A stretch of 42,473 bases of DNA, from positions 1-42,473 of the forward strand of contig JALHOE010000057.1 in the NCBI GenBank assembly GCA_022843175.1, given 5' to 3'. Origin of the DNA: Deltaproteobacteria bacterium. Lineage in GTDB: Bacteria; Myxococcota_A; Polyangia; Polyangiales; JADJMO01. The notes under the pieces are model-generated. The model was not told the origin of the DNA. It saw only the letters and a program-made list of their open reading frames with translations, and did no database searches. The position numbers and the translations under genes are program-made. Within the stretch, counting starts at the first letter, position 1. Each line of letters starts with the position of its first letter. Of this stretch, positions 1 through 42,473 are shown piece by piece.

Positions 1-1628
1 CGCGCCTCGTCGCGCGTGGCGATCGCGCCGCAGGCGTCGAGCAGAGCTGCGCGCGGGCTGCCGGGATCCTGCCGTCGGGCGAGCGCGCCGTCGTGGGAGA
101 GCGCGTCCGCGCCGGGGGCGCCGGTGACGGCGATGCGGAGCGCGTGCTCCGGCGGCGTGGTGTGGCGGAGCAGGCGGTAACCGTCGCGCGCGAGCGGCGC
201 GTTGGGGCCGTCGTTGCGCACGTAGACCGTGCTGCGATCGTCGAGGTGCACCATCGTCCACGCGCGCGCGATCGCGAGGTGCGCGCACGCGTCGCCGCCG
301 ACGCGGCAGACGGCCCACTGAAAGTCCCACTCGCGCGCGAGCGCGTCGAACGTCGCGGCGTCGCGCTCGCTCCGCCAAGCGAGCTCGGTGAGCTCGATGC
401 CGTAGACCCACTGCGCGCGCCCGTCGATGAACACGCGCTGCTCGGGGTGCAGCTCCCACGCGAGGTAGCCGCCGAACGGGCTGAAGTTCCACATGTGTCC
501 GACCGGCCGCGCGGCGCGGGCGTACGCGACGGCGCGCTCGGGGAAGTGATCGGGCGCGAAGCCGACGCCGGGCCCGCGATGGAACGCGAGCAACATGAAC
601 GGCGCGACCAGCAGCGTCGCGAACGAGCACGCGACGTTCATGACGCGCGTGCTCGGGACCAGCGGACCGAGGCGACGGGCGACCATCGGCGTCACGAGCA
701 CGATCGCCATCGGGATCAGGCGGAGCGCGGTGGAGAAGAAGACGATCGCGAGCGCGAGGATCGCGAGGTCGTACCCGCGGGGCAGTCGCGACTCCTCGCG
801 CCCGAACGCGAGCGACGCGATCGCGACGAGGGCGAAGACTCCGGAAAGCGGCACGGTGACGAAGAGGAACGTCGGCGTCGGCCGCGCCCACTCGGTGATG
901 CCGGCCATGAACGGCGCGACCTGCAGCGGACCGGTGAAGTAGCGGAGCCCGGCGCGGTTGAAGGTCGTCGCGACGGCGCTCGCGACGGCGACCGCGGCGA
1001 CGAGCCCGGCGTCGTGAGCGTCGGTCGCGGGGAAGATGCCTCGTCGCAGCACGCGCGCGAGCGCCCGATGAACCGCGTAGGCCGCGAGCATCAGCACGCC
1101 GACGAACCCCGCGCCGTGCAGGTTCGACCACACGGCCTGCAGCGGCACCAACGCCAACAGCGGCCAGCGCGCGCCCGCGCGGTGCACTTCGATCGCGCCG
1201 CCGACGATCGCGATGAGCAGGAACGTCGTCGTCGCGGGACGCACCAGGAGCCAGCCCTCGAGGGCGGCCATCGACAGCGCGACGACCAGCAACGCGACCG
1301 GCCCCGCGGCGCGGGCGCGGAACCAGAGCACGCCGGCGAGGGCTCCGGCGACGAGCGCGCCGCCGAGCTGCAGCGCGTACGGTCCGAGGCGCATCAGCGC
1401 GTACGCGGCGCGATCCCACAGCACGTCCGCGTACGCGATCGGGCGCGCGGTGTAGGAGAGGTCGTCGACCCGCGGGAGGTGCCCGACCCGCGACACCCAC
1501 CGACCGAGCGCGAGGTGCCATGGCAGATCGAGATCGCCGAGCCGCTTGAACGACAGCGCCAAGACGAGCGCCGCGAGGCCGAGCGCCGCGAGGATCCACG
1601 CGGAGCGCTCGAGCGGCTGCCGATCCAT
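1..1628 (-). CDS. polytopic membrane protein, C-terminus cut by window edge
   Basis: An open frame of 542 codons runs leftwards from ATG at 1628 to the window edge without a stop, so the C-terminus is missing. The translation begins MDRQPLERSAWILAALG and has many hydrophobic segments over roughly the first 380 residues, including stretches rich in Ala/Leu/Val separated by short Arg/His loops, then a soluble tail with WNFSPFGGYLAW and FIDGRAQWVYG. This is the layout of bacterial integral-membrane glycosyltransferase-like or uncharacterised polytopic proteins: a membrane core with an extracytoplasmic domain at the end. No catalytic motif was identified, so function is open. A TTG codon lies directly in front of the ATG and could also initiate. 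It is divergent from the outer-membrane protein gene at 1745. The long plus-strand frame covering the same DNA is Arg-rich and judged a shadow. Confidence 0.7.
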   Translation of the reverse strand, partial: MDRQPLERSAWILAALGLAALVLALSFKRLGDLDLPWHLALGRWVSRVGHLPRVDDLSYTARPIAYADVLWDRAAYALMRLGPYALQLGGALVAGALAGVLWFRARAAGPVALLVVALSMAALEGWLLVRPATTTFLLIAIVGGAIEVHRAGARWPLLALVPLQAVWSNLHGAGFVGVLMLAAYAVHRALARVLRRGIFPATDAHDAGLVAAVAVASAVATTFNRAGLRYFTGPLQVAPFMAGITEWARPTPTFLFVTVPLSGVFALVAIASLAFGREESRLPRGYDLAILALAIVFFSTALRLIPMAIVLVTPMVARRLGPLVPSTRVMNVACSFATLLVAPFMLLAFHRGPGVGFAPDHFPERAVAYARAARPVGHMWNFSPFGGYLAWELHPEQRVFIDGRAQWVYGIELTELAWRSERDAATFDALAREWDFQWAVCRVGGDACAHLAIARAWTMVHLDDRSTVYVRNDGPNAPLARDGYRLLRHTTPPEHALRIAVTGAPGADALSHDGALARRQDPGSPRAALLDACGAIATRDEA

Positions 1629-1744
1629 CAAGCGACGGGAGGATAGGCGATCGCGGGTGCAGCGTAAGCGCAGGATCAGGGTGCGCGTCACCCCTCCCCG
1701 AATGAGGGCTTGAGGCCTGCGCGGATCGGTCCCACAACCGCCGT

Positions 1745-2977
1745 TTGTTCCCGGCCACCATCCTCGCCGCCACCGTCGCCACGTGCGACGTCGACCGCCT
1801 CGCGCTCGAGGGGTTCTCCGCGGTCAAGCCCGTGGTGGTCGACGAGCTGTTGCCGCGCCCGCTGCCCGGGTGCCTCACGCGCAAAGAGGAGGCGGAGCTC
1901 ACGCGCCGGCTGTGGGCGCTCGGTCTCTTCGACGACGTCGCGGTGGAGCGCCGCGAGCGCGTGCTTCACGTGCGGGTGCGCGAGAAGTGGACGCTGATCC
2001 CGATCCCCGAGGTCGGCACCGCGAAGACGTTCCGCGACAGCTACGCGTCGCTCACGCTCACCGAGTCCAACGTCGCCGGCCGTGCGGTCGAGTGCGGCGC
2101 GTGGGTCGCCTACTACCAGCGCGCCTGGACGGGTGAGGGCTGGTGCGGCCAGCACCAGAACAACGCGCGGTCGGTCACCTTCGAGGGCTCGGCGACCTAC
2201 TCCGGCTCCGGCTTCTCGTACGACGACCAGCCCTGGTCATGGGAGCGGCGCCGCAGCGGCGGTCAGCTCGGCATGCGTTTGCCATTTTGGTACGGCACGC
2301 AGTGGCGCTTCGCCCTGTCGCTCGAGGGCTATCACGAGCGCCTGCTCGGCGACTTCGCGCCGAGCCTCGCCCGAGAGGGTGTGCAGCTCGGCATCGGTGC
2401 GCGCGCGATCTGGGATCGCTACGAGTGGAACGATCTGGCGCCCAAGGGGCACCGGTTCTTCATCTCCGGCCATCCCGCGGTCTACCTGCGCCCGGGCGTG
2501 GACCGACCGCGACACGCGGTGTCGTCGCAGTGGCTCACTTCTTTTGCCTTCGGGGACCGCGCGGCGCTGCTCGCCAACGTGGTCGTCGAGGCGGCGTCGC
2601 CCGGCGATCCGAATCACTCCTATCTCCTCGGGAGCGTCCCCTCGTGGCGCATGTTCCCCATCGGCGGCATCCGCGGCCTCGCCGACAACCGCTATCGCAA
2701 CGCGCTCCACGCGTTCGCCAACGTCGAGGCGCGCTATGCGCTGGAGCTCGGCAAGCGCTGGTTCCTTCAAGGGGTCGCCTTCGTCGACGGCGGCACCTTT
2801 GCGCCGATGAACGCCGTCGGCGACGTCGAGCGTCCGCTCGGCGCGCTGTCGGTCGGCGGCGGCGTGCGTCTCGTCCCGACGGCGCTGGTGTGGCTCGTCC
2901 CGCGCATCGACGCCGGCCGCGCGCTCGCGCCCGCGAGCGGTTGGTTCGTGCTCACGGGGCTGTCGCAGTATTTCTAG
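1745..2977 (+). CDS. small Omp85-superfamily outer-membrane protein with one POTRA-like domain
   Basis: A 410-residue protein. After a short hydrophobic N-terminus (residues 1-14), residues about 18-90 have the beta-alpha-alpha-beta-beta look of a POTRA domain (LTRRLWALGLFDDVAVERR is the typical helix-to-strand step). The rest is rich in alternating aromatic/polar residues and ends in GLSQYF, a C-terminal Phe as in outer-membrane beta-barrels. GGIRGLADNRYRN near residue 305 matches the Omp85 barrel motif (I/V)RG. The family inserts or translocates proteins or lipids at the outer membrane; this member is much shorter than BamA (about 800 residues) and has one POTRA, so the substrate is unknown. 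The start is TTG: the in-frame stop at 1703 leaves no ATG or GTG upstream. The reading continues upstream as Arg-Arg, which would make a better signal peptide, so the start is uncertain. The stop lies 6 bp from the converging kinase gene. Confidence 0.75.
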   Translation: MFPATILAATVATCDVDRLALEGFSAVKPVVVDELLPRPLPGCLTRKEEAELTRRLWALGLFDDVAVERRERVLHVRVREKWTLIPIPEVGTAKTFRDSYASLTLTESNVAGRAVECGAWVAYYQRAWTGEGWCGQHQNNARSVTFEGSATYSGSGFSYDDQPWSWERRRSGGQLGMRLPFWYGTQWRFALSLEGYHERLLGDFAPSLAREGVQLGIGARAIWDRYEWNDLAPKGHRFFISGHPAVYLRPGVDRPRHAVSSQWLTSFAFGDRAALLANVVVEAASPGDPNHSYLLGSVPSWRMFPIGGIRGLADNRYRNALHAFANVEARYALELGKRWFLQGVAFVDGGTFAPMNAVGDVERPLGALSVGGGVRLVPTALVWLVPRIDAGRALAPASGWFVLTGLSQYF

Positions 2978-2983
2978 AGCGCT

Positions 2984-5446
2984 TCAGAGCGAGCGCACCA
3001 GCCGGAATCCGACGTCCGGGTAGCCCTGCGAGCCGGCGAGGCTCGTGCGCGCCGCTGCGCGTGCCGCCTCGGGGGATTGGCGCCACGAGCCGCCGCGCAC
3101 CACGCGACCCTCGCACCACTCGCGCACGTTGCCGCCGAGGCCGCGCACGCCGTAGGGCGAACGGTCGGTCGGGTAGTCGTGGATCGAGGTCGGCGCGCGC
3201 GGGCTCTTCTCGATGGTGCGCGCGTGACAGAAGGACGCGTCGGTGAAGTCGCCCCACGGGTAGAACCGACCGTCGACGCCGCGCGCGGCCTTCTCCCACT
3301 CCAGCTCCGAGGGCAGCCGCCAGGGGAGCCCGGTCTTCTGGGTGAACCACGCGGCGTACGCGCACGCCGCCTCGAACGAGGCACCGACGGCGGGCCAGTC
3401 GTGCCGCCACACCGAGAGGCCGTCGCGGAGCACGGCGCGGCGGAACGGCGCGCCCGCGGGGTCGGCGAGGAACGTCGCGAGCTCCGCTGAGGTGACCGGA
3501 TGCTCGCGGATCACGAACCCGTCGACCCACACCCGATCCTCGCGGAGCGAGCCGGGGGCGGCCTCGTCGCCGCCGATCTCCGCGCACCCGGCGGCGACGA
3601 AGATGTCGCCGGGCGTGAGGTCCGAGGCGAGGGGCAGCGGGATGGGGAAGGGGAAGTCCTCGCCGGGGCGCGCGCCGCACCAACCGCCGCGACGGCGCAG
3701 GATGATCGGGTACCCGATCGGCGGCCGCTCGGGCGCGAGCAGCTCGAGCAAGTAGCTGCCGACCGGCAGCTCCACCGAGAGCAGCGGCGTCTCGCCGAGG
3801 TCTTGCACCAGCTCCGGCGCGAGCTGCCGCGCGCGGGTGACGAAGCGATGCAGGCGAACCCGGCACGGTGGGTCGGTGGCGATCGACAGGGGCGCGCGGC
3901 CCTCGAGGTAGTCGCGGTACGCACCGGTGTCGTGCTTGCGCAGCACCACCTCGTGGCGCGCGGCCTCGTCCCAAGCACGGCGCTTCTCGGCGTCGCGGTG
4001 ACGGTGGAACCGCATCTCGGCGATCAGCGCCTTGGCCTCGTCGAAGTCGGGGGCGTGCGCGAGCGCGTTGAGGAGCAGCTGCTCGGCCTCGACGTTCTGC
4101 AGGAGCGCGTCGCGCGCGAGCAGGGCCGCCTCGTCCTGCATCGCCCACAACGGCTCTTTGTCGGCGACCGACGCGTCGGGGCCGAGCTGCGCGAGCTCGC
4201 GACCGGCGCGATCGCGGAGCTCGGCGGCGCGCGCGAACATCGGCTCGACGCGCGGCAGGAGCGTGCGCACCTCGGAGAGGATCGCGAGCGCCTTCTCGCG
4301 CCGCATCGCGCCCTCGCGCCAGCGCGCGAGGTCTCCGGCGAGCGACTTCGCGTCGCCGTAGCGATGCTGCGGGTCGGGGTTCATCGCGCGGCAGATGATC
4401 GCGTAGAGCGCGTCGTCGGCCGTGCTCCCCGGCTTGCGCGGGAGCGGCGGGATCACCCCGGCGCGCGCCTTGTCGACCATGTCGCGCGGCGTGCCCTTGT
4501 AGGGCCGCTCACCGGCGAGCAGCTCGAACAGCATGACCCCGAGCGCGTAGACATCGGCGGGCGGACCGAGCCGGTCGATCTCACCGCGCGCCTGCTCGGG
4601 CGCCATGTAGGCGGGCGTGCCGGCGACGAGCGTCTCGAGCGCGGCGAGCCCGCTCGTGACCACCGGCGCTTCGCCGAGATCGCTCGCCGACGGACTGACC
4701 AGGCGCGCGACGCCCCAGTCCATCACCAGCACCTCGCCGAACGCGCCGACCATCACGTTGTGCGGCTTGAGGTCGCAGTGCGCGACGCCCCGCGCGTGCG
4801 CGTAGGCGACGGCTTCGCACACCTTCTGAAAGATCTCGAGCCGCCGCTGCTCGCTCCACTTGATCGCGCCGCCGGGGTCGCGTTGCACCTCGTCGACCAC
4901 CTGCGCGAGCGTCACGCCGCGCACCTCCTTCATCGTGAAGTACGGGCGGCCGTCGTCGAGGTCGCCGATCTCGTGGACGGGCGGGATGCCGGGGTGCGCG
5001 AGCTGCGCGGTGACCTGGGCCTCCTCGATGAAGCGGTCGCGCATGGCGCGCTGACCATCGAGGTCGGGCAGGAGGATCTTCATCGCGAGCTGCCGGTGGA
5101 GCGCGTGATCTCGCACGCGCACGACCTCGCCCATGCCGCCGGCGCCGAGCAGCACGCCGGGGACCAGGCGTCGCGGCTCCGCCTCTCGTAGCGTCGTCAC
5201 CGCCGTTACGGAGTCGCGGGGCGGCAGGCTCACCGCGAGGATCGTCGCCGCGACGCTCGCGACCGTCGGCACGCCGCTCGGTCGTCGCTCGTCGCGATCG
5301 GTGATCGAGCCGTCGCCAGAGGCCATCGTGGCGTTGGCCGCCGAGAGGACCTCTTGCACGGCGCTCGCCCGGCTCTCGTCGAGGCCGTGCTCGCGGAGGA
5401 AGCGCTCGACGATCTCGAGCGTGATGCGTTCGCTAGTCGAGCTCAA
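2984..5446 (-). CDS. Ser/Thr protein kinase fused to a formylglycine-generating-enzyme-fold domain
   Basis: About 820 residues. An N-terminal region of about 90 residues precedes a Hanks-type kinase domain: glycine loop GAGGMGEV, Lys in QLAMKILL, catalytic loop HCDLKPHN and metal motif DWG. The usual Arg before the catalytic Asp is Cys (non-RD), and DFG is DWG, a form common in myxobacterial kinases. A helical linker of about 200 residues follows, then a C-terminal FGE-sulfatase (SUMF1) fold with LPWRLPSELEWEKAARG, GLGGNVREWCEG, VVRGGSW and a final VGFRLV. The two cysteines that active FGEs carry after the RGGS motif are absent, so this domain probably binds rather than oxidises. TTG at 5446 overlaps the upstream response-regulator stop by 14 bp and follows a weak AAGGTG; another TTG at 5491 would lengthen the overlap to 59 bp. 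It is the last gene of a four-gene operon (9602 to 2984), so input likely comes from the linked two-component proteins. Confidence 0.88.
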   Translation of the reverse strand: MSSTSERITLEIVERFLREHGLDESRASAVQEVLSAANATMASGDGSITDRDERRPSGVPTVASVAATILAVSLPPRDSVTAVTTLREAEPRRLVPGVLLGAGGMGEVVRVRDHALHRQLAMKILLPDLDGQRAMRDRFIEEAQVTAQLAHPGIPPVHEIGDLDDGRPYFTMKEVRGVTLAQVVDEVQRDPGGAIKWSEQRRLEIFQKVCEAVAYAHARGVAHCDLKPHNVMVGAFGEVLVMDWGVARLVSPSASDLGEAPVVTSGLAALETLVAGTPAYMAPEQARGEIDRLGPPADVYALGVMLFELLAGERPYKGTPRDMVDKARAGVIPPLPRKPGSTADDALYAIICRAMNPDPQHRYGDAKSLAGDLARWREGAMRREKALAILSEVRTLLPRVEPMFARAAELRDRAGRELAQLGPDASVADKEPLWAMQDEAALLARDALLQNVEAEQLLLNALAHAPDFDEAKALIAEMRFHRHRDAEKRRAWDEAARHEVVLRKHDTGAYRDYLEGRAPLSIATDPPCRVRLHRFVTRARQLAPELVQDLGETPLLSVELPVGSYLLELLAPERPPIGYPIILRRRGGWCGARPGEDFPFPIPLPLASDLTPGDIFVAAGCAEIGGDEAAPGSLREDRVWVDGFVIREHPVTSAELATFLADPAGAPFRRAVLRDGLSVWRHDWPAVGASFEAACAYAAWFTQKTGLPWRLPSELEWEKAARGVDGRFYPWGDFTDASFCHARTIEKSPRAPTSIHDYPTDRSPYGVRGLGGNVREWCEGRVVRGGSWRQSPEAARAAARTSLAGSQGYPDVGFRLVRSL

Positions 5447-5819
5447 CGCCGAGCACCTTCGCGACGCGCGCGCGCACGTCGTCGGGGTCAAAGGGTTTCG
5501 TGAGGTAGACGTCGGCGCCGACCTCGGCGCCCGTCGCGCGATCGAGCTCCTGGCCCTTCGCGGTGAGCATCATGATGTAGGTGCCGGAGAGCGCCGGATC
5601 CGATTTGACGGCCTTGCACACCTCGAAGCCATTCATCACCGGCATCATCACGTCGAGCAGCACTACCGCCGGGTGGTCGGCGCGGATGGTCGCGAGCGCG
5701 TCGCCGCCGTTGGTGGCGGTGAGGATCTCGACGCCGTGCGCGTCGAGCTCGTCGAGCGTCTGCTCGAGCAGCAGGCGAATATGGGGCTCGTCATCGACGA
5801 TCAGGACGGTCTTGCTCAC
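5433..5819 (-). CDS. single-domain CheY-like response regulator
   Basis: A 128-residue stand-alone receiver domain with no output domain. It has the acidic pair D9-D10 (VDDEPH), the phospho-acceptor Asp56 in LLDVMMP, Thr86 in the MMLTA strand and Lys108 in YLTKPFDPDD, so it should be phosphorylated normally. It starts with GTG overlapping the TGA of the GAF-domain gene (GTGA), and its own stop overlaps the kinase start, so translation is very probably coupled along the operon. The expected donor is the histidine kinase encoded first in the operon. With no DNA-binding output, the likely target is a protein, and the Ser/Thr kinase gene immediately downstream is the obvious candidate (inference). 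Confidence 0.9.
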   Translation of the reverse strand: MSKTVLIVDDEPHIRLLLEQTLDELDAHGVEILTATNGGDALATIRADHPAVVLLDVMMPVMNGFEVCKAVKSDPALSGTYIMMLTAKGQELDRATGAEVGADVYLTKPFDPDDVRARVAKVLGVELD

Positions 5820-7141
5820 GCGCGCACCTCATGGACAATGTTGGAGCTCGACGGCTCGCTGCGTTCACCCTCGAGCGCGGCGCCGATCGTCTCGTCGACG
5901 ACGATGCGGCCGTCCGCGCTGCTCTGCAGCGTCGCCGCGTGGCTGATCGCCGCGAAGAACGCTTCGGTCTCCTGGCCCGCGATCAGCTCCGCGTGCGTGA
6001 TCGCGACGCCCGGGCTGCGCTCGACGAACCCGCCGAAGCGACGGTCGAGCGCGCGGACGATCTGCGTGGCGGCTCGAGAGGCTGCGCGCGCCGCCGCGGC
6101 GACGCCGTTCTCCGACGCGAACAACCCGACGATCATCTCGGCGTGCGAGAGCTGCACCGTCGCGCCCTCGCGCATCAGGACCTGGAGCACCGCCGCGGTG
6201 GCGCGACGCACCAACGTCATCACCTCGTCGGGATCGAGCGATACATCGGCGGTGCGCGTGAGCTCGCCGAGATCGCAGAACAGCGCCGCGACCGAGCGGG
6301 TGGTGGCGGCCTTGCCGAACGCCGCGTCGAGCACCCACGGCGAGGCGAACCGCTCGATGTCGTGGCGGAGCGCCTGCTGGCGGAGGCGCTCGCGGTGGAG
6401 CATGGCGTGACTGATCGCGGACGCCGCGTTGCCGGCGAGGGAGGTGACGAGCTTGAGGTCGCCAGCCGTCCACGCGGTGGCCTGGTCGCTGATGACGCGG
6501 AGGATCCCGAACACCGTCTCGCCGGTGCGGAGCGGCGCGCACATCAGGGCGCGGACGCCGGACTCGCTCGAGCCGCTGTCGGTGGTGCTCGCGTCCTCGA
6601 TGAGCTCCGCGCGCCCGGTGCGCAGCACGCGGCCCTCGACGCCGACCGTGGCGGCCAGCGTGCGCGTGCGCGGCCGATCCTCGGTCGAGGCGATCGCCTC
6701 GAGCATCGTGCGCCGGGCGTCGAGGAGCAGGATCGAGGCGCCCGTCGCGCGGAGGAAGCTCTTCGCCTCGGCGACGACCATGCGACACACCTCGTCGACG
6801 TCGAGCACGCGCGAGAGCTTGTCGCTGATGTCGTAGAGGAGGGTGAGCTCCTTGTAGCGGCCGAGCGTCTCGTCGGCGAGCGCGAGCTTCTCTTCTTCGC
6901 GCGCGCCGAGCGCGCCGAGCAGCCGCGCGATCGCGCGCGCGGAGGGAGGACCGACGACGACGCCGAGCTGCAGGCCGGACAGCTCGATGGGGTGTCGCTC
7001 TCCGGTCGCCGCCGCGTCTCCGAAGAGCGTGCGTCCGCCCTCGTCCTCGACGCGGATCGGCGCGCCGACCAGGGTGGCGAGCTCCCCCACCAGCTCCTTG
7101 CCGCCGCCGCGGAGCAGCCGCTGCAGCTTAACTCGAGCCAT
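5816..7141 (-). CDS. GAF-domain protein with degenerate class III cyclase-like domain
   Basis: A 441-residue soluble protein. Residues about 1-85 form a small N-terminal domain of unknown type. Then comes a signalling helix (LGRYKELTLLYDISDKLSRVLD), a GAF domain about residues 105-255 (AKSFLRATGASILLLD, LMCAPLRTGETVFGILRV), and a C-terminal region about 285-430 resembling a class III nucleotidyl cyclase: ALFCDLGELTR matches the first metal-binding Asp strand and VAITHAELIAGQ the later strand. The second metal motif, normally GD before a Val-Phe strand, reads SHAEMIVGLFA, and the Asn/Arg catalytic positions are not recognisable. It is therefore probably a pseudo-cyclase acting as a ligand or protein-binding module. 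ATG at 7141 lies 14 bp inside the 3' end of the histidine-kinase gene; its stop overlaps the next start. Confidence 0.82.
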   Translation of the reverse strand: MARVKLQRLLRGGGKELVGELATLVGAPIRVEDEGGRTLFGDAAATGERHPIELSGLQLGVVVGPPSARAIARLLGALGAREEEKLALADETLGRYKELTLLYDISDKLSRVLDVDEVCRMVVAEAKSFLRATGASILLLDARRTMLEAIASTEDRPRTRTLAATVGVEGRVLRTGRAELIEDASTTDSGSSESGVRALMCAPLRTGETVFGILRVISDQATAWTAGDLKLVTSLAGNAASAISHAMLHRERLRQQALRHDIERFASPWVLDAAFGKAATTRSVAALFCDLGELTRTADVSLDPDEVMTLVRRATAAVLQVLMREGATVQLSHAEMIVGLFASENGVAAAARAASRAATQIVRALDRRFGGFVERSPGVAITHAELIAGQETEAFFAAISHAATLQSSADGRIVVDETIGAALEGERSEPSSSNIVHEVRA

Positions 7142-9602
7142 GGCCCTCCCGACTCACCAGCTGCACGACGTAGATGTTCTGCAGGTCGCGCTCGAGGTGG
7201 ATGGCGCGCACGATCGCGTCGCTCGACGGCAGCCCCGCTTCGAGGACGATGAGGTCGGGCATCGACTTCTTCGCCTGCTCGACGAAGTCCTGCGCGGAGC
7301 AGGTGCCCACGACGTCGTAGCCCTTGGCCTGGAGCAGCCGCACGATGTCGGGCGCGGTCGGCATCTGCTCGTTGACCACGAGCACGCGGCGCGGCGACTC
7401 GCCCTGCCGGAGGAGCCGGCGAACCTCGTCGGCGAGCACCTCGGCCTCGGTCGGCTTGGTGAGGTACTTGTCGACGCCGAGTCCGTACCCGCGGTCCTCG
7501 TCGCGCACGATCGAGAGGATGATGATCGGGACGTTGCGCGTGTCGGGATCCGACTTGAGCACCGCGGCGACGTCGAAGCCGGAGATCCCCGGCATCATCA
7601 CGTCGAGGATGATGAGATCGGGCCTCCGCTGGCGCACCTCGCGGATGGCGTCGTTGCCGTCGACGGCTTGCCGCACCGTGTAGCCGCGCTCGCTCAGCTG
7701 CTGCCGGACGAGCTCGCGGAGGTTCGCGTCGTCGTCGACCACGAGGATGTCCCCGCCGCCCTTGGCCGGGAGGGTCTCGGCGACGTGGCGCTCGATGCGC
7801 TGGAGGAACGCGCGGGTGCCCGAGGTCGGCGGCTTGCTCGTGAGCGCGGGGCGATCGTCGGAGATCGGCGCGTCGGACGGCACCGTGAAGAAGAAGCGCG
7901 AGCCGGCGCCGAGGCGGCTCTGCACGCCGATGCGCCCCTGGTGCGCGGTCACGATCTGCTTGCAGATCGGCAGGCCGAGGCCGGTGCCCTTGGGCTTGCT
8001 GGTGAGCGTGTCGCCGACCTGGCGGAACTTCTCGAAGATCGTCTCCTGGTCGGAGACGTCGATGCCGCCGCCGGTGTCGGTGATGCTGAACTCGATGCTG
8101 TCGGCGAGGCGGCGCGCCGCGACGGTGACCGAGCCCTCGTTGGTGAACTTGGAGGCGTTGGAGATGAGGTTGATGAGGACCTGCAGCAGGCGGTCGTGAT
8201 CGCCGACCAGCTGCGGGAGCTTCGGCGCGACGTCGCTGACGATCTTGACGTCGTTCGTGAAGAGCCCGCGCGTCGACTCGATGGCGCGCGCGACGAGCTG
8301 GGCCGGGTCGAGCGGCGCCATGCGCCACTCCATGCGACCGGCCTCCATCTTGGAGATGTCGAGGACGTCGTTGATGAGCGAGGTGAGGCGTTCGCCCTCG
8401 GAGACGATGATGTCGATGTTGCCGGACACCTGGTCGACGGCCTTGCGCGCCTTCTTGTCGGACTCGGGCACCAGCGGGAACACGACCTGCAGCAGCTTGC
8501 TCTTGGTGACCTTGGCGAAGCCGAGCACCGAGGTGAGCGGCGTGCGGAGCTCGTGGGAGACGGTCGCGATGAAGTCGGTCTTCATCCGGTCGATCTCCTT
8601 CTCGAGCGTGACGTCGCGCACGATCACGACGGAGCCGACGCACTCGCCCCCCGAGTGGATCGGCGACGCCACCGCAGCGCCGATGCGGTCGCCGGGCAGC
8701 GACAGATCGATCTTCTCGATGGCGTCGGCGCCGATCGACTTCTCGGCGAGGTCGACGAGCACCTTCGGCAGGACCTCGCCGGCCGGCCGGCCCTCGATCT
8801 CGTGGTCGATGAAGAGCATCTTCGCGAGCGAGGGGTTGCCGGCCTGCACGCGGCCGTCGCGCGCGATCGCGGTCATGCCGTCGGCCATGTTGTCGAGGAT
8901 GGCGCGCGACTGCGCGAGCGCGGAGTTCAGCTCGCGGGTGCGCGCGGCGACCTGGTCCTCGAGGCGCTCGTTGAGCAAGGTGATCTGATCGTTGGCCTCC
9001 TCGAGCGCTCGGTTGACCTTCTCGCGCTCGAACCCGAGGTAGATCATCAGGCCGAACGCGAGGGACGAGACGATCCCCACGTTGAGGCCCCAGAAGACGG
9101 TGCTCGTTTGGTGCGAGACGCCGATGCTCCACGCGGCGAACACGCGGGCCTCGATCACCGCGCTGAGCACCACGAGCACCACGTACATCCCGAGCCAGCC
9201 GACGACTTGGCGCGCCTCCGAGAAGGTCATCGCGCCGACGATCGCGAGCATCGCCCAGATCATGACGGTGCCGCTCGCGAGCCAGCCGCCGAGGATCCAC
9301 TGGAAGAGGAACGGCAGGAGCAGGCTGATGAAGATCTGGATGAAGCGGACCGGCGCGAAGTTCTTCGTCAGCGCGAAGAACGTCATGTTCAGGATGGTGG
9401 CCGCCGTGTACCCGAACGGCACCATCGCCGGGAGCGTCAGCTTGTAGGCCGCAGCGATCGATCCCCACAGGAGGCCGCCGCAGGACATGAAGCTGCCCAT
9501 GTAGACGAGGAAGCGCTTCTTGAGCTTCGTCGCGTCGGAGTCGCCGGCGGCGTTCCCGATGGCGCCCAGCTGCTGAATGAGGTTCGTGGATTCGCCGCTC
9601 AA
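7128..9602 (-). CDS. membrane hybrid histidine kinase, PAS-HisKA-HATPase plus two receiver domains
   Basis: An 824-residue protein. Residues about 30-190 contain about six transmembrane segments, followed by a coiled coil (about 190-225), a PAS-like domain (about 230-330), HisKA with phospho-acceptor His350 in SHELRTPLTSVLGF, HATPase with ITDTGGGID and GTGLGLPICK, and receiver 1 (about 618-735) with DDD at 623-625, Asp667 in ILDVMMPG and Lys716. Receiver 2 (about 739-820) is degenerate: the acidic pair is Asn-Glu, the phospho-Asp is Glu788 (IVLEAGLP) and the conserved Lys is missing. It is the first gene of the operon; the start is TTG at 9602 with no strong Shine-Dalgarno, and no other start was found before the membrane region. 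It likely senses a membrane or small-molecule cue and feeds the downstream CheY-like protein and Ser/Thr kinase (inference from coupling). Confidence 0.9.
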   Translation of the reverse strand: MSGESTNLIQQLGAIGNAAGDSDATKLKKRFLVYMGSFMSCGGLLWGSIAAAYKLTLPAMVPFGYTAATILNMTFFALTKNFAPVRFIQIFISLLLPFLFQWILGGWLASGTVMIWAMLAIVGAMTFSEARQVVGWLGMYVVLVVLSAVIEARVFAAWSIGVSHQTSTVFWGLNVGIVSSLAFGLMIYLGFEREKVNRALEEANDQITLLNERLEDQVAARTRELNSALAQSRAILDNMADGMTAIARDGRVQAGNPSLAKMLFIDHEIEGRPAGEVLPKVLVDLAEKSIGADAIEKIDLSLPGDRIGAAVASPIHSGGECVGSVVIVRDVTLEKEIDRMKTDFIATVSHELRTPLTSVLGFAKVTKSKLLQVVFPLVPESDKKARKAVDQVSGNIDIIVSEGERLTSLINDVLDISKMEAGRMEWRMAPLDPAQLVARAIESTRGLFTNDVKIVSDVAPKLPQLVGDHDRLLQVLINLISNASKFTNEGSVTVAARRLADSIEFSITDTGGGIDVSDQETIFEKFRQVGDTLTSKPKGTGLGLPICKQIVTAHQGRIGVQSRLGAGSRFFFTVPSDAPISDDRPALTSKPPTSGTRAFLQRIERHVAETLPAKGGGDILVVDDDANLRELVRQQLSERGYTVRQAVDGNDAIREVRQRRPDLIILDVMMPGISGFDVAAVLKSDPDTRNVPIIILSIVRDEDRGYGLGVDKYLTKPTEAEVLADEVRRLLRQGESPRRVLVVNEQMPTAPDIVRLLQAKGYDVVGTCSAQDFVEQAKKSMPDLIVLEAGLPSSDAIVRAIHLERDLQNIYVVQLVSREGHGSS

Positions 9603-9678
9603 GGAGCCCCGAGAATAGCGCCCATCGCTCGTGCAGAGCGGACTTTGCGCGACGGAGCGGGGCCGCGCCGCCAGTGTT

Positions 9679-10266
9679 TCAAACTGTTTCGGTGCTGCGA
9701 CGGAAGTAGAAATCGAGCATCGCGGTGAGTGGTGCGGCGTTGCCCTGCAGCCGACTGCGAAGCGCCGCCCCCTCCCAGCAGTCCACGAGGAGGCTCGCCA
9801 TCCGCCGGGGATCTGCGTCCGCCGGGAGATCGCCCGCTCTGCGAGCCTCCTCGAGGCATGGGGCGAGGCGGTCCGCGATGGCGGTGAAGCACCCCGCGAT
9901 CTTGCGCCGGAAGACGTCGCTCACGCCCGACAGCTCCTGGCCGAGCCCGCCCAGTAGGCATCCCATGTAGCCCTGCTCGCGGTAGCTCTGCTGGGTCTGC
10001 TCGAAGAAGCGCCGCACGCGGTCGAGCGGCGCGCGGCGCTTGTCCGAGAGGCACGCGTCGAGCCCGGCGTGCACGCGCGTCATGTACTGATCGACGACGC
10101 TGAGGGCGAAGTCCTGTTTGTCCTCGAAGTGGTGATAGAACGAGCCCTTCGGCGTGCCCGTGGCCTCGAGCAGCGCCTGGATGCCGAGCGCGTTGTACCC
10201 ATGCGAGAGCAGCATCGCCAAGCCGGCGTCGAGCAGGCGCTGCTTGGTCGGATGCGGGGACTTCAC
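9679..10266 (-). CDS. TetR/AcrR-family repressor, NemR-like
   Basis: 195 residues from GTG at 10266 (TTG at 10278 would add four residues). The N-terminal TetR helix-turn-helix spans about residues 8-55, with the typical ALLEATGTPKGSFYHHFEDK. The C-terminal ligand domain carries GYMGCLLGGLGQEL, where Cys103 sits in the place of the reactive cysteine region of NemR-type sensors of electrophiles and chlorine species (family knowledge; ligand not shown here). The gene lies 64 bp downstream of the cupin gene on the same strand, with a palindrome matching the NemR box TAGAC-N6-GTCTA upstream of the cupin. The natural reading is a cupin-tetR operon repressed by its own product. A short G/C hairpin lies in the gap between the two genes and could reduce tetR expression. 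Confidence 0.85.
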   Translation of the reverse strand: MKSPHPTKQRLLDAGLAMLLSHGYNALGIQALLEATGTPKGSFYHHFEDKQDFALSVVDQYMTRVHAGLDACLSDKRRAPLDRVRRFFEQTQQSYREQGYMGCLLGGLGQELSGVSDVFRRKIAGCFTAIADRLAPCLEEARRAGDLPADADPRRMASLLVDCWEGAALRSRLQGNAAPLTAMLDFYFRRSTETV

Positions 10267-10293
10267 GGTCAGAAGCAATAGCGCATCGCCGCG

Positions 10294-10310
10294 CCCACCG
10301 GCGGGGTGGG
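10294..10310. terminator. G/C hairpin between cupin and tetR genes
   Basis: CCCACC at 10294-10299 pairs with GGTGGG at 10305-10310 around a 5-base loop. On the minus-strand transcript it lies after the cupin stop and before tetR. There is no U-tract, so it is at best an attenuator or processing hairpin. Confidence 0.3.
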
Positions 10311-10330
10311 TGGCGGCGGCGCGGTAGGGA

Positions 10331-10717
10331 CTACGACTTCACCTTCTCGATCATGTGGTTGATCACGTGGGTGTGCTCGACCTGCGGGCTGAACATGATC
10401 AGCTCCGCGTCGGCGTCGACCTTCACGTTGTGGCCGGGCGGCCAGTAGAACAGATCGTTCGCCTTCACCGTCTCGCGGACTCCGTTCTTGTCCGTCGTCG
10501 TGATCTGCCCGCGGAGCACGAAGCCCCAGTGCGGGCATTGGCACGCGTTGCCCGGGAGGCCCTGGAAGAGCGGCGTGGTGTCGACGCCGGCGGAGAGCGT
10601 GAAGTACTCGCCGCTGATCTTGTCGAAGCCCTTCACGTCCCCGAAGTCGGTGCGCTGACGGATGACGGCCCCCGGGATCTCCATCCGAACCTCTACGTCG
10701 TCTTTCACTACGTGCAT
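10331..10717 (-). CDS. cupin-domain protein
   Basis: A 128-residue single-domain cupin. It has the two cupin motifs in reduced form: CPHWGFVLRGQI, with a His that can bind metal, and the second strand pair WPPGHNVKVDAD followed by ELIMFSPQ. MEIPGAVIRQR at the front and the tail HTHVINHMIEKV are not diagnostic. Small cupins of this type are often metal-dependent dioxygenases, isomerases or detoxification enzymes; the actual reaction cannot be read from the sequence. ATG at 10717. It is the first gene of a probable two-gene operon with the TetR regulator and sits behind a TetR-type operator and a sigma-70-like promoter, so it is probably induced by the electrophile or toxic ligand that releases the repressor. 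The acylase gene at 10856 is divergent from it. Confidence 0.8.
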   Translation of the reverse strand: MHVVKDDVEVRMEIPGAVIRQRTDFGDVKGFDKISGEYFTLSAGVDTTPLFQGLPGNACQCPHWGFVLRGQITTTDKNGVRETVKANDLFYWPPGHNVKVDADAELIMFSPQVEHTHVINHMIEKVKS

Positions 10718-10755
10718 GGTTGCGTTCCCCCTTCTTTTCCTGTGCTTCCGTTGAC

Positions 10756-10771
10756 TAGACCGAACGGTCTA
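10756..10771. promoter_or_regulatory. NemR-type TetR operator
   Basis: TAGACCG-AA-CGGTCTA is a perfect inverted repeat with 7-bp arms and a 2-bp spacer, matching the published NemR-box pattern TAGAC-N6-GTCTA. It lies 39 bp before the cupin ATG, just downstream of the promoter elements at 10780-10807, where a repressor would block initiation. A TetR gene of the matching type is encoded 500 bp away. Confidence 0.75.
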
Positions 10772-10779
10772 CAGTGCCA

Positions 10780-10807
10780 TGGATATCCCCTCGTTCGTCC
10801 TTGTCAA
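10780..10807 (-). promoter_or_regulatory. candidate sigma-70 promoter of cupin-tetR operon
   Basis: On the minus strand TTGACA (10807-10802) is followed after 16 bp by TATCCA (10785-10780). The -35 is consensus, the -10 is weak. Predicted start near 10773, immediately before the TAGACCG operator. Confidence 0.45.
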
Positions 10808-10855
10808 TGTGGTGGCCCGCTTGCTCTGGGCTGCGCGCGCGAATATCGACGCGCG

Positions 10856-13183
10856 ATGAAGCAGAGTCGCCTCGGGGCGGTCCTTCGCGCCACGCTCGGC
10901 TCCCGCCTACCTCACGTCGAGGGCACGCTCGCGGTGCCCGGGGTGCGCGCTCCCGTCACGATCCGCCGCGACGAGCACGGCGTGCCCTACGTGGAGGCCA
11001 CCTCCGACGAGGACGCGTTCTACGGAATGGGCTTCTGCCAGGCGCAGGATCGCGCGTTCCAGATCGAGCTCTACGTGCGCGTCGCGCGCGGCACGCTCTC
11101 CGAGATCATCGGGCCGGAGATGCTCGCCGTCGATCGTCTGAGCCGGCGCCTCGGCCTCACCCACATCGCCCGCGCGCAGCTCGCGCTCCTCGCGCCCAAC
11201 GTGCGCATGCAGTTCGACTCGTTCGCGCGCGGCGTGAACGACGGCCTGCGCATGGGCGGGCGGCGCCTCGCGCACGAGTTCGCGCTCCTGGGCTCGGAGC
11301 CGAGCGTCTTCGAGCCGGCCGACATCCTCGCGATCCTCCAGTTCTTCGCCTTCGCCCTCAGCTCCAACTGGGATGCGGAGCTCGCGCGGTTGCGGGTTCT
11401 GCACCACGACGGACCGGAGGCCCTCGCCGCCGTCGAAGCCTCCGAGGCCTCGCCGGTCCCGGGCGAGCTCCTCGCGGTCGATGTCGCCGTCGTTCGCGCG
11501 ACCGAGCGGTTGGTCGACGACGCGCAGGCGCTCGCGGCGATCGCCGGGCTCGGAGGTGCGTCCAACCAGTGGGCGCTCGCGCCCTCGCGCACGGCCACCG
11601 GAAGGGCGCTGCTCGCGTGCGATCCGCACCTGGGGCCCACGCTGCCCGCGCCCTGGTACTTGATGCACGTCCGCGCGCCCTCGTGGGCGATGAGCGGCGC
11701 GTGCCTGCCCTCGCAGCCGATCGTCAGCTTCGGTCACAACGAGCACGTGGCGTGGTGTCTCACCGCCGGCCACGCCGACAACACCGATCTCTTCCTCGAG
11801 CGGCTCGGCCCGGACTCCGCGTCCGCGCTCCACGGCGAGCGCTACGAGCCGTGCACCGTGCGCGAGGAGATCATTCGGGTGAAGGGCGCGAGCGACGTCC
11901 ACGAGCGCGTGCTCGTCACGCGGCACGGCCCCATCGTCACCGGCGCTGCCCCGATCGCGCTGTCGATGCGCGCCACCTGGATGGCGCACCGGCAGCTCAC
12001 CGGATACGACCTCTACCTCGCGCGCAGCGTCGACGAGGCGCGCGTGGCGTACGCGTCGTATCCGTCGGTGTCCGAGAACCGCGTCATGGCGGACGTCGAG
12101 GGCAACATCCTCTCGCAGATGGTCGGCGACGTTCCCGTCCGCCGGAAGGGCAACGGGATGATCCCGATGCCCGGTTGGGATCCCGAGGTCGGTTGGGAGG
12201 ACGAGCCCCTGCCGTTCGATGCGCTCCCGAGCGCGAAGAACCCGAGCGAGGGTTACCTCGCGTCCGCCAACAACCGCCCGCGCCACGCGCATGGCGCAGC
12301 GTTCCTCGGCGTCGATTGGCTCGATGGCCATCGCTACGAGCGCATCACCGAGTGCCTCGCGGCGCGGAGCGACTGGGACGTGCCGTCGAGCCAGGCGCTG
12401 CAGCTGGACCAGACGTCGATCGTGTGGCGCACCATCCGCGAGCCGGTCCTCGCCGCGCTCCGCGGTGGCGACTGCGAGCCCGGTCTCCGCCTGCTCGAGC
12501 AGTGGGACGGCGTCGTCGCCGCCACGTCCTCGGGCGCCGCCGTGTTCGAGCTCTTCCTCGCCGAGATGATGTGGCGGTCCGCCGCCGCGAAGGCGCCGCG
12601 AAGGTGGCGCGCGCTGCTCGGCGACGGCACCAACGCGATCATGCCGCACGGGATCATGGGGCTCCGGCGGGTCGGGCACCTCGCGAAGAAGCTCGTCGAG
12701 CAGCCCGCGGGGTGGTTCGCGGCGGGCTGGCCGACCGAGATGCAGCGCGCGCTCGCCTCGGCGTTGGCCCGGCTCCGGGGCGTCGCGGGCGACGACGTCG
12801 ACGCGTGGGCCTGGGGGCGCGTGCGGCCGCTGACGCTCATGCATCCCGTTGGCTCGAAGGCCCCGATGGACCGCATCTTCAACATCGGCCCGCTGCCGTG
12901 CGGCGGCGACGCGACGACCATCCCGCAGGCGTCAGTGCCCTTCACCGATCCGCTCTCGAACCCGATCGGCATCGCCAACCTGCGCGCGGTGATCGACGTG
13001 GGCAACTGGGAGGCGAGCCGCTACGTGCTCGCCGGGGGGCAGTCGGGCAACCCGCTGTCGCCTCACTATCGCGATCAGGTCCGCCGCTGGCAGCGCAACG
13101 ACGGGATCGCGATCGCATGGTCGCCGTCGTCGGTGCGCGCGGCCGCGAGGGCTACGCTGTGCCTCACGCCGGCGACGGGCTGA
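10856..13183 (+). CDS. penicillin-acylase family (S45) N-terminal nucleophile hydrolase
   Basis: 775 residues from ATG at 10856. The alpha part begins RAPVTIRRDEHGVPYVEA and contains FCQAQDRAFQIELY, both typical of S45 acylases. The autocatalytic cleavage site and nucleophile appear at Gly234-Ala235-Ser236 (GASNQWALAP), so Ser236 becomes the beta-chain N-terminus. Later conserved pieces are DPHLG, RHGPIVTG, SENRVMAD and the oxyanion/active Asn region LASANNRPRH. The family cleaves amide bonds in beta-lactams, acyl-homoserine lactones and related N-acyl compounds. There is no signal peptide, unlike periplasmic penicillin G acylase, so it probably acts in the cytoplasm unless a start was missed. 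It is divergent from the cupin-tetR operon and shares its control region, so the TetR operator could regulate it too. Substrate unknown: quorum-signal quenching, antibiotic detoxification or lipoamino-acid hydrolysis are all possible. Confidence 0.9.
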   Translation: MKQSRLGAVLRATLGSRLPHVEGTLAVPGVRAPVTIRRDEHGVPYVEATSDEDAFYGMGFCQAQDRAFQIELYVRVARGTLSEIIGPEMLAVDRLSRRLGLTHIARAQLALLAPNVRMQFDSFARGVNDGLRMGGRRLAHEFALLGSEPSVFEPADILAILQFFAFALSSNWDAELARLRVLHHDGPEALAAVEASEASPVPGELLAVDVAVVRATERLVDDAQALAAIAGLGGASNQWALAPSRTATGRALLACDPHLGPTLPAPWYLMHVRAPSWAMSGACLPSQPIVSFGHNEHVAWCLTAGHADNTDLFLERLGPDSASALHGERYEPCTVREEIIRVKGASDVHERVLVTRHGPIVTGAAPIALSMRATWMAHRQLTGYDLYLARSVDEARVAYASYPSVSENRVMADVEGNILSQMVGDVPVRRKGNGMIPMPGWDPEVGWEDEPLPFDALPSAKNPSEGYLASANNRPRHAHGAAFLGVDWLDGHRYERITECLAARSDWDVPSSQALQLDQTSIVWRTIREPVLAALRGGDCEPGLRLLEQWDGVVAATSSGAAVFELFLAEMMWRSAAAKAPRRWRALLGDGTNAIMPHGIMGLRRVGHLAKKLVEQPAGWFAAGWPTEMQRALASALARLRGVAGDDVDAWAWGRVRPLTLMHPVGSKAPMDRIFNIGPLPCGGDATTIPQASVPFTDPLSNPIGIANLRAVIDVGNWEASRYVLAGGQSGNPLSPHYRDQVRRWQRNDGIAIAWSPSSVRAAARATLCLTPATG

Positions 13184-13302
13184 GCCCTTACATCGCGAGC
13201 TTCGGACTCCCGCCTTGCCGTGTGCGAGGACGGTAAAGAGGATCGGGGCGCGCATTCGAACGCGTCAGTCTGGCAGTCCGGGCGCGCGTTTCAAGCGTCG
13301 GT

Positions 13303-13318
13303 GTCCGGAAAAGCGGAC
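13303..13318. terminator. weak hairpin between convergent acylase and usp genes
   Basis: GTCCG (13303-13307) pairs with CGGAC (13314-13318) around loop gaaaag. It lies between two convergent stop codons, so could serve both strands. The stem is only 5 bp and no U-tract follows. The rest of the 153-bp gap shows nothing else. Confidence 0.25.
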
Positions 13319-13336
13319 GGATGGAGCCGACCACTG

Positions 13337-13777
13337 TCAGCTCTCGGAGACGTCCGGATGCGCCTTCTCGCGCGCGACGAGCACCGGACAGCCGGCGGTG
13401 CGAACGACCTGCTCGGCCACCGAGCCGAGGACGAAGCGGCTCAGCCCGCGGCGCCCGGCGGTCCCCACCACGATCAAATCGGCCTGCAGCCGCGCAGCTT
13501 CCTCCACGATCGCGGCCGCGACGTCGGCGCGTTGGATCGTGTGGAACTCCGCGTTCGCCTCGATCGTCGAGAAGCGCGCTGCCCACTCCGCCAACCGCTC
13601 GTCGGCGAACGCCAGTTCGAGCTCGCCCGCGAGCACGTGGATGAGGTGGACGCTCGACGCCGGGTGCTTGGACGCGAGGCTGTGCGCCGTGCGCAGGGCT
13701 TCGTCGCTCGCGGGAGAGAGGTCGAGCGCGACGACGATCACGCGGAGGAAATCTGGATCCATGGTCGGCGCGACCAT
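13337..13777 (-). CDS. universal stress protein UspA family
   Basis: 146 residues from ATG at 13777 (a second ATG at 13762 would give a 141-residue protein starting MDPDFLR and is equally plausible). One Usp domain: [16 protein letters not shown] at the N-terminus, [11 protein letters not shown], and the ATP-binding signature [15 protein letters not shown] with the G-2x-G-9x-G-S spacing, followed by [13 protein letters not shown]. The intact signature suggests it binds ATP. It is divergent from the SulP transporter gene; Usp proteins are frequently encoded beside, or fused to, anion transporters, so it may adjust transport under stress (inference). Confidence 0.9.
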
Positions 13778-13839
13778 GCACGCCGCGGGCCGCAGGGGGC
13801 GTCTTCAAAGCCGGTCAGGTGTGTGGGGTGACGAACGAT

Positions 13840-13853
13840 CGACCGTCCGGTCG
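13840..13853. promoter_or_regulatory. palindrome with same core as the NemR-like operator
   Basis: CGACCG-TC-CGGTCG, 6-bp perfect arms and a 2-bp spacer, lies in the usp/SulP divergent region 80 bp before the SulP ATG. The core GACCG-N2-CGGTC is the same as in the operator at 10756, so the same TetR protein or a relative may bind here. Confidence 0.45.
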
Positions 13854-13932
13854 TTGGGACGGTTCTGCGCGGCGTGTCCAGAAAACCGGCTCCGACGTGC
13901 GGTGGCACGGACAGTGGAATGGGCGCCGCGTG

Positions 13933-15315
13933 ATGTCCGAAGCCACGATCAAGCAAGCCGCCTACGACGAGCGCCAGCGCACGCTGTGGGGCCGCCTCAA
14001 GTTCTTCCACTCGTTCGACGACGGGCGCTTCGAGGACCTGCGCAAGGGGCGCTGGTACCTCAACGTGACGCGTGACCTCACCGCCGGGTTGATCGTCGCG
14101 ATGGTCGCGATCCCGATGGCGATGGGCTTTGCCATGGCGTGCGGACTGCGTCCCGAGCACGGCATCGTCAGCGGCGCGCTCGCCGGCCTCGTCGGCTCGC
14201 TCTTCGGTGGCTCGAAGTTCCAGGTCCACGGTCCGACCGCCGCGTTCATCCCGATCATCGGCGCGATGGCGGCGTTGCACGGCCATCCGTTCGTCGTGCT
14301 GACCGGCGTCATCGCCGGCGCGATCCTCATGATGCTCGGGTTGGCGCGTCTCGGCCGAATGGTCGAGAAGGTGCCGCACTCGATCGTCGTCGGCTTCACG
14401 ATCGGCATCGCGGTGACCATCGCGTTCGCACAGGCCGGCGAGGCGTTCGGCCTGAGAGCCGACCTCGGCCCGAAGTTCGTCAACAAGGTGGCCGGCCTCG
14501 CGGCCAACATCGGTCAGGTGAACTGGTACGCCGTGCTCCTCGCGGGCGGCACGTTCATCATCACCCGTCAGCTGCTCAAGACGAGCAAGTTCATCCCCGG
14601 TCCGTTGATCGCGATCGGCTTGATGGGCGTCCTCGCGGGCACGGTGTTCTCGAACAAGGGCTTGCTCCTCGTGAAGGACAAGTACGGCGCGATCCCCACC
14701 AACTTCTGGGTCTTCAGCAAGCCGATGGCGATCCAGTGGAACGGGAAGTTCCTCTGGGACCTCGCCTACTTCGTCATCGCGGTGGTCTTCGTCGCCGGCG
14801 TCGAGAGCCTGCTCTGCTCGCGCATGGCCGACCGCGTCGCCGAGAACAAGGGCGTCAAGTACCACCCCGACAAGGAGCTGTGGGGCCTCGGCATGCTCAA
14901 CATCGTCGTCAGCCTGTTCAACGGCATGCCGCTGACGGGCGCGCTCGCGCGCACGGCGACCGCGATCGAGGTCGGCGTGGTCTCGCCGCTCGGCGGCATC
15001 TTCAAGTGCGTCCTCAAGCTGCTGCTCGCCGCCTACCTCGCGACCTACCTGCAGAAGATCCCGATGGCCTGCATCGGCGGCATGATGCTCTACATCGCCA
15101 CCGGCATGGTGAAGGTCCCCGAGATCAAGGGCATCCTCGCCGAGGGGCGCCGCGAGACCGCGGTGATGATCTACACCGCGGTCGCCGTCGTCCTCACGGA
15201 CTTCCTCACCGGCGTGCTCTCCGCGATCGTCCTCCACGCCGTCCTCAAGCGGCTGGCTGCGCGTCGTGAGAACGAGGTCGTCACCGCCCCGCTCGCCGAC
15301 GAGCCCGCGGAGTAG
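13933..15315 (+). CDS. SulP/SLC26-family anion transporter without STAS domain
   Basis: 460 residues from ATG at 13933. After a soluble N-terminus of about 35 residues, the sequence has the SulP core: VTRDLTAGLIVAMVAIPMAM, FGGSKFQVHGPTAAFIPI (the conserved SulP signature in TM3), LARLGRMVEKVPHSIVVGFT and NGMPLTGALARTATAIEVG. About 12-14 membrane segments. SulP proteins carry sulfate, bicarbonate or other oxyanions, sometimes dicarboxylates. The cytoplasmic STAS domain that usually follows the membrane part is missing; the chain ends with RRENEVVTAPLADEPAE. The translation stop is only 3 bp from the converging stop of a second SulP-like membrane gene. A 6-bp-arm palindrome lies in the upstream region. 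Substrate cannot be assigned. Confidence 0.9.
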   Translation: MSEATIKQAAYDERQRTLWGRLKFFHSFDDGRFEDLRKGRWYLNVTRDLTAGLIVAMVAIPMAMGFAMACGLRPEHGIVSGALAGLVGSLFGGSKFQVHGPTAAFIPIIGAMAALHGHPFVVLTGVIAGAILMMLGLARLGRMVEKVPHSIVVGFTIGIAVTIAFAQAGEAFGLRADLGPKFVNKVAGLAANIGQVNWYAVLLAGGTFIITRQLLKTSKFIPGPLIAIGLMGVLAGTVFSNKGLLLVKDKYGAIPTNFWVFSKPMAIQWNGKFLWDLAYFVIAVVFVAGVESLLCSRMADRVAENKGVKYHPDKELWGLGMLNIVVSLFNGMPLTGALARTATAIEVGVVSPLGGIFKCVLKLLLAAYLATYLQKIPMACIGGMMLYIATGMVKVPEIKGILAEGRRETAVMIYTAVAVVLTDFLTGVLSAIVLHAVLKRLAARRENEVVTAPLADEPAE

Positions 15316-15318
15316 CCG

Positions 15319-16128
15319 TCAGCGCGGAGACCCCGCGAGCGCGGAGCGCGCGGGGGCCTTTGCCATCGACGACGCGCGCGCGAACGACACGAGGGCGAGC
15401 GCGGTCGTGAAGGCCACCGCGAACCCGAACCCGAAGGCCGCCGCGAGGAGCAGGACCGAGCCGGCGTAGAGCGCGTCGCGTCGCGAGCGAGGCCGCCCCG
15501 GTGCGGCGAGCGCGTGGACGGCGAGCGCGACGAGGAGGGCGAGCACCACTGCGCGTGGGAAGTGGAGCGGAACGGCGAGCGCGATCAACCCGGCGCCGAG
15601 GCCGTGGGCGAGGCTCGTCGCGCGCGTCTCCCCGCCGAGCTCCGTGAGTGCGAGCGCGAACGCGAACGGCAGGAGCCCGAGGAGCTCGACGCTCCACGCA
15701 GCGGGCGGATGAGGCGGCCACGCGGCCGGCGCGGCGAGCGTCAGAAGCTTCGACAGCGCGGCGATCGCCGCGGCGGAAGAGAGCGCGCGCACCGCGGCGA
15801 CCGGCGCCGCGGCGAACATCCGAGCCACGCCGAACGCTCCGAACAGCACCCGGAGCAGCCCGGCGAGCGCACCGGCCATCACGAGCCCCCCGACGCCGTG
15901 CTCCGCTCCGATCGCGGCCGTGAGCGGGACGAGGACGAGCGCGGGACGCACGCCCCGGCCGCCGAGCGCGGCGAACACCAACCCGCAGCCGATGGCGCTC
16001 GCCACCGCCGACTCCGGCGGCAGCCGGCCCACGAGCGAGGTCGCGAGACCGACGGGAAACGTGACGAGGGCGAGCCCGATCCCGACCAACCCATCGAGCG
16101 CTTGCATCGCGCGGCGGCGATTCCACAC
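15319..16128 (-). CDS. shortened SulP-like membrane protein
   Basis: 269 residues from GTG at 16128 (ATG at 16107 is an alternative). Nearly the whole chain is hydrophobic, about 8-10 membrane segments. The first 130 residues follow the order of the SulP N-terminal half: DGLVGIGLALVTFPVGLA, then AIGCGLVFAALGG, ALVLVPLTAAIGAEHGVGG and LLRVLFGAFGVARM. The SulP signature residues (Gln-Val-xxx-Pro-Thr-Ala) are replaced by VRPALVLVPLTAA, and the length is a little over half of a SulP membrane domain. I therefore read it as a divergent or reduced SulP paralogue that converges on the full-length transporter, possibly an accessory subunit or a decayed copy kept as a membrane protein. Confidence in coding is good, in homology moderate. 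Confidence 0.65.
   Translation of the reverse strand: MWNRRRAMQALDGLVGIGLALVTFPVGLATSLVGRLPPESAVASAIGCGLVFAALGGRGVRPALVLVPLTAAIGAEHGVGGLVMAGALAGLLRVLFGAFGVARMFAAAPVAAVRALSSAAAIAALSKLLTLAAPAAWPPHPPAAWSVELLGLLPFAFALALTELGGETRATSLAHGLGAGLIALAVPLHFPRAVVLALLVALAVHALAAPGRPRSRRDALYAGSVLLLAAAFGFGFAVAFTTALALVSFARASSMAKAPARSALAGSPR
15331..15355. terminator. GC-rich hairpin terminator downstream of SulP gene
   Basis: CCCCGCG (15331-15337) pairs perfectly with CGCGGGG (15349-15355) around an 11-base loop and is followed by GCCTTTG. It falls inside the 3' end of the converging gene, 16 bp after the SulP stop, so it may end both transcripts. The T-run is short. Confidence 0.5.
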
Positions 16129-16265
16129 GGCGTGCCACGCGAGGATCGTCGCGGTTCCGCGCGCGGCTGTTCGCGCCAGCGCTCACTCGGGTGTCCGCGC
16201 TCGAGGACGTTCGACAGAGACATCGCACACCGTTGGCCCGGCGTTCGCACAAGCCTCACGCGCTC

Positions 16266-17786
16266 ATGGCCTTCGACAGCGAAATCCCGCGTTTGTCCCC
16301 CGAAGATGTCGGTGAAACCCGACAAATCAGCGTCCGTTCCAATGGACACCGACCGATATCGAAGACGCTCGCTTCGGGCGCCGTGCTGCTCATCGACGAC
16401 GACGTCGACCTCTGCGCGCTGCTCGATATGCGCTTCGCGTCGCACGGCTACGAGGTCACGATCGCATCGAGCGGGCGCGAGGGCCTGCAGCTGCTCGGGC
16501 TCGCGGACTACCACGTGTTGATCCTCGACGTCCGCCTCGGAGACGGAGACGGGCTCGACGTGCTGACCGAGGTGCGTCAGCGCGCCCCCGACCTGCCGGT
16601 GATCGTGCTGACCGCGCACGGCACCATCGAGCTCGCCGTCGAGGCGATGCGCCGCGGCGCCTTCAGCTTCATCACCAAGCCCTTTCGCGACCACGAGGTG
16701 TTGCAGAGCGTCGCCCACGCGGTCGAGACCAACCGGCTCCGCCGCGAGGTGGCCGGGCTTCGCCGGATGGTCGGCGGCCAGAGCGCGCAGATCGTCGGAG
16801 CCAGTCGCGCCATCTCGATCGTGCGCGAGGTCACCGCCCGCGTCGCGCCCACCGACGCGACGGTGCTCCTCACCGGCGAGTCGGGCACCGGCAAGGAGCT
16901 CGTCGCGCGCTCGCTGCACGCGCAGTCGGCGCGCGCGGGCCGCCCCTTCGTCGCCCTCAACTGCGCGGCGATCCCGGCGGAGCTGCTCGAGAGCGAGCTG
17001 TTCGGTCACGTGCGCGGCGCGTTCACCGGCGCTGCGCGCGACCGCGACGGCGTGTTCGCCGCGGCAGACGGCGGCACGCTCTTCCTCGACGAGATCGGCG
17101 ACGCCTCGCCCAGCGTGCAGGCGAAGCTCCTCCGCGTCCTGCAGGAGCGCACCTACTCGCGGGTCGGGTCGACCGTCGAGATCGCCGCCGACGTTCGCAT
17201 CGTCGCCGCGACGAACCGCGACCTCCGCGCCGACGTCGTGGCCGGGCAGTTCCGCGAGGACCTCCTGTTCCGGCTCCACGTCGTGCCGGTGCGTCTGCCG
17301 CCGCTCCGGGAGCGACTCGACGACGTGCCCATGCTCGCCGAGCTGTTCCTCGAGCGCACCGCGGCGCGATACGGCCGGCGCGTCCCCACCATTGCTCCCG
17401 ACGCGATGCAGGCGATCCTCGCGCACCGGTGGCCGGGCAACGTTCGCGAGCTCGCCAACGTGATGGAGGCGGCGCTCCTCCTCACCCACGGCGACGTCAT
17501 CCACGCCGAGCAGGTCACCGCGCTGATCATGTCGGTCGAGGGGAGCGCACCCGAGTCCGAGCGGCCGTTCGTCGGCTCGGCCATCGCCAGAGCGGTTCCG
17601 CGGCAGGGACCGCTGCCGCCCCTCAGAGAGGTCCGCGACTCGGTCGAGCGCGCGTACCTCGAGGAGGTCTTGCGCCGCTCGGCGGGCAACGTCAGCGCCG
17701 CCGCTCGCAACGCCGGGCGAACCCGCAGCGACTTCTACGAGCTCCTTCGCCGCCACGGGATCACCAGCGCTCGCTTCAAGACGTGA
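16266..17786 (+). CDS. NtrC-family sigma-54-dependent response regulator
   Basis: 506 residues from ATG at 16266 (GTG at 16191 would extend by 25). Receiver domain about 38-155 with acidic residues IDDD (43-46), phospho-Asp88 (LILDVRLGDGDG) and Lys138. AAA+ domain about 175-400: Walker A GESGTGKE at 204-211, sigma-54-contacting GAFTGA at 251-256, Walker B LFLDEIGD at about 272. C-terminal Fis-type helix-turn-helix (SAGNVSAAARNAGRTRSDFYELLRR without its last residues), similar to GlrR-type regulators. It activates promoters read by RNA polymerase with sigma-54. No partner histidine kinase is adjacent, so it is an orphan here; the next genes are a lipoprotein and an outer-membrane barrel, which may be targets. 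An unusual N-terminal extension of about 38 residues precedes the receiver. Confidence 0.92.
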   Translation: MAFDSEIPRLSPEDVGETRQISVRSNGHRPISKTLASGAVLLIDDDVDLCALLDMRFASHGYEVTIASSGREGLQLLGLADYHVLILDVRLGDGDGLDVLTEVRQRAPDLPVIVLTAHGTIELAVEAMRRGAFSFITKPFRDHEVLQSVAHAVETNRLRREVAGLRRMVGGQSAQIVGASRAISIVREVTARVAPTDATVLLTGESGTGKELVARSLHAQSARAGRPFVALNCAAIPAELLESELFGHVRGAFTGAARDRDGVFAAADGGTLFLDEIGDASPSVQAKLLRVLQERTYSRVGSTVEIAADVRIVAATNRDLRADVVAGQFREDLLFRLHVVPVRLPPLRERLDDVPMLAELFLERTAARYGRRVPTIAPDAMQAILAHRWPGNVRELANVMEAALLLTHGDVIHAEQVTALIMSVEGSAPESERPFVGSAIARAVPRQGPLPPLREVRDSVERAYLEEVLRRSAGNVSAAARNAGRTRSDFYELLRRHGITSARFKT

Positions 17787-17816
17787 CGATCCCGAACCGC
17801 GGCTACGCTACGCGCC

Positions 17817-18347
17817 GTGCCTCGCCTCCTCGTGCTCCTCGCGCTCGCGGTCCTCGCGTGCCGGCGCCCGACCAAGGAGATCGGTCCCGCGCCCGAGCCG
17901 CATCGGAGCGTCGAGCCCAAGCCGGAACCCGCGTTCGTCGTCAGCCGCGTGCAATGCGTCTACGGCGGCACGGCGCCAGCGTTCTTCGTGTGGTTCGACG
18001 TCGAGGCGCGCGTGCCGCTCCACAAGCTACGTGGCCTCGGCCTCTCGATCGCGGGCGGTGACGCGGCGTTCGCGGACGCGGTCGAGCGCCGAGTGGGCTA
18101 CGGCGTGCTCGCTCTCCGCACGCGCGTGCGCACCGATGCCGGCGTGGGCGACGTCGGCGTCGTGCCTCCTGCGATCGCCGCGGGAGACCGTCTGCAGCTC
18201 GAGCTCTTCGGCCCGCTGAACCTCTCGTTGTTCGGCCCCGGCGCGACGTATCCGACCGAGGAGCGCCCGTTCCGCGCCGAGCTCGAGGCGGAGGGCATCG
18301 GTCCGGTCACGATCGAGGGGACCTGCGCGGTGGGACCCGCGGGCTGA
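17817..18347 (+). CDS. small lipoprotein of unknown function
   Basis: 176 residues from GTG at 17817, 30 bp after the regulator gene, so possibly co-transcribed. The N-terminus MPRLLVLLALAVLACRR is a lipoprotein signal with lipobox LAVLAC and lipidated Cys15. A Pro/Glu/Lys-rich linker follows, then a domain of about 130 residues with alternating strands, VSRVQCVYGG near the start and TIEGTCAVG near the end; the two cysteines may form a disulfide. No family was recognised. Likely anchored to the inner leaflet of the outer membrane. The 166 bp after it holds no gene and no clear promoter other than the strong Shine-Dalgarno of the next gene. Confidence 0.75.
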   Translation: MPRLLVLLALAVLACRRPTKEIGPAPEPHRSVEPKPEPAFVVSRVQCVYGGTAPAFFVWFDVEARVPLHKLRGLGLSIAGGDAAFADAVERRVGYGVLALRTRVRTDAGVGDVGVVPPAIAAGDRLQLELFGPLNLSLFGPGATYPTEERPFRAELEAEGIGPVTIEGTCAVGPAG

Positions 18348-18513
18348 ACGCGACGAGGTGCGTGCACAGCGGCCTCGCCCATTTTGCCGCAACGCGCCTG
18401 CGTGCACGGCACCGATCGGGACATCGCGCACGCAGAGCCCCAGCCGTGACGGGCACGGCGCGTGCGATTCGGATCTGCATCGCATTGATGCGATCTCCGC
18501 ATGGGGGGAAACT

Positions 18514-19212
18514 ATGACTCGAGCTCATTGGATTCTGGCGGCGACTGCGGCGCTCGGGCTCACGGCCACGGGCGCGCGCGCACAAGAGCGCATCGAGCGT
18601 GAGGTCGACGCGCCCAAGCGCTCCTTCGAGATCGGCGTGGGCGCGGGCTACACACAGGGCACCGGGAACACCATCGTCGGTGAGCGCGTGAGCAGGCTCG
18701 CGGGGCCCGGCGGCGAGGCTCAGGTCGATCTCGGCTATCGCATCGATCCGCGCTGGCTCGTCGGTGGTTACGGCTCGTTCGGGTACTTCCGAACGCCGGA
18801 CAACGCGGGGCCGGACGTCACCGTCCGCGGCGTCACCACCGGCGTGCAGGCCCAATATCACTTCATGCCCATGAACCGGATCGATCCCTGGATCGGCCTC
18901 GGCGCTGGCTACCGCGGCATCTTCTCGTCGGGCCAGGACGGCCCGGTGACGGCGCGACACGGTATCCAGCTCGCGCGCCTGCGCGTCGGCGTCGACTACC
19001 GCGCCAACGCGGCGCTGGCCCTCGGTCCGGTGCTCGGCATCGACGCGACGTACTTCACGGGGCGGACCGAGCCGGGGGGGTCGGACCTCGCGCGGATCAC
19101 CGTGGACGACCGCAAGGTGGCTCCGTTCTTCTTCGCGGGGTTCGCCGGTCGGTTCGACGTCGTCAACGAGCGGGTGAGGGGCTCCGAGCGTATGGTCGCG
19201 GCGGCCTTCTGA
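18514..19212 (+). CDS. small outer-membrane beta-barrel protein
   Basis: 232 residues from ATG at 18514, preceded by a strong GGGGGGA Shine-Dalgarno. The signal peptide MTRAHWILAATAALGL ends at ATGARA before Gln24. The mature chain has the strand pattern of an 8- to 10-stranded barrel: SFEIGVGAGYTQG, AQVDLGYRIDPRWLVGGYG, WIGLGAGYRGI, LRVGVDYRAN, APFFFAGFAGRF, and ends in Phe. OmpW- and OmpA-barrel-like porins look like this, but no diagnostic residue allows a choice. The distance to the upstream lipoprotein (166 bp) suggests its own promoter. It converges on the lipoprotein gene at 19264 with a long hairpin in between. Confidence 0.8.
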   Translation: MTRAHWILAATAALGLTATGARAQERIEREVDAPKRSFEIGVGAGYTQGTGNTIVGERVSRLAGPGGEAQVDLGYRIDPRWLVGGYGSFGYFRTPDNAGPDVTVRGVTTGVQAQYHFMPMNRIDPWIGLGAGYRGIFSSGQDGPVTARHGIQLARLRVGVDYRANAALALGPVLGIDATYFTGRTEPGGSDLARITVDDRKVAPFFFAGFAGRFDVVNERVRGSERMVAAAF

Positions 19213-19222
19213 ACGCGAACGT

Positions 19223-19259
19223 CCGCGGACATGTTCGTCGGCGACGAGCACGTCCGCGG
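19223..19259. terminator. long perfect-loop hairpin between convergent genes
   Basis: 17-base arms at 19223-19239 and 19243-19259 pair around the 3-base loop GGC: CCGCGGAC and TGTTCGTC on the left meet GACGAGCA and GTCCGCGG on the right, with one A/C mismatch and one T/G pair. It sits exactly between the stops at 19212 and 19264, so is read as a bidirectional terminator without a U-tract. Confidence 0.6.
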
Positions 19260-19263
19260 GCGC

Positions 19264-20292
19264 TCACAGCGGGTCGGCGGTGCAGTCGGCGAGCGACGTC
19301 GCGGGGGCGAAGCGGACGTAGTCGAACTCGCCGCGCGCATCGTGGGGCGGGGCCCAGGTTCCGGTCATCACGCCGACCTGCAGCGTGGCGGGGAGATCCG
19401 TGCGAAGGAACCGGAGCGGCATTCCCGAGCTCGTACCCGGCGTGGGCGTGCCCGCGCCGTTGCCGCTGACGCGGGTGGTGGCCGTGTACTGCTCCTCGAC
19501 GAACGACGCCTCGGTGGGATGCCGGTGGAAGAAGAGGAACGTGCTGCCGATTCGGCACACGCGCAGCCGCACCGAGGTGGCGCCCGAGGGGGTGTTGTTC
19601 AGGTAGAGCGTGGACAGCGTGGCGGGGCTGCCGTTGCGGGTGGTCTTCACCTCGCGCGCCACCGCCACGTCCTGGTAGCCGACGTTGTACATGACCCACC
19701 GCTGTCCGCCCGGCGAGGTGCCCGCCGCGTCTCGCACCACGAACCCGGCCTGGTTGAACTGCCCGGTGGGCGCGAGCGTCATGTCGGTGCGCCGGCCGAT
19801 GCGCACCGACGTCTCGACGACGAAGTTGCCGGTGACGCTCTTGTAGATCAGCGGCGCGTAGGAGTCGGAGTACCAGGCGTTCTCCGCGAGCGCGATCGGC
19901 GTGATCGTGAGCTGCCCCGCCGCGCTCCCGCCGATGTCGAGCGTTTGTACGCGCGTGGGGTGGAGGTTGCTCCACAGCGAGAGCGTCGAGGCGGACGAGA
20001 ACTCGTCGCTGAGCGACTTGAGGGAGGCGCCGGTGTCAGCAATGGCAGTATCGGGCGCCGTGTCCGGCGTGGAGGCCGTGTCGGGCGTTGCGGTGGTATC
20101 GGGCGCCGTGCCGGTGTCGCTCTCCGTCGCCGTCTCCGTCGCCGCGTCGGCGGCGCTCGAGTCCGCGGTCGTGCCCGCATCGACGGCGGCGGTGTCGCCT
20201 TCGAGGGTGCCCGTGTCGGACGACCCCGGAGCAGCCTCCTCCGCCGAGGAACAACCCGCGATCAACAGCACCCACACGAAACGCGCCCCCAT
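19264..20292 (-). CDS. lipoprotein with Thr/Asp/Ala linker and DUF1349-like beta-sandwich
   Basis: 342 residues from ATG at 20292. Lipoprotein signal MGARFVWVLLIAGCSS with lipidated Cys14, then a low-complexity Asp/Thr/Ala/Ser stretch to about residue 88, typical of surface-exposed myxobacterial lipoproteins. The rest (about 92-340) resembles a concanavalin-like domain (DUF1349 type): DEFSSASTLSLWSNLHP at the start, FVVETSVRIGRRTDM, GQFNQAGFVVRD, WVMYNVGYQD, VRLRVCRIGSTFLFFHR and VGVMTGTW. Such domains are often carbohydrate-binding or glycoside-hydrolase-associated. It shares the linker style (DSSAAD) with the beta-helix lipoprotein at 24746, so the two may be exported to the same place. It likely lies on the cell surface; ligand unknown. 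Confidence 0.8.
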   Translation of the reverse strand: MGARFVWVLLIAGCSSAEEAAPGSSDTGTLEGDTAAVDAGTTADSSAADAATETATESDTGTAPDTTATPDTASTPDTAPDTAIADTGASLKSLSDEFSSASTLSLWSNLHPTRVQTLDIGGSAAGQLTITPIALAENAWYSDSYAPLIYKSVTGNFVVETSVRIGRRTDMTLAPTGQFNQAGFVVRDAAGTSPGGQRWVMYNVGYQDVAVAREVKTTRNGSPATLSTLYLNNTPSGATSVRLRVCRIGSTFLFFHRHPTEASFVEEQYTATTRVSGNGAGTPTPGTSSGMPLRFLRTDLPATLQVGVMTGTWAPPHDARGEFDYVRFAPATSLADCTADPL

Positions 20293-20310
20293 CGCCGGAA
20301 CGCTAGCTTC

Positions 20311-20850
20311 TCACGCGGTTGAGTCGAGCCCCGCGAGCCGACGATCCAACTCTTCGTAGAGGCTGCGGTAGGTGGCGAAGTCTTCCGGGGCGCCGACGCG
20401 GCGCGCGTGGGGCGCGATCCAGCGGACGCCCTCGGTGAGGCTGTCGAAGTCCGCGCTCGGCGAGCGCGGGCGCGCGAGCGCGCGGACGGTACGCATGGCC
20501 AGCCGCGCGGCCGTCGCCCGGAGCCCGCCGAACTCGATCACCAGCGCGTTCGCCGCCATCGCTCGGTCGAGCGCGCGGAACGTGTCGGCCAGCTCACCGA
20601 GGTTGGAGTCCCAGTTGGGCGCGAACGGGAAGCGGCGCGACAGCCGAAAGATGGTGACCACTGCGAGCCCGCGCGGGGCGAGCGCGGCGGCCGCCTCCAC
20701 TGCGGCGCGGGTGTCGGTGAGCCGCGTGCCCAACATTGGCGCGAGGTGGATCGCGACCAACGCCCCGCGCTCGAACGCGATCGCGGCGTGCGGGCGCAAC
20801 ATCATCAAACGGGGAGCGTCGAGCCCGGGGGGACTCTCCAGTGACGACAC
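20311..20850 (-). CDS. hypothetical protein downstream of CoA-disulfide reductase
   Basis: 179 residues from GTG at 20850; a longer frame to 20913 would overlap the upstream gene by 41 bp, and paired ATGs at 20805/20802 are other possible starts. No signal peptide and no membrane segment. Middle region HAAIAFERGALVAIHLAPMLG has strand-like character and the C-terminal half is helical (GVRWIAPHARR, YRSLYEELDRRLAG). The architecture vaguely resembles STAS-like alpha/beta proteins, but I do not recognise the family. The gene begins 22 bp after the reductase stop on the same strand, so it is probably in its operon; codon use looks like its neighbours. Confidence 0.55.
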   Translation of the reverse strand: MSSLESPPGLDAPRLMMLRPHAAIAFERGALVAIHLAPMLGTRLTDTRAAVEAAAALAPRGLAVVTIFRLSRRFPFAPNWDSNLGELADTFRALDRAMAANALVIEFGGLRATAARLAMRTVRALARPRSPSADFDSLTEGVRWIAPHARRVGAPEDFATYRSLYEELDRRLAGLDSTA

Positions 20851-20872
20851 GGGAAGAGTATATCCGCTCTCG

Positions 20873-22513
20873 TCACGAACCGGCGCGACGCGCGTTCCAC
20901 GAGCTGAAGCCACCGGTCAGGTTGACCGCGTCGAAGCCGTTCTGCAGGAGGATGCGCTGCCCGACGTATCCCCTGCGCCCCACCGCGCAGTACACGACGA
21001 TCCGCCGATCGCGCGGCAGCTCGTGCAGGCGCGCGCGAAGGCTGTCGACCGGCACGTGCGCGGAGCCCTCGATCGCGCCGCGCGCGCGCTCGGAGTCCTC
21101 GCGCACGTCGAGGACGAGGGCGCCACGCGCCATCAGCTCGCGCGCCGCGTCGACGTCGACGATCGGCGCGTGTCCGGTGAGGTCGTTGGACGCGACCATG
21201 CCGACGAGGTTGATCGGATCCTTCGGTGCGCCGAACGGCGGCGCGTAGGCGAGCTCCTCGTCGATCAGATCGTGCACGGTGCCGCCGTGTCGGATGACCG
21301 TGGCCATGACGTCGAGGCGCTTGTCGATGCCCTTCTCGCCGGCGATCTGCGCGCCGAGCACGCGCCCGTCGCCCGGCGCGTAGTGCACGGTGAGGTGCAC
21401 GTCGGAAGCGCCGGGGAACCAGCTCACGTGGTGGGTCTGGTGCACGGTGGCGGAGCGGAACGCGAGGTTCGCCGCGCGCAGCTGGCGCGCCGAGGCGCCG
21501 ACCGCGCCGAGCGTGACGTCGAACGCGCGCACGATGCTGGTGGCGATCGACCCGCGATAGCGCGCCTCGACCCCCATCATCGTGTCGGCCGCGACGCGCG
21601 CCTGGCGGTTCGCGGGGCCGGCGAGCGAGATCGCCGCGCGGGTGCCGAGCACCGAGTGCTCGATCTCGACCGCGTCACCGACGGCGAAGATCGACGGATC
21701 GCTGGTGCGCATCTGCGCGTCCACGGCGATGGCCCCGCGCGCGCCGAGCCGGAGACCCGCGTCGCGCGCGAGCGGCGTCTCGGGGGTGACGCCGATCGCG
21801 GCGATCGCGAGGTCGACCTCCACCCGCCGTCCGCCCTCGAGGAGCGCGGCGAACGACTCTCCGGTCTCGAAGCCGACGACCGCCGCGCCGGTGAGCACCT
21901 CGACGCCGTGTCGCTCGAGCGCGGCCCGGCCGTGCACGGCCATCTCGGGGTCGAGGAAGCCGAGCACCTGCGGCGCCGCTTCGACGAGCGTGACCGCGAG
22001 GCCGCGGTGCACGAGGTTCTCGGCGATCTCCACGCCGACGAAGCCGCCGCCGATCACCAGCGCGCGCCCGCCCCGCTTCGCGAGCGCGAGGATCCGCTCC
22101 GAGTCCTCGACGGAGCGCACGGTGAGCACGCGGCCGTCGCGCGCGCCCGGCACGTCGGGCACGATGGGGCGCGCCCCCGGCGACAACAGCAGCTGATCGT
22201 ACGGCTCGTCGAACACGCGCCCGGTCTCGAGCTCGCGCACGGTGACCCGCTTCTCGTCGCGGCGGATCGCGATGACCTCGTGCCGCACGCGGACGTCGAG
22301 CGCGTAGCGGCGACCGAGCGAGGCCGGCGTTTGAAGGATGAGCCCCTCGCTGCTCGGGATGCGCCCGCCGACGCGATAGGGGACGCCGCAGCTCGCGAAC
22401 GAGACGTGCGGGCCCCGCTCGAAGAGGACGATCTCGGCCTTCTCGTTCAGGCGACGGAGCCGCGCCGCAGCCGTGGCGCCGCCGGCGACGCCGCCCACGA
22501 TGACGATTTTCAT
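20873..22513 (-). CDS. CoA-disulfide reductase fused to C-terminal rhodanese (CoADR-RHD type)
   Basis: 546 residues from ATG at 22513. FAD Rossmann start MKIVIVGGVAGGATAAARLR, redox-active Cys42 in FASCGVPYR (single active cysteine as in CoADR and NADH oxidases/persulfide reductases), NAD(P)H-binding RALVIGGGFVGVEIAE, FAD motif IFAVGDAVEIEH and the dimerisation domain. Residues about 455-546 are a rhodanese domain, DVREDSERARGAIEGS and active cysteine in IVVYCAVGRRGY. The fused enzymes reduce CoA disulfide, CoA persulfide or polysulfide with NAD(P)H and handle sulfane sulfur. Cytoplasmic. A perfect TGACAATTGTCA palindrome lies 39-52 bp before the ATG. The N-terminal extension to a TTG at 22558 would destroy the operator, so the ATG is preferred. 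Confidence 0.93.
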   Translation of the reverse strand: MKIVIVGGVAGGATAAARLRRLNEKAEIVLFERGPHVSFASCGVPYRVGGRIPSSEGLILQTPASLGRRYALDVRVRHEVIAIRRDEKRVTVRELETGRVFDEPYDQLLLSPGARPIVPDVPGARDGRVLTVRSVEDSERILALAKRGGRALVIGGGFVGVEIAENLVHRGLAVTLVEAAPQVLGFLDPEMAVHGRAALERHGVEVLTGAAVVGFETGESFAALLEGGRRVEVDLAIAAIGVTPETPLARDAGLRLGARGAIAVDAQMRTSDPSIFAVGDAVEIEHSVLGTRAAISLAGPANRQARVAADTMMGVEARYRGSIATSIVRAFDVTLGAVGASARQLRAANLAFRSATVHQTHHVSWFPGASDVHLTVHYAPGDGRVLGAQIAGEKGIDKRLDVMATVIRHGGTVHDLIDEELAYAPPFGAPKDPINLVGMVASNDLTGHAPIVDVDAARELMARGALVLDVREDSERARGAIEGSAHVPVDSLRARLHELPRDRRIVVYCAVGRRGYVGQRILLQNGFDAVNLTGGFSSWNARRAGS

Positions 22514-22551
22514 GGTCTCTTGGATAGGAGCCATCGGGTGGGTCGAGGGTT

Positions 22552-22565
22552 CTGACAATTGTCAG
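22552..22565. promoter_or_regulatory. TGAC-N4-GTCA palindrome upstream of CoA-disulfide reductase
   Basis: CTGACAATTGTCAG is a perfect 14-bp palindrome 39-52 bp before the ATG. A TATCCA at 22526-22521 on the minus strand may be the -10, which would place the palindrome near -44. It is one of five intergenic sites of the form TGAC-N4-GTCA in this window. Confidence 0.55.
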
Positions 22566-22750
22566 GCCCGCCCGCGCGCCAGCCCGACGTGTAATTCGTG
22601 CGTTCGTTCACACGGGCGTCGCGGCGCCGAGAAGGTTCCATCGAAGCGGGCACGCTCGAGCGTCTCTTGGGGCGCCAAGATCACACCGAGAATGTCCACG
22701 GCGCGTCGAGGATACCTCGGGTCCGTTCGCGCACTCACGCGATGGGCGGT

Positions 22751-23209
22751 TCAGTTGCGCGTGCACGCCTTGAGAATCGTCGCGGCGGTGCGGACGAACT
22801 TCCCGTCCAGGCACCGGCCGTCGACGTACATCTCATCGCTGCACTGGTTCTCGAGCGCCTTGAACGCGTCGGCCGCGCTCGCACCCGTCGACGTGATCGT
22901 CACCCACTTCACCGTGCTGCTGGCGTTGGTGGAGCAGTTGAAGGACTTCAAACAATTGGCGGCGCAGCTCCACGCGGCGGGCGGCTTCGCGGGGGCCTTG
23001 TTGCAGGCGCTTGCGGCCTCCGCGGCGGCCGTGGCGGCGACCGCAGCAGAGCTCGCGCCGGCAGACGCCGCCGACGACGCGGACATCGCATGTCGCTCGG
23101 CGGCCTCGGCGCGCCGGTCGATGGCGACCAGGCGCTCCTCGATGCGCGCTAGCTGACGGTCGTAGGAGGGCGCGCAGGCGAGCAGCATCACCGCGGGAAG
23201 GGCACGCAT
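22751..23209 (-). CDS. lipoprotein with Ala-rich coiled coil and Cys-containing C-terminal domain
   Basis: 152 residues from ATG at 23209. Lipoprotein signal MRALPAVMLLACAP with lipidated Cys12. Residues about 17-75 are a heptad-like Ala/Glu/Arg helix (RQLARIEERLVAIDRRAEAAE), like the Lpp-style coiled coils that span the periplasm. The C-terminal part has six cysteines in about 75 residues (WSCAANCLKSFNCS, NQCSDEMYVDGRCLDG, LKACTRN), presumably disulfide-bonded. Not a recognised family. Frames upstream of the ATG are Arg/Ser-rich and not believable. It lies upstream of the reductase gene on the same strand, but a 237-bp gap with an operator separates them. That gap holds no other gene. Confidence 0.75.
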   Translation of the reverse strand: MRALPAVMLLACAPSYDRQLARIEERLVAIDRRAEAAERHAMSASSAASAGASSAAVAATAAAEAASACNKAPAKPPAAWSCAANCLKSFNCSTNASSTVKWVTITSTGASAADAFKALENQCSDEMYVDGRCLDGKFVRTAATILKACTRN

Positions 23210-23312
23210 GGCGCGCACCGTATCATCAGAGCCATCCTCGAGCGGCCTTGGGGGCGTCGAGATACTGCGACACCGGCCCCATGTCGCGATGTCGAACACA
23301 GTACCATCGTCG

Positions 23313-23326
23313 GGAGGCGCGCCTCC
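23313..23326. terminator. 14-bp palindrome after beta-helix lipoprotein gene
   Basis: GGAGGCGCGCCTCC is perfectly self-complementary (5-bp stem, CGCG loop as RNA). It lies 50 bp downstream of the lipoprotein stop at 23376 on the minus strand and before the next gene. Possible terminator; no U-tract. The rest of the 166-bp gap shows nothing. Confidence 0.3.
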
Positions 23327-23375
23327 GCGCGGCGGCAGGCGCCATGCTCGCGATCCTCGTTCACGAGGCGCCGAT

Positions 23376-24746
23376 TCAAGGTGACTCGAGCGCTCCGATC
23401 GCGCGCGGCGCCTTCCAGCACTTGCCGTCGTGGTCGGCCGGCGAGGCGATCGTGAGCTCTTTTCCCTTCCCCGCCGCTGGGCTGCCCGCGGTGAGGTGGG
23501 GATCGTTCGTGCCGGCGAGCTTTGGGTCGGCGTAGATGGGGGCAACGTCCATCACGGGCAGCATCGGCCGAAACATCGGATCCGCGGTGTGAAACCAGAC
23601 GTTGTTCGAGAAGACAAACGACGTGGGCTCGGTGTTGGCTCCCACGTTCACCGTCTCCCCCGAGATGCCCGGACCCACGACGACGATGTTGTTGACGAAT
23701 CGGCCGTTGCGCGAGGGGACGAACCGCGCGGGATCGACGGTCTCCTGGAGGATTCGCGCCGCCCAGCGCGTCGGACGCAGAATCGTGTTGTTCATCGCGA
23801 CGCATTCGTCGCAACCCACGTACGCCAGAGGCGTGTCCCCGCCGATGAACACGTTGGCATTCACGTTGAGGCGCGCAGCCTCGTATTTGGCGTCGCTCGG
23901 GCGGAAGAACTCGAGCCCCGTGGACCCGCCCATGTTCACCGCGCGCGGACCGGCGTTCTCGAACCAGTTGCGCGTCACGACGTTGTCGACGCAGCCGCCC
24001 TTCATTTGCACGCCCACCGACTCGCCGTTCTTGAACTTGCAGCGTGCGACAGTGACGCGATGACAACCGACCATGTCGACCATCTGTCCGCCGATCTTCT
24101 CGAACTCGCTGTCGAGGACGAACGCGTCGTCGACGCCGCTCATCTTGAGGCCGTCGTGGTTGCCCGACGCCACGTCGTGGATCTTGAGACCGCGGAACAC
24201 CAGGTGGTGGGCGGGCGTTGCGGCCGTCGCGCCGTCGTCGACGTTCATCGCGTTGGCGGTCTGTCCGCTGATCTCGAGCTCCTGCACGATGAGATACGTG
24301 GGGTCGGTGAGGTGCAGCCCCTCCGCGCCTCCCTGGATGTGGGGCTTCGCCTCGCCCGGCGCGCCCGTGATCATGATCGGCTGCGCGGCGGTGCCCTGGA
24401 GGTTGCTCGCGAAGGTGCCGCCCGGGTAGGCGCCCGCGTGGATGACGACCTTGTCGCCCGGCTTCGCGGCTTTGAGCGCCGCGTCGATCGTCGTGTACAT
24501 GCCGCCGGTCTGCACGTGCAGCTCGCGCGCGAAGGTGGCGGTGTCAGCCCAGGTCGCGATCGCTCCGCAGCCCGCGGCCGTGTCCATCGGGGCGGGTGAG
24601 TCACCGATCGGTGTCGTGTCGGCAGCGCTCGAGTCCGTGGTCGCGGTCGAATCGTCGACCGAGCCCGCGTCGTTGTCGGTCGCGGGAGGGGCCTCGCTGC
24701 TGCCACCGCAGCCGAGGACAAGGAGCGCGATGGCAAGGAGGCGCAT
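23376..24746 (-). CDS. surface lipoprotein with right-handed parallel beta-helix
   Basis: 456 residues from ATG at 24746. Lipoprotein signal MRLLAIALLVLGCGG with lipidated Cys13, then an Asp/Thr/Ser/Ala linker to about residue 58. The body is a pectate-lyase-like beta-helix: TGGMYTTIDAALKAAKPGD is the standard entry (DUF1565/nosD type), followed by rungs such as PIMITGAPGEAKPHIQGG, LIVQELEISGQTANAM, HLVFRGLKIHDV, NGRFVNNIVVVGPG and FVFSNNVWFH. It ends with the usual LTAGSPAAGKG...IGALE closing element. Such proteins bind or cleave polysaccharides; catalytic residues of lyases cannot be pinned down here. Several cysteines occur in the rungs (MVGCHRV, GGCVDN, VGCDECVA). Outer-membrane, probably surface-exposed. 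Confidence 0.85.
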   Translation of the reverse strand: MRLLAIALLVLGCGGSSEAPPATDNDAGSVDDSTATTDSSAADTTPIGDSPAPMDTAAGCGAIATWADTATFARELHVQTGGMYTTIDAALKAAKPGDKVVIHAGAYPGGTFASNLQGTAAQPIMITGAPGEAKPHIQGGAEGLHLTDPTYLIVQELEISGQTANAMNVDDGATAATPAHHLVFRGLKIHDVASGNHDGLKMSGVDDAFVLDSEFEKIGGQMVDMVGCHRVTVARCKFKNGESVGVQMKGGCVDNVVTRNWFENAGPRAVNMGGSTGLEFFRPSDAKYEAARLNVNANVFIGGDTPLAYVGCDECVAMNNTILRPTRWAARILQETVDPARFVPSRNGRFVNNIVVVGPGISGETVNVGANTEPTSFVFSNNVWFHTADPMFRPMLPVMDVAPIYADPKLAGTNDPHLTAGSPAAGKGKELTIASPADHDGKCWKAPRAIGALESP

Positions 24747-24893
24747 ACGCAAGAGCGTATGGATCTGAACTGCGCCCACAAGTGCGCTCGACCGGGACGG
24801 CTCCGCGGTCGCTCACGCACCCTCCGCGAGATCGATGTTCGAGTACACGGAGGAGAGCGTCGTCGCGCCGTCGAGCACCCCCCGCCCGACCGC

Positions 24894-25535
24894 TCACCTG
24901 CTGCGGACCTGGACGCGGAACACCCAGTGCGGGTGCTTCGCCTTCTCGTCGACCGCGAACACGTCGGCGGGGCCCGCGTCGCGCGGGTCCCACGCGAAGC
25001 CGCCCAGCGCCCGGTACTCGAGGAGGTCGAGGGTCACCGGCTCGGTGAGCGTCTTGGTGGTGAGGCGTACGTCGCCCACTGGCAACCGGTCCTTGGGGAC
25101 CGGCCCGGTGTAGGTGGCGCGCGGCGTGATCACCCGATAGCCGAGGCCGCCGTCCTTGCGCCGCTCGAAGGTGAGCTCGATGGGCACGATCGTGTTGCGC
25201 TCGACGTCGATTTCGTCGATGAAGATGCAGCGCGGATCGCGGGGATCGAACTCCATCACGCGGACCGCGCTCACCCGGTCGACGAGCTCCATCCGCAAGA
25301 CCCCGCGCATCCCGACGGCCACGGCGAACGGCATGCTGATCGTGACGGTGGAGGGATCGCCGAGCATCGCCAAGCCGGGTCGCACCTCGACGACCCCTTC
25401 GCGGATCGGCGCCACCGAAGCGCTCGCGCTCACGCTCACGACGGGGGGCGCGGGCGGCGGCGGCGGCGGCGGAATCGGCACCTGCTCGTCGCGCTTGCAG
25501 CCCACGAGAACGAACAGGAGCCACAGCGCGCGCAC
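24894..25535 (-). CDS. lipoprotein of unknown function with Pro-rich linker
   Basis: 213 residues from GTG at 25535. Signal MRALWLLFVLVGCKRD with lipidated Cys13, a run of prolines at residues about 20-32, then a domain with repeated beta strands (VTISMPFAVAVGM, IDEIDVERNTIVPIELTF, RVITPRATYTGP, HWVFRVQVRSR). No family recognised. It is followed downstream by a 147-bp gap in front of the beta-helix lipoprotein gene on the same strand, in which I see no gene or clear promoter. Probably an outer-membrane or periplasmic accessory lipoprotein. Confidence 0.7.
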   Translation of the reverse strand: MRALWLLFVLVGCKRDEQVPIPPPPPPPAPPVVSVSASASVAPIREGVVEVRPGLAMLGDPSTVTISMPFAVAVGMRGVLRMELVDRVSAVRVMEFDPRDPRCIFIDEIDVERNTIVPIELTFERRKDGGLGYRVITPRATYTGPVPKDRLPVGDVRLTTKTLTEPVTLDLLEYRALGGFAWDPRDAGPADVFAVDEKAKHPHWVFRVQVRSR

Positions 25536-25801
25536 GCGCCGACGATAGCTCAGCCCGCGAGCGCACGCTGGAGCGCGCCGTCGAACCGGCGAGGTCGATG
25601 CGCTCGAGGTCCTGATCGACCACGAAGCTCTTGTCGATCTCCTCGGTCCGCGTCACGAACCCGAGCCCACCCGACCGCTCCGCCGGTCTCTGGCGTCCAA
25701 CCGACCCGGCAGCCTGTACGACGCCAGCATGCTCCCACCATGGATTGGACCGGAAGCACGTTCGGTCACGGCGCGATGGTGCGCCGGCCGCCCGAGCGCG
25801 C
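25536..25801. other. gene-free stretch
   Basis: Between the divergent lipoprotein and small membrane protein. Short frames on both strands are present, but none has a believable start, domain or signal; one minus-strand stretch reading TRTEEIDKSFVVDQDLERI looks protein-like and might be a decayed remnant, without an intact start or context. Confidence 0.35.
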
Positions 25802-25834
25802 TTGACACTCAGGTGGCATTCTGTAAATGCAGAA
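25802..25834 (+). promoter_or_regulatory. sigma-70 promoter with overlapping inverted repeat
   Basis: Consensus TTGACA at 25802-25807 and TAAATG at 25824-25829, 16 bp apart. TTCTG-TAAATG-CAGAA at 25819-25834 is a 5-bp-arm inverted repeat lying across the -10, as for a repressor. The ATG is at 25838, only about 8 bases beyond the -10, so transcription would start at or just before the start codon. Confidence 0.5.
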
Positions 25835-25837
25835 CGC

Positions 25838-26263
25838 ATGGATTGGTACGCCCGAGCCCATTTAACCGCGCTCGCGGCGTGGGGTGGGCTCGTCGTCCTC
25901 GAGTCGTTCATCGAGCTCCGGGCGCGCGACGACCGGGCGTTGCATCGCGCCGCGCGCACGCACTTCCTCCTCGACGTCTTCGTCGAGCTGCCGTTGCTCG
26001 TCGCGGTGCTCGCGACCGGAGCCGTCCTCGCCGCGCGCGTGCCGGTGTGGACGACGCTGCACACGATGAAGGTCGCCGCCGGGCTCACCGCGGTCGTCGC
26101 CAACCTGTACTGCGTCGCCATCGTCTTCCGCCGACACGCCGCGCGCGATCGTGTCGACGCGCTTCGCCGCGACACCGTGCGCGTGCGCGTGGTCTCGCCG
26201 GCGATCGGTCTCCCCGCCGCCGCGTTGGCAGCGTGGATCGGCGTCACCCACTTCCTTCGCTAG
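25838..26263 (+). CDS. four-helix membrane protein, partner of MmgE/PrpD gene
   Basis: 141 residues from ATG at 25838. Four hydrophobic segments: AHLTALAAWGGLVVL (about 7-22), LPLLVAVLATGAVLAARV, VAAGLTAVVANLYCVAIVF and PAAALAAWIGVTHFL, joined by Arg/His-rich loops (RARDDRALHRAARTH, RRHAARDRVDALRRD). It looks like a small uncharacterised inner-membrane protein; no motif for a known carrier. Its TAG stop is part of the Shine-Dalgarno (TAGGAGG, 26261-26267) of the MmgE/PrpD gene, so the two are co-translated. The promoter in front lacks room for a leader; see the promoter entry. Confidence 0.75.
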   Translation: MDWYARAHLTALAAWGGLVVLESFIELRARDDRALHRAARTHFLLDVFVELPLLVAVLATGAVLAARVPVWTTLHTMKVAAGLTAVVANLYCVAIVFRRHAARDRVDALRRDTVRVRVVSPAIGLPAAALAAWIGVTHFLR

Positions 26264-26274
26264 GAGGCAGCTCG

Positions 26275-27771
26275 ATGTCCATCGTCGAATCCGTGTGCGC
26301 GTGGGCCGCCTCGCTCCGGCTCGGGGACGTACCCGCGAGCGTGCGCGAAGCCTGCCGCGATCAGCGGCGCTCGGTGATGGCGTCGATCGCGGCCTCCGCA
26401 CACGACGAGACCTCGCAGCGTGTCCTTCGGGCGGTCGGCGGGTGGGCCGCGGACGGTGACGTCGCGCTGCCCACCACCGCTCGGCGCGTGCGCGCGGACG
26501 ACGCGTTGTACGCGGCGACGTCGCTCTCGATGGCGCAGGATTTCGACGACTACCTATGCTTCGGGCACAGCGGGCACTCCGCGGTGCTCGTGCCGATGCT
26601 GCTCGGTGGGCCACCCGAGAGACAGCTGCTCGCGCAGGTCGCCGCCAACGAGATCGAGGCCCGGCTCGGCGGAGCGTGTCTGCTCGGACCGCTGAACGGG
26701 CAGATGTGGAGCTTCATTCACGCCGCGGGCGCCGCGGTCGCCGCGGGGATGCTCCTCGATCTCGACTCGCGGCGGCTCGCGCACGCGCTCGCGATCGCGC
26801 TCTATCAGGCGCCGCGGCCCACGGCGCCGGGCTTCATGGGCCCCGACTCGAAGCTGCTCACCGCTGCAGAGCCCACGATGATCGGCGTTCGGGCCGCGCG
26901 CCTCGCCGCCGCCGACGCCACGGGCCCGCTCGACGCGCTCGATCACCCGCACGGCTTCCTCGGTGCGTTCTCGTTCGCGCCGTTGCGCGCGTTCTTCGAG
27001 GGCCTCGGCGTCGGGTATGCGACCGAGACGATCGCGGTGAAGCCATACCCCGGCTGCGCGTACATCGACACCACGATCGACGCGCTGCTGTCGCTCGATC
27101 TGCCCGAGCCGGATGCGATCGAGTCGATCGACGTGGACGCGAGCCTGCTCACCTGCATGATGAACGCGATGTCACGCTGCGAGGGCATTCCCTCGACCGT
27201 CGGCGTGAACTTCTCGATCCCGTGGAGCGTCGCCGCCGCGCTCGGCCCGCGGAGGCTCGGGCCGGACGAGCTGCGCCGCGAACGGCTGCCCTCCCTCGCC
27301 GCGCTCGCCAGTCGCGTGCGGCTCCACCACGACTGGTCGATGACCGCGACCTCGCTCCGCGCGTTCGCGCCGCTCGGCGTGCCGGGATTTGCCGGGATTT
27401 CCTCGCGCGCGATCCTCTCCGCGCTCGGCCGCATGCGAGCCGAGCACCCGCCGCTCGCGCTCGACCTCGCGATGGTGCCCGCGCTCGCGTCGGTCGGGCC
27501 GGCGATCCGTCGCGGCGCGCGCTCTCTGCCCTGGCAACCGGACGCGCTCGCCGAGTTCGCGTGGACGTTTCCTGCGCGGGTGAGGGTGAAGACGCGCGAC
27601 GGCCACATCCACGACGCGCGCGTCGACGTCCCGCGCGGCACCGGCGTGACGCGCGCTGCGGTGAGCCGCGAGAAGCTCGCCGAGTACGGCCCGCGCTTGT
27701 GGGGCGAGTCCGGCACGCGCGCCCTCGAGGCGGCGATCGACGCCGACGCGGGCGATCTCTGGGCGCTCTGA
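26275..27771 (+). CDS. MmgE/PrpD-family protein (2-methylcitrate dehydratase / aconitate decarboxylase superfamily)
   Basis: 498 residues from ATG at 26275, with GGAGG at ideal distance. Family hallmarks: an all-alpha first domain with SLSMAQDFDDYLCFGHSGHS (the Asp and His pair at the active site), QVAANEIEARLGGACL, FIHAAGAAVAAGMLLD, and the second domain with AVKPYPGCAYIDTTID, the usual K-x-(Y/H)-P-x-C motif. The superfamily includes 2-methylcitrate dehydratase and cis-aconitate decarboxylase; the subfamily cannot be fixed. Neither prpB nor prpC is present nearby, so a propionate pathway is not supported. It follows the small membrane protein in an apparent two-gene operon and ends 126 bp before the converging toxin gene; a 5-bp-stem hairpin CCGAG-ggtg-CTCGG lies there at 27837-27850. 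Confidence 0.88.
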   Translation: MSIVESVCAWAASLRLGDVPASVREACRDQRRSVMASIAASAHDETSQRVLRAVGGWAADGDVALPTTARRVRADDALYAATSLSMAQDFDDYLCFGHSGHSAVLVPMLLGGPPERQLLAQVAANEIEARLGGACLLGPLNGQMWSFIHAAGAAVAAGMLLDLDSRRLAHALAIALYQAPRPTAPGFMGPDSKLLTAAEPTMIGVRAARLAAADATGPLDALDHPHGFLGAFSFAPLRAFFEGLGVGYATETIAVKPYPGCAYIDTTIDALLSLDLPEPDAIESIDVDASLLTCMMNAMSRCEGIPSTVGVNFSIPWSVAAALGPRRLGPDELRRERLPSLAALASRVRLHHDWSMTATSLRAFAPLGVPGFAGISSRAILSALGRMRAEHPPLALDLAMVPALASVGPAIRRGARSLPWQPDALAEFAWTFPARVRVKTRDGHIHDARVDVPRGTGVTRAAVSREKLAEYGPRLWGESGTRALEAAIDADAGDLWAL

Positions 27772-27897
27772 CGCGCGCGCCGAGGGTTGTGTCTTCGGCA
27801 TCGGCGCCTCGACCGACCGTGACGATGTCCACCCAGCCGAGGGTGCTCGGACGACGCTTCTCCCGCCAATGTGTGGCGCAAGTCTCGACCCGTCCCC

Positions 27898-28200
27898 TTA
27901 GCGAGCGCGCCAGTAGCCGGGGCGCCGTCGGGCATGGGCCAGGGCGATCACGACGATCTCGTTCGCGTCGTGCGCGAAGACGACCCGATAGGGGAAACGA
28001 GTCAGTCGAAAGAAGCGCGCGCGTGCGTCGAACGGACTGACCGACCACGCCTCCGGTCGCGAGCGAACCAACGCGAGTGCGCGCTGAACCTCGTTCACCA
28101 ACGCCACGCCAAGCCCGGGATCCTGCTCCTCGTACCAATCGAACGCCGCCTCGAGCTCCTCGGCGGCGGCAGGATGGAACCGAATGCGAGGTTCGCTCAC
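27898..28200 (-). CDS. ParE/RelE-type toxin
   Basis: 100 residues from GTG at 28200, which overlaps the antitoxin stop as GTGA. Typical ParE layout: IRFHPAAAEELEAAFDWYEEQ, LVNEVQRALALVRSRPEAW, then FFRLTRFPYRVVFAHDANEIVVIALAHARRRP in the C-terminal sheet, with the conserved FPY/YR core. Toxins of this family poison gyrase or cleave mRNA. The pair is probably stress-responsive or addictive; the antitoxin is directly upstream. Confidence 0.9.
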   Translation of the reverse strand: MSEPRIRFHPAAAEELEAAFDWYEEQDPGLGVALVNEVQRALALVRSRPEAWSVSPFDARARFFRLTRFPYRVVFAHDANEIVVIALAHARRRPGYWRAR

Positions 28201-28430
28201 GGTTTCTTGGACTTCGCGCGCAATCGGTCGCGCACGGCATCCCAGTCCGCGAGCTCCACCGTGCCGGCTGCGAGGGCGTCGAGCCGGGCACGCACCTCGG
28301 TCACCCAAAGCGCGTCCGCCTCCTCGTCGGTGGAGGTGTCGAGGCTCTCGATCAACGCGCGAGCGACACGTGCACGTTCGCCGGCCGTGAGGTCGAGCGC
28401 TTCGTCCAGAATGCGTGCGGGATCAGCCAT
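28197..28430 (-). CDS. antitoxin of a type II toxin-antitoxin module
   Basis: 77 residues from ATG at 28430. MADPARILDEALDLTAGERARVA and LIESLDT are the pattern of the 'putative addiction module component' antitoxins; the chain ends in a Lys-rich tail (RLRAKSKKP) that would wrap the toxin. The toxin gene overlaps the stop by 4 bp. The two usually autorepress their own promoter, which must be in the 165 bp upstream that contains no intact gene. Confidence 0.88.
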   Translation of the reverse strand: MADPARILDEALDLTAGERARVARALIESLDTSTDEEADALWVTEVRARLDALAAGTVELADWDAVRDRLRAKSKKP

Positions 28431-28477
28431 CGCGATGAAAGCCTAACGCGTCGTCGTGCAGTGCGCAGCCGCTGAGG

Positions 28478-28543
28478 TCACGCGGGCGAGCGCTGCCCTC
28501 GCAACGAGCGGGTACCGACGCCGCCCACGATGACGACTCTCAC
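28478..28543 (-). pseudogene. remnant of a flavoprotein N-terminus
   Basis: A 21-codon minus-strand frame from GTG at 28543 reads MRVVIVGGVGTRSLRGQRSPA and stops. The beginning is the FAD-binding strand and Gly loop of a pyridine-nucleotide disulfide oxidoreductase. A 21-bp stretch of its DNA is identical to the same spot in the CoA-disulfide reductase gene at 22490-22510. It probably marks a truncated copy, or just conserved coding DNA; too short to be functional. Confidence 0.35.
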
Positions 28544-28595
28544 GATGCTCTCGAGGAAATGCAGCCATTGGCACAACCGACGGGTCTGATTCTCG

Positions 28596-31055
28596 TCATG
28601 CACGAATCCGCTTGTTCTCGGGATCGTAGAGCGGCCGCAGCGACGCGACGGCGGGGTAGCGCTTGTCGGCGATCTCGACGTCCCACGAGCCGGCGTCGAG
28701 GAACGCCTGATCGATCCGCACGTCGGCCTCGATCATCGCGAGGCCGACCGCGCCGCCGAGCGTGAACCCATAGGACGCGGCGCGCACGTAGCCCACCGGC
28801 TTGCCGTTTCTCCGGACGACCTCGGCGTGAAAGAGGAGCGGCTCGGGATCCTTGCACAGCACCTGCACGAGCCGCTTCTTCAGCGGGCCCGCGCTCTTCT
28901 TGGCGAGCACCGCCTCTTTGCCGACGAAGCCGCCCGGCTTCTCGAGGTCGACGGCGAAGCCGAGGCCGGCCTCGAGCACCGAGTCGGTGTTGTCGATGTC
29001 GTGCCCGTAGTCGCGGTAGCCCTTCTCCATGCGGCAGCTCGCGAGCGTTTTGAGCCCCGCGTGACGCACGCCGAGCGCCGCGCCGGCCCGGACGAGGCGG
29101 TCGTGGACGTGCGTGGCCTGCTCGGTGGGGATGTAGAGCTCGTAGCCGAGCTCGCCGAGGTAGGTGATGCGCACGCACAGCACGCGGGCGAAGCCGATAT
29201 CGATCTCGCGCGCCGCGCGGAAGGGGAACGCCTCGTTCGACATGTCGGCGTGGGTGACGGCCTGCATCAGCGCGCGCGACCGCGGACCCTGCACGTTGAG
29301 CTGCGCGTACCCGCTCGTGACGTCGGCGACGAACGCGTGTGCGTCGCCGAAGTGCCGCCGCATGAGCGTCTCGACGTGCCGATGCGCGGTGTCCGAGGCG
29401 ACGACCTGGAAGCGGTCGTCTCCGAGCTTGGTCACCGTGAGGTCGGCCTCGAGCGTGCCGCCCTCGTTGAGCCACTGGGTGTAGGTGATGACGCCGCTCG
29501 CGCCGTCGACGTTGTTCGCGGAGAGCGTGTTGAGGAGGCGCCCTGCGTCGCGGCCCTGCACGAGGAACTTCGCCATGAACGACATGTCCATCAGCACGAC
29601 GCCCTCGCGCGTCGCCCGGTGCTCGGCCTCCCAGTACGGCCAGAAGCTCGGGCGGCCCCAGCTGAGCGCCTCGACCCGCGGCTCGACGCCCGGCGGCGCG
29701 TACCAATCTGCGCCCTCCCAGCCGCTGACGTCCTTGAAGTACGCGCGCTCCGCCGCGAGCCGCTCGTGGAGCGCCGACTTCTTCGCCCCGCGCGCCGTGG
29801 TCATGGAGCGGAACGGGTAGTGGCACTGGTAGACCATGCCGAGCGATTCGACCGTGCGCGTCCGGCGATACTCCGGGTTCGCCTGGTAGGGGTGGAGCCG
29901 GTCGATGTGCATGCCCGTCACGTCGACGTCCGGGCGGCCGTTGACGATCCAGTGCGCGAGCACGCGACCGAGGCCGCCGCCGGTGAGGATGCCGATCGAG
30001 TTGAGGCCGGCGGCGACGAAGTAATTGCGCACCTCGGGCGACTCGCCGACGACGGGCGCAAGGTCGGGCGTGAAGCTCTCGGGGCCGCAGAAGAACTTCT
30101 TCACCCCGACCTCGAGCGACGCGGGCACGCGGGACATCGCGCGCTCGAGGTACGGCGTCATCCGATCCCAGTCCGGCGGGATCTCGCCGAAGGAGAAGTC
30201 TCCGGGCACGCCGTCGATCTTCCACGGCGCGCACACCGGCTCGAAGAGCCCGATCATCAGGCAGCCGCCGCCCTCTTCGCGGTAATACCCGTGGCAGCCG
30301 GGATCCTCGATCACCGGCCACGACTGCGACAGGCCGGGGATGCGGTCGGTGATGAGGTAGTAGTGCTCGGCGGCCTGGTTGGGGATGACGACCCCCGACC
30401 TCTCGCCCAGTTGTCGCGCCCACATGCCGGCGCAGTTGACGACGTATTCGCACTCGATATCGCCCGCGGTCGTGCGCACCCCGGCGACGGCGCCCCGCTT
30501 GATGATGACGTCGGTGACCGCGACGTTCTCGACGACGCGGGCGCCCTTCAGGCGGGCGCCCTTGGCGAGCGCCATCGTCACGTCGACGGGGTTCACGCGC
30601 CCGTCCTCCTTCACGTAGAACCCCGCGAGCACGTCGTCGATCCGCGCGAGCGGGAACAGCTCCTTCACCTCGCCGGGCGAGAGCTCGTGCACGTCGACCC
30701 CGCAGTAGCGGTTGAACGCCGACACGCGGCGATACTCCTCGAGCCGGTCGCGATCGGACGCGAGCTCGATGAAGCCGACCGGCATCAGGCCGGTGGCCTG
30801 CCCGGTCTCCGCCTCGAGCCGCGCGTAGAGATCGCGCGTGTATTTGCGCATCTCGGTCGAGGTCTCGGACGTCGAGCCGAAGGTCACCATCAGCCCCGCG
30901 GCGTGCCAGGTGGTGCCGGACGTGACGCGATCGCGCTCGAGGAGCACGGTGTCGACGAGGCCCATGTGGGCGAGGTGATAGGCGACGGAGCAACCGATGA
31001 CGCCGCCGCCGATGACGACGACGCGCGCGCGCGCGGGGAGGACGGGCTGGTTCAC
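28596..31055 (-). CDS. dimethylglycine/sarcosine-dehydrogenase-like FAD enzyme with GcvT domains
   Basis: 819 residues from GTG at 31055. Rossmann motif VVVIGGGVIGCSVAYHLA, then SGTTWHAAGLM, in which His51 is in the position covalently bound to FAD in dimethylglycine and sarcosine dehydrogenases. The first 370 residues are the DAO domain (substrate-side VAAGLNSIGILTGGGLG). About 375-430 is an FAO-M-like region, followed by aminomethyltransferase (GcvT) domains to the C-terminus (DMSFMAKFLVQGRD, LGELGYELYIPTEQ, YVRAASYGFTLGG). Such enzymes oxidatively demethylate N-methyl amines and pass the methyl group to tetrahydrofolate. The substrate may differ, since no betaine or glycine-cleavage genes are here. 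It is divergent from a hybrid histidine kinase, and the gap contains a TGAC-N4-GTCA palindrome. Confidence 0.9.
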   Translation of the reverse strand: MNQPVLPARARVVVIGGGVIGCSVAYHLAHMGLVDTVLLERDRVTSGTTWHAAGLMVTFGSTSETSTEMRKYTRDLYARLEAETGQATGLMPVGFIELASDRDRLEEYRRVSAFNRYCGVDVHELSPGEVKELFPLARIDDVLAGFYVKEDGRVNPVDVTMALAKGARLKGARVVENVAVTDVIIKRGAVAGVRTTAGDIECEYVVNCAGMWARQLGERSGVVIPNQAAEHYYLITDRIPGLSQSWPVIEDPGCHGYYREEGGGCLMIGLFEPVCAPWKIDGVPGDFSFGEIPPDWDRMTPYLERAMSRVPASLEVGVKKFFCGPESFTPDLAPVVGESPEVRNYFVAAGLNSIGILTGGGLGRVLAHWIVNGRPDVDVTGMHIDRLHPYQANPEYRRTRTVESLGMVYQCHYPFRSMTTARGAKKSALHERLAAERAYFKDVSGWEGADWYAPPGVEPRVEALSWGRPSFWPYWEAEHRATREGVVLMDMSFMAKFLVQGRDAGRLLNTLSANNVDGASGVITYTQWLNEGGTLEADLTVTKLGDDRFQVVASDTAHRHVETLMRRHFGDAHAFVADVTSGYAQLNVQGPRSRALMQAVTHADMSNEAFPFRAAREIDIGFARVLCVRITYLGELGYELYIPTEQATHVHDRLVRAGAALGVRHAGLKTLASCRMEKGYRDYGHDIDNTDSVLEAGLGFAVDLEKPGGFVGKEAVLAKKSAGPLKKRLVQVLCKDPEPLLFHAEVVRRNGKPVGYVRAASYGFTLGGAVGLAMIEADVRIDQAFLDAGSWDVEIADKRYPAVASLRPLYDPENKRIRA

Positions 31056-31115
31056 GGCCCGCGAGCATAGCCGGCCGAGCCAGGGAGCCCTGCCGAGCAG
31101 GGTAGAGCCGCGACA

Positions 31116-31127
31116 TGACGGCCGTCA
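31116..31127. promoter_or_regulatory. TGAC-N4-GTCA palindrome in divergent control region
   Basis: TGACGGCCGTCA is a perfect 12-bp palindrome 61-72 bp before the dehydrogenase GTG and 55-66 bp before the hybrid-kinase ATG. Same half-sites and spacing as four other intergenic sites in the window. Confidence 0.6.
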
Positions 31128-31181
31128 GGTTGCGGGCGCCGTCGCCGTCGCCGGTCATTGTTCGGCGCCTACACTTGCTCG

Positions 31182-32786
31182 ATGCGCAGCAGCGAAGGGT
31201 CGTTTCCGTGCGACTGTGACGACGCGCGCTTCAAGCTCATGTTCGACCGCAGCGCAGACGCGGTGCTGCTGCTCGACACCGGGACCAACGACTTCGTCGA
31301 GTACAACCAGGCGACGCTGGACATGCTCCGCTGCACCCGGGCCGAGCTCTCGTCGCTCCACCCCTCCGCGCTCTCGCCCCCCCGCCAGCCCGACGGTCGC
31401 GACTCGTTCGAGAAGGCCAACGAGATGATCGCGCTGGCGATCGCGCGCGGGAGTCATCGCTTCGAGTGGGTGCACCGCGGCCCGCGGCGCGACGATTTCC
31501 CCGTCGAGGTGGTGCTCACGACGCTCTCGGTCGGTCCGGCGCCGATGCTCATGGTGGTGTGGCGTGACATCACCGAGCGAAAGCGCGCCGAGGAGGCCAT
31601 GCGCCAAGCCCAGCGGCTGGAGTCGCTCGGCGTGCTCGCGGGCGGGATCGCCCACGACTTCAACAACATCCTCGCCGCGGTCTGCGGTCACGTGGAGCTC
31701 GCGCGGCGGACTCTCGCGCAGCCCGAAGAAGCGCGCGAGCACCTCGAGACCATCGAGCTGGCGGTCGCGCGCGCCGCGCACCTGACCCGTCAAATCCTGG
31801 CGTACAGCGGCAGGGGACGGTTCTTCGTCGAGCCCCTCGACCTCGGCGGCCTCACGCGCGAGATGATCGAGCTGCTGCGCATCTCGGCGTCCAAGCGCGT
31901 GCAGATCGTGTGCGAGCACCCCGCCGAGCCGCTCGTCGTCGAGGCCGATCGCGCGCAGACGCAGCAAGTCCTGATGAACCTGTTCACCAACGCCGCCGAG
32001 GCGATCGGCGACGCCGAGGGCAAGATCTCGGTCCGCACGTACGGCGTCGCGCTCGACGACGAGGCGGTGCAGCGAGACTTCCCGGGCCAGACTCTGGCCG
32101 CCGGCGCGAAGGTGGTCCTCGAGGTCGAGGACACCGGGCAGGGCATGCCTCGAGAGGTGCAGGCCCGCATCTTCGATCCGTTCTTCTCGACCAAGGGCAC
32201 CGGGCGTGGTCTCGGCCTCTCCGCGCTGCTCGGGATCCTCAAGGGGCACCAAGCCGGTGTCGCGATCGACAGCCGGGTGGGGGTGGGCACGCGGTTCCGA
32301 GTCTTCTTCCCCGCGTCGGTCGCCGCGGTCGCGCCGAAAGACGCCGCGAGGCGGGCTGCGGGACGCGGCAAGGGCACCGTGCTCGTCGTGGACGACGAGC
32401 CGGGAATCCTCCGAACCCTCGAGGTCATCCTCGCGGACCTCGGCTTCACCGTCGTGACCGCGCGCGACGGCTACGAGGCGATCGAGGTGTTTCGCGCGAA
32501 CCGGGCGCGCGTCGACTGCGTGTTGTTGGACCTCACGATGCCGGGCATGAGCGGCGACTCCGTGTTCCTCGCGATGCAGGCGATCGACCCGGAGGTGAAG
32601 GTCGTCGTCACGTCGGGCTGGGCGGCCGAGGAGGTGCTCGCGCGGTTCGCCGAGCGCGCGCCGGCGGCGGTGTTGGCGAAGCCGTTCACCACGTACGAGC
32701 TGAGCCTCACGCTCGCGCGTCTCGGTCTCCTGCACGAACCCGCGAAGAGCGCTCGCGCGCCCGCCGCGATCGCGGTCGGACGCTGA
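31182..32786 (+). CDS. PAS hybrid histidine kinase with C-terminal receiver
   Basis: 534 residues from ATG at 31182 (TTG at 31158 would add eight). No membrane segment, so cytoplasmic. PAS domain about 15-130 (FKLMFDRSADAVLLLD, RDITERKRAEEAM) preceded by the pair Cys10/Cys12. HisKA with His158 in GGIAHDFNNILAAV, HATPase with LFTNAAEAIGD, VEDTGQGMP and GTGRGLGLSAL. The C-terminal receiver (about 398-520) has VDDEP, Asp450 (VLLDLTMPGMS) and Lys in LAKPF. The NtrB-like H-box suggests nitrogen- or redox-type phosphorelays. It is an orphan here. It is divergent from the dehydrogenase and upstream of the zinc-protein gene on the same strand, so it may sense metabolites for this district. Confidence 0.9.
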   Translation: MRSSEGSFPCDCDDARFKLMFDRSADAVLLLDTGTNDFVEYNQATLDMLRCTRAELSSLHPSALSPPRQPDGRDSFEKANEMIALAIARGSHRFEWVHRGPRRDDFPVEVVLTTLSVGPAPMLMVVWRDITERKRAEEAMRQAQRLESLGVLAGGIAHDFNNILAAVCGHVELARRTLAQPEEAREHLETIELAVARAAHLTRQILAYSGRGRFFVEPLDLGGLTREMIELLRISASKRVQIVCEHPAEPLVVEADRAQTQQVLMNLFTNAAEAIGDAEGKISVRTYGVALDDEAVQRDFPGQTLAAGAKVVLEVEDTGQGMPREVQARIFDPFFSTKGTGRGLGLSALLGILKGHQAGVAIDSRVGVGTRFRVFFPASVAAVAPKDAARRAAGRGKGTVLVVDDEPGILRTLEVILADLGFTVVTARDGYEAIEVFRANRARVDCVLLDLTMPGMSGDSVFLAMQAIDPEVKVVVTSGWAAEEVLARFAERAPAAVLAKPFTTYELSLTLARLGLLHEPAKSARAPAAIAVGR

Positions 32787-32795
32787 CATCGGTCA
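32784..32795. promoter_or_regulatory. TGAC-N4-GTCA palindrome before DGC-protein gene
   Basis: TGACATCGGTCA begins in the TGA stop of the kinase gene and ends 36 bp before the GTG of the zinc-protein gene. Half-sites are perfect; the centre is not self-complementary. It may be a real operator or a chance match containing the stop codon. Confidence 0.4.
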
Positions 32796-32830
32796 CGAGG
32801 CGCAGCGGCCCCTCCGATAGCCTCTCCGTG

Positions 32831-33184
32831 GTGTCGCTCCCCATCGTCTACGCCTGCTCCGGCTGCTCGGGCGCAGCGCAGCTCGCGAATACCCTCGCCG
32901 TGCGGCTCGATCGGGCCTCCGAGGCCGAGATGTCGTGCATCGCGGGGGTGGGGGGCGACGTGCCGAGCCTGGTGAAGCTCGCGCGCTCCGGGAGACCGAT
33001 CGTCGCCATCGACGGCTGCCCCCTCGACTGCGTGCGACACGTGCTCCAGCGCCACGGCGTGGAGCCCACCGAGCATCATCGGCTGAGCGACCGCGGCGTC
33101 GAGAAGGGGCGTCATCGCGACTACCCGGAGAGCGTGGTCACGGCCGAGCTCGAGGTGCTGCGCGCCCTCGTTCGAGACCGTTAA
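32831..33184 (+). CDS. DGC-domain putative zinc-binding protein
   Basis: 117 residues from GTG at 32831 (the preceding GTG at 32828 is an alternative). VYACSGCSGAAQLANTLAVRL gives the first cysteine pair, then EMSCIAGVGGD, and the Asp-Gly-Cys signature AIDGCPLDCVRHVLQ. These are the marks of the DGC family (COG4273), thought to bind zinc through the conserved cysteines; biochemical function is not established. It follows the hybrid kinase by 44 bp and may be co-transcribed, but has its own TGAC-N4-GTCA motif. Downstream a long inverted repeat separates it from the convergent hydroxylase genes. Confidence 0.85.
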   Translation: MSLPIVYACSGCSGAAQLANTLAVRLDRASEAEMSCIAGVGGDVPSLVKLARSGRPIVAIDGCPLDCVRHVLQRHGVEPTEHHRLSDRGVEKGRHRDYPESVVTAELEVLRALVRDR

Positions 33185-33211
33185 CCGTCTTCCGTGGAAG
33201 CACGGCCGAAC

Positions 33212-33284
33212 AGGCGCGCGCGTAAGCGAGCGCCTACCGGTGCGAAGGGTGCAATCACCGAGGCGCTCGCTGACGCGCGCGCCT
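33212..33284. repeat. 73-bp near-perfect inverted repeat between convergent genes
   Basis: Arms of 24 bp at 33212-33235 and 33261-33284 match in 23 of 24 positions as an inverted repeat; AGGCGCGCGCGT begins the left arm and ends in GAGCGCCT. Inside, CGGTG (33238-33242) pairs with CACCG (33256-33260), so the whole element can fold as one hairpin. Each arm also starts AGGCGC and ends GCGCCT and can fold alone. It overlaps the stop codon of the FAD subunit by 2 bp and starts 27 bp after the zinc-protein stop. Probably a bidirectional terminator or a mobile palindromic (REP/BIME-like) element. Confidence 0.7.
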
Positions 33285-34239
33285 AGGAGGCGCTGAGGCC
33301 CAGCTCGTCGAACGCGTCGCGCACCAGCACCGGCACCATCGCGCGTCGCCAGGCGCGATCGGTCGCGACGTTGTCGAGCGGGCGGAAGGCGTGCTCGGCG
33401 CGCTCGGCGACGCGCTCGACGAAGGCGCGATCGACGCGCTCACCGCGGAGCTCGTCGAGCTTCACCCGGCGCGGCGCCGGCGCGAGCCCGCCCGCGACGA
33501 CCCGCACGGAGGCGCAGCGGTCGCCGTCGAGCGTGATCGCCACGGCGATCCCGAGCAGCGCGAAGTCGATCGCCTGGCGGACGCGGAGCTTGCGGTACGC
33601 GGCGCGCGTGTGGGGGTCGAGCGGCACCGACACGGCGGTGATCAGCTGATCGGGCGCGAGGGAGAGCGGGGTCGCGCCGTTGTTGGAGTAGAGCTGCTCG
33701 AGCGCGATGGTTCGTGCGCCGCTCGGGGAGGCGACGTCGATCGTCGCGTCGAGCGCGACCAGCACCGGCGGCAGATCCGCAGCCGACGCCGCGACGCAGC
33801 TCTTGCCGCCCTCGACCACGTGGCAGACCGCGCCCGCGGTCTTGATGCAGAACCCGTTGGCGCCGCGCCAGAGCTCGCTCTGGTTCACGTACACGCAGCG
33901 CGTGTCGAGGCAGAGGTTGCCCCCGACGGTCGCGGTGTTGCGGATCTGCGGCGAGGCGATCATCGCTGCCGCCCGCGACAGCGCGCTCACCGTCGGATCG
34001 CGGGCGAGGCGCGCGAGCGTCACCCGAGCGCCGATGTGGAGCGCGTTGCCGCGCGCTTCGAGCCCGTCGAGGCCGGCGAGGCGCGCGAGCGACACCAGCA
34101 CTCGCGCCCGCGACACGCCGCGCGTGAGGTTGGGGACGAGATCGGTGCCGCCGGCGATGAGGCGCGCGCCCTCGGCGGACAGCGCCTCGAGCGCCTGCTC
34201 CACCGTCTCCGGGAACACGACGTCGCATTCGGGCAGCAT
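33283..34239 (-). CDS. molybdenum hydroxylase FAD subunit, 4-hydroxybenzoyl-CoA-reductase beta type
   Basis: 318 residues from ATG at 34239. FAD-binding motifs of the CO dehydrogenase/xanthine dehydrogenase medium subunit: LIAGGTDLVPNL and TATVGGNLCLD. Between them and the next domain lies a loop with Cys115, Cys131, Cys139 and Cys148, spacing x15-x7-x8, which is exactly that of Cys122/138/146/155, the [4Fe-4S] ligands of the 4-hydroxybenzoyl-CoA reductase beta subunit, all shifted by seven (established knowledge of that structure, recalled). Ordinary xanthine-dehydrogenase-type FAD subunits lack it. The extra cluster lets electrons flow towards reduction of the aromatic thioester. Last of three overlapping genes, TGATG junction with the large subunit. 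Confidence 0.88.
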   Translation of the reverse strand: MLPECDVVFPETVEQALEALSAEGARLIAGGTDLVPNLTRGVSRARVLVSLARLAGLDGLEARGNALHIGARVTLARLARDPTVSALSRAAAMIASPQIRNTATVGGNLCLDTRCVYVNQSELWRGANGFCIKTAGAVCHVVEGGKSCVAASAADLPPVLVALDATIDVASPSGARTIALEQLYSNNGATPLSLAPDQLITAVSVPLDPHTRAAYRKLRVRQAIDFALLGIAVAITLDGDRCASVRVVAGGLAPAPRRVKLDELRGERVDRAFVERVAERAEHAFRPLDNVATDRAWRRAMVPVLVRDAFDELGLSAS

Positions 34240-36395
34240 CAGCTCTTCCTCCCTTTCAACGCGGCGAGCACCCGCTCGGGGGAGAAGGGCAGCGCGCGGA
34301 GCCGCACGCCGACGGCGTCGTAGATGGCGTTGGCGATCGCGGGGATGCTCGGGTGGAGCGGCCCCTCGCCGGCCTCCTTCGCTCCGTGGGGGCCGGCGGG
34401 ATCGGGGCACTCGACGATCAGCGCCTCGAGCTCGGGCGAGTCGAGCGTCGTGGCGAGCTTGTAGTCGAGCAGGTTGGGCCCGCGATGAACGCCGTTGGCG
34501 TGGAACGCGTGGGACTCGAACAGGGCTTCGCCGAAGCCCATCGCCGCCGAGCCCTCCATCTGCCCGGCGACGGCCGTCCGGTTGATCGCGCGGCCGCAGT
34601 CGTGGGCGACCCAGATCTTCGTCACGTGGACGAACCCGGTGCGCGCGTCGACCTCGACCTCGGCGACGTGCGCGGTGAACGAGTAGGCGGGCGAGGCGCC
34701 GATGCTGCCGCCGCGGTAGTCGCCGCCGAGCTTCTTCGTGCGGTAGCCGCCGACGCCGACCAGGGTGCCGAACTTCGCCTCGGCGCGCTGCACCGCGCCC
34801 GCGAAGTCGGAGCCGATGTCGCCGAGGCGCTCCTTGAGCGACGCGCACGCCTCGATCGCGGCGTTGCCCGCCATCATCGTCACGCGGCTCGAGTACGCGC
34901 CGAGATCGACCGGACAGAGCTCGGTGTCGCCGCTGTGAACACGGATCGCGTCGAGCGAGCACCCGAGCTCCTTGGCCACGATCCTCGCGAGCATCGCGTC
35001 GGCGCCCTGGCCGATGTCGGACACGCCGGAGGTGATCACCACCTGGCCCGAGCGATCGAGCTTCACGATCACCGCCGACTGCGGCATCTCGTTCGGGTAG
35101 ATCGGGTACGCGGTGCCCGAGATGTACGTGCTCCCCGCCACGCCGACCCCGCGGCCGAAGGGCAGCTTGCGGAACTTCTCGCGCCAGCCCGACGCCCGCT
35201 CGACCGCGTCGAGACACTCGCGGAACCCGTTGGAGCCGATCGCCTGCCCGTTGATGGTGGTGACCTCGCTGCCGAGCGCGTTGCGACGCCGGAGCTCGAT
35301 CGGATCGAGCTCGAGGCAGTCGGCGAGCTCGTCGAGCTGACACTCGAACGCGAAGCGGGGCTGCACCGAGCCGTGACCGCGCTTCGGCCCGCACGCGGGC
35401 TTGTTGGTGAACACCCGGGTGGCGTTGAACGCGTACGCCGGCAGGTGATACGGCGCGGCGAGCAGCTGTCCGCTGTAGTAGGTGGTGACCACGCCGAACG
35501 AGCTGCGCGCGCCGCCGTCGATGAGCAGCTTCGACTGCACGGCGAGGAGCTTCCCGTCGCGCGCTGCGGCGGTGCGAAACCGCATCTTCATCGCGTGACG
35601 CCCGCGGTGCGCGTAGAACACCTCTTCGCGCGAGTAGCGGATCTTCACCGGTCGTCGCGCGAGCAGGGCCAGCTTCGCCGCGCACAGCTCGAGGTCGAAC
35701 GGCTCGGACTTCCCGCCGAACCCGCCGCCGACGGCCGGTTGAATGACGCGGATGCGCTCGGCGCCGAGGCCGAGCACCTTGGCGAGCGCGCGGTGGAGGT
35801 AGTGGGGGACCTGGGTCGACGAGTAGAGGGTGAGGTTGCCGTCGAAGTCGGCGTCGCCGATCGCGCAGTGCGGCTCGAGCGCCGCGTGGGTGTTGCTCTC
35901 GAAGCGATACTCCTCCTCGATTACGACGTCGGCGTTGGCGAAGGCGCCCTCCACGTCGCCGAACGAGAGGTCGACGTGCTTGCTGACGTTGCCCTCGCGC
36001 GCCGAGGGGTTGACCTTGATCTCGGGGTGGGCGAGCGCCTCCTCGGGATCGAGCACCGCCGGCAGCACCTCGTAGTCGACGGCGATCGCCGCGAGGCCTG
36101 CGCGCGCGCTCGGCTCGTCGATCGCGGCGAGCGCGGCGACGCCCTCGCCCACGTAGGACGTCTGCTCGAGCGCGAGGGCGTGCTCGTCCTCGGTCCAGGG
36201 GAGGATCCCGTACTTCGTCTCCAGATCGCGACCGGTGATCACCGCGAGCACCCCCGGCGTCGCGAGCGCACGCGAGACGTCGATCGCGCGGATGCGCGCG
36301 CGGGCGTGCGGCGCGCGGAGGATCCGCCCGCACGCCATGCGCGGCAGGACGATGTCGTCGGTGTAGCGCGCGGCGCCGGTGACCTTCGCGCTCAT
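34239..36395 (-). CDS. molybdenum hydroxylase large (molybdopterin) subunit
   Basis: 718 residues from ATG at 36395, which overlaps the TGA of the small subunit (ATGA). Starts with [17 protein letters not shown], the aldehyde-oxidase/xanthine-dehydrogenase a/b hammerhead, then the molybdopterin-contacting [15 protein letters not shown] and [11 protein letters not shown]-terminal [15 protein letters not shown] carries the active-site Glu of the family (GEGP). It is about 60 residues shorter than xanthine dehydrogenase. With a FAD subunit of the 4-hydroxybenzoyl-CoA reductase type and a 2x[2Fe-2S] small subunit, it likely acts on a CoA thioester or similar aromatic/heterocyclic substrate. Oxygenation direction is not known from the sequence. 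Molybdenum cofactor insertion proteins are not encoded in the window. Confidence 0.9.
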
Positions 36396-36865
36396 GTTCG
36401 CATCCGCTTGGCCGCGAGCTGCACCGCGTCGACGATGCGGCCATAGCCGGTGCAGCGGCAGAGGTTGCCGGAGAGCGCGAGGCGCACCTCCTCGCGCGAG
36501 GGCTCGCGGTTGCGCGCGAGCAGCGCCTTGGCCGACAGCACCATGCCGGGGGTGCAGAACCCGCACTGCACCGCGCCCTGCTCCTCGAACGCGCGCTGGA
36601 CGGGGTGGAGCTCGCCGTCGGTCGAGACGCCCTCGATGGTGGTGATCGCGCGGCCCTCGACCGCGAGCGCGAGCGTGAGGCACGAGAGCACCGGTTCGCC
36701 GTCGACCAGCACGGTGCAGGCCCCGCACTCGCCGCCATCGCACCCACGCTTGCTGCCGGTGAGGCCGAGATCCTCGCGCAGCACCTCGAGGAGCGTCGCC
36801 GCGGGCGCGATCGCCCGCTCGTGCCGCTCTCCGTTAACCGTCAGGACGCAGAGACGGCGGCGCAT
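36392..36865 (-). CDS. molybdenum hydroxylase small [2Fe-2S] subunit
   Basis: 157 residues from ATG at 36865. Plant-type ferredoxin cluster: Cys42, 47, 50 and 62 ([18 protein letters not shown]). Second cluster in the helical domain: Cys101, 104 (QCGFCTPGM), 136 and 138 ([10 protein letters not shown]). These are the two [2Fe-2S] centres of the CO dehydrogenase/4-hydroxybenzoyl-CoA reductase small subunits, passing electrons between molybdenum and FAD. First gene of the three-gene operon (small-large-FAD); divergent from the synthase-like gene at 36950, and a TGAC-N4-GTCA palindrome sits between the two. Confidence 0.93.
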
Positions 36866-36898
36866 TTCGCAAGGCTAGGAACCGCTGGCCACGATGCG

Positions 36899-36914
36899 CA
36901 TGACCTCCGTCATG
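36899..36914. promoter_or_regulatory. TGAC-N4-GTCA palindrome in divergent promoter
   Basis: CATGACCTCCGTCATG has perfect 6-bp arms and a 4-bp spacer. Its centre is 42 bp from the small-subunit ATG and 43 bp from the synthase-like GTG, almost exactly midway, so one protein could control both directions. Confidence 0.6.
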
Positions 36915-36949
36915 AAACGGCGCGTCGGCTTCGGGGACACTCCGGAAAC

Positions 36950-37876
36950 GTGAGCTGGGACTGGAACGACGCGAAGCGCTCGAGCGAGCCGAAGAGCGTG
37001 CAGGACGAGACCCTGCGCGACGGGCTGCAGAGCCCATCCGTGACCGATCCGAGCACCGCCGAGAAGATCGAGCTGCTGCACGCCATGGAGGCGATCGGGA
37101 TCGACGTGGTCAACGTGGGCCTCCCGGCCGCCTCTCCGCGCAACCGCGACGACGTGCGAGCCCTCTGCTCGGAGATCGTCCGCGCCAAGCTGCGCGTGCG
37201 CCCGGCGGCGGCGGGGCGCACGGTCGTGTCCGATCTCGTGCCGATCGTCGAGGCGTCGCAGGCGTGCGGGATCGCGATCGAGGTGTGCACGTTCATCGGC
37301 AGCTCGCCGATCCGCAAGCTCGCCGAGGACTGGAGCCTCGAGCGCATCCTCCGCCAGAGCGCGGAGGCGATCGCGTTCGCAGCGCGCGAGGGCCTCGAGG
37401 TCTGCTACGTGATGGAGGACACCACCCGCTCGCGGCCGGAGGATCTCGTCGCGCTCTACCGCAACGCCCTCGATCACGGCGCGCGTAGGCTGTGCCTCGC
37501 CGACACCGTCGGTCACGCGACGCCCGACGGCGTGCGCGCGCTCATCGCCTTCACCCGCGGGGTGATCGAAGAGCACGGCTACACCAACGTCGGCCTCGAC
37601 TGGCACGGCCACAACGACCGCGGCCTCTGCCTCCTCAACTCACTGGTCGCGCTCGAGGCCTCGGCCGATCGCGTGCACGGGTGCGCGCAGGGCATCGGCG
37701 AGCGCTCGGGCAACGCGCGCATCGAGCACCTGCTCATGAACCTCCGGCCAGAGGTCGACGAGGCCGCGCTCGCGCGCTACTCGTCCATCGCGCTCCGCGT
37801 GCTCCGCTGGGACCCGGGCGCGGCGAGGTACCCGGCGATCGCCGAGGCCGCCACGACGATCGGGCTCGCGAGGTAG
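36950..37876 (+). CDS. isopropylmalate/homocitrate-synthase-like DRE-TIM metallolyase
   Basis: 308 residues from GTG at 36950. Motifs: DETLRDGLQ (metal and catalytic Asp, residues 19-27), the metal-binding His219/His221/Asn222 (WHGHNDRG) and GIGERSGN at 248-255. The last motif is that of isopropylmalate and homocitrate synthases, not of HMG-CoA lyase. The regulatory LeuA domain is missing, so the enzyme is probably not feedback-inhibited. It would condense an acyl-CoA with a 2-oxo acid, or run the reverse. Its 3' end overlaps the converging dehydratase gene by 100 bp, tail to tail. Divergent from the hydroxylase operon. Confidence 0.85.
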   Translation: MSWDWNDAKRSSEPKSVQDETLRDGLQSPSVTDPSTAEKIELLHAMEAIGIDVVNVGLPAASPRNRDDVRALCSEIVRAKLRVRPAAAGRTVVSDLVPIVEASQACGIAIEVCTFIGSSPIRKLAEDWSLERILRQSAEAIAFAAREGLEVCYVMEDTTRSRPEDLVALYRNALDHGARRLCLADTVGHATPDGVRALIAFTRGVIEEHGYTNVGLDWHGHNDRGLCLLNSLVALEASADRVHGCAQGIGERSGNARIEHLLMNLRPEVDEAALARYSSIALRVLRWDPGAARYPAIAEAATTIGLAR

Positions 37877-39675
37877 ACCGAGCCGGGCCCGCTTCGTCCG
37901 GGGAAGTTGCGGTTGATCGCGCTGACCGTGACCTGCTCGCGCCGCTCGCTGATGCCGGGGCCGGCGTGGATGCACGCGCCGCACGAGGGCTCGAGCAGCA
38001 GAGCGCCCGCGTCGCGGAAGATCTCGACGTACCCGCGCGACTCGGCGTAACGCCGGACGTCCGCGGAGCCGAACTGGATGAACAGCTGCACGCCGGGGGC
38101 GACGCGTTGGCCGCGGAGGGTGCGCGCGTACATGTCCATGTCGGCGCGCTTTCCGCCGGTGCACGACCCGCCGTACGCGATGTCGATCTTCACCGGCTCG
38201 ACCTCGCGGAGGGGACGTCCGCGCCGCGGATCGCCGGGCAGGGCGACCATCGGCTCGACACGGGAGAGGTCGAGCGCGATGCGCGCGCCGTAGTGCGCGT
38301 CGTGGTCGGGCATCGTCACGCCCTCGAACACGGCGGTCATCGCGCCCGCCTCGACCGCCATGTTCGCGATCGTCGCGCGCTCGTCGATCGACAGCCCGGC
38401 GAGCCCGGGGCCGCCGAGCTCGAGCACCTTGCCGATGGCCTGTCGATCGCGCACGAGCGGGAGCGAGAGGAGGTGGAGCACCGCGTCCTTCGCCGTGCAG
38501 TCGCGCGCGAGCGAACCCGCGAGGTCGATGCGCACCGTCTCCGGCACCCGCACGCGGACGTCCCTCGTCGTCCACGCCACGGCCATGTCGCTCGCGCCCA
38601 CCCCGAAGGCGAACGCGCCGGCCGCGCCCGCGGTGCAGGTGTGGCTGTCGGTGCCGATGATGAGCTGCCCCGGACGCGCGAGCTCGTCCATCACGACGTT
38701 GTGGCAGATGCCGTAGCCGTCCCCGAACAAGCGCACCCCCTGCTCGGCGGCGAAGTGCGCCTGCACGTCGGCGAGCCCCTCGGCGTGCTCGAGGAGGCCA
38801 AGCCGCCGGTGCTCCTCGGGCATCACCCGCGGCAGGTAGGTGAGGTGATCGCGGAACATATAAACACTCGATGGTTCGACGATCCGCGCGTCGTCCCCGA
38901 ACCCGCGGTGGAACAGCGCGCGAGCCATCGCGGTGACGTAGTCGTGCGAGAAGCGAACGTCCGCGCGGACGAACGTCGAGTCGCCCGGCTTGACCGCGGG
39001 GACCCCGATCGACCTGCTCATCGGATCGGTGACGACGTGCGCGGCGAGGATCTTCTCGGCGATCGTCATCGGCCGCGGCGCGGTGTCGATCGCAGGGGGC
39101 CGGACGTGGCCCGACAGGCGCTCGCGCGCGTAGCCGAAGAGGCCGCCGTGCTCGGTGATCGCGGCGCTGATCGGATCGAGCCCGCGGGTCAGCTCCTCGA
39201 GCGGGATCGACGCACCGGCGAGCAGGCGCGGGAGGACGTCGAAGTCGGTCGTGGTGAGCAGCCCGACGTTCTGGCAGTTCTGCTGGTAGATCTTCTCGAA
39301 GCTCCGAGCGACGACGAGGCGAAACCCCGCGCACAGCTCGGCGAACGGTGCGGTCTCGCGCGACGAGCCGCAGCCCTTCGACCCGCCGGCCACGAGCACG
39401 TCGAAGCCGCCGTTGCGCAGCGCATCGGGCTTGATCGCGCCGCCGCGCAGCCCGACGAGGCAATAGCGACCGAGCGTCTCGTCGTAGTAGTAGCAAGTCC
39501 ACGCCGGCGTGATCTCGTCGGTCGAGATGTTGTCGATGAGCCCGCGAGCCGGGTCGTACGGCAGGTCTCTACCGTTGAGCTGCGCCTCGAGCAGCGCGGG
39601 ATCTTCGGTGAGAAACAGGATCCTGCCGCGCAGCGTGAGGGCTCGCTCCATCGCGGGAGCATGGGGGGCAAACAC
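37777..39675 (-). CDS. fused aconitase/isopropylmalate-dehydratase-like enzyme, swivel domain first
   Basis: 632 residues from GTG at 39675, with AGGAG at good distance (39686-39682); ATG at 39651 lacks one. Residues about 15-165 are the swivel (LeuD-like) domain with LIDNISTDEITPAW and the substrate loop GGSKGCGSSRETAP. Residues about 205-615 are the LeuC/aconitase core: GTDSHTCTAG with iron-sulfur Cys347, and CGACIHAGPG with two further cluster cysteines. The order is the reverse of aconitase A and of separate leuC-leuD. It ends VYLASPIVVAASAIAGYL plus a short tail, antisense to the synthase-like gene. Expected to isomerise a hydroxyacid by dehydration/rehydration; partner of the synthase-like enzyme by context. 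Confidence 0.87.
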   Translation of the reverse strand: MFAPHAPAMERALTLRGRILFLTEDPALLEAQLNGRDLPYDPARGLIDNISTDEITPAWTCYYYDETLGRYCLVGLRGGAIKPDALRNGGFDVLVAGGSKGCGSSRETAPFAELCAGFRLVVARSFEKIYQQNCQNVGLLTTTDFDVLPRLLAGASIPLEELTRGLDPISAAITEHGGLFGYARERLSGHVRPPAIDTAPRPMTIAEKILAAHVVTDPMSRSIGVPAVKPGDSTFVRADVRFSHDYVTAMARALFHRGFGDDARIVEPSSVYMFRDHLTYLPRVMPEEHRRLGLLEHAEGLADVQAHFAAEQGVRLFGDGYGICHNVVMDELARPGQLIIGTDSHTCTAGAAGAFAFGVGASDMAVAWTTRDVRVRVPETVRIDLAGSLARDCTAKDAVLHLLSLPLVRDRQAIGKVLELGGPGLAGLSIDERATIANMAVEAGAMTAVFEGVTMPDHDAHYGARIALDLSRVEPMVALPGDPRRGRPLREVEPVKIDIAYGGSCTGGKRADMDMYARTLRGQRVAPGVQLFIQFGSADVRRYAESRGYVEIFRDAGALLLEPSCGACIHAGPGISERREQVTVSAINRNFPGRSGPGSVYLASPIVVAASAIAGYLAAPGSQRSTRSAMDE

Positions 39676-39687
39676 GCGCGGCTCCTA

Positions 39688-39699
39688 TGACGTATGTCA
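39688..39699. promoter_or_regulatory. TGAC-N4-GTCA palindrome at dehydratase start
   Basis: TGACGTATGTCA lies two bases upstream of the Shine-Dalgarno (39682-39686) of the dehydratase gene. A protein bound here would block either transcription or the start of the message. Confidence 0.5.
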
Positions 39700-39816
39700 C
39701 GGGAGCCGAGGTGTAGAGCGGGCGATGAGCTCCAGGAAGAGTCGCGCGAAACCCGCCGAGAGCGCTTGGATCGCCTGTGCGGCGACCAGGGAAATCACGC
39801 ACACAGCCCGAAGGCA

Positions 39817-42105
39817 CTAAAACCCATGGGCCGCTTGCGCGACGAACCTCGCGCGTTCGGCCGGCGTGATGAGCGCGAGCGTTACTGCCTCCCTTGCGGC
39901 GTGCGTGACGCACGCCACGTATTGGCCGGGCTGAACGAAGCCCTCTCGCGTGCAGCGAAGCGCGATGAGCTGTGCGCCAGAGCATCCTTGTGCGTCGACG
40001 GCGAGGCCGGTTGCTGTCGCTGCGCACCGATCACTCACGTTGGCGATGCCGTCGCCGTCGATGTCGGTGTCGCATGCGTCGCCGGTGCCGTCGTCATCGA
40101 CGTCGGCCTGGCTTGCGTTCGCGACGTTGACGCAGTTGTCGGTCGTGTTGGCAACGCCGTCGCCGTCGACGTCGGGATCGCAGATGTCGCCCAGTCCGTC
40201 GCCGTCCCCGTCGGCCTGGTCGATGTTCGCGACGCTGCGACAGTTGTCGGTGGTGTCGGCGACGCCGTCGTTGTCGTCGTCCGAATTACAGATGTCGCCG
40301 ATGCCATCGCCGTCGAGATCGCTCTGCGCGCCGTTGGGGACGGTCGGGCAGTTGTCCGCCGTGTTGGCGACACCGTCGTCGTCGAGATCGGGATCGCAGG
40401 CGTCGCCGACCGTGTCGCCGTCAACGTCGATCTGGTCGGCATTCGCGATGGCAGCGCAGTTGTCGTTCTCGTCGGGGACTCCGTCGCCATCGCGATCGGG
40501 TTTGCCGCAGCCAAGCGAGAAGGTTACGCCGCTCGCCACGAGGGTGGGCGGGCTCACAGCGCACGGGTGGGTGACGTTGAAACCGACCGATGGCCCCATT
40601 GCCGCGGTGCCCATCACGTAAGAGGCGCTGGGGACCAGCGTCACTGTCTGTCTCCCGCTGAACTCGGGGAAGCCTGCGAGAATCCACCGCAAAACCTCGC
40701 TCCCTGGATCGATGCTGATGGTCTCGTTCGCCAGCGTGACCCGCGAGCCGGACGTAGTGCCCGAGATGCCGTTGTCGACGGAGACGTTTCCGTTCGCTGC
40801 GACGGTGACGGAAACAGTGCCGAAGTTGCCGACGCCCCCGACCTGCAGGAGGTAGTTGGTGCCGGGGACCACCGTGGCCGACTGCAGCCCAGTGATCATC
40901 CCGGTGATGCCCCACAGCCTCCAGGTGCCGCTATACGCCGCGGGATCCACGGTGAGCATAGTGTTGCGAAACGTGAGCGCGTGCAGGCCACCCACGGCCC
41001 ATGCGCTCGTGGGCAGCCATGATCCGTCGATCGGTGTAACGACACCCGCGCCATCGACGCTGAAGAAGACGGAGCCGTGGTTTCCCACTCCTCCGACATG
41101 CGCGACGTAGTTGGTCCCGGTGACGAGAGTCAACGTCCGCGAACCGGTGGCGACCCCGACGACCTTCTCCACGTTCCACCCGCCGGCGTACGCGGCAGGG
41201 TCCACCGCTACCGTCGTTGTCTTGAACGTGAGGCGACCGGGACCGCCAATCGCGGCGGAGGTGTCCGACGCGCCATTGAGAGCGATGGCGGTGACAGTGC
41301 TGTCTCCCGCTACGGAGAAGAAGACGGACCCGAGGTTTCCGGCCCCGCCCGCATGCGCGACGTATGTGGTGCCGGGCACGAGGGTCAGGCTGCGTGCACC
41401 GGTCGCGAAGCCGACGACCCGCTCCACGTTCCACGCACCCGCAAAGGCAGCCGGGTCGATGGTGACTGTGGTGGTCTTGAACGTAAGACGACCGGCACCG
41501 CCGGTCGCTGCGGAGGAGTCCGCGAACCAAGCCAAGTTGATCGGCGTGACCGTACCGTCGGCCGCGACCGAGAACATGACCGACCCGAAGTTCCCGATGC
41601 CGCCAACGTGGGCGATGTAGTTGGTGCCTGGCACCAATGCCGCCACGCGCGCGCCGGTGCCGAACGGGACGATGCCCTGCACGTCCCACGACCCCAAGTA
41701 CGCCGCCGGATCGATTGTCACCGGCGCCGTCACGAACCGCAGGATGCCGGCACCGCCGGTCGCCGACGTACCGTTGGGCACGGTGACGGAGCCATCGGCC
41801 GCGACGGAGATCTCGAAGAGACCGAAGTTTGCCTGACCTCCGACCCTGACTCGATACGAACTCCCCCCGGACAGCGTGATCGTCCTTCGTCCGGAAGCGT
41901 ATGGCGTGACCGCCGGCCAGCCCTCGATCCCCCATGCGCCGACATACGCGCCGGGGTCGACGTCGATGCTGACCGCCGTAAGCGCGGCGCGCGACACCCC
42001 AAGCGCAGCGCTCTGCTCGCCAGTCGGTGTAGCGCACCCCGCGGCGAGAATGAACAACGCGGCGAACCACGCGCCGCTGCGGGCGCAAAACCAAGGACTC
42101 GACAT
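39817..42105 (-). CDS. large lipoprotein with six novel repeats and thrombospondin type-3 repeats
   Basis: 762 residues from ATG at 42105, behind AAGGAGA. Lipoprotein signal ends FILAAGC with lipidated Cys24. Six tandem units of about 79-86 residues start at about 49, 131, 217, 301, 387 and 466; each starts (V/I)DPxAYxGxW and contains GTNYxxxVGGxGNFGSVxFSV. I do not recognise this repeat. Residues about 537-695 are thrombospondin type-3 calcium-binding repeats (DGDGVPDENDNC, DVDGDGVANTTDNC and similar, with regularly placed cysteines). A C-terminal Cys-containing tail follows (GCSGAQLIALRC, ACVTHAAREA). Likely a surface-exposed adhesin-like or stalk protein. The upstream 249 bp contains no gene. 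Confidence 0.82.
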   Translation of the reverse strand: MSSPWFCARSGAWFAALFILAAGCATPTGEQSAALGVSRAALTAVSIDVDPGAYVGAWGIEGWPAVTPYASGRRTITLSGGSSYRVRVGGQANFGLFEISVAADGSVTVPNGTSATGGAGILRFVTAPVTIDPAAYLGSWDVQGIVPFGTGARVAALVPGTNYIAHVGGIGNFGSVMFSVAADGTVTPINLAWFADSSAATGGAGRLTFKTTTVTIDPAAFAGAWNVERVVGFATGARSLTLVPGTTYVAHAGGAGNLGSVFFSVAGDSTVTAIALNGASDTSAAIGGPGRLTFKTTTVAVDPAAYAGGWNVEKVVGVATGSRTLTLVTGTNYVAHVGGVGNHGSVFFSVDGAGVVTPIDGSWLPTSAWAVGGLHALTFRNTMLTVDPAAYSGTWRLWGITGMITGLQSATVVPGTNYLLQVGGVGNFGTVSVTVAANGNVSVDNGISGTTSGSRVTLANETISIDPGSEVLRWILAGFPEFSGRQTVTLVPSASYVMGTAAMGPSVGFNVTHPCAVSPPTLVASGVTFSLGCGKPDRDGDGVPDENDNCAAIANADQIDVDGDTVGDACDPDLDDDGVANTADNCPTVPNGAQSDLDGDGIGDICNSDDDNDGVADTTDNCRSVANIDQADGDGDGLGDICDPDVDGDGVANTTDNCVNVANASQADVDDDGTGDACDTDIDGDGIANVSDRCAATATGLAVDAQGCSGAQLIALRCTREGFVQPGQYVACVTHAAREAVTLALITPAERARFVAQAAHGF
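40021..40497 (-). repeat. DNA encoding thrombospondin type-3 repeats
   Basis: About five imperfect repeats of roughly 100-110 bp, each encoding a DxDxDG(V/I) calcium loop, an Asn-Cys pair and a further Cys about 20 residues on. The repetition comes from the protein, not from a non-coding element. Confidence 0.75.
40561..41961 (-). repeat. DNA encoding six approximately 80-residue beta repeats
   Basis: Six units of roughly 240-260 bp. Units 2-5 are most alike, with unit 6 the most diverged; this suggests duplication of a central block. Anchors at protein level are DPAAY, GTNYVAHVGG and GRLTFKTTTV. Confidence 0.75.
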
Positions 42106-42354
42106 CGCCTCTCCTTCCGACGTGCATCTCGCGCGTCGGAGTGGGCTCTCAGCAAGAACGCGCCCAGGAGGTTGTCGCCGCTTCGATTCGTTCGATCCGT
42201 GTTTTGGCGGCACGTTTGTTGGTGCTGCGACACGGTGTGACGACACAACTGGTGACCGACCGCGATTCGCGATGCCCTCTTGATGGGGCACGAGAGCAGC
42301 TGATATTGGCGGGTTCGTTCGCTGGATTCAGCCGCTTCGGCCAGAAATCGGCGC
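42106..42354. other. upstream region of repeat lipoprotein, no gene seen
   Basis: 249 bp with lower GC in parts. It must hold the promoter of the lipoprotein gene at 42105. A 9-bp inverted repeat ACAC-G-GTGT near 42225 is visible, but no clear -35/-10 pair. No believable coding frame. Confidence 0.4.
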
Positions 42355-42473
42355 TCAGCCGCACTTGCCGAGCGCGGTCGCCGTGGCGCCCATGCAGGTC
42401 TGCGGGGCCGGGCACTGCTCGTTCTTCGCGCAGCGGCGGGGACCGACGTTGCAGGTCTTCTGACCCGCCATGC
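42355..42473 (-). CDS. Cys-rich protein, C-terminal end only
   Basis: A minus-strand frame enters from beyond the right edge and stops at 42355. The last 38 residues contain TCNVGPRRCAKNEQCPAP and CMGATATALGKCG, six cysteines in a spacing usual for the short disulfide motifs found in exported myxobacterial proteins. An ATG is present at 42471 but the frame stays open to the edge, so this is taken as a tail rather than a tiny gene. Confidence 0.5.
   Translation of the reverse strand, partial: MAGQKTCNVGPRRCAKNEQCPAPQTCMGATATALGKCG

Follow-up and report, generated by a model that had tools for sequence, protein, structure and literature searches.

A truncated synthase-like barrel and a swivel-first isomerase linked to a 4-hydroxybenzoyl-CoA reductase-like molybdenum enzyme in Myxococcota

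Results

The stretch of DNA analysed here (42,473 nucleotides, hereafter the window) comes from a soil-type Deltaproteobacteria bacterium with a 9.75-Mb genome; Sandaracinaceae and Polyangium are among its relatives in the genome sets. It encodes a short synthase-like protein and a permuted isomerase. Comparison across genomes showed these to be divergent paralogues of enzymes one and two in a leucine-type trio found widely among Myxococcota, often together with a thiolase. The existence of a module made up of this synthase, the isomerase and a molybdenum enzyme resembling 4-hydroxybenzoyl-CoA reductase (HCR) is well supported, and the reaction involved is probably an acetyl-CoA-independent lyase step that feeds the molybdenum enzyme.

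Organisation of the locus

The synthase and isomerase genes (Table 1) are convergent with a 100-bp overlap and are therefore not part of one transcript in this genome. The hcrC-hcrA-hcrB genes are divergent from the synthase gene and lie approximately 85 bp upstream of it. Elsewhere in the window, positions 28596-31055 encode a DAO and GCV_T fusion similar to proteins of the dimethylglycine dehydrogenase/sarcosine oxidase family, and positions 39817-42291 a secreted-looking protein in which about five repeats centre on VDPAAYxGxW and the tail consists of calcium-binding-type DxDxDG repeats.

Table 1. Genes of the putative module and their positions in the window
Feature	Position	Strand	Remarks
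Short (truncated) DRE-TIM synthase-like protein	36950..37876	+	308 aa; GTG start at 36950, stop at 37876
Permuted aconitase/IPM-isomerase-like protein	37777..39675	-	632 aa from GTG; 624 aa from ATG at 39651
hcrC-like [2Fe-2S] subunit	36392..36865	-	Homologue fused to short synthase in Polyangium and two other genomes
hcrA-like molybdopterin subunit	34239..36395	-	Closest solved structure 1RM6 (4-hydroxybenzoyl-CoA reductase)
hcrB-like FAD subunit	33283..34239	-	Extra [4Fe-4S] cysteines, C-x15-C-x7-C-x8-C

The short synthase ends before the acetyl-CoA-binding region

The window synthase matched the Pfam HMGL-like family with 157.6 bits, while the NCBIfam models for isopropylmalate synthase (IPMS), homocitrate synthase (HCS) and citramalate synthase (CMS) matched it weakly, all far below their cut-offs. 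The original prediction had described a synthase with a GIGERSGN motif (residues 248-255, approximately positions 37691-37714) and no regulatory domain, which was right but understated, as the protein also ends before the LeuA-type catalytic His of subdomain I and before subdomain II. When 18 short synthases, including that of the window, were compared with 101 long relatives, the chain past the GxGERxGN motif consisted of 40-76 residues or an HcrC domain in the short forms and of approximately 141-172 residues in the long ones. The His of the TGVH motif, which aligns with SGIH of LeuA, was found in 100 of the 101 long forms and in none of the 18 short forms. All 18 short forms keep the metal ligands D, H, H and N, as well as the R, GER and the β-5 ED pair, and the Arg, Asp, both His, Asn and GER are invariant in long and short synthases alike. 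The β-2 Glu of the DRE motif is Asn in the window synthase and is replaced in all family members (N or S in short forms, mostly D or N in long ones), and every member, long or short, has Val at the specificity position that is Ser in IPMS and Thr in HCS.

An AlphaFold model of the window synthase has a full barrel (mean pLDDT 87), and its closest folds are synthases, with Z scores of about 30-35. The model's alignment with M. tuberculosis LeuA stops at residue 374, before H379 and Y410, and that with the methylthioalkylmalate synthase (MAMS) BjuMAM1.1 at residue 375, before H388 and Y399. On our reading of the alignment, the SGIH motif of LeuA would mark this H379/H388 position. In LeuA, H379, Y410 and GxGERxG line the presumed acetyl-CoA groove (PMC2704214), and among His388 mutants of MAMS only H388N retained activity (PMC11532901). 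Subdomain II is essential in IPMS according to the title of a paper cited in PMC12961565.

The window protein is like the IPMS, HCS, CMS and MAM synthases in its TIM barrel, D/H/H/N metal ligands, Arg, GIGERxGN motif and β-5 ED pair; unlike them, it stops before the subdomain I His and Tyr and before subdomain II, has Asn/Ser in place of the DRE Glu and Val at the specificity position, and is linked to a molybdenum enzyme. With HMG-CoA lyase it shares a length of about 300 aa, an RDGLQ motif and the lack of a lid domain, but it has GIGERSGN in place of the GGCPYAPGAAGN active-site loop and scored only 30.7 bits (cut-off, 246). A protein resembling HMG-CoA lyase and possessing the GGCPYAPGAAGN loop is encoded elsewhere in the same genome, at C159. 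DmpG, which acts with DmpF, belongs to the same superfamily of metal TIM barrels and is likewise in physical association with an oxidoreductase, and the window model matched it (1nvm) with a Z score of 29.5. The partner of the short synthase is, however, a Mo/FAD/Fe-S enzyme, whereas DmpF is an acylating aldehyde dehydrogenase. The score of the window synthase for the 4-hydroxy-2-oxovalerate aldolase family was 54 bits against a cut-off of 286, and the aldolase-type His of what we take to be the DmpG motif, RDGxH, is absent from it, the window protein having Gln there (RDGxQ).

A second short synthase, 79% identical, is encoded in the same genome (C109:24786-25625; L044:10760-11638), where it stands alone downstream of apparent rps and rpoA genes. 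Long and short synthases occur in tandem in an acidobacterium (Terriglobia, L132:8662-10915), adjoining apparent genes for 4-hydroxyphenylpyruvate dioxygenase, homogentisate dioxygenase and SucCD; in the tree, this short form is separate from the rest of the short forms.

The isomerase carries its swivel domain ahead of the core

As predicted, the putative dehydratase places its swivel (residues ~47-143; LEUD_arch, Aconitase_C) in front of its LeuC-like core (residues ~203-620) in a single chain. AcnB also has the swivel ahead of the core, the order seen in the window isomerase, and the AcnB score was 58.5 against 1287 bits, with the match confined to the core. The cut-offs of the named LeuC/LeuD, homoaconitase and aconitase models were all missed, the best scores being 311 against 385 and 308 against 612 bits. 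The likeness to the IPM isomerase/aconitase family lies in the LeuC-like Fe-S core, with its cluster cysteines (GSCT, SCGAC) intact, and the LeuD-like swivel with an intact GCGSSRE motif; the differences are the length of 632 aa, the lack of a HEAT domain and the loss of a helix of about 22 aa, which is missing from the window isomerase and its congener at L047 and kept by the other aligned relatives. Most swivel-first isomerases stand alone, and no steady neighbour of the stand-alone form was found in the loci read within the order. A literature search found no paper on the swivel-first isomerase or on this gene set.

The molybdenum enzyme and its coupling to the short synthase

The three hcr genes, all on the minus strand, bear out the predicted linkage to a molybdenum hydroxylase, and this linkage was seen to recur in other genomes, even as a gene fusion. 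The enzyme is like 4-hydroxybenzoyl-CoA reductase (1RM6) in having three subunits, in the closest solved structure of its A and B subunits (HcrA, 566 bits, the next being 276; HcrB, 210 bits, the next being 107) and in the spacing of the [4Fe-4S] cysteine quartet of the FAD subunit, which is the same in 1RM6, the window and most relatives. It differs, however, in that all three subunits fall below the curated HCR equivalog cut-offs of NCBIfam (789/994, 285/405 and 204/258 bits). The window HcrA begins about 20 residues downstream of the start seen in its relatives and in 1RM6, and its N-terminus may be shortened. A search of the literature on HCR returned general papers only.

Among loci gathered by similarity to the window, a sampling biased to near relatives, 13 of the 18 short synthases were adjacent or fused to hcr genes, as against 2 of the 101 long forms; with the three Polyangium copies collapsed, the count was 11 of 16 short forms. 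Most of these relatives are draft or metagenome assemblies, with gene calls from a simple codon-usage script and thresholds set by eye at gaps in the score lists. The short synthase is divergent from hcr in the window and at L047, L175, L176, L178, L180 and L181, and downstream of it at L177. It is fused to hcrC in one reading frame at L147, L150 and L155 (Polyangium), L283 and L286. Synthases with a full-length C-terminus lie beside HCR genes at L182 and L137 (hcrB only), and the long synthase of L182 groups with Nannocystaceae long forms in the tree.

Adjacency of the swivel-first isomerase to HCR was limited to four loci, from three families: the window and L047, L176 and L283. The L176 copy comes from a different family than the window and L047 copies, and the isomerase tree places this linked copy (G044) among those of its own family rather than with the window and L047 copies. 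In the third family (L283), the synthase-hcrC fusion, hcrA, hcrB and the isomerase follow one another on one strand.

Most of 40 Myxococcota loci with HCR have no short synthase, and in two genomes of the order (G040 and G041) HCR is present and the synthases are long only; the molybdenum enzyme is therefore independent of the short synthase. A MocA-like cytidylyltransferase often comes next after hcrB, and the only functional neighbours of lone HCR loci were this cytidylyltransferase and, in a few, a GNAT protein. A gene similar to succinyl-CoA:acetate CoA-transferase was seen only at L047. In nine Myxococcota HCR-like loci (L248, L261, L270, L271, L275, L277, L278, L281 and L282), the molybdenum and [2Fe-2S] subunits form one reading frame of about 880-980 aa.

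A leucine-type trio recurs within the order

A leucine-type elongation set is present in the source genome, unlinked to the window, as judged from sequence: a 420-aa long synthase at C271 (56% identical to the window synthase), a 651-aa isomerase at C15 (58% identical to the window isomerase) and a LeuB-like dehydrogenase of 356 aa at C105, which falls near NF002898 and tartrate dehydrogenase, below cut-off. The original prediction that a LeuB-type gene was missing therefore held only for the vicinity of the pair, as the genome encodes LeuB and four other Iso_dh proteins, one of which (C105) tracks the synthase-isomerase pair across genomes. With presence set at E <= 1e-60 for the isomerase, E < 1e-70 for the synthase family and more than 400 bits for the dehydrogenase, isomerase and synthase family were found in the identical 37 of the 56 genomes of the order, with neither in the other 19, and the C105-type dehydrogenase in 36 of the 37 pair-bearing genomes and none of the 19 others. 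This shared presence upheld the view that synthase and dehydratase belong together. Across 282 genomes of the phylum, both isomerase and synthase occurred in 109, the isomerase only in 9, the synthase only in 30 and neither in 134; for dehydrogenase and synthase the corresponding numbers were 98, 8, 41 and 135. Such counts ignore relatedness, so that Fisher p values derived from them overstate the case.

Gene order is a line of evidence separate from these counts. The dehydrogenase adjoins the isomerase or synthase in more than 30 Myxococcota genomes. It lies directly 5' of the isomerase on the same strand, at 104-405 bp, in nine genomes (and at 7 kb in one more), and at most 10 kb from the synthase in 24, sharing its strand in 23 of them. 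The commonest gap between dehydrogenase and synthase, approximately 1.3-1.4 kb, would fit one thiolase gene, and a thiolase was found near the synthase in 24 of 90 loci. The order at L131 is isomerase, dehydrogenase, thiolase, synthase, and L117 has a row of long synthase, leuC-like, leuD-like and dehydrogenase genes. At L131, L151, L154 and L156 (and L106 and L126), a long synthase and a thiolase are clustered, most also with the dehydrogenase; the aconitase-family protein at these loci is only about 28-30% identical to the permuted one, and in L131 it has the normal order, core before swivel, within one chain. The HphA-HphCD-HphB homophenylalanine pathway is comparable (PMC12961565): it too is a leucine-type elongation in three steps that uses an isomerase and lies outside leucine biosynthesis, but it has different residues at two substrate positions, the only points compared.

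The original prediction, which found partial support, needs correcting on this point: in this genome a leucine-type elongation is completed by the unlinked C271, C15 and C105 proteins, and the window pair is a diverged duplicate of its first two steps rather than the pathway itself.

The pair is distinct from the leucine, citramalate and citrate genes

Given its distant homology to leuA, nifV and leuCD, the window pair might be nothing other than the standard enzymes of the cell for leucine, lysine, citramalate or citrate, but this is barely credible. A complete row of ilvC, leuA, leuC, leuD, cimA and leuB (assigned by inspecting the sequences, leuB also by an Iso_dh search) lies at C55, on which ground a leucine or citramalate duplication was rejected; this agrees with the earlier view that the pair is distinct from those genes. 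A canonical aconitase is encoded at C81 (960 bits against a cut-off of 612) and citrate synthase in this genome as well as in 55 of the 56 genomes of the order overall, and an alternative citrate-forming branch of the TCA cycle was rejected as a substitute on these grounds. Homocitrate, the one point through which lysine synthesis was assessed, was also rejected, as the carboxylate-binding Arg position of HCS is Cys in the window synthase and never Arg in the family. Every NCBIfam cut-off, moreover, was missed by the window pair.

Discussion

As the short barrel lacks both the acetyl-CoA subdomain and the catalytic His, it is unlikely to condense acetyl-CoA, and its retained metal site and Arg would suit a lyase that splits or decarboxylates a hydroxy or oxo acid. 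Our best explanation, put forward tentatively from sequence and by analogy, is that the diverged isomerase and the truncated barrel act as a hydratase-lyase feeding the HCR-like molybdenum enzyme. The isomerase copy would hydrate or isomerise a hydroxy-polycarboxylate via an unsaturated intermediate. The truncated barrel, with its divalent-metal site and enolate-stabilising Arg, would then act on a hydroxy or oxo acid as an acetyl-CoA-independent lyase, either aldolase- or decarboxylase-like, and hand a carbonyl product to the molybdenum enzyme, which may oxidise it, hydroxylate it or, via its [4Fe-4S] cluster, reduce it. DmpG aldolases pass an aldehyde to DmpF in a similar manner, and it is this analogy, together with the absences from the barrel, that suggests the lyase role. 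The original prediction had considered a different reaction, perhaps a retro-Claisen degradation of a ring-derived acid. A non-synthase reaction does appear likely, because the catalytic His and acetyl-CoA subdomain are lost; with the acetyl-CoA-binding subdomain missing, a CoA-independent lyase is more probable than a CoA-dependent retro-Claisen cleavage, and the ring origin found no support. It is possible, if doubtful, that a hydratase-lyase pair delivering directly to HCR represents an undescribed pathway, and that the parent trio is an unrecognised 2-oxo-acid chain extension of Myxococcota, with relatives of the synthase in several other phyla.

The chief rival, which we consider unlikely, is that the truncated barrel is an inactive paralogue, retained for binding, that serves the molybdenum enzyme as a subunit for structure, maturation or channel formation. 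The loss of the catalytic His, subdomain II and the DRE Glu from all 18 short forms would be explained in this way, as would the fusion of the barrel to the [2Fe-2S] subunit and the occurrence of HCR without the barrel in many genomes. A dead scaffold would, however, have no need of the metal ligands, R, GER and β-5 ED pair that the same 18 proteins have kept. These retained barrel residues and GIGERSGN are also compatible with a short form that is still a Claisen synthase, in which the missing groups come from a partner (an HCR or long-synthase subunit) and a 2-oxo acid, once extended by the pair, is oxidised or reduced by HCR. The synthase-like nearest folds and the tandem of long and short forms in the acidobacterium would fit such an arrangement, but the protein lacks both subdomain II, reported as essential in IPMS in the title of a paper cited in PMC12961565, and the His388-type residue essential in MAMS (PMC11532901), and we regard it as improbable.

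Rather improbable, too, is that the isomerase lies beside the synthase and HCR incidentally, the functional unit being synthase and HCR only. Most swivel-first isomerases are solitary and the window genes are convergent and overlapping, as this would have it; nevertheless, the adjacency is found in three families, in differing orientations and once as one operon, and the isomerase tracks the synthase family in every sampled genome of the order.

The linkage of altered versions of the first two leucine-like enzymes to a molybdenum enzyme points to a metabolic route so far undescribed. The comparison also exposed a complete leucine-like set of three enzymes, retained or lost as a whole, which is easily missed because its genes are spread over the chromosome in this bacterial order. 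In the short forms, nature has in effect run an experiment: a Claisen synthase was deprived of its catalytic lid and came to be coupled to a molybdenum enzyme, in some cases by gene fusion. Each of the two would provide a testable new function for genes which, on sequence similarity alone, would be annotated as isopropylmalate synthase, aconitase and xanthine dehydrogenase.
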